A DNA stretch of 64,000 nucleotides from Mesostigma viride (taxonomy: Eukaryota > Streptophyta > Mesostigmatophyceae > Mesostigmatales > Mesostigmataceae): assembly GCA_009746045.1 (NCBI GenBank), contig RPFO01000090.1:167649-231648 (forward strand). The letters are read 5' to 3'. The notes under the pieces were generated by a model. The model was not told the DNA's origin. It was given only the letters and a program-made list of their open reading frames with translations, and ran no database searches. The position numbers and the translations under genes are program-made. Shown one piece after another: positions 1-64,000 of this stretch; the first letter of the stretch is position 1; each line of letters opens with the position of its first letter.

Positions 1-121
1 CTGAGCCGAAGCATCTAAGAAGGGTGTTTTAGAAAGGGGCCAGGCCAGGGTCAAGAAAGAGCATGAATAATGAAAAAAGAATGTGCTACACAAGCTAGAA
101 CGTATATATATAAAGCAAAAA

Positions 122-801
122 GACGGCAGGCGGTACCACCATTCCGTGGCAGCTTGGCCCAGTTTGCTACCGGCTGGCACACGTTTTCAGTGAATTTTGG
201 GCTCCAGATTTAAATGCAACGTGCGGTTTGAGGCAGGGGAAAACATGCGTGGACGATAGGAATTATAGCACCGGCGGGCTTCAAAGTGCCGGACGGCAGG
301 CGGTACCACCATTCCGTGGCAGCTTGGCCCAGTTTGCTACCGGCTGGCACACGTTTTCAGTGAATTTTGGGCTCCAGATTTAAATGCAACGTGCGGTTTG
401 AGGCAGGGGAAAACATGCGTGGACGATAGGAATTATAGCACCGGCGGGCTTCAAAGTGCCGGACGGCAGGCGGTACCACCATTCCGTGGCAGCTTGGCCC
501 AGTTTGCTACCGGCTGGCACACGTTTTCAGTGAATTTTGGGCTCCAGATTTAAATGCAACGTGCGGTTTGAGGCAGGGGAAAACATGCGTGGACGATAGG
601 AATCATAGCACCGGCGGGCTTCAAAGTGCCGGACGGCAGGCGGTACCACCATTCCGTGGCAGCTTGGCCCAGTTTGCTACCGGCTGGCACACGTTTTCAG
701 TGAATTTTGGGCTCCAGATTTAAATGCAACGTGCGGTTTGAGGCAGGGGAAAACATGCGTGGACGATAGGAATTATAGCACCGGCGGGCTTCAAAGTGCC
801 G
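122..801. repeat. Four tandem copies of a 170-bp repeat
   Basis: Four head-to-tail units start at 122, 292, 462 and 632, each exactly 170 bp. They look almost identical; the one difference I saw is aatcatag for aattatag near 601. A fifth unit breaks off at 802 into a G/C-rich stretch. The array ends 127 bp before the PHD/RING reading frame. It may be a short satellite or an array of promoter monomers such as some non-LTR retrotransposons carry at their 5' end; the sequence alone does not decide. Confidence 0.93.
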
Positions 802-910
802 GACGGCAGCGTTGGGGGGCTCCAGCGTTGGGGGGCTGCCGCCCCCCAAACCCCCCGCGTGGGGGGCTCCGCCCCCCACACCCCCCCGCCCCCCCCCTCG
901 GTGGCTGCCA
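802..910. repeat. G/C-homopolymer inverted repeats, quadruplex-prone
   Basis: Runs of six or more G alternate with runs of six or more C (GGGGGGCTCC, GCCGCCCCCC and similar), so the segment can form short hairpins, and the G runs could form quadruplexes. It lies between the 170-bp array and the PHD/RING reading frame and could belong to its 5' leader. No coding signal is supported here, although several frames are open by composition. Confidence 0.5.
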
Positions 911-928
911 CGCCTGCCCTGATTGTTC

Positions 929-2499
929 ATGGACGACCCACGACCCCCTTCACCCAACGGCTCCCCCGCTCCCCGGTTGGCGCCTCGGCGGTCCTCTCGG
1001 CTTGCGGCCCTTCTCGCGGAGGTGGGCGACCCGGCTGCGGGGGGCTCGGGCGCCCCGGTCTCCCCCTCCTTGGTCTGCGAGGTCTGCCGGAGCGGGCACC
1101 GCGGGCACCACATGTTAGTTTGTGATGCTTGCAATTCCGGGTGGCACAGTCTTGCAGTGTCTTACTCCCCGGCTCTACCGGGTCCCGCCGGGCTCCTGGA
1201 CGTGCCCGCGCTGTCCCCCCCGGCGGGCCCCCGGGCTGCCCTCCCCGCTGGGTGCTCCGGCCCCCTGCCCCGTGTGCCCCCCTGCCGAGGCCCTCGGGGC
1301 GGGCCGTGGCCTGCCCGATGGGGCCGCCGTTGCTCGGGCCCTGGCGCCCTCGGCCCCGGGGCCCCACCCGTCGCCTGGCCCCGCCGACGGGGGCGCGGCG
1401 CTGTCGCCTGGGCTGGGCCCAGCCGACCCCCCGGCGGGCCTGGCGACCCCGGCGCCCGCCCCCGGCCCCTCGCTCCCCGACGCTCTGGCCTCCCTTCCCC
1501 CGGCCGCGGTTGGCCACCCAGCCGCCACCCCCGTCCTTGCCGCGTGGGACGGCGGCCCCCGGGCCCACGCGTTCACCTCGTGGCCGCCCTCGCACATTGT
1601 CGGCGTGGTGGGCCGCGCCACCTTTTCTTGGGCGTACTGCCCTTTGTTGCTGGACGCGGTCGGGTTGACGGCCGCCTTCCCCTCGCTCCCTAGGCCCCCG
1701 GCCTTCCTGGCCCTAGTTGCGCGGGTGCGGGCGACATTTCTTTCCGCCGCCCCCCGGTGACGGCCTCGACTCTTTGGGGGTATGTCTTGGAAGGATATCA
1801 CGCCGGCTGCCGGCTGCCGTGGCATCTCCCGGCCGCCCGGCAGGAAGAGCTGCTTTCCCTGGACGAGCGGGTGGGTCAGGAGGTGGTCGAGTTCGTCACG
1901 GCGGTGGCTCGAGACGCACAGGTCTCGGTGCGGGCGGCCTACCTCGCGGGCGGCGCCGACCTGGGCCTCATGTCCCCGCGGCAGCTTCGCCTCTTCTTGG
2001 ACGCCCAGGCCCCGCCTCCCGGCCCGGTTGCCAGTGGGGGCTTTCTCATCACCTCCCTCAGCCTGGCGCAGGCCGCCATGCTGCGTGTGGAGTTCGGGGC
2101 CCCCATCGCGGTTCAGGGCGGCCAGGCCATCTTGGTGGACTCGGCCGGGCGCGCCCAGCCCCTAACCGCGGGGACGCCTGTTTCTGCCTTCCTCCACGAC
2201 ATCCTGGAGTTGGCAGGCATCCCGCACGAATGGCACCCCGCGGCTGACCAACCGGTCGGCATCCTCTCGCGCGCCCAGATTGCTGCTCTCCCGGGTTGCT
2301 GGGAGGCCGGCTGGGACCCGCCCCCCCTCATGTCCGGTCCCTTCTGGAGGGGGACGACCCCGAGTCGGGCTCCTGTGCCATCTGCCTTGAGCCCTACCGG
2401 CCGGGGGATGGCTTGTGTCGCCTGCCCGCGTGCGGCCACACATTCCATCAAGCGTGCATCGCGCGCAGCTTGCTCCACTGGGTGGTTTGTTTGGGTTAG
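929..2499 (+). pseudogene. Frameshifted PHD-finger / RING-H2 protein (possible retroelement ORF1)
   Basis: Coding similarity passes through several frames. From the ATG at 929 the frame encodes a Pro/Arg-rich leader and the first half of a PHD finger (CEVC, then CDAC and GWH near 1085-1145). The second half (CLTPRL, then a WTCPRC end) is in another frame from about 1160, so an indel separates GWH from CL. That frame runs through Ala/Pro-rich sequence to about 1760. A third frame from 1757 continues an alpha-helical region. A RING-H2 core (CAIC, CGHTFH, then C) appears near 2375-2465 in yet another frame, but its last Cys pair is missing because the sequence turns AT-rich at about 2500. The gene is broken at no fewer than three places. 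With the tandem repeats upstream it could be ORF1 of a non-LTR element, or a degraded host E3-ligase-like gene. Confidence 0.5.
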
Positions 2500-3234
2500 G
2501 ACAGATTTGGGAGGCTGCAGGTCTGTCCTAAATGAAAATTTGAAATCTGTGTTTTTTGGATGCTGTGGACTTCCCAAAATAGTTTGATAGAAGGTTTGGG
2601 CAAATTTTTGCATTGGTCGAGGAGTTTCAAGTCAATAATTGTGTTATATAATGACAAGTTGCCTTATATGCTGTAACCAAATGGGCATTCATGATTGTCA
2701 AGCTGGTATCTTATGATGAGTAGAGACAATTGCACTCACAGCTTGTAATTTTGAATACTTTAAAATTTAGTGACGTGATTGTAATTGCAAAGGCTGGAAT
2801 GTATCTACTACATGAGACATTATCAAGGAGGATTCTGCGCATGTTCCATGTGGTTTTTGCCAGTTTCTGTCAGGGATTATATCGCGGCTTCGCGGAAAAT
2901 GACTGACACTTGGGTCTCGTAAATCTCGGGCAAACCTTGAAATGCTCCATGACTGCGCAAATGGACATGGCAAAAAACTCACATGAGCACACTAGTAATG
3001 GTCATAGCAGCCGCAGCAGCGACAAACAACCTCAACAGACTCATGCAGGCCAGGAATATAATTAATCACATCAGAATCAGAACATGCATTGGTGTTGACA
3101 AGTTACATCATGACAATGGTGGCAGCACTATACTGGCATGCATGGCAGAGAGTGAATCAAAAGCACGGCATATCAGCGGAGAAGCAGCAAAGGAAGCAGC
3201 AATGTTGGCAGCCATGGTGCACACATAGCAATCA
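2500..3234. other. AT-rich non-coding segment
   Basis: Base composition changes abruptly at about 2500. I see no gene, repeat or RNA here; small open frames on both strands have no recognisable domain. The change right after the truncated RING suggests a breakpoint or insertion boundary. Confidence 0.5.
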
Positions 3235-3264
3235 TTGGTAGCAACAATGGTAGCAACCGCGACT

Positions 3265-4629
3265 TCATGTTTCCATAGCCTCCGGGGCTCCATCGCTATC
3301 GCTGTCCGGACACACTATGTAACGGCGTGCCCGGCGACGACGGGAATCAGACAACATATCTTCTTCAGCCGCGCCGGCTGCCGCGCGCGCAGGCGCAGGC
3401 GAGTCGGCAGGTGCAGCCGCGCAGGTGGCCGCGCGCGCAGGCGCATGCGAGTTGGCAGGTGCTGCCGCGCGCGCAGGCGCAAGCGAGTTGGCAGGTGCAG
3501 CAGCGCCGGTGGCCGCAGGCACGGGCGTAGGCGAGTTGGCAGGTGCAGCCACGCCGGTGGCCGCGCGCGCAGGCGCAGGCGAGTTGGCAGGTGCTGCCGC
3601 GCGCGCAGGCGCAAGCGAGTTGGCAGGTGCAGCCGCGCAGGTGGCCGCAGGCGAGTTGGCAGGTGCTGCCGCGCGCGCAGGTGCAAGCGAGTTGGCAGGT
3701 GCAGCCGCGCCGGTGGCCGCAGGCGCGGGCGTAGGCGACTTGGCAGGTGCAGCCACGCCGGCTGCCGCGCGCGCAGGCGCAGGCGAGTTGGCAGGTGCTG
3801 CTGCGCGCGCAGGCGCAAGCGAGTTGGCAGGTGCAGCCGCGCAGGTGGCCGCAGGCGAGTTGGCAGGTGCTGCCGCGCGTGCAGGCGCAAGCGAGTTGGC
3901 AGGTGCAGCCACGCCGGCTGCCGCGCGCGCAGGCGCAGGCGAGTTGGCAGGTGCTGCCGCGCGCGCAGGCGCAAGCGAGTTGGCAGGTGCAGCCGCGCAG
4001 GTGGCCGCAGGCGAGTTGGCAGGTGCTGCCGCGCGTGCAGGCGCAAGCGAGTTGGCAGGTGCAGCCGCGCCGGTGGCCGCAGGCGCGGGCGTAGGCGAGT
4101 TGGCAGGTGCAGCCACGCCGGCTGCCGCGCGCGCAGGCGCAGGCGAGTTGGCAGGTGCTGCCGCGCGCGCAGGCGCAAGCGAGTTGGCAGGTGCAGCCGC
4201 GCCGGTGGCCGCAGGCGCGGGCGTAGGCGACTTGCTAGGTGCAGCCGCGCCGGTGGTCGTGAGTGCAGGCGCAGGCGAGTTGGCAGGTGCAGCCGCGCCG
4301 GTGGCCGCACACGCGGGCGCACGCAAGTCACTTGCAGCCTTATCATTCAGGGCGCGCACTGCTGCGCGCAAGTTGGTCGCCACCGCACGTGGGTTGCGCG
4401 TGGCTGTGCCGGTTGCTGCAGGCGCAGGCGGCTTGCGCTTAGTTGTGTCGGCCGTGCCGCGCGCTGCCTCAGGCGAGCTGCGCGCAGTTGCGCTGGTCAG
4501 CGCAGCGTGCACCTCCGCACGTAAGCGGGACTCGGCAACGGCGATCTCAGACGCTTGCAGAGGAGGGACGGACACACCGGGGCATCCACAGATTTTCTTC
4601 CCCAATTCTGGGAGGTCCACACACGTCAC
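3265..4629 (-). CDS. Ala/Pro-rich repetitive ORF, 454 aa, function unknown
   Basis: Long GC-rich frames are open on both strands because the core is a minisatellite whose unit is a multiple of three. I prefer the minus frame. It has non-repetitive ends: an N-terminal helical stretch (residues 1-110, with ATAR and RAAVRALND segments) and an acidic, Arg-flanked tail (SRRRRARR, then PDSDSDG). The middle is roughly 20 imperfect repeats of the AAAPANSPAPARAA type. No known family is recognised. The start lies immediately next to the 3' tail of the minus-strand non-LTR element at 4641-7480, so upstream exons or the promoter may have been displaced by that insertion. It could equally be non-coding minisatellite. 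Confidence 0.35.
   Translation of the reverse strand: MTCVDLPELGKKICGCPGVSVPPLQASEIAVAESRLRAEVHAALTSATARSSPEAARGTADTTKRKPPAPAATGTATRNPRAVATNLRAAVRALNDKAASDLRAPACAATGAAAPANSPAPALTTTGAAAPSKSPTPAPAATGAAAPANSLAPARAAAPANSPAPARAAAGVAAPANSPTPAPAATGAAAPANSLAPARAAAPANSPAATCAAAPANSLAPARAAAPANSPAPARAAAGVAAPANSLAPARAAAPANSPAATCAAAPANSLAPARAAAPANSPAPARAAAGVAAPAKSPTPAPAATGAAAPANSLAPARAAAPANSPAATCAAAPANSLAPARAAAPANSPAPARAATGVAAPANSPTPVPAATGAAAPANSLAPARAAAPANSHAPARAATCAAAPADSPAPARAAAGAAEEDMLSDSRRRRARRYIVCPDSDSDGAPEAMET
3362..4312. repeat. GC-rich minisatellite
   Basis: About 950 bp of imperfect tandem repeats built from the phrases GCGCAGGCGCAAGCGAGTTG and GGCAGGTGCAGCCGCGC, in unit variants of about 36-80 bp. 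All periods are multiples of three, which explains the overlapping open frames on both strands. Confidence 0.85.
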
Positions 4630-4646
4630 CGCCAGCTCTTCCCATT

Positions 4647-7480
4647 AAAAAAAATTAAATTAAATTAAATTAAATTATAACATGCCTCCGTGGGGAGGTC
4701 ATGTAGCACATATTCCATGATGGATGGGGTGGAGGAAGCCGCGTGGTCGAACTATACTAACGCTAGGCTATCTAGAAAATCCTAACTACACTACTCATCA
4801 AAACGCCTCCTCCGCTTGGGGGGAGGTGGCTTGCCCACAGGGTCGGGCGTGTGCGCCTTGACAATCTTCTTCCACCGCGTCTTGTCCTGCATGACAGTCC
4901 AAAGACGGGAGAGAGAGTGTATGCGGTGCTCAAACTGGGCTGGGACCACTAGGTCGTCCAGCAACATCTGAACGTAGTTGGTGACAGGTTTCCCTACCCT
5001 TTTGGGAATGTCCGCGGGGCCAGGCCAGGTCAGAATATGCCGCCCTGGCTGGCCAAGCCGCTGGGGGCCGGCCAGACCAAGGGTGGTGTCGACCTGGCTA
5101 GTGCGGGCAAGGTGTCCTACAAATGCTATCCTACGCTGCCTAATCTCGTCCGAAACACGAGGCATGCCATGATACAAAGACTCTGATGACGGACGCTCGG
5201 AAAAACCTACGTTAAGGACCTGCCGGAGCATCCTGTAAACTGTGCCGTCGAGCCGAGCTGCCAGTTTGGGTGGGAGGGTCCACGCCTCGGCGCCATACGT
5301 GAGCACCGTGAGGACGAGGACCTTGAAGAGCATGCGTTTGCGGTGCCCGTCCAGGCCCTTCGAGCGCCAGTAAGGTGTGAGCGAACGGAGCTTGGCCCAG
5401 GCGAGGGCGATGCGGGTGTCCACATCGTCGTCGGTGTCAGGAAGCCAGCTCCCCAACAGCTTGAAGCGGTCGCGGAACGGGACCTCCGTCCCGTCGAGCA
5501 GGCGCGGCAGCGGTGGTTTACTGGAGGCCCCTATCACCATCGCCTCAGTCTTGACACTAATCTCCAACCCCACCGCCCGCGCCTCCAGGCCCAGGCAGTC
5601 CAGCCAGGTCTGAATGTGCTCGGGGCTCTCGATGAGGGTGGTATCATCCGCATAAATCAGGTCGGCAAGGCGGTACCCCGGTCTAACCCCGCCGTGCTCT
5701 TTCACGTTAAGGATGTCCAAGCCTGGCTCGAACCCCTTAAGAGCAGTAAAGCGCGCACGTGCCCGGCGCATGACGTGATCCACGACAATAATGAACAGGT
5801 ATGGGGACAGGACACAACCTTGCCACACCCCGTGGTGAAGGGGGAATGGTGGAGTGGTGCCCTCCGCAGTCCGCACTACTGCCTGTGAGCCCTCATACAG
5901 TCGGCGAATGGCAGCAATAAACGCAGGTGGTACCCGATCCAGAGCTAGGATGGCCCAAAGAGCCTCCCAGAGAACCGTGTCAAAGGCCTTGATATAGTCA
6001 ACAAAAATGAAGACCAGCGGCAAACTGTCAGGGGGAAGTCGACGCACCTCCTCCATCAACCGGCGCGCGACAAACACAGCCATGACAGTGTTACGACCAC
6101 TACGGAAACCCATCTGAGACTCACCCAGGTGTGGGTCCAGCGCGGCGCGGAGCCTGTGCAGCATCATGCGCATGAAGACCTTCAGCGCGGCGCTCTGGAG
6201 GCAGACACCCCGGTAGTTGCCGGGGTCAGCAGCAGAGCCCTTCTTGTACAGCATGACGCGGATGGCCGTCTGCCACTCAGCAGGCGGAGGCTCGTCAGAG
6301 AGCAGGACACGGTTGCAGAACGCCAGCAGAAGATCCCTAACCGCCAGATCAGGGGTCTTCAGCAGCTCAGCAGAAAGGTGGTCGGCACCGACCGCTGCAT
6401 CGTACCGCAGGCGAGCAAGGGCGCCGTCCAATTCCTCCAAAGTGAAGGGGGGACAACGTCGTCAGTGGCAAGGCGGCCCTCCTGCAAGGCGGGGACTTGG
6501 TAGTCCGCGGCCGAGGAGGGGGGCGCCGGTGGCGGCGGGGGTCCGGCGACCCCGAGGCGGGCGGCCGTCTCGGGGTGCAGCGGCGGGGGGGGGGCGCGAG
6601 CCCCACCGGTCAAGGAAACATTGTGGGCCAACCAGCGGTCAAGGCTTACCGGCGCCGTGCCGTCCCCCGTATGCTCCACCGGGGTGCGCTGCCGCCGGCC
6701 GCCGAGCCGGTCGAGGTGGTACCACATGTCCTTGCCCTGGTTGCGGGCCTGGCAGGCCTTGGCATCCGCGATGCACTGGGCCGCCTCCGCGTCCTGAGCG
6801 TGCGCGTAGGCCTCCACAAGGGCGGCCTTGAGCGATGGTTTCTGCAGCGGGTCCCGGTTACGCTTGAGGCGGTGCCGGGCGGCCAAGACCTTGGGGTCCT
6901 GGCGGTAGAGCGGGCCGGGGCGGCGGCGGGGCATGACCGGCAGGTGCCGGGCCGCCAGCAACGGGGCACGGGCCGCAAAGCCCGCAAAAACGGCTGCGTT
7001 GGGGGCACCATTGTCCAGCTTGTCGACGTCCGCCCGGGCGTCCAGTGCCGACAGGTACTTCCGTCGGCACCAGTTCCGCTCGTGCTCGGCGTCCGTCCAG
7101 TCCTCAGGATCTCCCTTGACCGGACGTAGAGCAGACCAGTCAGGGCGGACCACTGTGGCGCGGCGCGTGGGGACGTGGAACCGGAGCCGAAGGGTCGCGC
7201 GCACCAACCGGTGATCAGAGCACACCGTGGGCGTGTCAAACACTCGGGCGTCCAGAACCGAGGTACACCTGGGCTGCCGTACCACCACATAGTCCAGACA
7301 GGCCTGACGGCCGTTAGGGCCACGAAAAGTGACCAAGTCCTGTGAGGGACGTTGGAATTGACAGTTGACAGCAACCATCCCGCTATCCCGCAAAAAGGCA
7401 GAGAAAAGGGGAGTATTGGCGTTAGCTTCCGTGTCAGCAGGCGCAAACACGGAGTATAAATCGTGGACGTGCATAACGTG
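4647..7480 (-). mobile_element. 5'-truncated APE-type non-LTR retrotransposon
   Basis: Read on the minus strand this holds the C-terminal half of an APE-type endonuclease, a reverse transcriptase, a short 3' UTR and a tail of ATTTA-type repeats at about 4647-4680. The endonuclease begins mid-domain near 7480, which fits the 5' truncation usual for target-primed reverse transcription. I could not find a clean target-site duplication. A 221-bp relative that keeps only the 3' end lies at 31116-31336. It shares the C-terminal motif PVGKPP and the sequence TTATAACATGCCTCCG (antisense) next to the tail. Confidence 0.85.
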
Positions 7481-7486
7481 TACCAA
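4791..7486 (-). pseudogene. Non-LTR endonuclease/reverse transcriptase, one frameshift
   Basis: The upstream frame (7486-6359) carries APE endonuclease C-terminal motifs (LDYVVV near residue 64, SDHRLV near residue 90) and a Pro-rich linker. The downstream frame (6440-4791, 549 aa) carries RT motifs: KAFDTV with the preceding catalytic Asp (about 148), GVWQGCVLSP (204-213), YADD (263-266), and a YGAEAWTL thumb motif. It ends in KPPPPKRRRR. The two frames meet at a run of six C on the coding strand (6447-6452). A one-base slip there restores continuity from the linker into FTLEELDGALARLR. Apart from that slip the RT frame has no internal stop, so the copy is fairly young but dead because it lacks its 5' end. 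Confidence 0.82.
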
Positions 7487-7740
7487 AAAATGTGGACGCG
7501 GTGTATGTCATTCATCGTGAACGTGTACCCTCGTCCGGCGCACGCATTACATACACGTGTACGTAAGACAGGACAACAGCTATCTATGTATGAACTATCT
7601 CCTTATCTTAGCTTCTAATTTAATTTATAGAAGTGGGGATAAACAGTGTGCAGCGCATGCCTTTCACGTACTTAAATACATGTCTACCCTTAGGCGCTCT
7701 TATCTGACACTTTTCCGCATAATATGATAACTGCCTGTAC
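7487..7740. other. Non-coding spacer
   Basis: AT-leaning sequence between the truncated end of the non-LTR element and the first palindromic repeat. No gene or repeat is recognised. Confidence 0.4.
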
Positions 7741-7912
7741 ATGTAAGTGGGTGCACACGGGTGTACACTCCGGGTGTACACGGGTGTACACGCCGGGTGC
7801 ACTTCGGTCTACTGCCACACGCTAAGGCGCTTTTGTATGCACTGTATGTGGTGGCGTGATCCACAACGTCGTTGTGGGTCACGCTACACTTCGGCCCACC
7901 GCCACGCTTAAG
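7741..7912 (-). repeat. Palindromic dispersed repeat, copy 1 (inverted)
   Basis: The reverse complement of this segment matches 12900-13225. It holds TGTACACCC-type units, the phrase GCAGTAGACCGAAGTGCACC, and a dyad around ACCCACAACGACGTTGTGGGT. It lies on the far side of the kinase gene from the copies at 12811-13225 and in opposite orientation, so the two sets form a large inverted pair. It ends at CCGCCACGCTT without the AAGTGTCGGCGC end seen in other copies. Confidence 0.85.
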
Positions 7913-8025
7913 GCTCCGTGACTCCGCGACGCGAGCACGAGTTTAATTATATAATTCATTAATGTATTCCAGCAGCAAATTAATTAATTAAATAAACTCG
8001 TGCTCGCGTCGCGGAGTCACGGAGC
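7913..8025. repeat. Foldback element with perfect 33-bp arms
   Basis: Positions 7913-7945 and 7993-8025 are perfect reverse complements (arms starting GCTCCGTGACTCCGCG), around a 47-bp AT-rich spacer. The inner part of the arm and its AT-rich neighbour (CACGAGTTTAATTATATAAT) recurs once at about 8880-8930 beyond the CCCT tract. This suggests a short foldback or MITE-like element with a second, half copy. Confidence 0.85.
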
Positions 8026-8425
8026 ACGTGTCTATTAATTAATTAATTAATGTGCACAAAATTAATTAATTAATTAACTAGCTTATTAATTAATTGGCGT
8101 GTCACGAGTTGAATACAAAATTTAAACTGATGAATTGGCGTCTCCGCATGTGCAGAGGACATGCATGGGGGTGCTAGTCCTCTTTAAGTGATTTGGAGAA
8201 AGATGATGGACATGGCCACGTGGGCCCATGGTCATGAATTTATTGATTAATTAATAGACACGTGACTGTGCAGGTCATAGAGGCCAACAAGCCCCATGCA
8301 GTGGGGAAGGAACGTGTTTTCAAACGAGGGCGGCATGCCAACCAAGACCCCTAGGGTCGCGACCATCACAAAGAGAACATAGAACTGTTTTGTAGATAGC
8401 TTTGACCGGTAGGATTGCGAGCACC
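8026..8425. other. AT-rich TTAA-repeat region, non-coding
   Basis: Runs of TTAATTAATTAA dominate 8030-8100. The phrase CACGTGTCTATTAATTAA at about 8026 reappears inverted at about 8246-8266, so the segment is itself a loose inverted repeat. No gene is seen. Confidence 0.5.
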
Positions 8426-8872
8426 CCTCCTCCCTCCCTCCCTCCCTCCCTCCCTCCCTCCCTCCCTCCCTCCCCCTCCCTCCCTCCCTCCCTCCCTCCT
8501 CCCTCCCTCCCTCCCTCCCTCCTCCCTCCCTCCCTCCCTCCCTCCCTCCCTCCCTCCCTCCCTCCCTCCCTCCCTCCCTCCCTCCCTCCCTCCCTCCCTC
8601 CCTCCCTCCCTCCCTCCCTCCTCCCTCCCTCCCTCCCTCCTCCCTCCCTCCTCCATCCATCCTCCCTAAACCCTCCCTCCCTCCCTCCCTCCCTCCCTCC
8701 CTCCCTCCTCCCCCTCCCTCCCTCCCTCCCTCCCTCCCTCCCTCCCTCCCTCCCTCCCTCCCTCCTCCCTCCCTCCCTCCCTCCCTCCCTCCCTCCCTCC
8801 CTCCCTCCCTCCCTCCCTCCCTCCCTCCACCCTAAACCCTCCCTCCCTCCCTCCCTCCCTCCATCCATCCGG
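8426..8872. repeat. (CCCT)n microsatellite, about 450 bp
   Basis: Nearly continuous CCCT repeats on the plus strand with a few single-base slips, two CCATCCATCC patches and two CCCTAAACCCT interruptions (about 8664 and 8830). All frames are open by composition only. A second, longer tract lies at 34222-34935 in the same orientation. Confidence 0.95.
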
Positions 8873-9134
8873 GTTAATGCTCCGTGATGTCCCAGTGGAA
8901 GCACGAGTTTAATTATATAATTAATTAATGTGGACATGTGTGTGCATGGGCAAAAGCTGGCTAACTCAATCAAAAGACGTGATAATAATTTAGTACTTAA
9001 TAAGTTAATTAATAAGACATGTGCACCGTGTGTACAACAGGCATCAGTAATCACCGATAAGTAAACCAAGGCAACCACGATGTTAGATCATGGATCCAAG
9101 TCGACAAAGCTGCTGTCACGGTATCCTACATGTC
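8873..9134. other. Non-coding spacer with half foldback copy
   Basis: Holds the half copy of the 7913-8025 foldback family near 8880-8930 and otherwise AT-rich DNA downstream of the kinase stop codon. Nothing else is recognised. Confidence 0.4.
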
Positions 9135-10316
9135 CTAACCCCTGACACGCGGGAGGGGCACCGTGTTCCGTGGTGTCCCTGGAGCGTTCTCTGGGCAAGG
9201 CCTGGAAACAAAAGGCCGAGCATTGCGAAACAACTCCTCCACTTCAGACATCGTGGGTACCGGGAAAGCAAGGGGGCCCAACCTTTTGGTGTGGTAATAG
9301 ACATTGTGACACAAGTTAAATAGCCCTGAATCCACAGAATTCACGAAGAGAGCGCGGCCCTTATGCCGAAACAAGGATACCACCATTACAAGGAAGGAGT
9401 ACACATCATGGTCTCGCTGCGCTGTCACCACCCCTCCTGTCATGCCGGGCTGGTCCACTGTTGCGGGATGCCACCGAGGCTGACGATCCTTACCAGCCTG
9501 ATGCGTGAAAATCCGTTCCCCCCCTCTTGTCGCCAGGCCGAGATCTGCAATACGGATTATCGGATGTGCACTTCCTGGCGCCATGGTGTAGAGAAAATTA
9601 TCGAGCTTGACGTCATTGTGTATAATGTTAACGGCGTGCAAGCCAGCCAATGCCTTTGCACAGTCTGCAAGGACGCTGGGTGAGCAAACTTCGAAAACAC
9701 GCTGATTTTCCGGGGCATCACGGGCAGCATGCAAGTCACCACTCATTCTCTCCATGACAATACCACCTACTTCACCGCACGTGGACCAGAGCCCTTCTAC
9801 TGCAGGGCAGACCTGCGGGCCAGCTATAGACATGAAACCGGCCTCCTTGGCCACTGCCACAACGGCGGTTATAACAGCCTCCTGGTAGTTCACCAGCAGC
9901 GTGTCTCGTCGAAGGCTTGCCAGCTTTACCACTAGCGTAGCCTCGCCACCTGGTGCACTCGAGCTAGCAGGGATAGCGTATAACGTGCCATGAGCACCTT
10001 TTCCTATCCGGTCACCTGACAATTTCACTGCGATGACATGCGTCAACTTGCTAGCGCTGTGAGAAACCTTTTGATCATAATTCGTCAGCCGCTGCAATGC
10101 AATGCTCCAATCCGACGGTGCATTGGTTTGCATCTCAACGTCCCTGCGAGCGTGCGAGTCCGCGGCGTTGAACACACGCGACACCCTATGCAAAGCGGTG
10201 CATGTACGCAGTCTGTAAGTCCGTGAATTAAAAGCCTGTCTCGCCCTTAATGCCGACAGGGTTCCCGGCGACAGGTCCTGTCTGTTGGTCGACATTTTTC
10301 TTTTGCAGCTGGCCAT
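9135..10316 (-). CDS. Intronless protein kinase
   Basis: A 393-residue Ser/Thr-type protein kinase, single uninterrupted frame. Visible catalytic elements, in order: glycine loop IGKGAHG (104-110), ATP-anchoring Lys131 in TLVVKLAS, a helix-C Glu at about 146, catalytic loop HNDVKLDN (233-240, HND for the usual HRD, with Asp235, Lys237 and Asn240 kept), magnesium loop DLG (258-260, for DFG), and the helix-F Asp304 in RDHDVYSF. All key residues are present, so it is probably active. The first 95 residues are basic and show no domain. Two start codons (residues 1 and 8) are possible. The lack of introns contrasts with the spliced genes in this window. It sits between inverted copies of the palindromic repeat (7741-7912 and 12811-13225). 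The substrate is unknown. Confidence 0.85.
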   Translation of the reverse strand: MASCKRKMSTNRQDLSPGTLSALRARQAFNSRTYRLRTCTALHRVSRVFNAADSHARRDVEMQTNAPSDWSIALQRLTNYDQKVSHSASKLTHVIAVKLSGDRIGKGAHGTLYAIPASSSAPGGEATLVVKLASLRRDTLLVNYQEAVITAVVAVAKEAGFMSIAGPQVCPAVEGLWSTCGEVGGIVMERMSGDLHAARDAPENQRVFEVCSPSVLADCAKALAGLHAVNIIHNDVKLDNFLYTMAPGSAHPIIRIADLGLATRGGERIFTHQAGKDRQPRWHPATVDQPGMTGGVVTAQRDHDVYSFLVMVVSLFRHKGRALFVNSVDSGLFNLCHNVYYHTKRLGPLAFPVPTMSEVEELFRNARPFVSRPCPENAPGTPRNTVPLPRVRG

Positions 10317-10389
10317 TGTAGGTAGGTATGAATGATCTCGATGCTGTCAATTACGATGATACACGAGGTAGTCTATACCTAGGATCGAG

Positions 10390-12365
10390 AGGGTATTTGA
10401 TTGGTTGTTGTTTTTGTGGTACGGTAGGTGTCGCTACATTCTCAGGTTGGCGTGTTAAGTTAAGCTCGGTTGCTGATGTCAGCCCCGTGCTAGGGCAGTT
10501 TGACTACTTTGGCGGCGTAGTGACATTGTTGTGGTCTTTTTTCTTGTAAACGTTGGCTGAGCGCCGACGGCTGAGGCTATGGCGGTACAAGAAGTGCCTC
10601 ACCAGCCTTGCGCTCAGCATGGGTGCGGGGCTAAAATTTGTTAACCAAATTTCCGGCATCCATGATCCCTGGCTGCTTAAGGCGGTTGGGATTCATGGCT
10701 GCCACTGGCCCGGAATTAATGTCCGGGTGATCGGGGTTTAAATGCGAAGCGGGGGCTGATGCATTATTTAATGGCTGGTTTGTTTGAAAGAAACGGCCAG
10801 CTGGCCGGGTTGGGCAAGGGCTAGCTTGCTTGATGGTTCCGTACCTGGGGATGCTTGCGCCTCGGGTTGGGCTGTCGGCAGGCTGGCCTGCCTTTGAGTT
10901 GTCTCGTACCTGGAAATGCTTGCATTCCGGGTTGGGCTTGGCTTGAGGGCCGCCGCGGCTCGGGGGGGTAAAAAATTTAAGTCACCGTTGTGGGACACGG
11001 AGCCTCGGCGCAGGAGGCAAGGGCTGAAAACCAACTTGATTTCGTAATCAGTGGTATTTCCACTTTTTTGTACGGAAGGAGTGTTTATGTGCTCGGCACT
11101 AGGTTGGTTGCTCTTCAAAAAAGTTGTAAACTGGGCGTCGGCTGGAATCAGCGGCGCCAGTCAGCAGCTTTTGCTTTGACTTTGTGTTCCGCGACAGCAC
11201 CCCTTAGCGGACCAGAGAAGAGGTCGGCAACGAGGTCAGCGGGGGCCCCCGAGTGGGGTCAAAAATGCGAGCTGTGTCGATTGACAGTGCATGAATTTTT
11301 GTGCATTCACAGTCGCTGGGAATTAAATCTGTTTTCTGGCAACGGAGAGCGCCCATCGCGACAGGACAGCTTTTGACGGGAAAGGAAATGGTGCTTCTTT
11401 AGCGGACCGGAGGGCCAGGAAGGGGAGGTTGGGTAATCGCGAGCCATGCCTAAGGAGTTCTTAATAGCGGTTCTGTAACCGCTACCTGTCTGTATGCATC
11501 TACTTATTGTTTTAACAAAGATGCTGGTGACTATGGTGAGCAAACGGGTGTATGAATCGGATTTCTTTGAAAAGAGTTTCTCGAAGTGAGGCGGGGAATA
11601 AGGCCGCTCACGGGAGCCGCCTGGATGGTCGGCTGAACCGGGCGGGTTTGGCAGATGTAACCGGATTTGGCTAATGGCTGGCGACCTGGAATTGTTAGTA
11701 GGGGCAGTGGCCCTATTGTGCTACAATCTCGAAACAATCTTATGCTTAAAGTTTGACAGGGCCGGGTTTGTTGAACCGGTTTGTTGAATGATAATTAGAA
11801 CCTTTCGGAAAGGGTATTTGATTGGTTGTTGTTTTTGTGGTACGGTAGGTGTCGCTACATTCTCAGGTTGGCGTGTTAAGTTAAGCTCGGTTGCTGATGT
11901 CAGCCCCGTGCTAGGGCAGTTTGACTACTTTGGCGGCGTAGTGACATTGTTGTGGTCTTTTTTCTTGTCCCACCCACCCACCCTCTTTGGTGGCCTGGTC
12001 TGCGCGGGTAATCGCGAGCCATGCCTAAGGAGTTCTTAATAGCGGTTCTGTAACCGCTACCTGTCTGTATGCATCTACTTATTGTTTTAACAAAGATGCT
12101 GGTGACTATGGTGAGCAAACGGGTGTATCATTCAACAAACCGGTTCAACAAACCCGGCCCTGTCAAACTTTAAGCATAAGATTGTTTCGAGATTGTAGCA
12201 CAATAGGGCCACTGCCCCTACTAACAATTCCAGGTCGCCAGCCATTAGCCAAATCCGGTTACATCTGCCAAACCCGCCCGGTTCAGCCGACCATCCAGGC
12301 GGCTCCCGTGAGCGGCCTTATTCCCCGCCTCACTTCGAGAAACTCTTTTCAAAGAAATCCGATTC
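10390..12365 (+). mobile_element. TOC1/PAT-like element with split direct repeats, copy 1
   Basis: Direct repeats are interleaved: Q1 10390-10547, B1 11431-11553, Q2 11811-11968 (158 bp, same as Q1), B2 12006-12128 (123 bp, same as B1). P (11554-11790) lies between B1 and Q2, and an inverted copy of P closes the element at 12129-12365 (237 bp). The order Q1-internal-B1-P-Q2-B2 is the A1-internal-B1-A2-B2 layout of PAT/Ngaro-type tyrosine-recombinase retrotransposons and of Chlamydomonas TOC1. The internal part (10548-11430) has no recognisable RT or recombinase, so the element is non-autonomous. A related element at 50399-52826 shares motifs such as ACTTATTGTTTTAA and CGTACCTGGGGATGCTTGC. The left P is missing here, so this copy is incomplete or rearranged. 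Confidence 0.75.
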
Positions 12366-12810
12366 TTGTATGGCAATGCCGGCTGGGCGATGACGGTGAC
12401 GGCCGTCACCGTCATCGCCCTCGACGGGCGTGATGAAAAGTACCTGGTTGATAGGCGGCAGCTATTCACAATATAGGCCGTTTTTTATTACTCCGAATAA
12501 AGAGTTAAGAGGTTGGCCCTCGGCAGGGCGATGACGGGGCGCTGACGGGGCGATGACGGGGCGATGACGGGGCGTTCACGCGCGTGATGAATACAACCTG
12601 TTTGATAGGCAGCGGCTATTGGTAATATACTTTGTTGATTAAGAGAAGAGTTTAGATGTTGGCCCGTCGAGGGCGATGACGGTGACGGCCGTCACCGTCA
12701 TCGCCCTCGACGGGCGTGATGAAAAGCCCATGTTTTATATGCGGTAGCTATTGGTAGTCCGTAGTATATAGGTCGTTGACTATCACTCCGAATAAAGAGT
12801 TAACAGGTTA
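12366..12810. repeat. Tandem array with long perfect palindromes
   Basis: Two perfect palindromes centred on GACGGCCGTC lie at 12385-12420 (36 bp) and 12662-12715 (54 bp). Between them a degenerate GACGGGGCGATGACGGGG block occupies about 12523-12580. Each is followed by a related body of about 100 bp (GTGATGAAAAG, a TTGATAGGC/GCAGCTATT block, then ACTCCGAATAAAGAGTTAA), giving three units with spacings of about 158 and 128 bp. No coding potential is seen. Confidence 0.8.
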
Positions 12811-13225
12811 AGTGTCGGCGCTTGCATACTGTACATATGTTATGTAGTGGCGTGATCCACAACGTCGTTGTGGGTCACGCTACACTTCGGCCCACCGCCA
12901 CGCTCAAGTGTCGGCGCTTGCATACTGTACATATGTTATGTAGTGGCGTGATCCACAACGTCGTTGTGGGTCACGCCACTACATACAGTGCATACAGTGC
13001 CTTAGCGTGTGGCAGTAGACCGAAGTGCACCCGGCGTGTACACCCGTGTACACCCGGAGTGTACACCCGTGTGCACCCACTTCGTTGTGGGTCACGCCAC
13101 TACATACAGTGCATACAGTGCCTTAGCGTGTGGCAGTAGACCGAAGTGCACCCGGCGTGTACACCCGTGTACACCCGGAGTGTACACCCGTGTGCACCCA
13201 CTTACACTTGTACATGTACAGGCAG
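12811..13225 (+). repeat. Palindromic dispersed repeat, copies 2 and 3 (tandem)
   Basis: The end sequence AGTGTCGGCGCTTGCATACT starts at 12811 and again at 12907, so 96 bp are tandemly duplicated. A further 121-bp duplication (starts near 12962 and 13083) carries the TGTACACCC units. Each unit contains the dyad GATCCACAACGTCGTTGTGGGTC or a close variant. The block ends about 240 bp before the oxygenase-like gene. Confidence 0.88.
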
Positions 13226-13461
13226 TGCCGAGCGCCGAGCAGCCGACTTTCAGGTGAACCGCCCAAAGCAATTGAACATAATGCATGGAGCGATAATGTA
13301 CGCCCAAAACCAAAACCTAGAGGAAGCATTTTCGCGCACAAGCGCGAATATATAAAACATCAAATATTGCCTGATACTGAATTCATTATCTACTTAGTCA
13401 TACCACAAAAAAAAAAATACCACGCGGGTTGTCAGACAGACATACCAGTACATACATTGTA

Positions 13462-14430
13462 ATGGCGTCTGTAGAGCCACCAGATCCTGCGAAGGAGCTA
13501 AATCGCAAACTCAATGCCAACGCCCGGCGAGCTACGTACGTGGCTAAGCGGATTAAAGAAATGGGCAAAGACGCCTGGCTGGAGCAGCGCAGAGAAGCCC
13601 GGAAGAATGAGTACGCAGCAGAATCGGCTGCTGTGAAGGCCGAGGAGCCGTGGGCAGTAGCGAAGCGGGATTGCGATAACGCCCAGCGGCGCTTCTTGTA
13701 CCGCAACAAAGAAGTGGTGGAGACGCTGTGCAGGCAACGAGCCGCCTTGTCACCCATGGATTCGGTTGCGCATGAGGCCCAAATTGCTCTTGGGACGAGC
13801 GGCTTATTTAGGACATCAGGTCTTGTGATGCCATCAGAACTGGCCCTGCTTCGTGAAATGTCTCAGCCTGGAAATACGGTCTATGAGCCGATCTTCAACG
13901 CGGTAACTTACAACAAGAAAACTCGCGTATTCGTGACAAATTCTGGTGACAAGCACCGATGGATGGGCTTCGTGCCCTTCGAACAGGGTGACCCGGCGCG
14001 TAGGATCGCAAATCGTCTGGTGCGTGTCCTGATGGGCCCGGACGGCAAGCATTTCCCAGTGAAGGGCTACTTTCTATGGAGCAAGGCGGGATGCGAAGAG
14101 CAGCCCGCCCATTCGGACTACACGCGATACCCGGGAGCATGGGATGTGAACTACCCCGTGTCGGTCATAGTGGCCCCCTTCGCTGGCACATCGTTTGTGT
14201 ACTGGGAGAACAGTATACTGTACCCAGGCCTGGACAACATGAGCTCCCGCCCTGACGTCAAGAAGAAGACGTTAGTGTTGGAGGCCGGCGATGTCTTGGT
14301 GTGGCACGGGGCGCTTGTGCACGCGGGAGCGGCGTACAAGGAAAGGGATAACTTTCGTTTTTTCTTCTACGCCCCGGCACAGGGTGAGAAGGGGCTCGTG
14401 AAGGACGCGGTGAACCCCGTCCTCGTTTAG
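13462..14430 (+). CDS. 2OG-Fe(II) dioxygenase-like protein
   Basis: A 322-residue intronless frame from the ATG at 13462; an in-frame GTG/ATG-like extension to 13429 is less likely. The N-terminal third is highly charged and helical. The C-terminal half shows the residue pattern of the double-stranded beta-helix dioxygenases: H217-x-D219 (HSDYTRY), a distal His287 (WHGALVHAG) and Arg299 (NFRFFFY) twelve residues later, with a LEAGDVLVWHG strand before the second His. These would bind Fe(II) and the 2-oxoglutarate carboxylate. The spacing fits the family, but overall similarity is not obvious to me, so the substrate is unknown. A TGTAATAAATAAA 3' signal lies 183 bp downstream. The gene starts just after the palindromic repeats at 12811-13225. 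Confidence 0.6.
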   Translation: MASVEPPDPAKELNRKLNANARRATYVAKRIKEMGKDAWLEQRREARKNEYAAESAAVKAEEPWAVAKRDCDNAQRRFLYRNKEVVETLCRQRAALSPMDSVAHEAQIALGTSGLFRTSGLVMPSELALLREMSQPGNTVYEPIFNAVTYNKKTRVFVTNSGDKHRWMGFVPFEQGDPARRIANRLVRVLMGPDGKHFPVKGYFLWSKAGCEEQPAHSDYTRYPGAWDVNYPVSVIVAPFAGTSFVYWENSILYPGLDNMSSRPDVKKKTLVLEAGDVLVWHGALVHAGAAYKERDNFRFFFYAPAQGEKGLVKDAVNPVLV

Positions 14431-14612
14431 GATTGGCTAGTGTCATGCACTTGTTGTACGGTCCTGGCTGACTGCTACATGTCAGAACAATATACAAGCA
14501 TCCTGCATTGAGTAGGATACAACATTACCTGTCCACACAGTGTTTGGTTGGACACTGATTACACGTGACCTGCTGAGCAAATAGTGTCCGTGGGCTTTGG
14601 TTTTCCTGCTGC

Positions 14613-14625
14613 TGTAATAAATAAA
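14613..14625 (+). terminator. Poly(A) signal of the oxygenase-like gene
   Basis: TGTAATAAATAAA combines the green-algal TGTAA motif with AATAAA and lies 183 bp after the stop codon at 14430. Confidence 0.4.
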
Positions 14626-15745
14626 GGTTAAGTCCTCCAAGTGTTCTAAATTTAATGTTTCTACATGGTCAATAGCAAGGAGCAAGTAGGATGCATTGCG
14701 GGGTTGAGTTGAAATTGATACAACAATAGATCGAGAATGTTGTTATAGCATGGTAAGGGAGACAACTATTAAGTGAGACAACCTTGTACATGGGTTGTAT
14801 CACTTACTGCATAGAATAGACAACTATATATTAAAAAATATAATTACTTGGAGCAGATTGAAGGCACCTACACATAACCACAGCCAAAGCCAACATGAGA
14901 TACCACGACAAAACTACAAGCCAGGACAACTATATATTGTAAACAATATGTAGGGAATAGTAAATACTTTGATGTTTTCAGTGAGGAGTTTTTGAATGGG
15001 TATTGGGTACCTTAGGCATTCGTATGGCAAGGTAGGGAAACTTGAGTCTGTTTTTAGGGTAGTGCAATGTGGTAGTTTGTTTGCTGGGCCACTAAAACCC
15101 CTTGAGTGTGACCTTCATGAATCCAGGGTAGGGTAAGGGTTGGTTAGGGTATGTACATAGTGGTGGGTATTGTAAGGTAGGTCTTGAGCTCCTTGAGTGT
15201 GACCTTCATGAATCCAGGGTAGGGTCAGGGTTGTAACTATAGAGATACTCACTTAAAAGACTGTGACATTCAAGAAACCAGGGTATGGAAATGCGTGTTG
15301 TTTGGGGTTGTTTGACTGGCGTACATTACCATAGTTGTCTAACTTATTAGTGGCACGGGATGATGTTATTGCTACTACTACTATAGTAATACTCCTAAAT
15401 TATTGTCATGTGTATAGGGTTTGGGTCTGGTGGTGTGCCCTTTGGCATCCGGGGTGCATGTACATTTACATGAGTGAGCATTTGCATGGTACATTTGCAT
15501 GGTGAATGCACTGGACATTTATTAAAAAGGAGGAAATAAACTGAATAGCCGTTGAGTGGAAATGGCTATGGACATGAATCCAAAACCACATTGTTGGCAT
15601 TGCAACATGTATGCTGTGCTGCAGCACTATGTTCTGTTTAGGACATCAAACAGCATTACATCAGAATAAGACATCAAAAGTGTGTCATGACAGGATCTCT
15701 CTCCTCACATTGAGGATAGACAGTTGTACAAGTATGGCACGGGCC
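14626..15745. other. Non-coding region with short degenerate repeats
   Basis: AT-leaning DNA. The phrase TTGAGTGTGACCTTCATGAATCC occurs near 15102 and 15193 and a decayed version near 15260. A 92-bp non-LTR stub lies at 14833-14924. Otherwise no gene is seen. The left end probably contains the 3' end of the pogo-like transcript. Confidence 0.5.
14833..14924 (-). mobile_element. 92-bp stub of an RLE-type non-LTR element
   Basis: Flanked by a 14-bp duplication, GACAACTATATATT (14819-14832 and 14925-14938). The insert begins AAAAAATATAATTACTT, followed by AGCAG, which matches the 3' end of the element at 42435-43453 (AAAAATATAATTACTT, AGCAG). It is therefore an extreme 5' truncation of the same family, minus orientation. 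Confidence 0.7.
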
Positions 15746-16324
15746 TCAGGCACCAAACACCAGCCACTTGAGGGCATAGTTGAAATCCGTCTGCTTGGTA
15801 AGGGTGTCATGCACAGCCTCCTCGCCCTCCTCCTCCGGGTCCCACAGGACGTTGAACGACCAGCCTGCCGTTGTCTTCTTGGGCAGCGGCTCGACACGGA
15901 CCGAGTTGCGTGGCGGTGTGTTGGCGATGGTACCGTAGTACCACTTCCAGTAGGGCTTGCCGTCATCCCCCACCACATCCCACAGCTGGCAGATGCGCCT
16001 GCCAACCATGGACTCAGGGGTCAGCTGAGAGAGGTGCAACACCTGGGCGGCCAGCAGCTCGGACGCCACAGGTGGGTCGATCTTCTTATCCTGCATGCGC
16101 TTGTACGCACCCTCCTTGTACGCATGCGGGTCGTCCTTGTTGGCATGCGGGTCCCACTTGATGATGACGCGAGCCTTCTTCGTGGGTGACGCCTTCTTCT
16201 TGGGCGACGCCTTGGAGGAGGTGGCGGGGCCCGCCTTGGTGGTGGTGAGGCCAGCCTTGGTGGTGGCGGGGCCCGCCTTGGTGGTGGTGGGGCCCGCCTT
16301 GGTGACGGTGGGGCCCGCCTTGGT

Positions 16325-19300
16325 TGTTGAACAATTAAGGTATTGGAGGAACGATCTTTCCAATCATAAAGGAATGTTGTATTAATAAAAACACATTACT
16401 TTCAATTGTTCCGAGCTCCACAAACCCCGGACTCCATGGCTGGGGTCCAGTGGTATAAATTACGTGAGAACTAAGAGCATCGTGCACAAGTGCATCACTT
16501 TTGTCCTAGAGGTATGAGTGGCGGCTGAGCACTTTTGGCCGTCGACATAAAAATCTACGGCTCATACAACACAAGTGCGGAGTACCACATGTGCCGGCGC
16601 TCACACTGGTAGGTGACGCGGCGCACCAAAAACAGGACTAGTAGAATGCAATGTATGACATGCTGGAGCAAAGTCGCAGCGCCTCCAAGGCAGCATCAAA
16701 CATAGAAAGTGTGGCGCAACGCGCCTACACTGAGGTACACTTTTCTCTGTAACGGTACAGTCCAAAGTACTGCGCGAAGCGCGGATCCCTTATGGCATCA
16801 CAACGGCTAGTAGTCTGAGACACAAACGGCAGAAAAACGCACAAGTCCAAAAGTCGCATAGGCAGACAAGTGGACTAAAAGATTCCGTCGAACTCACAGA
16901 AGCCCTCACAGTATCATGGGCATTAGAATATCTCGTAACATTTCACATAGCATCTCGACCCTGAAAATAACCACAAAGAGTCTAGTATAGTGGTCCGTAT
17001 AGCATCTCGGACCTGAAACGCAGCACTAAAAATTCGTAGCACGAATTAAATAGCCTGGAAAAATACATTAGTGTCGTCCCACTAATTCGGCTAACTGTCA
17101 GCCAAAAAACTAGTGCCGGGACTGCCTTGGCCCACTACGGCTGACACCCCCCTTAGTGGGACAAGCTGGAAACGATGACTCGAAAAAGTATGGTGGCCAG
17201 GGCGCCCTTGGAGCAACGCACCACTGAACAAAAATACTACAGTTGGTCAGCGGGAGCCTCCACGCCAGTGTGGAAAACAAAACCAGGGGGCACCTCCAGT
17301 GCCTCCTGCGGATCAGGAGTGGACGTCAAGTTGGCCTGCGTCTTGGCTTCTCCGTCCCTTCCCCCCTTGCGGAGATGAGGGTGCTTCTTGAAACAGTTTG
17401 CCACCTTGTGGCCAGGCTTACCACAGTGGTGACATTTCCCCCGCCGATCATCCACCCCCATGGTGGCGAAAACCCCCAGGATCCCCGTGGGGTCAGTGGC
17501 AGCAGAGCTGCTGCCCCCCTTGGCGGCTCTGAGAACAGCCGCTTGTGCATTCAGGCTGTCCTCCACCCTCAGTACTCGAGCCTTGTAATCGGCCCAGGAC
17601 ATCTCGTGCACCTTGATGTCCTGTCCAGCCATCACAGCTCGGATACTAGCCGGCATCACGTCGTGAGTAGACAGAACAAGGTCCAGGTCAGCGAACTTGC
17701 CTCCCAGGGACTCATACTCGTCGCGCGTGTACTCCCTGGCCACAAGGACTGGCCGGAGAGATTTCTCCGTGACAGGATCCCTGGATGTCAGCTTCTGCCG
17801 CAGCTCCATGCGATACGTCTCCGTAGTCTTGTCCTTGCCGTAGCGGTCTGTAAGAATGGCCCACGCCTCCTGAGAGGTGTCCGCCCGCTTGATGAGTAAC
17901 AGAGCGGAACCATCCAGAAACGTGCTCATGGCAGACAACACCGCTGCATCCTTCTTTGCATCAGTGACATCGCCAGTCAAAACCCCCTGCAACTCATGCG
18001 CCTTCAAGAGACGCTGAAACCTGATAACAGTTGTGTCCCACTTCCCCACGTCTGATCCATCAAAAGTGGGAATGTTCTTGGCATTGGAAATAACAGATTG
18101 TGTATTAGTCATATTCCCAGACATTTTCAAACCTACTCAGGATGGTCACACCAATCACTGTCACTCCTCACCAGTAGGACGAACTGTAGGATTCTCAGGA
18201 ACTATTGCGGACTCCTCAGGGATGAGCTGGTCTAAAAATTCCGCCAAACGGCGCAGAGTTCGAGGGGTGCACACGATCTCCCAATTAAAACTGGTGCCCC
18301 TATACTGTACTTCCACAGATGCTCTGTTCGGAGAAGGGGACACCCCCTGATGGCCGGTGTTGTAATCAGGATCCGGAATGACAATAGGATCTCCAGCAGA
18401 TCTGGGACACCACAGAGCAGTGGTCAAATCCCTTTGCATAGACAAGTTTCTCCCCACTGAAAAAATGTTGCAGAAAAACCAGATTTTTACTGCCCAGGAA
18501 GAACAGAAAAAACGTTTTCTCCAAAGGAAAACGTCTCCACAGGAAAGATTCTTCAAGAATAAAGACAACCTTCCCAATACTCAAGTGGCCCTTATGCCAA
18601 GGGTCTTACACTTTCAACAGAACACTGCAGTTCCCTCAAGAAGAACACCTCCCACAAATTGGGTGGCCCGATTTCAACAAGAAGAAGCGAAAGAGGCGCA
18701 TCCAAAAACTGCAATGTAGATGTGGGGCGTCCCCCTCACAGTCTTGGACAAGGTGAAGTGTATGAAGTTTGGCTTCACCAGATTTTGCCTGTCACTTTCT
18801 GGTGCGATACCATGTTGAACAATTAAGGTATTGGAGGAACGATCTTTCCAATCATAAAGGAATGTTGTATTAATAAAAACACATTACTTTCAATTGTTCC
18901 GAGCTCCACAAACCCCGGACTCCATGGCTGGGGTCCAGTGGTATAAATTACGTGAGAACTAAGAGCATCGTGCACAAGTGCATCACTTTTGTCCTAGAGG
19001 TATGAGTGGCGGCTGAGCACTTTTGGCCGTCGACATAAAAATCTACGGCTCATACAACACAAGTGCGGAGTACCACATGTGCCGGCGCTCACACTGGTAG
19101 GTGACGCGGCGCACCAAAAACAGGACTAGTAGAATGCAATGTATGACATGCTGGAGCAAAGTCGCAGCGCCTCCAAGGCAGCATCAAACATAGAAAGTGT
19201 GGCGCAACGCGCCTACACTGAGGTACACTTTTCTCTGTAACGGTACAGTCCAAAGTACTGCGCGAAGCGCGGATCCCTTATGGCATCACAACGGCTAGTA

Positions 19301-19634
19301 GTCTGAGACACAAACGGCAGAAAAACGCACAAGTCCAAAAGTCGCATAGGCAGACAAGTGGACTAAAAGATTCCGTCGAACTCACAGAAGCCCTCACAGT
19401 ATCATGGGCATTAGAATATCTCGTAACATTTCACATAGCATCTCGACCCTGAAAATAACCACAAAGAGTCTAGTATAGTGGTCCGTATAGCATCTCGGAC
19501 CTGAAACGCAGCACTAAAAATTCGTAGCACGAATTAAATAGCCTGGAAAAATACATTAGTGTCGTCCCACTAATTCGGCTAACTGTCAGCCAAAAAACTA
19601 GTGCCGGGACTGCCTTGGCCCACTACGGCTGACA
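16325..19634 (-). mobile_element. Gag-only LTR retrotransposon (TR-GAG type)
   Basis: Two 822-bp LTRs (16325-17146 and 18813-19634) look identical on reading, which implies recent insertion. In minus orientation they begin TGTCAGCC and end TTCAACA. The target duplication is TTGGT (16320-16324 and 19635-19639). After the 5' LTR comes TGGTATCGCACC, a primer-binding site resembling initiator tRNA-Met. Before the 3' LTR is an AAGGGGGG polypurine tract. The 1666-bp interior encodes only a copia-type Gag. With no pol, it must depend on another element for reverse transcription and integration. It landed in the 21-bp repeats of the pogo-like gene's last exon. Confidence 0.88.
17237..18130 (-). CDS. 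Copia-type Gag of the non-autonomous LTR element
   Basis: A 297-residue protein. The N-terminal two-thirds match the copia Gag/UBN2 layout (IPTFDGSDVGKWD near 20-32, QEAWAILTDRY near 87-97). A CCHC zinc knuckle, CHHCGKPGHKVANC, follows at 233-246, then a basic stretch. The frame is intact, as expected for an element whose LTRs look identical. It is the only product recognised between the LTRs. A leader frame upstream (18577-18161) is open but unrecognised. The protein would package element RNA. Confidence 0.8.
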   Translation of the reverse strand: MKMSGNMTNTQSVISNAKNIPTFDGSDVGKWDTTVIRFQRLLKAHELQGVLTGDVTDAKKDAAVLSAMSTFLDGSALLLIKRADTSQEAWAILTDRYGKDKTTETYRMELRQKLTSRDPVTEKSLRPVLVAREYTRDEYESLGGKFADLDLVLSTHDVMPASIRAVMAGQDIKVHEMSWADYKARVLRVEDSLNAQAAVLRAAKGGSSSAATDPTGILGVFATMGVDDRRGKCHHCGKPGHKVANCFKKHPHLRKGGRDGEAKTQANLTSTPDPQEALEVPPGFVFHTGVEAPADQL

Positions 19635-20639
19635 TTGGTGACGGTGGGGCCCGCCTTGGTGACGGTGGGGCCCGCCTTGGTGACGGTGGGCGCCGAGTGA
19701 ACCGGTGGGAGGACGTCTGTCTCGTCAATGAACGGTGCCACCTCCTCGGAATCCTCGAACGTTGACAGGCGTTTCATTTCGTACCGCCTCTTGAATGGCA
19801 CCTGCACCTTGTCACGATGATGTGTCACAGTGGGGGGGGATGGCTCGTCGTCGTCCTCGTCGTCGCAGAGGTCGTCCTCGTCGTAGTCCTCGTCACTGTC
19901 CTCGGCATATGACACCTGCACGCAGTGAGGTGAGGTAAAGCAGCAGCAATGATGATGTCTGTCATGCGTGTACGGGCAAGAAAACCAGCACGGAGACTGT
20001 GTACGCTGGACTAGGGAACCCCATGCATACTAAAATGGGTCACAAAAGTACCGCTACCTTAAGGGTTACACACTCACAACTCCTACATTGCAAACAATAA
20101 CAAGCAAGGGACAATCTGACAAGCATGGACATACCTTCTTGCGAGCCGCACGTGTGCGCTTGCGTGGGGGCACGGCAGCTTCGCCATCTGGGCGGGCATT
20201 GGAGGTGGTCGCGGCCTCCACCACAGGGGTCGGTGTCAGGAATATGCCCCAATATGCCTGACAAGTCTAGCACTTACTAATCTAGATAAAGTTCGGGTAG
20301 TCCGTAGTTAAGTCAGAACAACCTACAACGCCAGTATGACTGCGTAGAGCTCATGTTTGGCTACAACTTTGCCACTAGAATCACCTTGATCTGAGCTCTA
20401 GGTAGAAAGTTATGAGTCTTTTCATATATATGTGCCTGGTCACTATACGGCACTGTAGTACAATCCATGTCGTGTCATGTGGCGCATGGCCCATATAGGA
20501 CAGGCGCCAATAATTCAATTCGTGGCACCTGGACCGTCAGCTAGGCGTACCTAATTCTGTCTGCCATGGTACAACCATGATTTGCCAGCAGGCAGCATCT
20601 AGCACTGGTTAAGTGTTGCCTAGCTGTCATGTTAAGTTA

Positions 20640-21109
20640 GGCCCGCTCTACACGGAAAGTTGGGGCGGGTAAAAGTGAAAGTTCGTGCGGGCCGAGATGA
20701 AGATTCGAGGGTCGGCGGAGGAATCGGGAAATCGTCCGTCGAAAACTGTAAGCAGAGATTCTTGATACCTGGAATCGTGTTTTCGACGCACACCAAACTT
20801 CCCTTTTCGGCCCGCTTTTTAGGGGTTCAAGTTTCTTGGTGAGGTCTCGCCAAGAAACTTGGTTTCCCCCCCCAAACCCGAAAAGGAAAGTTAACGTGCG
20901 TTGGACACGTCGGACATCTGACATCCTGGACACGGGGGCAACTACACGAAAACTCACGAAAATCGGTTATCGAGACAAAGGGAAAAGTCCAAACCGAGCG
21001 TTATCCGTACCTCGCTGCCAGATTCTACAGGATTCCATGCGCTGACCCGCGCCGACCAAGCTTTGCTCTTTGGGTTTGGGGTCTCCCAACTTTCCGTGTA
21101 GAGCGGGCC
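20640..21109. mobile_element. PIF/Harbinger-like MITE
   Basis: This 470-bp insert has 25-bp perfect terminal inverted repeats (GGCCCGCTCTACACGG and onward). It is flanked by a 3-bp TTA duplication (20637-20639 and 21110-21112). The empty site is visible in the right LTR of the same element near 23209 (GTTAAGTTAATTATG), which proves the insertion. A TWA-type 3-bp duplication with GGNC-starting ends is the PIF/Harbinger signature. It has no transposase. Confidence 0.85.
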
Positions 21110-21731
21110 TTAATTATGTTGTGGTCCTGCCGACCAGCCATATAGGTGGTGGCTGGGCTACACGCCAGACATCTTTTCTGACCACCACTATTCTAGAAAA
21201 TGGCACCTTTCAGCCATGGTGGTTGACAAAATATTTCCATCATGACAAAGTCGTAAATGAGGTCATCATTATTAATGTAATATCAACAACCTCCCATGGT
21301 CACAGCATGACATTCTTGACATGGCATCGGAATGAGGGGGGTTGTGATCTTTCCAAATCGGGCAAATTTTTGCCTGGGCAGCATTTCGGCAAGAACTTTC
21401 GGAATTCTAATCCGTTGGTGCCACTCAACATGTCCACGGAATCAGCATCAAATTGCGCATCTATTGAACCAAGTCCGGCGTCATTCCGTGGAGTATTGCG
21501 TCGGCTACGAATTTTCTTGCGGCAGGCCCTGTTTGCTCCGAATTTCGACCTTAAACGACCTCTTGCATGAGCTTCACTAAACATTCAGATTTCTACATTG
21601 TCGGCACTTGGGCGCAGCGGTTCACGCTTTATTTTATTACCCTGGGTGACTACCGGTTGCCAGCCGTGACCAGCCTTGCAAAGCCCAAGACCCCTTTGTT
21701 CTTCTGAGAATACAACGAGCTTGATGGCGCC

Positions 21732-21740
21732 TATATAAAG
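21732..21740 (+). promoter_or_regulatory. TATA-box-like motif inside the LARD interior
   Basis: TATATAAAG in a GCGCC context, kept in both LARD copies (about 44294 in copy 2). It is an isolated match without other promoter evidence. Confidence 0.25.
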
Positions 21741-24700
21741 CGACCACAAATGTTTTAAACGGTGGGCCACCTTCCAGGCGACATGGGGTTTCTTTTTCCT
21801 TAAGTTCCAGCCAAGCATTATTCAGATTTTTTGCCAGTCGCCATGGTTTGGAAGCACCATCGTACATGAGCAGCTATGCACGGACCACTACAACGGCATC
21901 AACTACAATGCTCCATCCCACGTCGGTGCGGGGAAATCTTGCAGCATCCACCTGGTTCTCCTCTCGCACCCTTGGCTTTTCTTCAATGGGAAACAGCTCG
22001 TTTAAATGCCGCTCGCCAGCCGCAGCAGCCGTCATTAGTTAAGTGGCCAGTGACAGCCAACTGCCGCACGCAGCCGTAGTGCAGTACCCAGCACGCGCCA
22101 TACAGCATGATAGGATATAGTAGCAGCAGTCAGCCACACACCACAGCCTGACTCGCTTGTGGTAGTTGTTGCAACCAGCTGCAGATACCTACCAGCACCC
22201 CATCAGCATGGCAGCACACAGTCGCAGCAGCCAGCAACACACAGCAGCCTGATCAGCTCTTAGTAGTAGTTGCAGCCAGCTGCACGTACCTGCCAGCCAA
22301 ATCGCCACTTCAGACCAGCATCAATGCCACCAGCCAGCAGTACGCAGCCGTCTAGTCAGCGGTTAGTAGTTACTGCAGCTAGGTGCCTGTAGCTGCTCAC
22401 ACCCACTGCGGTCGTCGCCAGCTCCTGATAAATGATTCCAGAGCGACTCCTGCCATTACCAGCTTTTACGTCCACGATTTCTGCTGATTATTACTCCAAG
22501 GGGGGCACCCTTCCAGGGGCATCTACACACGGGGCCGAGCTGGATCCAGTCCTTGTTTTTTCCCAGTATTTCTACGTGACCTGGGGCACCCTGTTCTTCA
22601 CCTGGCGCACTCCCAGGGCCACTTGGGGGCCATGTGACCCTTAGCTCCAACTGCTACTCTTGCCTATTTCTCCTTTCAGCATGACCGGGTTAGCCGTGTA
22701 AGGGGGGGAGAGCTTGGGTTTCTTTATACCCGACTACCCTCACTATCCATGTGTTACTTGCCAGGGGGGGTGAGCTTGTATACGGCATTTGGTGCAAGGG
22801 GCATGTCAGGAATATGCCCCAATATGCCTGACAAGTCTAGCACTTACTAATCTAGATAAAGTTCGGGTAGTCCGTAGTTAAGTCAGAACAACCTACAACG
22901 CCAGTATGACTGCGTAGAGCTCATGTTTGGCTACAACTTTGCCACTAGAATCACCTTGATCTGAGCTCTAGGTAGAAAGTTATGAGTCTTTTCATATATA
23001 TGTGCCTGGTCACTATACGGCACTGTAGTACAATCCATGTCGTGTCATGTGGCGCATGGCCCATATAGGACAGGCGCCAATAATTCAATTCGTGGCACCT
23101 GGACCGTCAGCTAGGCGTACCTAATTCTGTCTGCCATGGTACAACCATGATTTGCCAGCAGGCAGCATCTAGCACTGGTTAAGTGTTGCCTAGCTGTCAT
23201 GTTAAGTTAATTATGTTGTGGTCCTGCCGACCAGCCATATAGGTGGTGGCTGGGCTACACGCCAGACATCTTTTCTGACCACCACTATTCTAGAAAATGG
23301 CACCTTTCAGCCATGGTGGTTGACAAAATATTTCCATCATGACAAAGTCGTAAATGAGGTCATCATTATTAATGTAATATCAACAACCTCCCATGGTCAC
23401 AGCATGACATTTTTGACAGTCGGGACAGCTGGCGCCGTCTTTGTGTTGTTGGTGGATGAGCCCGCACGCCCCCTCTGCTTCTTGGTGGGCGGGCCACCTT
23501 GGGCAGCATTGTGGGCGGCCAGCGTCTTCTTGCTGCCCCATACGCGGCACTCCTCGGGGGGGTTGTAGCCCACCACCCCCCTCTCACCTGCTGCATCTGA
23601 CGCAGGGGGGGGGGGGGCAACCCAGTTGGGGTCGACCTCGAAAACGGTGCCTTCAGCGGGCATGGAATCTGGACCGGGCGTGTTGGCCAGGGGCACCCGC
23701 AAGGAAGCAGCCTCAACCTGTTACATACATACAAGGCAAACACACACACACACGGTGCGAGGCAGGCCAACACGCAAAAAGTCAGCTAAAGGGATTGTGC
23801 GGACAGGACAAGTATCAGTTGGTTTGCCAAGTTGGCGAAGTCAGCCAGTGGTCCACACATTGCAAAGGCACACCAGCTGAGTTCTTTTGACATGGTGTCA
23901 GAGGATTGATGAAAATGCTCGACTACGCGAGTTATTAGCAGCCTGACTTACCGCATCAGCGTTGGGAGTGACCGCCAGTTCCTCGTCAGTTGGGCGTGGG
24001 ACCTCGTATTTCGTGAAGCCCTCGGGGCAGACGAGTGCGTCGCGCTTCGGATCCCGCTGGAGGCTGACGGCACAGCCGGTCTGCGTCCAGCCCTTCATGA
24101 TGGTCAGCCTGCCCTCAGGCCCGCAGAGGCGGATCCAGGCGATAGCCACGGCATTCTGGATGATGATCCGCGTCTCGGAGGCGTTGGGCGGGTCAAGCCC
24201 ATCGCGGGCCCTCGCGTCCATTATGCGGGTGACCTCCGCGTCAAACCAGCGCTTGAACACGGCATTGATGCAGCAGTCATTTGGCTGCCACAAGTGGGTC
24301 ATGTTGCCCGGCCCATACCACGGCAACACCCCCATTTCCCGGAGGACTTGCCGAAAGGCGGGGGAGACCTGCATGCACCGATCCACCGCAGCACCAAAAC
24401 ACCCAGGCATTGGAAACGACACATAAAAAAAAGAGAATATTAGTCTCCGGCATCATCATCACCACATGCCTTGCAGCCAACATGCACATGCACTGAAACG
24501 AAACAAGCCAAAGAAAATTGGGGTAATAAGGAAGGAAACACATGCCCACCTGAACAGCGAGGTTGTCCAAGAACAAGAGGACGTCACGCTTGCCGTACTT
24601 GGCGTACAACTTCTTCAAAAAGGCTTCAAACAGTTGCAACCACACCTCCGGGGCGTGGTCGCTGAACCAGGCGGAGGCCTGAAAGGTGACAACCGCCTCA

Positions 24701-25848
24701 GGCATGTACTGGTTGGTCTCGTAAGCCATACGAGCCACGTTCTTACCCGCGCCGGGGAAGATGATGAGGGGGGGGGCATGTCAGCCAGCCAGTTCTCGTC
24801 AAAGGGGGAGTGGGGGGCGGTGGTCAGGCAAACGGTAACTGCCCGGTGCTTGTAATCCACCTTCTTGGTGCCCATGTTCACGTGGGACGCCCCTTTCTCC
24901 GCGAAGCACTTGCCCTTCATGTTCCTCAAGGCAAGGCCCACCTGGTCCATGTTAAACCGAAACGTGCCGGTAGCGGGGCCGATGGGGAAACGCCCCCAAT
25001 ATGGGTCCCTGAGCGCCCTCAAGCCGCTGTTCAAACCGGCGACGATGAGCCCGGAATGAAACTGCTGCAACGCGGGCAACGCCTCCTCCATGGTGACATT
25101 GCGGTGGTTGCTCGCCATCCGCGTGACAAGGCCCCGTCGGCACGCGAACTCGCGGGCCCACGTGTCGGAGTACGCAAAGCCCATCCCCGCCGTCGGGTAA
25201 TGTTTAGCCATCAAGATCTTGGCCTGTGCTTTGACGACGCTGCAATACGATTGGGAAAAACAGGCACGCAAGCAATGAGAGGGCGACAATCAGCAAGCTT
25301 TTGCGCTCCTTCGAATGTTCACCAAATACACATGCCGCTGTTTAAAGACAGAAACTACCCATCAGTGTTTTCAGCAAAACGAAGAACAAGGAAAGCATGC
25401 AAACTTACGCAAGCACAGGGGCTCTCTTCTGGCTGACGATCCAGTCCCTCAAATCCGCCTCCATTAATGGAAAGCGGCCTTCTCGTTGTTTGCCGGGCAC
25501 CAACCCTCGGCCCGAGTGGTTTTTCAGGCTTGGGTCATCAGCCATGGCACGGATCTTCGCCTTCGTCTCAGATTCCAGCCACCGGCAGACGGTCGAAGTG
25601 CTCACTCCATATTGCTTGGCGACGGCCGACGGCGTGGTAGTTCCCTGTTCGATACACGTGACTGCGACAACTTTCTGCTTCGCGCTCACGAGCGTGACCA
25701 GCTTTGTCTTGGGTGGCTCCAGGATGGGCGCCGCCTTGTCGTCAGCGGTGGGCAAAACATTGTCACTATTGGCCGGAACGCGCGCGCACAGCTGCGGCTG
25801 TCTCCGCCGTGGTTTAGCCCCACTTTCTTTGCCTGTGAAGTTAGTCAT

Positions 25849-26354
25849 GGGGCGTGGCTATGGCGCCAGCCCTCGTGGTGGGCACACGTGTACAGTATGG
25901 ATGGTGCGCACACTTGGGTTGTGCGCAGGTCAGGTTGGTGGTGGATGTGCCACAGGACGACCGATGCTCTTTTTTATATGCAAATTTGGGCGCCAAACTC
26001 AATTTGCACCGACTTTGCCAGATATTTGCCGACCTACACGTGGCTGAGTTGACGTTTCGCGGGCATCGGACGCGCGGGTTAGTCAGTGTTGCGAATCTGA
26101 CCATTCGCAAATCGGCGTCGGGCCTGGATCTGGCGCCTCGCAATTTGAAATTTGCCGTCTCATTAGGTACGCAATCTACCGACTTGCGTACATAAGTAGT
26201 ACTGTAGGACGGCGCAAGGGCGCAAGTGCGCACTTGTCGCGCCTCGCAATTTGAAAATTGCGGTCTCATTAGGTACGCAATCTACCGACTTGCGTACATA
26301 AGGAGTACTGTAGGACGGCGCAAGGGGGCCAGTGCGCAACTTGTCGCGCCTCTT
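25849..26354. repeat. Upstream region with two-copy 106-bp tandem repeat
   Basis: Units start at 26133 and 26239 (GCGCCTCGCAATTTGAAA, then GGTACGCAATCTACCGACTT and GTACTGTAGGACGGCGCAAG). Each contains the imperfect palindrome GTACGCAATCTACCGACTTGCGTAC. The region from 25849 to 26132 is non-coding and would hold the promoter of the pogo-like gene. Confidence 0.75.
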
Positions 26355-26672
26355 CACCGTGTACACCCGGCATGTATACCCGGAGTGTACACCCGGAGTG
26401 TACACCCGTGTGCACCCGGCAGTGCAGACCGAAGTGGAGCGTGACCCACAACGACGTTGTGGGTCACGCTACACTTCGGCCCACCGCCACGCTCAAGTGT
26501 CGGCGCTTGCATACTGTACATATGTTATGTAGTGGCGTGATCCACAACGTCGTTGTGGGTCACGCCACTACATACAGTGCATACAGGGCCTTAGCGTGTG
26601 GCAGTAGACCGAAGTGCACCCGGCGTGTACACCTGTGTACACCCGGAGTGTACACCCGTGTGCACCCACTTA
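26355..26672. repeat. Palindromic dispersed repeat, copies 4 and 5
   Basis: The first half (26355-26494) runs TGTACACCCGG units, then GACCGAAGTGGAGCGTGACC and the 27-bp dyad, in the same orientation as 30545-30650. The second half (26495-26672) begins AAGTGTCGGCGCTTGC and matches 12907-13210. The gene at 26756 starts 84 bp downstream. Confidence 0.88.
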
Positions 26673-26755
26673 CAGGCGGACTTGAGGATGAATTACCATC
26701 CTTGAAAAAATGATGTTTTGACGTAGGTGGTCGGAAAGTTGCACGAACGGCAGCG

Positions 26756-29700
26756 ATGGCAGACGGCTTGGCTACGTCGGCGGAGAGAGTGAAGGACACA
26801 CTGGCCACCATGCGCTCGACATTGCGTGAGCCGGTAAGTACAGTAGACGGTTACGCAGTTGGCGGGTATAATTTCATGTTACGCGGCTGGGCATATTACG
26901 GAGACAAGGTCGTTGTCCCTGGCGTTATGCAGGCAGGTGATGCGTGGCCGGGCGCCATGCCCTTTTTGTTTTTTTTGGGCCAACATGCACCTGATGCTTT
27001 TCGTCGGTTGTTGACAACCCAATCTGGTGGCTGGCATCCATGCTTTGGACGTACGCGGGCCGGGATGCACGTGCACGGAGCGCAGGTGAACAATTGCAAG
27101 ACACCGAATGACTTCGTCAGTCTGTCCAGAGATTTTAAGGGCTCTCCCGTTGAGAGGCTCGTCGTTACCTTACACACGAAACAGGAGTTACACAGGCGCA
27201 AGGATGACCTGAAGAAGCTGGCTGGCGATACGTGGGACGTCAACGCATGCACGGCCGCCGTAAGGTTTTCCCTGTAATGTAGCTACAATGTTGTTGCTTT
27301 CTGTTGGATGCATTGCAGGTAGAATGCTAGGCCTTGAACCAACCGGCCGAGGCACATGGGTGACGTCTCTGAATTTGTGGCATGGGGTGTTCCTGGTTTC
27401 ATGCTGCTTCAATGTACATGGATGCCGTTTGTACGCAGCATCGACGACTGAATGAGCACCAGAATAAGCGCGCTGCAAAGGTGTGGCCTGTCAAGAGTGA
27501 GCGCGATGCAAAGCTGCGGAAGCTTGGAGCCTCAACATCGTCTGCTGATGAGCAGAAAGAGGCTGAAGGTGCAGCGCCGGTTGCGTCTGGGGGTAATACA
27601 CGGCAACCAGCGACGCAGGGTCAGCTCGCAGTCCTTCCCCCGCCCCTAACCTCCGCCTCCCCCCAATGCCGTCCTTGGCTCTCTCAGGGGGCTTATCAAG
27701 CCTCCCACATGCGGACAGTGCTGCCCGTGCTGGCTACGAGGTAGCAATTGAGGCGCAACATCTGCTTCGAGCTGCGCTAGAGGCTTTGCAAGGCGTGACA
27801 GCAAGTGCGGCGCCAATCCTTAAAGACCCCGTTGCAGCGGGTAATCTGGCGCAGGCAGTCGTGACCAACCAGATACTCGCGCAGGTAGGGCTCCTGTTAT
27901 TTTGCACTGAGTTTACCTGTTTATCGGGTTGTTTGTTGTGTTCAAGCAGTAACGTCTTATCTGAGCATCTCCATTGTTAGGATGTCCACGGCCTTGGCAC
28001 ACCGGGCTTATTTACAGCAATAATCTGCCTGGTGATGTGTGTGATCGGCACTGTGTGTTGCAGCTCATGCGCGTGGCATCAGCAGCCAATCGGGGCAGCG
28101 GGGACGAGGCCGCCACGGCGGTGGTGGGCGGGGGCAGCGGGGACGAGGCCGCCACGCCGGTGGTGGGCGGGGGCAGCGGGGGTGAGGCCGCCACGGCGCC
28201 GGTGGGCGGGGGCAGCGGGGACGAGGCCGCCACGCCGGTGGTGGGCGGGGGCAGCGGGGGTGAGGCCGCCACGCCGGTGGTGGGCGGGGGCAGCGGGGAC
28301 GAGGCCGCCACGCCGGTGGTGGGCGGGGGCAGCGGGGGTGAGGCCGCCACGGCGCCGGTGGGCGGGGGCAGCGGGGACGAGGCCGCCACGCCGGTGGTGG
28401 GCGGGGGCAGCGGGGGTGAGGCCGCCACGCCGGTGGTGGGCGGGGGCAGCGGGGACGAGGCCGCCACGGCGGTGGTGGGCGGGGGCAGCGGGGACGTGGC
28501 CGCCACGGCGCCGGTGGGCGGGGGCAGCGGGGACGAGGCCGCCACGCCGGTGGTGGGCGGGGGCAGCGGGGGTGAGGCCGCCACGGCGCCGGTGGGCGGG
28601 GGCAGCGGGGACGAGGCCGCCACGCCGGTGGTGGGCGGGGGCAGCGGGGGTGAGGCCGCCACGGCGGTGGTGGGCGGGGGCAGCCGGGATGAGGCCGCCA
28701 CGGCGGTGGTGGGCGGGGGCAGCGGGGGTGAGGCCGCCACGGCGCCGGTGGGCGGGGGCAGCGGGGACGAGGCCGCCACGCCGGTGGTGGGCGGGGGCAG
28801 CGGGGGTGAGGCCGCCACGGCGCCGGTGGGCGGGGGCAGCGGGGACGAGGCCGCCACGGCGGTGGTGGGCGGGGGCAGCGGGGGTGAGGCCGCCACGGCG
28901 CCGGTGGGCGGGGGCAGCGGGGGTGAGGCCGCGGGCAGCGGGGGCGGGGTCGCGGCCAGCAATGATGGGTGGACAGTTTCTGAAGATGCGGAGGAGGTGG
29001 ACAGTGCTGAGAAGCGCCCAACCGAGGAGCAGGCACGTACGGGGCCTCACGAATTTTTAGACGTGGATGCGTGGGCGGATGCGGCTGAGGCTGCGGCTGC
29101 GGCTGCGGGGGGGAAGCGAAAGCGAAACCCAAGGCCAGCCGCGCCACTGAAGGTGGTGGGTGATGATGCCCCGTGCACGTCTTGCCAGCAGGGTGCCAGG
29201 TTTATGGCGGAGGAAGACTTGGTCGTAACAGGCGAGCATCAACGCGTTATGAAAAACGAAAAAAACTGTTGCTTCTTAGATGCAGCAGTTGACGTGATTT
29301 TTTTTACCATCTTGTTTGTCTTGCAAACACTTGGCGCCCCAGGACTGTCATTCCTCGTTACACGTCCGCCTGGTGTGCCACATACCCCGGATATTTGCCG
29401 GATCGGCTGGATTCTCATGAAATTGATGTTCTACCGGAGTGCTGGTAGGCTGGACATGATGACTAAATGGCGGAACATGCTGTTTGATCAGATTTCCAAA
29501 GTCGCCCGGGTGCGTGAGCTGGGTGTTAAAGTGGGAGGAATGGGGTCCGTCCATGAAGCATTGTCGGTACTTCTTGTACATTTGAAGGGGTGCCAGCCTA
29601 CCTTTACACCCTACAAGTGTGTCGCACGCGCTTCGGAAAAAGATGATTGTGAACCCCCGCATCCAATCGACCTAGAAAGGGCGCACAGTTCCGTACTGGC

Positions 29701-30196
29701 ACGCCTCATGGACAACACCGGTTTGTTGGCCAACATGCGGGCTGTCTGCCTGGAAGGCTATATAAGCATCCACCAAGTCGCACGGTGTAAAAGCTTGGGA
29801 CCGGAACCGTGCCTGAGGCAGCGTGTCTTTAAAGGCAACCCCGCATACCTGGTGTTTACCAAGCTCCATGGGCTGAAGCGTACCCCCTTGGACTCATACA
29901 GTGGGCCTCCTTTGCCCGTCGCTTTCAATGTGGAAATTAATGTGGATGAAGACGGTGCCATGTCTAAACGCACAGTGGACCTGCGCCTTGCAATTCTCAT
30001 GCGAGCGTATCATAAGCACTGGACCACATTGGTGCCTGCAAGCACTGACCCCACCAGGTGGTGCGACGAGTGGGTGGAGTATGATGACCTTTTGGAAACC
30101 GTCCAGCCACGTGGTCGTCTGAGTGATGTCGTCCAGCAGTTGACCGGCTGCATGTATGGAGCGGTGTACCGTGTGATTACGCCATGCCAGAACTAA
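26756..30196 (+). CDS. Four-exon protein with a USP-like C-terminal domain
   Basis: Proposed exons: 26756-27259, 27439-27592, 27688-27884, 28064-30196. GT/AG borders and phases agree (0, 1, 0); an alternative last acceptor at 27980 also keeps frame. The N-terminal 168 residues form an unrecognised, probably globular domain. Exons 2-3 add a basic stretch (KVWPVKSERDAKLRK) and a helix. Exon 4 starts with about 21 repeats of 13 residues (VVGGGSGDEAATP type) and an Ala/Lys linker. A domain with a Cys box (NCCFLDAAVDVIFF, coded near 29266) follows. It ends in a His box (AYHKHWTTLV, then WVEYDD, near 30007-30090). The Cys-box/His-box order and the W-x-x-DD ending resemble ubiquitin-specific proteases, though GHY is not kept. 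Poly(A) signal at 30265. The role is unknown. Confidence 0.6.
28085..28935 (+). repeat. 39-bp coding minisatellite
   Basis: About 21-22 tandem units of 39 bp encode Gly-Gly-Gly-Ser-Gly-(Asp/Gly)-Glu-Ala-Ala-Thr-(Pro/Ala)-(Val/Pro)-Val. Two main unit types alternate (GACGAGGCC and GGTGAGGCC). All six frames stay open because the period is a multiple of three, so antisense frames here are shadows. Confidence 0.93.
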
Positions 30197-30264
30197 CCGA
30201 GTGCAGTGTCAATCATGCTCCACGGCTCCCCACCGGGACTCCGCGTAGTTAATTAATTAATGCC

Positions 30265-30270
30265 AATAAA
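30265..30270 (+). terminator. AATAAA poly(A) signal
   Basis: AATAAA lies 69 bp after the stop codon of the USP-like gene, in TGCCAATAAATGTG. Confidence 0.45.
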
Positions 30271-30544
30271 TGTGAATGGTGAGGACAACTTAATATCAAC
30301 TTGTCATCGAGTACTGACCGCGTACATGTGTCTCCCATGCACATGCTGACAGGTTTACTGGGGATTAGCGTGCACTTTAGGTTAGTCAGTCAGTCAGTTT
30401 ATTCCCACGCCGGTTATCCGACAGAGTTATATTAAGGGGGTTAGTCAGTGTTGCGAATCTCGCCTCCTAAGTCCTACGATAATCTTAGTTAATACTCGTA
30501 CATTATTACAACTAGGTACTGGTGAACTTATGAACTTTCTACAG
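30271..30544. other. Non-coding spacer
   Basis: Holds CAGTCAGTCAGTTTATTCCC near 30388; a similar phrase, GTCAGTCAGTCGTCAGTGG, occurs near 39417. No gene is seen. Confidence 0.35.
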
Positions 30545-30698
30545 AATACACCCGGCGTGTACACCCGTGTACACCCGGAGTGTACACCCGTGTGTACCCG
30601 GGAGTGCACTGCGAAGTGGAGCGTGACCCACAACGACGTTGTGGATCACGCCACCACATACATATGTACAGTACATACTTGTACTAGCGCCGACACTT
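30545..30698 (-). repeat. Palindromic dispersed repeat, copy 6
   Basis: TGTACACCCGG units, then AAGTGGAGCGTGACCCACAA and the dyad, then TACATATGTACAGTACATAC, ending in GCGCCGACACTT. It is the inverted partner of the copy starting at 26495. Confidence 0.88.
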
Positions 30699-31105
30699 GG
30701 TTAAACATACATGAACATTAATACTTGTGACATGATTAGAATTAATATAATGGTAACCCCTTCTTTGCTGGGTAAATAATAATAGTTAGTAACTTGGGCT
30801 GGACAACCATGGTTAAGGTAATGGCAACATGACTTGCCTAAAGCATTGTTGTTCACTTTGTCTTTACCACCATGGTAAGGGTACATGGTAACATCACTTG
30901 GCGTGTATCAAATGGTGACTTGGGCTTGACAACCATAGCTAGTGTAGATGGTACCATCACTTGGCTTGATTTATTAAGTTAGACAACTAACTTGATAAAC
31001 ATTGGAGGCCTGAGGTTCCATGGTTATGGTAGGGGTAATACCAGCATCACTACCCTAACTCATTAATTGAGTGATGTTTAATTGAGTATGTTAGTGGGAG
31101 CATGT
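30699..31105. other. AT-rich non-coding region
   Basis: Degenerate repeats around ACCATGGTTAAGG and GGTAACATCACTTGGC, in both orientations. No coding frame is supported. Confidence 0.4.
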
Positions 31106-31115
31106 ACAATGTGAT

Positions 31116-31336
31116 TTTAATTTTAAATTTAATTAAATTATAACATGCCTCCGCTGGGGGGCCATGTAGCACATATTCCAGTGGGGGGTGGGGGTGGGTG
31201 GAAGCTGAACCGCGGGGCCCAAAGGGGGCCATCTATTCTAATCTACTCTAAACCTTTCTAGCCTTGCGCTTGCCCCGCCCTGTGGTGGGGGGTTTGCCCA
31301 CAGGGGCAGGCTCATGTGCCAAGACAATGTCTTGCC
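31116..31336 (-). mobile_element. 221-bp 3' fragment of the APE-type non-LTR family
   Basis: Flanked by the duplication ACAATGTGAT (31106-31115 and 31337-31346). Read on the minus strand it encodes WQDIVLAHEPAPVGKPP, then a basic end and a stop. This aligns with WKKIVKAHTPDPVGKPP at the end of the RT at 4791. The 3' UTR and the tail (ATTTAATTAAATTTAAAA) follow. It is the same family as 4647-7480 but a diverged, extremely 5'-truncated copy. Confidence 0.88.
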
Positions 31337-31346
31337 ACAATGTGAT

Positions 31347-31979
31347 ATGACTTCCACTATGAGTATAAAAGTCCTCATGGCATCGGGAAGGAGGGTTAAG
31401 GCGAGACATGGGGCCCCCAGCAATATGACCGCCCGTGCATGCAATGCAGCCTACAAACTAATGTTTCACTTAATACAAACTAATGCACAGTCAACCTAAA
31501 CTATACTAGTACGATGAAAGGCTAGACACCCCGGGCCCCACGACGGAGGGCACGGCTAGCCCGCCGGCTAGCACGGCTAGATGTAGCATGTTCCTTCCAA
31601 TATGAACCTAAATCTCCTGCATCAAGTATATAGCAGTCATTCACTTTATATACATGCATGCTGTAGCGAGCAAATAAGTGGACAACTGAAAGGGGTCAAC
31701 CAATTTAATTGCAAAGCCGTAGTATGTCTGCAAGCAAGCCTGCCTTTAGATAAGGAGAGTTGGGTCTTATGATACCAGGCTTCCTAACACTCTAGCAACG
31801 ATGGAAGTTTATGTTCATCATGGCACTACATCCATGTAAGTACCGTACTGTAGGTTGTCTCCACATATCGCTGATCAATTCTACTTGTGTTGGAAAGGTT
31901 TTTCCATCAGAATAATGTATGCACACACTTTGGTGGGTCACAGAAGGGTTAGCATGACATGCGTCCAGCCAAGGTTGTT
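31347..31979. other. Non-coding region
   Basis: Contains the short repeat GGCTAGC(C/A)CG near 31540-31575 and otherwise unremarkable DNA downstream of the MYND gene's stop codon. No gene is recognised. Confidence 0.4.
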
Positions 31980-33125
31980 TCACTTAGCACATTCTCCATC
32001 GCCACATCCCTTTGCGGCAAAATCGTCCACCGGCACAGCCCCTGGCGCCACAGCCACTGGCGGCTCAGCCATTTGCGCCACAGCCACTTCCGGCACAGCC
32101 ACTGGCGCCACAGCCACTTGTGGCACGGCCACTTGCACCACAGCCACTTGAGATGATGCCACTGGCGCCACATCCTCGAGAGCCGCATCCACTCCCGGCA
32201 CAGCCACTGGCGCCACAGCCACTTGCGCCACATCCACTTGCGGCAAAGCCTCCTGTGGCACAGCCACTTGCGGCACAGACGCTTGCTGCACAGGGTTCTC
32301 TTCCTTGTAGTTGGCCCTTCGCCAGACGTCCACGCTACGGCGGGCATTGGCAATCAACTCGCACTTGCCTTCGTGATTAAGCAAAAAGTGCCGTGCTTGA
32401 CATTCCGAGGAGCAATAAGTTGCGTCCATGCAATCCCGGCATACCTTCAGATCGACGCCAGCGCCACCATTGAAACACTTGACGCAACGACCACCCTCGG
32501 ACGGCTTCTCGTCATAATAGAACAAAACCCCGTCGCAGTCACCCGGAGTTCCCTGCGCGGTGACGGGGAAAGACGCCGCGACTAAGACGCCGTCGTTGTC
32601 GCGCTCCGTAAATCGCACAAACACGTCGTAGCGAGACGAAGACTGGCGAGGAATGCCTGCGAGATAAGCGGCAACGCTCGTGCCTGCAAATTCTGCCAAC
32701 AGGGCGTTTGCGGAGACGAAGCGCAGGGGGACGGCAGTAAATGCCTCCGACAGGTACTCAACAGGAAAACGCGCCTCCAAAAGCAGCACCGTCTCCTCCG
32801 AAAGATTCTTCAACTTCTTCTCGGTGTTCATCTGGATCGTTACGTTGGGCACGGCCGAAATGCAGCCGCGAAATGTTTGTAGATATTCGTAAAAATCATA
32901 AATGACGACGTCTCTCGCCGCCGCCATTTCACGACGCTCCGGCAGCACAGCCGGGAATATCTCAATGGCGATTCCTTCCATCTGCTTCATAATACCACGA
33001 AACCAGCTTTTAGAGCAAAAGTTATGGATGGATTGTGAACTTTGAAGTGAGACGATGCCTGTGAATATACATGCGCACGCAGACCTCGCCACCTTGGAAA
33101 TAAAACAGTCAAGACGCCAACCCAT
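31980..33125 (-). CDS. MYND zinc-finger protein with VAVPQVAVAP repeats
   Basis: A 381-residue frame without introns. A MYND finger is clear at residues 214-255: Cys pairs C214/C217 and C229/C232, then YCSSECQ (C238, C242), H246, H251 and C255. The preceding 170 residues contain an unrecognised, probably folded domain. The C-terminal 110 residues are imperfect repeats of VAVPQVAVAPVAVP type ending in a short acidic/Cys tail. The first 45 residues (Cys-rich, with no charged cluster) may not be translated; a Met at residue 46 (position 32990, MKQMEGIAIEIF) is an equally good start. MYND fingers bind proline-rich partners, so the Pro-containing tail could be a partner site in cis or trans. The function is not known. 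Confidence 0.72.
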   Translation of the reverse strand: MGWRLDCFISKVARSACACIFTGIVSLQSSQSIHNFCSKSWFRGIMKQMEGIAIEIFPAVLPERREMAAARDVVIYDFYEYLQTFRGCISAVPNVTIQMNTEKKLKNLSEETVLLLEARFPVEYLSEAFTAVPLRFVSANALLAEFAGTSVAAYLAGIPRQSSSRYDVFVRFTERDNDGVLVAASFPVTAQGTPGDCDGVLFYYDEKPSEGGRCVKCFNGGAGVDLKVCRDCMDATYCSSECQARHFLLNHEGKCELIANARRSVDVWRRANYKEENPVQQASVPQVAVPQEALPQVDVAQVAVAPVAVPGVDAALEDVAPVASSQVAVVQVAVPQVAVAPVAVPEVAVAQMAEPPVAVAPGAVPVDDFAAKGCGDGECAK

Positions 33126-34221
33126 GCAATATGTATTAAAAATATAATATGTATGTAGGGGGCTCCTCTTTACGTTCTGTACTTCTGTACGTACTTTACG
33201 TGTTGGGCCGGTGGTCAGCTCGTAACAAGTCAGTCAGTCTGTCTCTTGCGGAACTTCAAGTACAGAATTCGCCACCACTTTGGGCCGTATCGGTCCTTGG
33301 TAGTTACGCAACAAACATTCGAACGGTCGCCGTGGAAAGTACCTTTGTTGCGTAACTAGTTGCGTTACCGCGGGTTGGTACTGTAGGCCACATGTATCAA
33401 GAAAACAAAACGAGGAAAAGGAAAAGGGACTAGCTACGTGAGGAGTTCATCCGCTTTGAGCAGGTCTAACTTCTAGGCAGGGCGTGTCCCGAATCGGGCA
33501 GCACTACCCCCCCAGCTCGCAGGCGACCCGCCCATTACCTGTCAAGTAGGTGTCGTCTTCATTTTCCCAGCCGCGGAAGGGTTGATTCAATGACGTATGT
33601 TGCAAAGGATCGTCGTCTCGCTCTCTATCTAAACTACCTCCGAGTCCATTGTTACGCCGCAACCCTCGGCCGCCACCTCTACCTCTACCTCTTCTGATAC
33701 TACCTAGACTAGTAAGGCCGCCTCTATTTAAACCCCTAGCGAAAGACGAACGAGACGATCCAGATCTCAATGCATTGACATATGTGCTACTATAATATGC
33801 CATAGGCCATTTAACCAAACCCGTTTACTCCAGGAAAAGAGGAAGGAAACACAACTACACTGCCGTGACCCAAGCCTATATGTGTTAATTCATTTAACAC
33901 ACGCCGAGTGACCACACACGGAGTGGAACGTGCATAAATGGTCACCAACGGTCCAACAGGCTCGGGCCGACCTGGCCCTCGCCTGCCGAGACACAGAAAC
34001 ACCGGCAGGTGCACAGATGCACGCCGGTCCACTACATTCTACAAAAGGATAAGGACCACTAATAAAGTACGCGGCGCGGCGCCCAAAGGCACCCAATATA
34101 CCACAGTACTGTTACGGGGACAATCATGTCCCAGCTAGAACTGCACGTAAACCTAAGAACAGCCGAGGTAAAGGACCTAATTTACGTCCGTAACTACAAC
34201 GAATTGTTACGCGACGTAACA
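33126..34221. other. Mostly non-coding region
   Basis: Contains an inverted pair GTTACGCAACA / TGTTGCGTAAC near 33302 and 33346. A 104-residue minus frame at 33818-33504 with an Arg/Gly-rich centre (RRGRGRGGGRG) has no family match and could be chance. The ACGTAAC motifs near 34180-34220 lead into the CCCT tract. No gene is supported. Confidence 0.4.
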
Positions 34222-34935
34222 CCTCCCTCCCTCCCTCCCTCCCTCCCTCCCTCCCTCCCTCCCTCCCTCCCTCCCTCCCTCCCTCCCTCCCTCCCTCCCT
34301 CCCTCCCTCCCTCCCTCCCTCCCTCCCTCCCTCCCCCTCCTCCCTCCCTCCCTCCCTCCCTCCCTCCCTCCCCTCCCTCCCTCCCTCCCTCCCTCCCTCC
34401 CTCCCTCCCTCCCTCCTCCCTCCCTCCCTCCCTCCCTCCCTCCCTCCCTCCCTCCTCCCTCCCTCCCTCCCTCCCTCCCTCCCTCCCTCCCTCCCTCCCT
34501 CCCTCCCTCCCTCCCTCCCTCCCTCCCTCCCTCCCTCCCTCCCTCCCTCCCTCCCTCCCTCCCTCCCTCCCTCCCTCCCTCCCTCCCTCCCTCCCTCCCT
34601 CCCTCTCCCTCCCTCCCTCCCTCCCTCCTCCCTCCCTCCCTCCCTCCCTCCCTCCCTCCCTCCCTCCCTCCCTCCCTCCTCCCTCCCTCCCTCCCTCCCT
34701 CCCTCCCTCCCTCCCTCCCTCCCTCCCTCCCTCCTCCCTCCCTCCCTCCCTCCCTCCCTCCCTCCCTCCCTCCCTCCCTCCCTCCCTCCCTCCCTCCCTC
34801 CCTCCCTCCCTCCCTCCCTCCTCCTCCCTCCCTCCCTCCCTCCCTCCCTCCCTCCCTCCCTCCCTCCCTCCCTCCCCTCCCTCCCTGCCTCCCTCCCTCC
34901 CTCCCTCCCTCCCTCCCTCCCCCCCTCCCTCATTC
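34222..34935. repeat. (CCCT)n microsatellite, about 715 bp
   Basis: Almost pure CCCT repeats with single-base phase slips about every 40-100 bp and one CTGCCT interruption near 34886. It is the longest simple repeat in the window and has the same strand asymmetry as 8426-8872. Confidence 0.95.
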
Positions 34936-37163
34936 ATACACCCGTTCATTCATGCATGCAGCCGCTCATCATTAACACGCCTCCGTTGGGAAACTCACGG
35001 GGTATGAACTATGAAACGGGCGGTAAGAAAGGAAGAAGGAGCCGCCTCCCCAACATGCCGCCCGGCAAAGGCAGCGATGGGCCGTCCAGGAGGGAAACAC
35101 TGCGCTTTGCCTTGTACGCCGGGGTGCGCAGGCGACGTGCGGGCACTGTCGCGTGTAAATTTGCCTGCCCGCCCCAGTCCTTCTCGGAACGCCTCCCCAG
35201 AGCATGCCGTCATGGTAAGAGCTCTTTTCGCCCGTCGCCGGAAGCTTAAACCACAAGAATACGCCGGTTAATGACCAGAAAATGGGGGGTTGTCGACGTT
35301 ATAAACCAGTAGCTGTGGTTTTTCCCGCACCCCGAGCACACTCCGGACGGGGCCAGCAAGCCCCGCCCGCAGGATAAACACCGGGCGATGTTGCTGCGCC
35401 CAAGGGAAGTCATATAGCTGCAAGAAAAGACGTAAAAGCGATTAAAAGCACGACATGCAGTGTTGCCCCTGTCAGCGCTCCTATAATTCTCACTTTTTCG
35501 CGGAAGGGGCGTAAAAATCGGAAACGCAAAATTAAGGGAAATCCATCGCTGGGTTTCTTTGAAATGATGTTAGGAACTGGTAGAATGTGTTCATGACCGC
35601 CGAGAGCATGTTTTTCCTGTCTGTGTCTTACCTTGCACACACACGGGTCGGGCCGGTTGGTGTGCAAAACGCCCGCCTGCTGCCCACGTGCCCTCGCTGC
35701 AGAAAAAAAAGAAACTGTTTTTCAGGTTTTTTAATGTACGATACTTTTCCTTATATAATCAACGTCCGAACAAGCGAAATAACGTCCAAAATGGTTGCGT
35801 AATCAGCTCGCAATAAATTTTCGCGTCACCATAGCCGTGCACACCGAATTTCAGTCAACATTGCACGCGCGCACCGAATTTCGTCAACTTTCGCGCGGGA
35901 ATTACCGGGGTGGTACCGGCGCTGCGCCGGACTGATGTGTAGGTTGTTGTATGCGTGTATCTTCTAGGGGCCGGTGCAGTCGCGCCGCGCTGCGTACTTT
36001 ATAGCTAGTTGAGATATTGTACTCATGCGTGGATTCTGTAGGCGAGGGTCGATGTCGACCCGAGGATCTTGTGTGGACTGCATGCTTTGGAAGGTCGGCG
36101 CCATGCCGTCGGCGCCCCTTGCCAGCGTAGTGGCAGACCTAGGTGAAATTGGTCCGAGGACGAGAGTCTCGTCCTCTTGGTTTGATGAATGTAAAGTGCG
36201 ATGACGCCTTCATATTAAACCTGGGGCAACTATCCATTTGTAATTGGTATTGCTAGCCATTATAAGTGTGTATTAATTAGCTTGGCATCAAGTCGCGGTG
36301 CCAGATATCTCACGACCCCAGTCGTGAAGCGCAATCTGCATTATAGGCCACCTTGAATCTTCCTAATTCCGGCATGGTAGATCTTTCGCTACGTAGCTCA
36401 GGCTAGGTGTGTCTGGGCTGGGACGTAACACTTATAAGGCCGTACACGTGAGAAAACATAGGAATAGGCAAGGGGGGGGGTCCAAAACAAAAATAAAAGA
36501 CACCATGCTGAAATTTTCCAAAAGTTGGCCCTTGGACCCTACCTACCTAGCATGTAGGCGCTATTAATAGCAAAACCCTGAGGTCCCAAGGGTCATATAG
36601 GGGTCGACCTAGGGAGCAAAATGACTGATCAGCTCCGCGCAACACTACTATGTAGCTCGCCAGCTCTACCGTTTGTACTGTAGCATATTGGTGTATGGGA
36701 AAATTCCGGTTTTCTGAAATGGGTCGTTGGCCGGCGCGTGGCGATACTGGCACGGCACGGCGCTGGATAGCCGAAGCCTTGTAGTGGTGGCAGACGGCAG
36801 CATACTACTTCCGTGCCTAGGGGCAGCACCATCTTGCGGGCAACCGCCCCCCCTCTATGGTACCTGCCACTGAAATTTTGACTGCAGATTTGGGTTCAGC
36901 TCGCCAAGTGCTATCAGTTTGTCCGTCAAACCGTTTCAAAATTCCGACCATACAGGGAGCTATAGCAGAAAATCCAAGTGTCTTGTGGTAAAAAACCCAT
37001 ATCGTCCCGGCACCATACCTACCTACCCTTTAAGTTAACGGTTTTTGAGGCTCTGTGACTTCTAACCTAGAGACCCTCTGGGGTTGCGACCAGTGGCAAA
37101 CATGCTTGTTATCGCGAGATCTACTCGAATCCAGCATGATGTCAATTTTCTTGTTTTTGGACA
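34936..37163. other. Unrecognised non-coding region
   Basis: About 2.2 kb with no convincing gene. Features seen: paired phrases GCACACCGAATTTCAGTCAAC and GCGCACCGAATTTCGTCAAC near 35840-35885, GAGGGTCGATGTCGACCCGAGG (near-palindrome) near 36044, and the phrase AAGGCCGTACACGTGAGAAA near 36437, which returns at 37497 inside the microsatellite duplication. Small frames at both ends lack domains. Confidence 0.45.
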
Positions 37164-37758
37164 CCCCCCTTGGAATAGGGGATGAAAATCCGTCAATCCA
37201 TCCATCCATCCATCCATCCATCCATCCATCCATCCATCCATCCATCCATCCATCCATCCATCCATCCATCCATCCATCCATCCATCCATCCATCCATCCA
37301 TCCATCCATCCATCCATCCATCCATCCATCCATCCATCCATCCATCCATCCATCCATCCATCCATCCATAGATACATACATACATCCACCGAATTCGTCC
37401 CAAATTTGCAAGCATAAGGGTGAGGTTCTTCCGAAAATTGGCTCCGCCGTAGACTAGTTTCAACGGGCAAGTTGCAAACACGCACGTTACTTGATAAGGC
37501 CGTGCACGTGAGAAAACATAGGAATAGGGGATGAACTGAAAATCCGTCAATCCATACATACATACATACATACATACATACATACATACATACATACATA
37601 CATACATACATACATACATACATACATACATACATACATACATACATACATCCACCGAATTTGTCCCGAATTTGCAAGCATAAGGGTGAGGTTCTTCCGA
37701 AAATTGGCTCCGCCGTAGAGTTTCAACGGGCAAGTTGCAAACACGCACGTTACTTGAT
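37164..37758. repeat. Duplicated unit with (CCAT)n and (CATA)n tracts
   Basis: Two tandem copies share the flanks GGAATAGGGGATGAA / AAAATCCGTCAATCC on the left and ACCGAATT(C/T)GTCCC, GCATAAGGGTGAGGTTCTTC and TTTCAACGGGCAAGTTGC on the right. The first copy holds about 175 bp of CCAT (37193-37368) and the second about 95 bp of CATA (37555-37652). The same locus therefore carries two different tetranucleotide expansions in duplicated surroundings. Confidence 0.92.
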
Positions 37759-40320
37759 ACCATGATCCTATAACCGAACCAGGTTGTGAACCCCTTCACT
37801 ATCCGTCAATGTGTTCGCAAAAGTTATGCAGGGAAGGCCTCCCCTGCGTTTTAAAAAGTTGTGCATTCGTAACTTTTTACAAACCCACTGAGGGGGTTTG
37901 AGGTTTCCACACTTCAAGGCATCGGCGATAGACCGGTCTACCGTCGTAGACTGGGTCTCGTAGATCACCCCCGAATTTTATTTTGAGTAGCGCAATCGAC
38001 ATATCTCCTCGAGAGGATCCTGGATCATACCTTGGAAACTGGAAAGTCGGTTTGCAGTTGAGTGATAGTTGGGCTACAGACATTAGTACACACTATAGTG
38101 TCACCCGCTGGCTTCGCCCAGCCAAAAAAAGCACTTTGGGGCGGTTCAGGGCCTGCCCGCTGCCCGCTCACTGCGTAGTACGTGGTCCTTCACTGCGCTC
38201 CGGAGAGGGGAACAGTACGGTGCTCGCTTCGCTGGCGGATTGGTGCGCAGTACGCTGCCCGCTGCCCGCTGGAATAGTACGGTGCTCGCTTTGCTCGCGG
38301 ATTGGTGCGCAGTACGGTGCTCGCTCGCTTCGCTCGCTCGCCGTACGGTGCTCGCTTCGCTCGCGGATTGGTGCGCAGTACGGTGCTCGCTCGCTTCGCT
38401 CGCTCGCTGGGCGCTTCGCGCGGATTGGTGGTCAGTCATTCCGGTTCTTTTGGATTGGCGGGGTACTCCGGAATGCCCTGAATGCTCGGGGATACTGTGA
38501 CATTGCTAAATTAGTATATAGGACAAGTTTTGCTGGCTTCGCCCGCGACATTAGAGCTTGTACAAGTTTTTTGTGGCCGGTCCCCGGCCAGGGAGCCCCG
38601 GCTAGGGAGATGTGAGTCACCACGTACCTCCGTCGAGTGCCAAGTGGCGCTAGCCCCGCCAAGGAGCGCGCGCTAGCTTTAGGGTTTCGACCACGAGATT
38701 CATGGAGGTTGGCAAAAGGGTGAAGAACAAAAACCCGAGATAAATGCATGAACTGGGTAGATTCGAACCCGAAGCCTCCCGGTTATGAAACTAATGATGA
38801 AGTGTACCTTTGTCAACGCAACCAACTTTTGCGGAAGTTGAACAATATGTACATGTCTACAAAGGGAAAACTTTGCGCAACCGCGCAGTGGACGGAGCTC
38901 GCGAATTACGTCTTGCGGAGTTCAACTAGCTCCAGATTGACTGCTACCCCTGCACGGGAGCGCGATGCGCGCGGGGATGAGTGACCTCGCCGCAGAGAGC
39001 AGGGAAAAATCGCTTACAGGCGGTGGAGCAGAGGAAAATCCACGTGTGAGCTTCCTGCGCGTTTGTAACGGGATTTCCTTAACATAAAGTTTGGTCGAAC
39101 AGCCCAAAAGTTTGCGACGGTTATATCTGGAGCTCGCAAACACAGGACATCGCAGAGTTTGGCTCCTGGCGCAATCTGGGCATACGGACCTCTGCCAAAT
39201 GGCTCATCTGGATGTAACGCACAAAAAACCTGATAATATGGATGCCGTGGTTTGACCTTTTCGTGATTGGTCGCAACGAAATTTCGCGCAGCTGATTCGT
39301 CAAGCGGACTGTAAGTCGCGCCGCTGAGTGGCTGGAGCCGAAAGCCGTTCGAAAGAGTGTTAGCTAAAATTGTGCCAAGGCTGCGTTTTACAAATTTTAG
39401 TATATATGTTGATGTCAGTCAGTCGTCAGTGGTTTCCCACGTCGGAGAGTCCGACCGAGAGGTACAAGACATGTGAAATTGCTGGCCCCTTAGCATATAC
39501 TAGGCGAAAGTCAAGACAGGCTAAGTAGGACATTGGGGGGTCCAATCAAAAGTTAAAGTCGAGAGATTCCGGAGTCACGCCACGCCTTACAGTTACGCCT
39601 TAGGCTAAGGCGTAACTGTAAGGCGAAATTCGTACGGAGGAGCCCCTTCCGGTGAGATTCCGGAGGGGGATTAGTTAACGTAAAGGATTTACGTTAGATG
39701 GATAGAGATTGTTACGCTCTTTCCAACGGCACCTTGAACGCCTCATTTGGTTAAGGAACGTAAAAGTTATGACGTTTCCTAGGCTGTGCCGACAGTACCG
39801 GCGGCGCGCCACTGTGGGCGCGTACGGACACAGGATGTACAAGTGTCACTTTGATAGTCCGCAGGACGTTGACAGGACTTGTACAGGACATGATGGTCAA
39901 TTGATAGGTAGGCGCGCTGTAGCGCGCCAGGACCTATGAGACAATTGATGCTGAGCAGTGTACGGATAGCTAGGTCCACAGGACTAGCCGTATGGACAAT
40001 TGATAGATCTGCGCGCCAAAGGCGTACCAGAGTCTGTGTAATCAATTGATTGACAGTTCAGCTCTGACAGTGCAGCTGAATACTTGGATGCGTCCCTAGC
40101 AACCTATATGTGTGACTTGGTAGCACCGGGACGCTAGCTCTTGCGTGCACGTTCTCTTGGCACTGCGATCCTGTCGCCTGTGCTGCGTGCAGTCTTGGAA
40201 GTGCATGACGTGACTTACGTCTGTGTTCCTTATTCTTAATAAAGGCAACATTCCTGCAAGAACCATGGCGGAATTCAGGGCAACTCTCTCACAACTCGTA
40301 TTACTCGCCTTTTCACGATC
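37759..40320. other. Unrecognised region with tandem and hairpin repeats
   Basis: No gene is recognised. At 38219-38425 four units of about 56-66 bp each contain GCGGATTGGTGCGCAGTACG and palindromic GCTCGCTTCGCTCGC stretches. A perfect hairpin lies at 39583-39625. TAACGTAAAGGATTTACGTTA near 39673 is a second perfect hairpin. An AATAAAGG at about 40240 and the compositional shift after it suggest the 3' end of some transcript or LTR. A tRNA-like B-box phrase at 38756 is discussed among the rejected items. Confidence 0.45.
39583..39625. repeat. Perfect 43-nt hairpin
   Basis: Arms of 21 nt (CGCCTTACAGTTACGCC and four more bases) pair perfectly around a single G. Flanking GAGATTCCGGA copies stand near 39563 and 39652. 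Confidence 0.9.
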
Positions 40321-40902
40321 ATGCCAAATTCCGAAGAATTCCGCATTCCCACCGACGAGGAGGTAGCTGCTCCGCCGGCTGATCCATTACCGGCTCCGCG
40401 TCCGCGCGAGCCAAGGCCGGCTGCGCCATCGTGGCAAGCACTTCTTGACGAAGTCACGGTTTCCCTCGACGAGTTACATCGTCGACAGCGAGCAGCTCTC
40501 CCTTTGCTGGGAGATTTTCCCGAGGACCCCCGTCTGCCGCAGCTGGTGCCGGCGATTCGCGGGCCATTAGACCAAATCCGAAATATTCTTTCGGCTTTTA
40601 CGGTTCAGGTCCGAGGCGGCCTGCGTTCGGTGAACGAAGTCACCACCGCCATCGAGGGGGTGGACAACGCAATTTCCTCGCTCACCGGGTACCAGCGCAA
40701 TTTGCAAAACTGGGCCTCGACGCGCACGGGGGGGCGCGCCGGTGGTCACTACAAATTTGTTTCAGGACATCGCATTGCTTTCGCTGCTTACACGCGGCGT
40801 TCGCACTCGCGAGCGACAGGTCCTCATAAACCTGGTCGCATTTCTTTTGGCCTTGCGAGAGTGGATTCCCGCGGGCTGGGAGCTTCTGTCCATTTTTACT
40901 AA
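40321..40902 (+). CDS. Hypothetical ORF, 193 aa
   Basis: Open frame from ATG 40321, with a Pro-rich acidic N terminus (PPADPLPAPRPREP) and a helical middle (residues 40-130) of heptad character, followed by a less convincing basic end. No family is recognised. It precedes the copia gag by 340 bp and could be an unrelated small gene, or a leader ORF of an LTR element whose LTR end might be the AATAAAGG-containing stretch near 40240. Coding status is uncertain. Confidence 0.3.
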   Translation: MPNSEEFRIPTDEEVAAPPADPLPAPRPREPRPAAPSWQALLDEVTVSLDELHRRQRAALPLLGDFPEDPRLPQLVPAIRGPLDQIRNILSAFTVQVRGGLRSVNEVTTAIEGVDNAISSLTGYQRNLQNWASTRTGGRAGGHYKFVSGHRIAFAAYTRRSHSRATGPHKPGRISFGLARVDSRGLGASVHFY

Positions 40903-41244
40903 TCCTCTTCGTCTCATCGCGCGTCGGCGCATCGCAATTTTCGATCCGACGCAAAATTAACCCGGCGAACACACCGGTTTTGATTCATACCGGTGCAGGT
41001 CCGGCTCACACGCCGGAAATGGAGGATCCTGAGTTTACATATGAGTACTGCGATTTCCGGGGCCTCGACTACTGAATAAGTCGGCCATTTTTTTTTCCAG
41101 TGCTCGTCGGCGCTTAGTCGATTTTTCAGCGGCGTTTCGCGGGGGGCGGCGGCGACACCGGTGCAGGCGGCATTCGTCGACAGTTGTACATACTTTCTTT
41201 TGCTGCTTTACTCTGGTGTTTGCTAAGACAGCTTGTTGTACATC

Positions 41245-42236
41245 ATGGCGGACGGGCGCCGTAGCAAGGGTGCTCCAGCCAGTGGTAATAATGGAGGTGC
41301 AGGTAGTGGGACCGCCCATGTAGATGACGTGGGGGTTACCGGCGAGATTACCAATGTACCTATTAATAATAATACACATGCTGTCTCTGGATATGATCTC
41401 ACCACCCAGGGTCTACTTATTGTTAATCAACTGCAACCTGTCACGTCAGACTCAAAGCCAAAGCAGGCTGAGGAGTTTGTGGAGGGGCTAGAGGGGTTTC
41501 CAAGCTTGTACGGTGGTACAAACTATTATCAGATCTGGATTGGCAGCCAGACTTTTGGCAAGTGTACAGATCAGATAAAGGACCTCACTAGAGAGTGCAA
41601 GAAGGCCAACAAGGCCTGGGCACTCTACGTGGCAGAACTAAGAGAGCTGCTAGAGGATCAACGGAAGAAGGTGGGGATCCATTGGCAGGATAAATACCAA
41701 GGGTGGGAGGTGAAAGGAGACCTTATCCAGAACTTCCTTAACTATTGTAAAATGGTTGAGGAGGGCAGGGCTCATGGCTTTAATGTTGCTGACAACATAG
41801 CCCTGACAAACTGGCTCAAGGTTTCTGGGCTGGACAAGGCAACACGTGGCTCTTTAAAGGTCATGTGTGCCCCACACTCTACCCTGAAGGCCTACAAGGT
41901 CATAATCAAACAAGCACTCGAGGCAGAGGAGCTGTTTGAGGGTGGAGTGCCAGCTGTGAAGGCTACCCACGCAGGTGGGCGTGCCCAGGGGGGCTCCAAG
42001 GCGTCTGAGGCTGACAGAAGCCAAGGAGGACGTGGGGGCAACCACAACAAGCGGAAGGCGAACCATTCACCCGACCCTGACGGGCAATCACATGCCAAGT
42101 CGGTGTTCAGGAGGGTGGGTGCCGGCAAGCCCAGGCAGGGTAACGCGCCTGACAACGGGGGAGGAGGCCAGGGCAAGTCAAAGATCCAGTGCTACCTGTG
42201 CAAGGGGTGGGGGCACATCAAGAAGGAGTGTCCCAG
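41245..42236 (+). CDS. Copia Gag, truncated by insertion
   Basis: About 331 residues are readable from ATG 41245 to the insertion point. The N terminus is Gly/Asn-rich. The central region has the copia Gag helical layout (YYQIWIGSQTF, WVKGD-like repeats, then FLNYCKMVEEGR). The C terminus is basic and ends with a CCHC zinc knuckle, CYLCKGWGHIKKEC. The next codons come from the LARD LTR (RNMPQYA) and a stop. Gag sequence continues after the insertion at 45494 (GFKKTQGQGSNKNN) to a stop at 45609. Protein from this locus would lack only the short basic tail. Confidence 0.78.
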
Positions 42237-42434
42237 TGTCAGGAATATGCCCCAATATGCCTGACAAGTCTAGCACTTACTAATCTAGATAAAGTTCGGG
42301 TAGTCCGTAGTTAAGTCAGAACAACCTACAACGCCAGTATGACTGCGTAGAGCTCATGTTTGGCTACAACTTTGCCACTAGAATCACCTTGATCTGAGCT
42401 CTAGGTAGAAAGTTATGAGTCTTTTCATATATAT

Positions 42435-43453
42435 TAAAAATATAATTACTTACAGCAGAGTGAAATCACTCAAACCAAAGCAAACGCCCAGCTATAAACC
42501 TATATACAGAGCCATGTCAAAGCTCTATACTACGATAAGACCAATGGAAACGCCTAACGGGAGGAACCTAATAGCCCTGCTGCACCGCAAAATCAGCCCG
42601 CGTACGGCGGAGCATGATGTCAGCCATGGCCCGAGTCAGCGCCACCGACAAGCGCTGACGCCAATATGACGTCCAGGTCCGCGCCGACCATGGGGCCCGC
42701 TGGCCCTCCAGGTCCAGCCGATCCTCCCGGAGCCGGCAACACTCCTTGAAGAAGGCGGAGGTCAGGGGCCCCATGGCCCCAAACTCCTCCAGGACAAAGG
42801 GCACCACACGATGGTGCCCGACGTCGCCGTAGGCCAGGAGCTTGGCCCGCTCCGCCCGGTCCGCCGTGTAACCTGCCGTGAGGGAGGCCCCAGCCACGTG
42901 GCTAAGAGCCAAGGGCCGCGCCACCGAAACGTCAATAAGCAGATGCCGGCCACCCCCCTCAAAGTCCAGCACCACGATGTCAGGCCGGTGGTTGGGGGAA
43001 TAGAAGGCAGCGCCATCCGCATCCTCGGACCGGATGTTCGCGTGGGGGAAAACCGACCGAATCATGGCGAGCACCACCGTCAGGAGGACAGTGTGCAAAT
43101 ACAAATACCAATTCTGATTCTGTTGGCCCCCCATGCAGGCAAGGTAGTGAGTCCCCGTGGGATCCAGCGGCTGCCCACAGCTACCACAAGGCCGCCCGGC
43201 CGGAACAAGAGGCTGCGGGGCAAATAGCTGGTGCCGGAGCGCCACCGAGTAGTGGCTGGGAGCCAAGGCGAATGGGGGGGCCATGGGAAGAGCACGAAGG
43301 TACGCCGAGCCCACACTCCGCAAGGAAAGCGAGAACAGCCACTTGGGGTCAGCTTGCTTGGGCGTAGGCACGTCCCTGGGCGTTGAGGTCCGCGAAAAGA
43401 GCAATCCAATCAGCCGTGTGCAGAATACCCGCGTAGGTTTTCTGGTGTTTATC
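42435..43453 (-). mobile_element. 5'-truncated RLE-type non-LTR retrotransposon
   Basis: Flanked by a 12-bp duplication, TTTCATATATAT (42423-42434 and 43454-43465), which is a single copy in the uninterrupted LTRs of copy 1. Minus orientation, with the 3' end at 42435 (antisense AAAAATATAATTACTT). Only the C-terminal domain of the element's protein remains. A 92-bp stub of the same family is at 14833-14924. Confidence 0.88.
42568..43404 (-). pseudogene. C-terminal zinc-knuckle/RLE domain of a non-LTR element
   Basis: A frame of 278 residues. It has a CCHC knuckle, CGSCGQPLDPTGTHYLAC. This is followed by a restriction-enzyme-like endonuclease signature: RPDIVV, then HLLIDVSVARP, matching the PD...D motif of R2/CRE/Dualen-type elements. 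The frame continues helical to the stop at 42568. The upstream part (ADWIALFADLNAQGRAYA) sits in another frame near 43350-43440, so there is an indel as well as a missing RT. The remnant cannot be functional. Confidence 0.72.
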
Positions 43454-45493
43454 TTTCATATATATGTGCCTGGTCACTATACGGCACTGTAGTACAATCC
43501 ATGTCGTGTCATGTGGCGCATGGCCCATATAGGACAGGCGCCAATAATTCAATTCGTGGTACCTGGACCGTCAGCTAGGCGTACCTAATTCTGTCTGCCA
43601 TGGTACAACCATGATTTGCCAGCAGGCAGCATCTAGCACTGGTTAAGTGTTGCCTAGCTGTCATGTTAAGTTAATTATGTTGTGGTCCTGCCGACCAGCC
43701 ATATAGGTGGTGGCTGGGCTACACGCCAGATCATCTTTTCTGACCACCACTATTCTAGAAAATGGCACCTTTCAGCCATGGTGGTTGACAAAGATATTTC
43801 CATCATGACAAAGTCGTAAATGAGGTCATCATTATTAATGTAATACCAACAACCTCCCATGGTCACAGCATGACATTTTTGACATGGCATCGGAATGAGG
43901 GGGGTTGTGATCTTTCCAAATCGGGCAAATTTTTGCCTGGGCAGCATTTCGGCAAGAACTTTCGGAATTCTAATCCGTTGGTGCCACTCAACATGTCCAC
44001 GGAATCAGCATCAAATTGCGCATCTATTGAACCAAGTCCGGCGTCATTCCGTGGAGTATTGCGTCGGCTACGAATTTTCTTGCGGCAGGCCCTGTTTGCT
44101 CCGAATTTCGACCTTAAACGACCTCTTGCATGAGCTTCACTAAACATTCAGATTTCTACATTGTCGGCACTTGGGCGCAGCGGTTCACGCTTTATTTTAT
44201 TACCCTGGGTGACTACCGGTTGCCAGCCGTGACCAGCCTTGCAAAGCCCAAGACCCCTTTGTTCTTCTGAGAATACAACGAGCTTGATGGCGCCTATATA
44301 AAGCGACCACAAATGTTTTAAACGGTGGGCCACCTTCCAGGCGACATGGGGTTTCTTTTTCCTAGTTCCAGCCAAGCATTATTCAGATTTTTTGCCAGTC
44401 GCCATGGTTTGGAAGCACCATCGTACATGAGCAGCTATGCACGGACCACTACAACGGCATCAACTACAATGCTCCATCCCACGTCGGTGCGGGGAAATCT
44501 TGCAGCATCCACCTGGTTCTCCTCTCGCACCCTTGGCTTTTCTTCAATGGGAAACAGCTCGTTTAAATGCCGCTCGCCAGCCGCAGCAGCCGTCATTAGT
44601 TAAGTGGCCAGTGACAGCCAACTGCCGCACGCAGCCGTAGTGCAGTACCCAGCACGCGCCATACAGCATGATAGGATATAGTAGCAGCAGTCAGCCACAC
44701 ACCACAGCCTGACTCGCTTGTGGTAGTTGTTGCAACCAGCTGCAGATACCTACCAGCACCCCATCAGCATGGCAGCACACAGTCGCAGCAGCCAGCAACA
44801 CACAGCAGCCTGATCAGCTCTTAGTAGTAGTTGCAGCCAGCTGCACGTACCTGCCAGCCAAATCGCCACTTCAGACCAGCATCAATGCCACCAGCCAGCA
44901 GTACGCAGCCGTCTAGTCAGCGGTTAGTAGTCACTGCAGCTAGGTGCCTGTAGCTGCTCACACCCACTGCGGTCGTCGCCAGCTCCTGATAAATGATTCC
45001 AGAGCGACTCCTGCCATTACCAGCTTTTACGTCGACGATTTCTGCTGATTATTACTCCAAGGGGGGCACCCTTCCAGGGGCATCTACACACGGGGCCGAG
45101 CTGGATCCAGTCCTTTTTTTTTCCCAGTATTTCTACGTGACCTGGGGCACCCTGTTCTTCACCTGGCGCACTCCCAGGGCCACTTGGGGGCCATGTGACC
45201 CTTAGCTCCAACTGCTACTCTTGCCTATTTCTCCTTTCAGCATGACCGGGTTAGCCGTGTAAGGGGGGGAGAGCTTGGGTTTCTTTATACCCGACTACCC
45301 TCACTATCCATGTGTTACTTGCCAGGGGGGGTGAGCTTGTATACGGCATTTGGTGCAAGGGGCATGTCAGGAATATGCCCCAATATGCCTGACAAGTCTA
45401 GCACTTACTAATCTAGATAAAGTTCGGGTAGTCCGTAGTTAAGTCAGAACAACCTACAACGCCAGTATGACTGCGTAGAGCTCATGTTTGGCT

Positions 45494-48181
45494 TCAAGAA
45501 GACCCAGGGCCAGGGCAGCAACAAGAATAACAACAACAAAAACAACAAGAAGACCCAGGCAGGCCAGCCTTCAAAGGGCAGTCAGCAAGAAGAAAACAAG
45601 GAGCAGTGACTGTCTGAGGCAGCCCCTACACACCTTAATTCACCCAGGGGGGGGGCCAGGTGCTCCAATGCAGATTTTATATCTCAGTGGGCAACAAGAG
45701 GGTGATCTCCAGGTTCAGGATGGCCCCAGGTCGATCACCTGGAGAGGTACAGGTTCCTATGAAGACGTCCTTGACAGCTGGTGCAGCTGTAAGAATGTCT
45801 GACCCCATGCATCCTCGTGCTGGGCACGAGGGTGGACCTCTCATTTTGAGAGAAACCAATGTACAACCACAGAGGGGTGTGAAGGCCTCTGGTGGTATGC
45901 ATGTGGTCCCTGCTGGCGGTCCAGGTGTTGGGCATGAGCAGGGTGACTCAGGCTCTGAGTCAGAACAGGATGGAAGTCAGCATGGTGATGCTGGACAACC
46001 TGACAGCACAGTCCTGACTGTGCCAGGGACTGCTTCCTCTGTGTACCAGGAGTTGGGTGCCCGAATCCACAACATGTTTGGGCATGCCACTTCTCTGTCA
46101 AACAACTTTGCCTTCCGTATGGGCAGGGCACCCCTTCTCAAGGCGTGTCAGCAAGCTGCCTCACGGTGTAAGTGCCAGTTGTCCTCCAACAAGCCCAGGA
46201 AATCACATGCCAAAGCTCTACCTCAGAGTATTGGTGATCTGCAGTGTGATATCCAACACATCAGGGGCATGCAACTGTTGGTGTGCGTGGACAGGTACAC
46301 AAAGTACAAGGTGCTATAGAGCATTTACCTTCTATGAAGAACAGGTACTTGCTGGCTGCCCTGCAGAATGTACGAGCCAAGTTTCCTACCACAAGGATCC
46401 AGGTGGACATGCAGTTTCAGCATCTCAAGGGTGATCCCACCCTTCCTGAGTTGCTGGTTACACCTAGGGAGCTAGGCTCATGGGCAGCAGGGTGCTGTAG
46501 AGAGGGCAATCCAGGAGGTCAAGAAATTGATCATCTCTGAAGACTGGGTACCCTTGTCTGCACCTGCACTTGTCAGGAGTGCATGGCTGAGGAACGTGGA
46601 GCAGCAGCTGAACAGCAGGGTCAATTTCTACTATGATGGAGTTGCTGTCAGCCCAATTGGTCTATATCATGGCCTGTGCCCACCACATGTGCTGGAGGGC
46701 TGGAAGCAAGCTGCACATGTCACCTTTGCCAAGCTGAGGGAGAAGGACCGGGGTTGGAAAATGCTGGAGCCACAAGTGGGTCAGAAGGTCCTAGCTTGGA
46801 AGGAACCTAGCCTTTATGGCAAACGTGGTAGCTGGAGTCCTGGGGTGGTTACCCAGGTTGATGAAGCTAGCCACGCATGCTTGGTCAGCATGGAGGACGA
46901 ACCAAAGCATGTGCACCGGCTGAGTTGGTCATATGTCAAGCCTAACCTGATGAATGAGGGCAGTCAGGCACAAGGCTCACAGGATCTGCAGGATTTTCAG
47001 GTCCCAAGTGACATCACTGACGCAACGACCACATCTGTTGCAGGGGAATCTGTCAGCCCTGGCCAGGTTGCAGAGGTACCTGTTGAACAGGCTGCAAGGT
47101 CAACAGCTGGGGAGTCAACTGTCAAGCCCAAGGCTCTAACCAAGCCCAGGGGGACTAGTTTGGCTGGATTGATTGGGGCTCTGCAAAGAGCCAAGAAGCA
47201 GCCCAAGGTAGCCAAGCTCAGGTGGCATGGCAATCTGGGGCTGGACACTGCCTTAGAGGTATAGACACTAATTCTCAGGTTTCCATCATTGGGACCAGAG
47301 CTGCAGCAGGGTACAGCATGACTGAACCCAGCTATCAGTTTGTGTCTGACTTCAGTGGCGGGGTACACGTGAAGGTACTGGGTGAGGTATCTATTCCTAT
47401 CCTTGGACAGGACACTGCTTTTTGTGTCTTGGAGGGCTATCAGGGACCTGCTCTTCTGGGGCAGAATTTCCTATGCCAGGATGGGGTAGTGATCACGTCC
47501 TCTCTCCTGACTAAGGAAGGGGCTGGTCAGGTCCCACTGATTAATTTCAGGACCACTCACCTATCACGTGCAGTAACCAGGACGGTTAAGCGTGTGCAAG
47601 TGTGCCCGGGGCAGGAGCCCTTGGTTGATGACCTCATATTGCCGGCTGCTAGTCATCCAAGCAGCTTGGGCATTGGTCCTCACTCACTTGCTGGACACAG
47701 CCCTATCAACTACCAAGGCCTGGTGAAGCTCATGTCCTCTCCCATTATGTGTCCCCAGGTCACACTGGGTCTGATTAAATCTGGGGAGGACTGGATCTCC
47801 AAGAAATGCGTGGAACCTGTCAATGACCTGCCTCCTGCACGACGTCTACTCAAGCTCAAGTTTGTCATCAAGATGAAGGAGGTGGACGGGGTCAAGGTAC
47901 CACATGTCAGGCCAGTGCTGAATGAGTTCAAGGGTACTGGTGAGTGCACTGCTGAGGAGTTGTATACACCTGGCATGCTGCATGACACTTGGAAGCTGCT
48001 GCTGTGTGTATTTCTAGGCCTTCTCAACAAGGGCTTGGACTATGGCTCAGTGGTGGTAGACTTCAAGAGGGCATTTCTGGAGGGGGATGCAGATGTGGCA
48101 CAGGAAAAGTGGGCTAGGGCAAGACGCCTTTCTATGTCAGGGTGCCTGCTGTATGGAAAAGGGACATTCACACTGAGTTCC
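45494..48181 (+). pseudogene. Copia integrase, protease-like and RT fragments
   Basis: In order: the gag tail to 45609; an integrase region with HNMFGH and KACQQAASRCKCQL zinc-binding residues (about 46065-46185) and first Asp in LQCDIQHI (to 46319); then, across frameshifts, the rest of integrase with a C-terminal segment SWSPGVVTQVDEA (46527-47264). A retropepsin-like stretch follows (DTNSQVSII near 47265, ALLGQNFL near 47453). Then comes RVT_2 (RLLKLKFVIKMKEVDG near 47850, VVVDFKRAFLEGD near 48055). Frame breaks lie near 46319, 46520, 47230 and 48100. The protease lies after integrase instead of before it, unlike ordinary copia elements. It ends where the TTAA/TIR element inserts. Confidence 0.7.
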
Positions 48182-50398
48182 TTAAGGGGTCCGGACGGAC
48201 CGGAATTATTTCGCGCCAAAAAATTCGCGCCGGTACCCGGCACGTGAAATTGTGGTGCACGATGCGCGTAACCCTTGCGCCAAGTTGGCCATGGCGACGT
48301 GCGTTAGGTAATAAATGCAGTAATATGGCAATAAGACCGCAGAAAATTATGCAGATGCGTCAAATCAAAGTTTCATCATGATCTTGCGTAGCCGAAGATG
48401 CATTATTGACGAGATCGATGCCATTTTACATCCGCGTTTGCGAGGGGGTCTGGCGCGGAAATCTTGCCGCAACGAATAAGCAGCAATACATGCCTACAGC
48501 GATAATTACAAAGGTTCTTAGTCCCTAGCGATGCAGAAAGCAACGTTTATTAACGGGGAGATTGAAAATGTTAAAGAACCTTTTATTTTATTACTTTTCC
48601 TCGTCATTTTCGGAAAGAAAACGCCAGGTCCTGCTTTATGCGCTGTCAACCCGTCCATGGGTGGCTGGCATTTCTTGCGCGCCTTGTCAGGAAAGATAGC
48701 ATGCCATTGTACGTCTATTATCCAGTGGTTACCCCCGAAGTCTATTGCGTTTAGAAATCCCTTTATTCTAAGCTTTCAGCACGGTTTCTTGGAAGGGTGC
48801 GTTGTTTTGTTCGCCGCTTGCTGCATGCACGTCTCTAGTTTTCCGGCAGCTTTCAACCGATTCGCTTACGTTATGCGTGGCAAGCTCTGAAATCCTGTCT
48901 AGGATTGGGTAATATCAAGGTAAGCTGCTACGTTAATGTAATGATATATGGAAGGATTTGGATGGCAGAGTGCTTATATTGCATATTCAACACGTACCCC
49001 GGCATGCCTCGAGGGCGGCATGCAACAAGCTGGCGAGCATATGAACCGTGCGTCTCAACGTGCTGGGAAACAAGGTGGCTATACTTCTCTTGCTGGCCAT
49101 GCTTTGTATATGTGTAAGCTATGCTTACGTGTGTGTCCTCTTTAGATTTGTGGATCACAGCCACTATGCTTCACAATCAATGTGCTCTCAAGGATGCTAG
49201 CCATGCTTATGAGGATGGCTGCAAGCCATTTCTCTTATGGCTTTGCTGTATTTCGTGTTTGCGCTTACAGTTCTGTTTTGTTGGTTGGTTTTTGAACGGG
49301 GTGATGTGAACCTGCAGGGTTAGAACATTGTGTTATTATTGCTGGCTGATTGAGGCATCATCCTCTACTCTAAGTCAGCATAGCACGTGTAGATGAGCAT
49401 GCTGTTTATGCACCTTATTGTTGAGCATGGTTTACAACCATGGTGAGGTGTGGGGTGTGGCTAGCATGTACGAGTCACCCATCTAATCCCACATGTTTCT
49501 GTTGCTATTGAACGTTGCTTGGGCCTCTAAACATTTCTGTTATTACCAATGAAGATTGCCAACTATGCTACCATAGTGTGGTGCTGCATGCTATGAATGA
49601 CCTCTCTAGTATACTCAAGGCTCATGCTCAGCTTGATCCTGCATTTGGTGGCTGTTTGTATAACTCAATTGGCAGCCGTCTATGTTAGGATTCTGATGAT
49701 TTGTGGTGGGCAGGTGATGAAAAGGGTTATGTTTGAGCTCATGCCAGTCTATACTAGGGTTGAGGGGTGGCAGTTGAGGACACTAGTTTATGCCATCAGT
49801 CTAGCTCAGAATGACCTGAATTTTGATTCCAAGATAGTTTGCATGATAAATAACTTGCTGGCACCTTGTTTGCCCCACTTGGTGGTGGGCAAGGTTGTGA
49901 TTGGTGCAGCCATTTGGAATAAAACCGTATTTTCGTGCATTTTTTTTTTCATACAAAAGAACATAACTGTTCACATACGTGGTCAGAATGAGCTGAAAAT
50001 TGGTCCCATTGATATTCCCACCCTGTGGAAGTTATTTTTATCTCCCTGGGCCCAACCCATGCGTATTTGATTTGATTTTTTTTTTTTAGTCACAAAAAAG
50101 ACGTATTTTTCGGTAAACTGCATAAGTATGCCCAGACGTGCGATTTTGGTGCTGCAAATTAGCTCCATTCTTTGGTCTGGGTGGGGATTTGACAAAAATA
50201 TGGTGTTTGGTACACAAGTGTGGGGGGGTTGTCCTAGGCAATCCGTGCTTTTAGGGGGTGTGCGCGCCAAAAAAAGCTCCGTGCACATGTATTGTGATGG
50301 GCCTTGAACTCAACAAGTAGCCAGATGCATGCCCAAGGGTCATATTTATGGTCCCCCATCATAATTTGCATTGCCAGAATGGGTATTGAGTGCAAAAC

Positions 50399-52826
50399 TC
50401 GGGGTTCTTTGAACGGAGTTTCTTCTATACGTGAATGCGGGAACAAGAGGCCGCTGGATGAGCGGCTTATAGGTCGTAGTGTTTACTCGTAGCTGTTTGG
50501 CTAGAGCTTTTGTGATTAGTAGATGCAATATAGTGCATGGTTGAAAAATGGATTAAATAAAATGTGCGTTCCGCGCTTGGGTTGATTATACCCGGGCGGA
50601 ACGGGGCGTGAGGTGCAGTGCCCCTGAAAAGAACAACCTACGCATTATTTAATACTAGCCGTGCAGATTCGGGATATTAGTTAGATGAGATGCTTAGGCT
50701 GACACACGGATTTCCGGCCTGCGCGCCGCGTATTGCCTACCGCGGCTGAGCGGGACACCTCAGTACTGTACGGCAGGGCGTACGGTACTGAGGCGTCAGG
50801 TGGACTGACGTGCAGTTAGTGCCAGACTGTTCCTAGGTGCTAGATCGACCCGCCAGGTCCGGTGTAGCCGGGCCTGACGGGCCGAGTCTTAGCTGGTTGC
50901 TAGTGACGTGGTCGCATGGCATTGCAGTGTACAGTTGTCCACTGGTTGGTGCTGCAGGTAGCACCGCCATAGGCATATAGGCGTAGCACTGGGGAGTGCC
51001 GCAGCACCCGAGTTTGCCCAGACGTTCCATTCTGAGCCCTCAGCTTCCATTGCTCTCTCATTGTATTATTACTAATACAATCATCATTCGCTCTCAGCTT
51101 CAGCAGTTGTTTGTCGTTCCTAGTCTCCATCCAACTATATTCTACCCCCGGTATGTACGGTTAGCGTCTTACTAGCATCCACTAAACATAAGGGTTTAAT
51201 GACGTCAGTTAGCTAGGGATAAGGGAGGTTTTGCGACTAAAAGCCGCTCTGGCTGGTTTTGTCGGCCTCTTTCTTTGCTCGTTGTCGTTGCGGCGGCAGC
51301 CGCAGCTATGGGTGCTGCGGAGCAAAATCCCAAAAGCACTGGTTGCACTGGCCACTTGGCCAGTGGTGAGACTTCCAGTTGTTAACCGGCCAGGCGTAGT
51401 TCCTCGCCCGGTTAACTAAAAGAAAAGAAAATGATTACCTCCGGTCCGCACCTTTTCCCCAGCTTGGGGTCTTTGGTGGGCCGGATGCCGTGACAGGTGC
51501 TCAACTGTCGCTTGGTCGGCCCAGTGCGCGAGCTGGTGCTCCGTACCTGGGGATGCTTGCACCCCGGGTTGGAGCCGGATGGCTGGCACTGGCGACCCGT
51601 GTCTCGGTCCGCGGCCTGCGGCTTTTTCTTCGGAAATTGCTGCTGGCCAGCAAACTTTGCAATTGCCTTCCGCCGAGGGGGGGTGGTTGGGGCTGGGGAC
51701 GGCGATGGGAAAAGCGCCTAAGCTAGAAATTTTTTCCCCACGCATAGAAACCTCGGGGGGGAATGCGGTCTTGGCTGAACGGACTCTCGTTCAGCCAGGT
51801 GCCTGGGGCTGTGGCCTCGGGCATCCGGGCTGGCGGGGCCTGGGCTAGGTCCACGTTTTTTCTCGAAGCACCCCGGGTCTATGGGGAGACGGCCATAGCG
51901 GTACCGACTCGGGGCCCCGAGAGGGGTCATGATAGGCTGGCCGTGCGCAATCGCAGTGCAAATGCGCTGGGCCTTTTGGGGCCTGGCCATGCATCCACAG
52001 CCGCCGGGCACACGCCTCCCGATGTGGGGGGCTCCCGTTTTGCGGCAGGGCGGTCACTTGTGACAACGAGCAAGGTGGAGTGCGGCTTCAAGGGAAAGCC
52101 AGGGCGGGGGTGATTGGGCAACGTACTTCATGAAGGGCCTTGAACGGCGTGCCTCCGGGCATGTCAATTAGTGTCACATGTATGCTTCCACTTATTGTTT
52201 TAATGAAGATGCTGGTTTTTGTGGGAGCTACGTGGGACATGAATCGGGGTTCTTTGAACGGAGTTTCTTCTATACGTGAATGCGGGAACAAGAGGCCGCT
52301 GGATGAGCGGCTTATTATAGGTCGTAGTGTTTACTCGTAGCTGTTTGGCTAGAGCTTTTGTGATTAGTAGATGCAATATAGTGCATGGTTGAAAAATGGA
52401 TTAAATAAAATGTGCGTTCCGCGCTTGGGTTGATTATACCCGGGCGGAACGGGGCGTGAGGTGCAGTGCCCCTGAAAAGAACAACCTACGCATTATTTAA
52501 TACTAGCCGTGCAGATTCGGGATATTCTACCCCCGGTCTGTACGGTTAGCGTCTTACTAGCATCCACTAAACATAAGGGTTTAATGACGTCAGTTAGCTA
52601 GGGATAAGGGAGGTTTTGCGACTAAAAGCCGCTCTGGCTGGTTTTGTCGGCCTCTTTCTTTGCTCCCCACCCACCCACCCGTGTCTTGGTTGCCTCTAGG
52701 GCAACGTACTTCATGAAGGGCCTTGAACGGCGTGCCTCCGGGCATGTCAATTAGTGTCACATGTATGCTTCCACTTATTGTTTTAATGAAGATGCTGGTT
52801 TTTGTGGGAGCTACGTGGGACATGAA
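50399..52826 (+). mobile_element. TOC1/PAT-like element with split direct repeats, copy 2
   Basis: A1 = P1 50399-50678 plus Q1 51142-51280, separated by a 458-bp insert. The interior is 51281-52115. B1 is 52116-52243. A2 = P2 52244-52526 plus Q2 52527-52665. B2 is 52699-52826. B1 and B2 are both 128 bp, Q1 and Q2 both 139 bp. This is the complete A1-internal-B1-A2-B2 layout. No target duplication is seen, as expected for tyrosine-recombinase integration. The 835-bp interior carries no RT or recombinase. It is a diverged relative of the element at 10390-12365 (shared ACTTATTGTTTTAA, AAGATGCTGG and CGTACCTGGGGATGCTTGC). Confidence 0.85.
50679..51136. mobile_element. 458-bp insertion in the A1 repeat
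   Basis: Splits P1 from Q1 and is flanked by a 5-bp ATATT duplication (50674-50678 and 51137-51141); the empty site is seen at 52522-52526. Its ends are imperfect inverted repeats (AGTTAGATGAGA and, reversed, AGTTGGATGGAGA). It contains a palindrome around CCTCAGTACTGTACGG. It could be a small DNA transposon or an unusual solo LTR. Confidence 0.75.
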
Positions 52827-52871
52827 ATGTGTATTCAATTTGGGGGGGGCAGGTCCGTCCGGACCCCTTAA

Positions 52872-53925
52872 AATCCTCAAGGGCCTGGAGGGCCTGAGGT
52901 CAAGTCCAATAATCTGGAGGGAGACTCTCAACCGTTTCCTGAAAGAGCATTGCAACTTGAAGGTCTCTCCTGTAGACCCCTGTCTATTTCTGGGGCAATG
53001 GGAAGGCCTACCAGTGTATGCTTCGCTGCACGGGGACGACCTGCACCTGCTGGCTCCCACGTCGTGGCTTAAGGAGCTAATCTCCATCATTAAGTCCAAG
53101 TTTCCTCTGGGTAGGGAGCAATGGCAGGTGGAGAATGAGCCTCTGCTGTTTGTGGGCATGGAGGCCACACTGGTGAAGAAGGGGGGGAATGGCGTAATAT
53201 GCTGCTGGTGGGGGGCAATGATTATCAAGAGACCCTCATTAGCAAGCTTCCTCCAGTCATCACACAGGCACTGTGTCCCATGGTGAGGGGCATGGTTGCT
53301 TGGGTGGCAGGCATTTCCAGGCCAGACCTTATGGTCATAGCCAGGTTGCCTGATGACATGCTGATGGAGCTAGGGTCTGCCAAGGTGGCTGATCAGGTCA
53401 GGGCTTCATCTGGCATTCTGTTGTCTGCAGTGGATTTATCACAACCCATTTGCATGGAGCTGTATGTGGATAGCTCAATGGACAGCAGGCAGGTCTCCAA
53501 GGTCAGGGGCAGGGCTGCAGGGCTCTTTGTGCTCAGACAGGAAGGCCTGGGGAGTTTGGTGAGCTGGTTTAGTCGCCTGCACAAACGGGTGGCTGTCAGC
53601 AGTGATGTGGCAGAATGCAGGGCTATTTGTGAAGGCATTCACACAAGCCTTTATCTGAAGGAGTTGCTTCATCAGATGACTTCTAACGCTCCTTGGCCAC
53701 TTCAGGTTACCACTCTTCTCAAAACAGACTCCATGGGCATGGTGCAGTTTGTGCACAGGCAGATGGCCAGAAGTAGGGACTTGGATTATCTCCTTCTTGG
53801 CCAATATTGAGCATATCCCTGGGGTTGACAATCCTGCTGATGCTTTGACCAAGCTAGTGCAGAAGGCAGCAGTGCAATACAAGGTTCTTCTGTCTCTGAT
53901 GGACCCATCACAGCAAGCTGTCTAA
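52872..53925 (+). pseudogene. Copia RT end and RNase H
   Basis: Continues the RT from the left side of the TTAA element: LKGLEGLRSSPIIWRETL, a VSPVDPCLFLG strand, and HGDDLHLL at the catalytic YVDD position (about 53030). A frameshift near 53200 leads into the RNase H region: YVDSSMDSRQ (first Asp), VSWFSRLHKRVAVSSDVAE (about 53560-53620) and LKTDSMGMV. Another shift near 53795 gives the characteristic ending VDNPADALTK, and the stop is at 53925. Replacement of YV by HG before DD is unusual; the two Asp residues are kept. Confidence 0.78.
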
Positions 53926-54744
53926 GCTAGCTGGTGCCTGGTTATAGGGCATTGGAGAGCAGATTGTGTGGTAGTGTCAGCATTGTGACTGGCATAATAC
54001 CTGTATATTAGTCTGTACTAAGGCTCATGGACCATGGTACACTCACTCTGATTTTATTCAGGATACAGCCAGGTTTTGGCTGGGGTTCATGCTGTTGACT
54101 ACACAAGGTTGACAGGTCCATTACAGACCATGTATTCTATTTAAAAGAAATGTATATTTGTACATACTTCTCACAATGGTCTGGGAACCTTCATACTGGG
54201 GTTTATTATAGGGCGGGGTTCGATTCCCTGGTATTATGTTTCTACAAGCTGGCCTGTTCAGGTGTTTGCCTGTTCAGACTTCCCTAGTTCCCCAGGGCAG
54301 GATTTAATTGTTGCCTATGTGTTTCATTTTGTCATTTGTTTGCTGTGGCAGTTTACCATCTGGCAAGTAGACGGGCGCCGTAAGACGGGCGCCAATAGAC
54401 CCCTGTTGAGAGAATGACAGGCAAACTATTGTAATACGCCTTACTTTGTCAAGTGGTATTTTAATTGTCATGGATTTATTGTACTTATATTGAATATGTA
54501 CTGGGTTTTATGGGATTAGTATCTGGGATTAATGTAACTCACCGCCAGAAGGTCATTGTACTGGAGGCTCTACCGAGGTGATGGGATTAATTCCTGGAGA
54601 AGACCTCATAGAATTAACCTGTATGTATTTAACTTTGTGTGTTTCTAATATCTGGTGGTACTCTGTAATGCCACTTCCATAGGTTTTTATCCATTTCTCA
54701 TGGAATGGTTTTCCCTGTGGCAGATCTGTTTCTTTTCCAGTTCC
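53926..54744. other. Non-coding region after the copia RNase H
   Basis: Probably holds the 3' UTR/LTR of the copia element but no matching 5' copy was recognised. A B-box-like GGTTCGATTCCC at about 54217 lacks the rest of a tRNA. ACGGGCGCC occurs twice near 54373-54395. No gene is seen. Confidence 0.4.
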
Positions 54745-54748
54745 TTAA

Positions 54749-56841
54749 CCCTTAAATGGTACTGGTACCTATTTCTAGTTACCAGTTTTACTGGTAACTA
54801 GAAATAGGTACCAGTTTTAGAACCGAGCTGGCGCGAATGCCAGAAGTAGTATCCATGATATTATTAGATCTGCTGCTAGATCTAGATGTGTACTACAGCT
54901 TGCAACCGGACATCACTATATTTGGACAAGTGTACAGGGAGGTATGAAGTACCAAAGTACAGGGGGTACCCAGTAAAATGGGACGAAACGTGGATGTAAA
55001 ATATTGACGTGTATGCAAATTCGAGGCTATGGCGGTGCAGAAAATTGATTGGTGTAGGAGCATCGATGCATGGATCCGTTCCAAATTTTGTAGGCATAAT
55101 TTATACGTTATAAAAATGCTGTAGCCGCAGTCACGCAACATCTAATGATGCGCGCAGTTTTCTCGGGCTGGATTTTATTGCGGCAGGGCGCGTTTTTTGC
55201 CTGGGCGGTGATGATGGAGCTAGATCTTGTTATTTGACGTCGTATCATGGGGTGTTTCGCCACGAATAGTTTTTATATATTGTGTTTCGCATATTCCATT
55301 AGCGCTCATGGGCCGGGAAAGTCGCGAGGCACCTTCTTGCCTCCGGCGTGCTAACTCCCGCAAGACCCATAATTTGCGGTTTCGACCTGGCGCAGTTTAG
55401 TATCCCAGCGTCGGCCATCGACAAGGTAAAGCTGTTCTATCGTTCGGTAAGTAATCTTGGACCTGTAATAAAAAATTTGATAGGCTTAAAGTCACTATTT
55501 TACTACTCTATGGATTGGTCAATGGTGGTTGTTGCACACAGCCACTGCGATCAGTTTTTCATCCGTTTTCTTCATGATTAGCCGTGTTTACACCAAATAT
55601 ACGAAAATAACGATTGATATAACATTTAGAAAAGTGGTTTATGGTATCACGATGGTTTTTACTGCCTAAGAACTTCAAGACAGTTGGTATTCTGACCTGT
55701 TTTAGGTCGGCCTTTTTGCTTTGCTAGTATGGGAAGCCTGCGCCATTGTGCAGTCACTCCATGTAACAAGCATGGAAGCCCCAGTGCCTTGCTGGCATAA
55801 AATACAATGTCAGTGCATTGTCTCTATATTCTTTCACTTCGGCCATGCACGTGGAGGTCGTTTCTAATGTTTTGGATGCATGTGTAACACAGCCCCTTGC
55901 ACCCCCTTGCTACATGTGCACTTGGGCCTTGGCATAGTGTCATACTTACTATTAGCCCTTGCTAGCTACCATATGGTTTTATTTCTTCACACCAACATGA
56001 AATATAGTTGAAGCCGCACGTTAGTGATGATTTGAGCTTTACATGGCAACATGTAAAGCTCAAAGATCACCACTACCGTGACAATGCCTCTTGTTGCTGT
56101 GTTGTTGCTTCGTACGATTAGCAGCTAATATAATCAAGCCCAGCATAGAATGAGCTTCAACTAGCATTGTCACCATGCTAGGCCTTTTGGAACACGCTTA
56201 TTAGAGCATCGCCATGTGAGAAAAATGAGCATGTGGTAGTTAGTGTGTTGGCTATAGTCTTCACCCTTGTACCATGCCATGATACGTAGGAGTGCAGCTG
56301 TGCATTGGCGTTGTGATCTATGTTTGGATGCTATAGTGCATGTTCTGTAGGCTGGGATTGATGAAACTATGCATGCCTTGCCATCTATGATGTTTTTTGA
56401 CGATGTGGACTAGGAAACTTGCCTTGTAATGATAGCAATTGTACCAAGGAAACTGGTCCCTATTTTTAGTCACCAGTTATTTTTAGATCTGCCTGATGGG
56501 TCCCTGGGACAACCTCCGGTGTCAGTGTTCAGTAGCCATGCCCAGCTACCTGTGCAACTGCCTTTACGAGGCCAGGGTCAACTTCACCGTCTAAACGTCC
56601 AATAATGCATGATAAGTGTGTCATGTCTCGCACCCAGCGCCCCCCCTGGGGGGGGTCCTTAATATGTACCCATAGGACAGTGCAACATGACCAATGGCAT
56701 GACCCCCAAGTTACTATATATATGTGTGTGCTTTGGTCCCAATATGGATAGTAAAATTGTTATTAGGTTGGTTTGTGGACCTTATAATGCAAAGTGCAAC
56801 TGGTAACTACTTTTAGGAACCAGTTGGACACCATCCAAGGG
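54749..56841. mobile_element. piggyBac-like non-autonomous element
   Basis: Flanked by TTAA (54745-54748 and 56842-56845). Ends are CCCTTAAATGGT on the left and, inverted, CCCTTGGATGGT on the right. The inverted similarity continues through ACTGGT(A/T)CCTA and TAGTTACCAGTT, giving an imperfect TIR of roughly 50 bp. The combination of TTAA target and CCCTT end is the piggyBac signature. The 2.1-kb interior has no transposase; small frames lack domains. A further internal TIR-like phrase stands near 56450 (ACTGGTCCCTATTTTTAGTC). Confidence 0.75.
54761..54815. repeat. Perfect 26-bp-arm hairpin in the left TIR
   Basis: 54761-54786 and 54790-54815 are exact reverse complements (ACTGGTACCTATTTCTAG and onward) around TTT. 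It is formed from the subterminal part of the left inverted repeat. Confidence 0.93.
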
Positions 56842-56977
56842 TTAAAAGAAAAGGCTGGGGGAATGGCAATGGCCATTAAAGACATCTGTTCAAGCTTCAA
56901 GCTGGAGTGAAGGACATTTCAAGCTACTTCAAGGGTCCCTGGCAGGGGATGTGATCCCTAAAGAAAAGAAGGGATTG

Positions 56978-57120
56978 TGTCGCGTCTGCGTGCCACAATC
57001 TCCGGCGCCACCATGGCGGCTGGCCACTCAGCTTAATTTGGTAAAACCCAAATGAGCTGAGCTGATGTGCCTGCCTTAACTGCATGCCCTGTGGGGTGGG
57101 CGAGGACCTGTCCCATGATT
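56978..57120. repeat. 143-bp direct repeat, distal copy
   Basis: Same sequence as 58259-58401 (TGTCGCGTCTGCGTGCC to GTCCCATGATT), identical on reading. In minus orientation it is the start of the gypsy LTR unit and stands directly after the proximal LTR sequence. It may be a truncated second LTR, or the two copies may be the short LTRs of a separate small element spanning 56978-58401. Confidence 0.85.
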
Positions 57121-58427
57121 AAAGAAAGGAGGGCTCTCAGCCGAGGACAAGGAACTGTCCCTCGTGCCTGATAACCACCTTATTGCCTCCCCTGCTATAG
57201 AATAATGCTTTCAAAACACATACTTTGCACAGTCTGATGATGAAGCCGCACATGCGGAGTTTATTGAGAAAGTTAATACAATTACAACACGTTGATAGTC
57301 TCAATATCGATGCACTCCATGCTCACGAGCCCGCAGTTAGGCAGCGCTCCATGACATGCTACCGGCCTTGCTCCCAAGGAAAGGGAGAAACACGAAGGCC
57401 ACTAACGAGAGACTCGAAGAGACTACACGCTGCGTGAGAGTCCTCTTCGACTATGAACCAAACCATTCGTCATGCCACACGCATGACACACGCCACACTT
57501 GTCAGTCCAGCCAGGAATGCCAAAACTATCTTGCTGCCTGAACCATGCGAATAGAAACCGCATTCCAGTTGCCGTCCTGGCTTTCTACCACACATGCCAA
57601 CAAAAGCAGGAAGGCATCCCGACAAATCTAAATTGCTACCCTGTTGCCGATCTCATCTCCTAGAGGCTCCGGCATTTCTGTCCCTGGGAATGTCCGACAT
57701 TGAGTCACGTCCAGCAAGGTCGAAGCATAATATCCTTCAGACAATCTGCACGCTCACACCTTGCGTGTGAGTGGCCCAGCAAACATTGCGTCTAATCGTT
57801 CCTTTCTAGAAGAAATCCCTTTTTAGGGCTGCCAGCGATTTCGCATTCATTCCAGCGATCTGGCTCCGCACCGCAAATTGTCCTTTTCCATTTTCTGTCC
57901 AGTCCTCATAACGTTGACCCGCTATTCTACACCACAAAGACACCTGGCCTGTCAATAGCCTCGGCGCTGTTGAAGTCCAGCAGTCCAGCTTCAGCTCCAG
58001 CTGTCCACTAACACGCGTATGATCCTCTCGACGCTGCACACTTGTGCTGCCGTCCGCTCAAGTCAGTGCTGCGCGCCCAGCTGTGCCTGGCCCGGCGCGC
58101 GTGCACGTACACTTTCGTCCGCTCTTATGCTGCAAGTGCTAGTGTCCCCCCCGGTCACTAGCCTTTGTCGAAAATGCGTAGAAGACAAATTCCTTGCGCA
58201 CGTCACCGGTCTTGTGCATAGTGGGCGCCCGGATGACATAGCGCGCGTCCGTGACAGCTGTCGCGTCTGCGTGCCACAATCTCCGGCGCCACCATGGCGG
58301 CTGGCCACTCAGCTTAATTTGGTAAAACCCAAATGAGCTGAGCTGATGTGCCTGCCTTAACTGCATGCCCTGTGGGGTGGGCGAGGACCTGTCCCATGAT
58401 TCCCCCCCTCGCTGGCGACCGGCCCCA
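57121..58427 (-). repeat. Probable 3' LTR region of the gypsy element
   Basis: After the pol stop codon, a polypurine tract (antisense of CCCCCCCTCGC, at 58402-58412) precedes TGGGACAGG at 58397, a plausible LTR start. The region runs through the proximal 143-bp repeat (58259-58401). It carries an AATAAA on the minus strand near 57262, as expected for an LTR with a poly(A) site. The far end of the LTR is not resolved because the 5' LTR is outside the window. Confidence 0.5.
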
Positions 58428-61400
58428 TCACGAAGACAGCGATCGTACCAAGACAAGGGCAGCGGTGACCGCAGTCAAGCTGCGGGAGGTAAACTGCGCA
58501 GCGGTGCACACTGGACAAAACCAATCCCCCTCCGGAATGCTGGTGACCACGGGCTGCAAGCACTGCATGTGCCAACCACAGTTACACTGATCACACAATA
58601 ACATGGACTCCGCCTGATCGACCCGGTGACAAACCTGACACTGGGCGTCCTTGACTCGGCGAGATGTGTGCGGTTGGAGGTCGTGGACCAAATTGGGCAG
58701 TGAGCAGGGACTGAGATTGCTGAGGTTGTCTGTCGTACGGCTCCCGTCGGCGCCCTCCAAAATTGCCACTCCCGATGGTTTGATAGCCACAATGCGCAAA
58801 ATGGTGGGCCCCGCCTCCACATCCAAAGTGTGCTTCAGCTGAGTGCGCAGGAAAACATACTGCCCTGGCCTAAACCGCAGCTGGCGAGCCATGTATGCGC
58901 CCCCCCGGCGCTGAGCGTAACGCAGGGAGTCCCTGTGCTGAGCAATGAACAAGTTGTTCATCGCGATGGGCATGACCTTCTTAAAAGTCTCTGCCCTGGC
59001 CAGCACCTCAACCAAAAATTGCTGAGCGTTGTCGAAGGCCATGGGTTCGGGGTGCGCAACCTGTGCCTCCGTAGGCAAAAGAGGATTACGCCCGAACAGA
59101 AGGAAATACGGGGAGAAGGTAGCGAGAGACTCCTGGGGAGACATGCGATAACCCATGGCAATCCATGCCAACTCGCGATCCCACCTGGCCGACTCCGGCA
59201 CCTGCAGGCTCCACTTGCGCAGCGCCTGCTTGACGGTCTGCACCAATCTCTCAGCCAAACCATTGGCCTGAGGATGCTCCCGAGAAGTGCGACGGTGATC
59301 AATAAGACATCCATCCAGCAACTCCTGGAACTCACCCCTGAACTCACCACCCTGGTCCGTGACTACCTCCGCGGGAGCCCCAAACCTGGTGATGATGTCT
59401 GCAAAATGCTTCGCTGTGGTAGCGGCATGCTTGTCAGCAATGGGGATCAACTCAACCCATTTGCTAAAGCTCTCCACGCATACCATGACATAGAGGTTGC
59501 CGTCAGGGCTCTCCTGAAACGGCCCGCACAGATCGACGTGCCAGCGATAAAACAAGCCCTTGATGGGAAGCGACATCAGCTCCTTGGCACCATGATCTGC
59601 GCTAAAGTTAGCCTTGGTTCGAGCACACGGGACACAGCTGGCCACTACCTGGGCCACTGTGTGTCGCATGTTATTCCACCAATAGCTGGTCCGTACGAGG
59701 CTGAGCGTGCGATTGCCACCCAAGTGACCATACCGCTCGTGGTACGCCTGCACTATAGCAACGCGCTTGTCAGGCGGTGGGACGACCACCCTACGCTTGC
59801 CCAACAGCTTGTACAAAACCCCATCTTCCCAACCATAGGTTGCAGCCCTGTGCTGCACCCTGTTCAACTCCGTCGCCTTCTGAGCAGGAGTCCAATCGAC
59901 TGGAGTAGGAGTCAAGACAGCACCCTGCACTTGCTCCAAAACTCGACCATCTAGCCAGATATCAGCGGTGTAGCAATCAGCAAGAGAGCTACGCGCTAAG
60001 AGAGCCTGCACAGCGATCAGCTGCTGCAGAGAAGGATCAATGTCAAAGGACAGAGACCTACCCTCTTCCATAGCGCACACAGCTTTGGATGGCGTGAATG
60101 GCGACGGCCGCACCGGGTCGTCGCTGATGCCGAAGTCCGCCACAGAGTACTCGACACTGCGCCACCACGCCTCCTCCTCATCGTCGGCCGCATACCCAGC
60201 AGCGTTCACAAAGACCACAGAACCCGACGAGCCCTCGGCACCCATGGCCCGGGCTCCAGTGTGGTCAACAGTGGTAGGCATGGCGTATCGGGATAGCACA
60301 TCGGCGTTGACATGGTCCTTGCCGGCCCGATGCACAATGGTCATGTGGTACTCCTGGATAATCATGGCCCATCGGGCGAGCTTACCCGTCAGGTTGGTGT
60401 TGGTCATTAGCCACTGAAGCGGCTGGTGGTCTGTCACCAGAGTAAACACGCGCCCAACTAAATACGGGCGAAAGTGCTTGATGGCCCACACCACAGCCAG
60501 TGCCTCCCCCTCATAGGAAGAATACCGGCTCTCCGCTGGGTTGTTGCTGCGACTAGCATAAGCAATAACGTGCTCGCGCCCATCACCATCCTTTTGCGCC
60601 AAGACCGCACCCAGTCCTACCTTGGACCAGTCGGTATATAACACAAACGGCAAAGCATAGTCAGGGGCGCGCAGAATCGGGGCCGACGTGAGCTCCTGCT
60701 TGATTGTCTCGATGGCGCGTTGCTGTGCGGGACCCCACGCCCACACGCACCCCTTCTTGAGTAACTCGGTCAAGGGCTTCACCTTGCTGCTGAAGTTCTC
60801 AATGTAACCTCGGTAATAGCCAGCCAAACCCAAATACGCCCGCACCCCTGAGACATCCGTGGGTACGGCGGCCTGCACAATGGATTCGACCTTGGCGGCA
60901 TCAGGCGTCCGGCCACCCGGCACAATCTGATGACCAAGGAATGAGAGGGTCCGCTGGGCGAACTTGCACTTCTCAGGGTGCAGCCGCATATTATGCTCCT
61001 CGAGAGCCAAGCGAACCTGCTCCAAGTGCGCCAGGTGCTCCTCAAATGTCGCGCTAAAGACGATTACATCATCAATGTAACAAGCGGCGAAAGGAAGACC
61101 TGCAAGCACTTTGTCCATAGCTCGTTGGAAAACAGCACTAGCGTTGCGGTGCCCAAAGGGCATGCGCACCCACTCATACAAATTGCCGCCCCCCCAGAAT
61201 GCAAGCTTCCGCTGATCCTCCGGCGCAACTGCGATCTGATGAAAGCCGCTACGCAGGTCCAGCGAGGACACAAACTTCACATGAGGAGATATCTTATCCA
61301 GGACATCATCCACACGTGGCATGGGGTAACGGTCCACGGGTGTGTGTGCATTCAGCAACCGCAGATCGGTGGCCATGCGCATACCCGTCCATGCCCCGGT

Positions 61401-63830
61401 GATAGCGTCCTTCTTGGGCGCAACGACAACGGCAGCGGCATAGCTGGAGGAAGATTGCCTGATGATACCGGCATCCTCTAACTCCTTGCATTGCTCGGCT
61501 ACAAAATCCAACTCGGCCTGACTCAGGCGATGCTGGCGTCGGAACAAAGGGGTGTCAGTGTCCAATGGAACACGCATGGTCCCACCATTGAAACACCCCA
61601 GTTCATCACTTGTGAAAGCGAAGGCCCCCCTTGCAGTGCCTAGCCACTTTAGCATGGCTGAGCGCTGCGCATCAGAAAGGTGTTCGCCAATAGCCCAGGG
61701 GTGCGTATCCGCGGGATCACCCACAGCTACCGCATGTGCCTCAAGATGCGGCGCCCTAGCCGCATCGTCGTGGAACAAGGAAAAGGCTGCCACGCCTGGT
61801 GTGACACCCACCGCCGGAGCCTCGCGTGCCGCACGGTGTATTACCCGATGCAGCGTGGGCTCGCCGGCCAGCACGGTGCTGGTCAGCAGGGCGGTCATGA
61901 GAATGATAGTCCACACCTGTCGCAGACGCCACCCCCATGCTGATGAAGTCCCCGTCGCTGCAGGGCGCTTCAGTTTGGCTGCGCGCGCCTCAACCTGCTG
62001 AGGCGGATTGGCTGGGGACGCCCCCCCAGACTGGCGCACGGCAACCGATGCAAGCAGCACATACCCGACCTGCAACACCGACATAGCCTGGCCTATCAAA
62101 GACCAGCGCTCACTCTCGAGCACGCCCGGCAGCGCCGAGGCCCCGACATGAAAACCCATGCTGGCCTCACGAAATTCTGCGGGTGGCTGCACCAACAGAC
62201 CGGTGGTAGTGTCCCAAACGAGACCCTTACCCCGATCACGGTATGCTGTCGACCCTTGGTAACTGACCAGGGTCGGCAGTGCACACATGGGGCTCCCGAC
62301 CCGGTTGACGCGTGCATACGGTGGGCGATCCTCGCTATCCACCTTCTGCGTGACTAGGTGGGAAGGCAATGCTACCTCCGCAGACACACTCGGATGCTGC
62401 CTTGCTACGGCCCCCAAGACCGCCTGCACATCGGTCGCACACGCCACGTTGGTCCAATAGGCACGCAAACGATGCGTGAGCCCACCCAGCCCTGCGTTGT
62501 CACACACGATGGGCTCCCCCAGGAGTGCCACGATTGTAGCCCAGTCCTCCCGCACCGCCTGATGTGGGCTGTCACCCGCCACAACGTTCTCAAACAGATA
62601 CGCAGGCGGATGGGGCTGACGCGACTGCAACAGTCCCACCACACGCAACAGTTCCCAGAACAGCGCGCTACGCGGATCGGCTAGCCCCCGCCCTTGCCCT
62701 GCCTGGCTCAGGCCCTGGCACTCCCAACCCGCAATTACCAAGTCGATGGCATGATGCCTGCGCAACAACTGCTGCACCTGCACCTCACCGATGGCTCGGA
62801 TATCTTGAGGACATTCCCCAAACGGGTCACGCCATGCTGATGGCGGAAACTGCGCGGGATACTCTCGCGACAACACGCCACAGTGACTGAAGTACACCTG
62901 ACGCGCCTTGTGCGATGGCTCTACCGCGATGAGTTTACGGCACACGCCGCCTGCGGCCAAAAAGCCTGCAATGCCCCCTCCGATCCCCGCAAACAGTTCC
63001 AACACTACCGCACCCTTGGCAAAATCAGGGGCCTGCGGTAAGATTGCAGCAGAAAAATTACCTTGGGCCTCCGAGACACCCGGTTGCAGCAAAGTGAGGC
63101 CATGGCTGGCCATCTGAGGAATGGTGATGACGGCTTCAGTTACCCGCTTGCGCATAGCCAGCTGCCGCGTGGACGTCACAGCATCCAGCGACCACTGCGT
63201 GCGCATCTTGGCAATGCTCGCCGTTGGCTGGGGCAGCACCGTCCGATGCTTGTCCCACGCCGATGAGCCCGCCGCCCGTACCTCCACCATGCTGACCTCC
63301 ACCACGCCCGCAGCCGCGGAAGGGTTGAGGCGTGCAGCCCCGGCTGAAGAACTGAAGCATGAGACCGGCACGCTGGCCCGCTTCAGGCCAGCCCCATCCC
63401 AATCAGGGATGTAAGATGCCTCCTCCGCCCTATAGTCCACCTGAACCATGGCGCGAGCAAGGACATCCACCCCGAGTAGTGCGGAATATCCACACTTGTT
63501 GACCACCAGCGCATACGCGGACACGGTGGTCATGCTAGAGGCGCGCAACGGATTGAAAATCACGTTGACTTTAACCGCCGTCATAGCGTACGGCTTACTA
63601 GCCGGACCCTGCCAACCTGACACAGACACGGGGCTTTCCACTAAGCCACCGTTCTCGTAGGTCAGGTTCAGCATGGTGGCCAAGTCCGTGCTGATGACTA
63701 GCGGCTGAGCACCGCTATCAAGCTTGACTGCGCCAACCAACGGACATGTCACCATGTCGCTCCATACATCTCCACAGGCTCCAACTGCTTGGAACGCCAT
63801 GGACGGCTCACCATTGGGGTATGGAACCAC
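58428..63830 (-). CDS. Gypsy Pol: protease-C5 methyltransferase-RT-RNase H-integrase-PHD
   Basis: One 1800-residue frame (first codon shown is GTG; the frame is open to a stop at 63852). Domains: retropepsin (VKLDSGA 35-41; ALLGVDVL 117-124). Cytosine-5 DNA methyltransferase about 272-600: motif I LELFAGIGGG 277-286, motif IV GWECQGLSQAG with Cys371, motif VI ENV 414-416, motif VIII HRLRAYWTN 453-461, motif X-like LIGQAMSV 578-585. A hydrophobic stretch follows at 639-655. RT about 745-1000 with YIDD 918-921. RNase H with Asp1067, Glu near 1107-1109, Asp1134 and NADVLSR. Integrase: H1364, H1369, C1399, C1402, then D1433, D1492, E1527 (D,D-34-E spacing). PHD Cys4-His-Cys3 from C1731 to C1775. 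All catalytic residues I can check are present except that motif IV reads ECQ for PCQ. Confidence 0.93.
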   Translation of the reverse strand: MVPYPNGEPSMAFQAVGACGDVWSDMVTCPLVGAVKLDSGAQPLVISTDLATMLNLTYENGGLVESPVSVSGWQGPASKPYAMTAVKVNVIFNPLRASSMTTVSAYALVVNKCGYSALLGVDVLARAMVQVDYRAEEASYIPDWDGAGLKRASVPVSCFSSSAGAARLNPSAAAGVVEVSMVEVRAAGSSAWDKHRTVLPQPTASIAKMRTQWSLDAVTSTRQLAMRKRVTEAVITIPQMASHGLTLLQPGVSEAQGNFSAAILPQAPDFAKGAVVLELFAGIGGGIAGFLAAGGVCRKLIAVEPSHKARQVYFSHCGVLSREYPAQFPPSAWRDPFGECPQDIRAIGEVQVQQLLRRHHAIDLVIAGWECQGLSQAGQGRGLADPRSALFWELLRVVGLLQSRQPHPPAYLFENVVAGDSPHQAVREDWATIVALLGEPIVCDNAGLGGLTHRLRAYWTNVACATDVQAVLGAVARQHPSVSAEVALPSHLVTQKVDSEDRPPYARVNRVGSPMCALPTLVSYQGSTAYRDRGKGLVWDTTTGLLVQPPAEFREASMGFHVGASALPGVLESERWSLIGQAMSVLQVGYVLLASVAVRQSGGASPANPPQQVEARAAKLKRPAATGTSSAWGWRLRQVWTIILMTALLTSTVLAGEPTLHRVIHRAAREAPAVGVTPGVAAFSLFHDDAARAPHLEAHAVAVGDPADTHPWAIGEHLSDAQRSAMLKWLGTARGAFAFTSDELGCFNGGTMRVPLDTDTPLFRRQHRLSQAELDFVAEQCKELEDAGIIRQSSSSYAAAVVVAPKKDAITGAWTGMRMATDLRLLNAHTPVDRYPMPRVDDVLDKISPHVKFVSSLDLRSGFHQIAVAPEDQRKLAFWGGGNLYEWVRMPFGHRNASAVFQRAMDKVLAGLPFAACYIDDVIVFSATFEEHLAHLEQVRLALEEHNMRLHPEKCKFAQRTLSFLGHQIVPGGRTPDAAKVESIVQAAVPTDVSGVRAYLGLAGYYRGYIENFSSKVKPLTELLKKGCVWAWGPAQQRAIETIKQELTSAPILRAPDYALPFVLYTDWSKVGLGAVLAQKDGDGREHVIAYASRSNNPAESRYSSYEGEALAVVWAIKHFRPYLVGRVFTLVTDHQPLQWLMTNTNLTGKLARWAMIIQEYHMTIVHRAGKDHVNADVLSRYAMPTTVDHTGARAMGAEGSSGSVVFVNAAGYAADDEEEAWWRSVEYSVADFGISDDPVRPSPFTPSKAVCAMEEGRSLSFDIDPSLQQLIAVQALLARSSLADCYTADIWLDGRVLEQVQGAVLTPTPVDWTPAQKATELNRVQHRAATYGWEDGVLYKLLGKRRVVVPPPDKRVAIVQAYHERYGHLGGNRTLSLVRTSYWWNNMRHTVAQVVASCVPCARTKANFSADHGAKELMSLPIKGLFYRWHVDLCGPFQESPDGNLYVMVCVESFSKWVELIPIADKHAATTAKHFADIITRFGAPAEVVTDQGGEFRGEFQELLDGCLIDHRRTSREHPQANGLAERLVQTVKQALRKWSLQVPESARWDRELAWIAMGYRMSPQESLATFSPYFLLFGRNPLLPTEAQVAHPEPMAFDNAQQFLVEVLARAETFKKVMPIAMNNLFIAQHRDSLRYAQRRGGAYMARQLRFRPGQYVFLRTQLKHTLDVEAGPTILRIVAIKPSGVAILEGADGSRTTDNLSNLSPCSLPNLVHDLQPHTSRRVKDAQCQVCHRVDQAESMLLCDQCNCGWHMQCLQPVVTSIPEGDWFCPVCTAAQFTSRSLTAVTAALVLVRSLSS

Positions 63831-64000
63831 CGTGGGAACCTGGGGACTGCACTAGTGCGCTGCTGGCTACTTGTGCTGACCACTCCCGCTTGCACCACGG
63901 GCACTGCGGCTTCTACCGGCTGGCGCCCGTAGGTGACGGACTCAGAATTGCGCAAGGTGCGCACATCATGCCCATCTGCGAACAACTGGATCTCGGACAC
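63749..64000 (-). CDS. C-terminal part of the gypsy Gag (partial)
   Basis: An open frame enters from the right edge and ends at 63749. It is hydrophilic with a few Arg/Ser stretches; no zinc knuckle lies in the visible part. It overlaps the pol frame by about 100 nt (63749-63851), and pol is in the -1 frame relative to it. That arrangement is consistent with pol being made by -1 frameshifting, though an independent start is possible. Confidence 0.45.
   Translation of the reverse strand: MSEIQLFADGHDVRTLRNSESVTYGRQPVEAAVPVVQAGVVSTSSQQRTSAVPRFPRWFHTPMVSRPWRSKQLEPVEMYGATW

Follow-up and report, generated by a model that had tools for sequence, protein, structure and literature searches.

A Ty3/Gypsy-type retrotransposon of Mesostigma viride with a DNMT3-like methyltransferase, a PHD finger and split repeats

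Retrotransposons carrying a host-type silencing enzyme have been reported from dinoflagellates and a charophyte; the accessible text of that study describes such LINE and DIRS elements in dinoflagellates and a Klebsormidium Gypsy element with a Dnmt3 within Pol, and leaves the role of the enzyme unsettled (de Mendoza et al. 2018, PMC5890265). A 64,000-nucleotide stretch of the streptophyte alga Mesostigma viride (assembly GCA_009746045.1, contig RPFO01000090.1, positions 167,649 to 231,648 of the forward strand; hereafter the window) contains a long frame in which an earlier note, made from the sequence alone, recognised a Gypsy pol with a cytosine-5 (C5) methyltransferase between retropepsin and reverse transcriptase, and named dinoflagellates and Klebsormidium as precedents, in agreement with the accessible text of that study (PMC5890265). 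The locus raises the question of what kind of element bears this enzyme, how such an element replicates and inserts itself, and what the methyltransferase may do.

From its N-terminus, the pol protein of the window copy consists of a retropepsin-like domain, a C5 methyltransferase, reverse transcriptase, RNase H, integrase and a PHD finger (Table 1). The frame placed by the earlier note at 58428..63830 is real and uninterrupted, its extent being 58428-63851 on the reverse strand, and the position of the methyltransferase between protease and reverse transcriptase in one frame is borne out by the Pfam domains, by Ty3 as the best match of the reverse transcriptase/RNase H among solved structures (E 7.5e-58), and by the constraint described below. 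Pfam searches recovered RVT_1, RT_RNaseH, rve and DNA_methylase, while the retropepsin is represented by a weak match together with an LDSG motif. D1440, D1499 and E1534, the last just beyond the Pfam match, are likely the catalytic residues of the integrase. On sequence criteria, namely the protease, reverse transcriptase, RNase H and integrase order, the Ty3-type reverse transcriptase/RNase H and an H2C2 plus DDE integrase, the element is of Ty3/Gypsy type. The earlier description lacked three features: the PHD finger, split repeats and a frame break in the window copy. On the 3' side the element runs past pol to 56978, with a polypurine tract after the stop codon followed by repeats B1-A2-B2, which were delimited by self-comparison; its 5' side lies outside the window.

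Table 1. Features of the window copy, numbered from the first base of the window, with residues numbered along the 1807-aa pol frame.
Feature	Position	Strand	Residues	Remarks
pol frame, 1807 aa	58428..63851	-		open reading frame; 2074 aa in 39/109 copies; frame break 5'
Retropepsin-like domain	63465..63725	-		weak Pfam match PF13650, E 0.088, below cut-off
LDSG motif of retropepsin-like domain	63705-63722	-	44-49	
C5 cytosine methyltransferase, DNMT3-like	62016..63011	-	281-612	Pfam, motifs, profiles
Methyltransferase motif I			282-293	VVLELFAGIGGG
Methyltransferase motif II			308-313	IAVEPS
Methyltransferase motif IV			372-382	VIAGWECQGLS
Methyltransferase motif VI			419-424	LFENVV
Methyltransferase motif VIII			456-468	GGLTHRLRAYWTN
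Methyltransferase motif IX			524-534	ALPTLVSYQGS
Methyltransferase motif X			582-591	RWSLIGQAMS
Reverse transcriptase	60924..61418	-	812-976	RVT_1, E 1.3e-27
YIDD of reverse transcriptase	61068-61079	-		
RNase H	60348..60662	-	1064-1168	RT_RNaseH, E 1.9e-38
Integrase H2C2 zinc-binding domain	59610..59780	-	1358-1414	Integrase_H2C2, E 7.7e-17
Integrase core	59271..59549	-	1435-1527	rve, E 1.2e-10
PHD finger	58506..58640	-	1738-1782	Pfam PHD, E 8.7e-9
Polypurine tract	58402..58410	-		immediately 5' of B1
Repeat B1, 143 bp	58259..58401	-		
Repeat A2, 1138 bp	57121..58258	-		A1 stands 5' of gag in other copies
Repeat B2, 143 bp	56978..57120	-		identical to B1; element 3' end (...GCGACA)
Putative 3' copy of 4-bp target duplication	56974..56977	-		prediction; CAAT on element strand

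The assembly (440 Mb, 2243 contigs) was searched with 378 residues of the methyltransferase, and 109 of 538 candidates were scored, making the copy count a lower bound. There are at least 109 full-length matches, none with an internal stop; 97 of them share the top score and 12 score slightly lower. This is a recently amplified, young family with near-identical methyltransferase copies. The frame around the methyltransferase measures 2074 aa in 39 of the 109, 1042 aa in 21, 1195 aa in 10 and 1807 aa in three, the window copy included. The window pol breaks approximately 267 codons downstream of the start of the 2074-aa frame seen in other copies, 5' of the protease, yet these frame lengths show that intact copies exist. 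The methyltransferase, which the earlier note called intact, is open and constrained. The 1042-aa and 1195-aa frames recur with the methyltransferase open, as if frame-broken copies had been amplified in trans. Comparison of window positions 56978-63851 with copy L023 on contig C111, which has the same 3' flank and carries a tandem unit upstream, gave a single gap and no mismatch across 6420 bases; these are one place on two contigs or two alleles, and the frame break could be allelic or an assembly error.

In L024, a copy with the 2074-residue pol, pol is preceded by a gag-like frame of 615 aa, and the two frames share 184 bases. The gag-like frame returned no Pfam match, and a CCHC knuckle at the pol start scored just under the cut-off. 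L024, L014 and L017 all have pol in frame -1 with respect to the gag-like frame. Rfam gave no match in the window and seven loci, and ARAGORN no tRNA within the window. Elsewhere in the window there are another reverse transcriptase frame (4794-6461, reverse strand; RVT_1 E 5e-24) and a gag-like frame of 345 aa (41227-42261, forward strand) with a weak C-terminal CCHC knuckle (E 0.0047). Family B comprises five copies that are alike (L012-L014, L016 and L017), with a pol 66.8% identical over residues 193-1792 and the same order of methyltransferase, reverse transcriptase, RNase H, integrase and PHD finger, the protease part being encoded in the frame upstream. Two more copies belong with it: L015, with 63.6% identity across residues 3-1792, and L019, which has an internal deletion. 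A third family is represented by L022, whose methyltransferase is 71% identical.

Within the span of residues 272-600 that had been assigned to the enzyme, Pfam DNA_methylase (PF00145) matches residues 283-423 (E 7.5e-11; profile positions 3-111 of 324, the N-terminal part only). As the earlier note stated, the main motifs stand in canonical, unrearranged order (residues 282-591); motifs VIII-X were picked out by eye. When a profile of five methyltransferases from this genome was compared with solved structures, DNMT3A scored best (E 4.7e-7), ahead of DRM (1.5e-6) and HhaI (6.8e-6), while the single sequence placed DRM first (E 6.8e-5). LFENVVA and the HRxRxFW of motif VIII are common to the element enzyme and DNMT3A. 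We call the enzyme DNMT3-like, an assignment made by profile scores rather than by a tree. Its predicted structure is too poor to use (pLDDT 35). The string RWSLIGQAM also occurs in L001, a dcm-like protein that is not related to it.

Between families A and B the methyltransferase is 0.66 identical, with 0.26, 0.22 and 0.59 substitutions at codon positions 1, 2 and 3 and a dN/dS of 0.116 at a dS of 2.4, where synonymous sites are saturated. The spacers beside it are 0.34 and 0.53 identical. Other domains were compared as identities (reverse transcriptase 0.81, RNase H 0.88, integrase 0.74, PHD finger 0.73), and the protease part barely aligned. Since dN/dS is low and the spacers are less conserved, the methyltransferase appears to be maintained like an enzyme, and the codon comparison shows purifying constraint upon it.

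It is unlikely that the protein has no effect on DNA methylation, acting instead on RNA or as an inactive binding module. Motif IV, usually PCQ in C5 methyltransferases, reads ECQ here (WECQ in five of five sequences from three families), which would suit such a role, as would the lack of CpG depletion relative to most of the window: observed/expected CpG is 0.81 in the element, against 0.85, 0.84 and 0.61 in three stretches of the window. A loss of CpG, such as self-methylation might have left behind, is not seen. Between L024 and L027, which are not independent copies, 13 of 20 transitions fall at CpG, TpG or CpA sites. The Klebsormidium enzyme showed no detectable activity in yeast, a result its authors regard as inconclusive, but de novo CG methylation in yeast is described for two enzymes of SymbioDIRS, according to the accessible text (PMC5890265). 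Further against a loss of activity, the catalytic-motif residues C, ENV and HRxR are invariant in five sequences of the three families. Methylation of the cDNA or circle was proposed for SymbioDIRS by de Mendoza et al. in the text available (PMC5890265), and by analogy our best guess is that the enzyme of this element would methylate its cDNA or circle.

No tblastn match to the element methyltransferase was found at E 0.01 in the host DNMT1 gene (L031) or in L030, L002 and L003. The DNMT1 gene is recognised by an RFD above and a BAH slightly below cut-off; its score is approximately 980 bits with four DNMT1 chains 1507-1574 aa long, a length that fits Arabidopsis MET1, and 472-494 with a group of shorter DNMT1 chains, a pattern suggestive of a green-lineage host. 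Relatives were sought in viral and prokaryote collections, where one weak dcm-like match appeared (L001), and profile scans confirmed no relatives among 48 pattern stretches from genome contigs and 30 from viral contigs. The assembly also contains, at 10 places with equal score (L003-L009 and other contigs), a separate dcm-like C5 methyltransferase gene of 364 aa. A neighbouring frame with the string MLVNTDDLPE accompanies both this gene (L003) and a related one (L002), and the 364-aa gene has the appearance of a DNA element, mobile or viral. More repeated methyltransferase matches (C67, C329, C571 and others; profile 2-178, 313-aa frames, 148.7 bits) are distinct from both the element enzyme and the 364-aa gene.

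The PHD finger is closest to those of BAZ2B, Lid, BAZ2A, CHD4 and ATXR5, most of which read histone H3 unmodified at K4. Chromoviruses, the Ty3/Gypsy elements with a C-terminal chromodomain, likewise have a histone-reader domain after the integrase in a Gypsy pol; here a PHD finger replaces the chromodomain, and a methyltransferase and split repeats are present. By analogy, the PHD finger may steer integration, as the chromodomain does in those elements.

Fuller copies have the structure A-gag-pol-B-A-B, a DIRS-like repeat order combined with a DDE integrase. The order A...B-A-B is found in L014, L017 and L019 (a copy with an internal deletion), none of which has a B ahead of A1; two copies read A-gag-pol-B only (L025 of family A and L016 of family B), and L028 has an A2 without a following B within the 2.1 kb read. 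With A at the 5' end and B-A-B or B at the 3' end, insertions lack identical LTRs at their two ends, as would be expected if the LTR (B+A) were split by insertion. The insertion ends are TGT...ACA (TGTC and GACA). In the window copy, L024, L014 and L017 the polypurine tract is flush with B1; the first bases after A1 are not TGG, which was looked for as a tRNA-type primer site.

Target duplications of 4 bp flank nine of the 11 copies readable at both ends: CTTG (L014), GGCC (L017), AACG (L019), GGTT (L027), GGGG (the C133 pair), CATG (C1391), AGCT (C1579), AACC (L025) and TACT (L016). A matching duplication is absent in C998 and in C1646, where four readable bases differ and the 5' flank is mostly masked. 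The count leaves out L012, whose B2 is truncated, both L015 and L013, in which the 5' end is disrupted or was not located, and also L023, L026, L028, L029 and the window copy.

The junctions between repeats are informative. Two bases, GC, are kept between GACA and TGTC at the B1/A2 junction and absent from the outer ends, as if the integrase trims two bases; in family B this junction of B with A is near-palindromic (CGCGACA-GC-TGTCGCG). At the A2/B2 junction of L015 there are four extra bases, TCCA, identical to the first four bases after its A1. In C133, a unit B-A-gag-pol-B-A stands exactly between the repeats A' and B' of a small element (L032 431-739 plus A' and B'), which has approximately 310 bases between its repeats, its own polypurine tract, the junction CGCGACA-GC-TGTCACG and an A' unrelated to A; it is likely a non-autonomous partner. 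C133 cannot be read as a standard LTR copy (B-A...B-A with host flanks), the flanks belonging to the second, small element, and homologous recombination between A' and A was rejected on finding no BLAST match between them at E 1. In the tandem array of C111 (pol-B-A-gag-pol-B-A-B) a single B-A stands between units, which points to recombination and not to end joining, since the latter alone gives B-A-B-A.

As the best explanation as a whole of the observed anatomy, copy number, constraint, ends, duplications and junctions, we propose with fair confidence a Gypsy element with a DNMT3-like methyltransferase and a PHD finger, autonomous in its fuller copies, whose circular cDNA is cut at the internal B/A junction. 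The transcript would begin within A1 and terminate within A2. Reverse transcription of the LTR type, with priming sites after A and at the polypurine tract in front of B, would yield a linear cDNA B-A-gag-pol-B-A with B+A as its LTR; such a product is expected because B directly adjoins the polypurine tract and A stops where the leader starts. End joining would close this cDNA into a circle. Given a cDNA of that form, A2/B2 corresponds to the LTR-LTR junction, and it is there that L015 carries four leader bases. The integrase would recognise the near-palindromic B/A junction inside the LTR rather than the cDNA ends, drop the two middle bases and insert the element with a 4-bp duplication as A-gag-pol-B-A-B. 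The methyltransferase would most likely act on double-stranded cDNA, either ahead of integration or shortly afterwards, and the PHD finger would probably anchor the integrase on chromatin without H3K4 methylation. Two cDNAs in one circle cut at B'/A' would give the C133 arrangement; from this the circle model predicted TGTC at its far end, at C133:12190, preceded by GGGG, and exactly that was then found (121 bases read). The LTR-LTR junctions and the two-element insertion thus support circular cDNA cut at B/A.

Linear cDNA, as monomers or end-joined concatemers, might instead be cut at two internal B/A sites. Monomers would give the A-gag-pol-B copies, both of which have duplications, and dimers A-gag-pol-B-A-B. 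The A-gag-pol-B form, which is expected of one-LTR circles, also fits linear cDNA cut at both B/A sites. However, six of the nine duplication-bearing insertions fit A...B-A-B (L014, L017, L019 and L027, with C1391 and C1579 by end positions only) and would need a dimer each time, and the mixed C133 insertion would require three joined cDNAs; we consider this route quite unlikely. Very unlikely is a DIRS- or PAT-like route in which the B-A junction templates cDNA closure and a recombinase inserts the circle, the Gypsy-like integrase being incidental. The A-coding-B-A-B order is shared with DIRS elements, and the accessible text describes the K. nitens element in this way (PMC5890265), but no Pfam match to a tyrosine recombinase was found in the window pol, in L024 gag and the N-terminus of its pol, or in L014 gag and pol. 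The 4-bp duplications in nine of 11 copies also speak against it, DIRS elements being, to our knowledge, without target duplication, and the polypurine tract flush with B1 and the leader bases at A2/B2 indicate LTR-type priming. DIRS proper is rejected on the duplications together with the missing recombinase match in these frames. That the methyltransferase is an assembly chimera, as the earlier note had allowed, or a chance match, has negligible probability: the Pfam match is limited to its N-terminal part, but at least 109 full-length copies without internal stop exclude a chimera, and three sister families hold it at the same position in pol.

Returning to the proposed Gypsy element with circular cDNA, its nearest likeness, by description only, is KnitGypsy-Dnmt3 of Klebsormidium nitens, which in the accessible text shares the Gypsy domains, an unrearranged Dnmt3-type methyltransferase within the Pol frame, DIRS-like repeats and purifying selection on the methyltransferase (PMC5890265). 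It differs in that the word 'PHD' is absent from the accessible main text and that K. nitens is said there to have fewer copies than Symbiodinium (PMC5890265), against at least 109 near-identical copies here. The present description also covers the ends of the element, its target duplications and its junctions. SymbioDIRS-Dnmt3 of Symbiodinium, as the accessible text presents it, shares the A-coding-B-A-B repeats and a Dnmt3 in the reverse transcriptase frame, but is a DIRS element with a tyrosine recombinase, whereas the present one is Gypsy with a DDE integrase (PMC5890265). DIRS elements with a Dam-like methylase share split direct repeats and an element-borne methylase, but the enzyme is an adenine methylase and the elements use a tyrosine recombinase, according to the accessible texts (PMC5890265, PMC6338049). 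The literature searched, with few subscription papers and no bioRxiv, held no further report of a C5 methyltransferase in a Gypsy element. As far as searched, this is a rare kind of element that was already known, and the PHD finger, copy number, target duplications and mixed insertion are new.

A broader reading, possible but somewhat doubtful, is that a Gypsy lineage has retargeted its integrase to a junction internal to the LTR and inserts circles, two-element ones included, and that the DNMT3-like enzyme methylates the circle. Two-LTR circles are generally regarded as retroviral dead ends; if the junction evidence holds, this would be a natural DDE-integrase system inserting circular cDNA. 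If the broader reading is true, this element would join DIRS-Dam, SymbioDIRS-Dnmt3 and KnitGypsy-Dnmt3 in a pattern in which methylase capture goes with a naked circle of double-stranded DNA in the life cycle, with SymbioLINE-Dnmt as an exception, and methylation would label the circle as self or hold it silent, which offers a testable reason for methylases and split repeats occurring together. With a young family of at least 109 near-identical methyltransferase copies, expression and the methylation of new copies and episomes are testable now.
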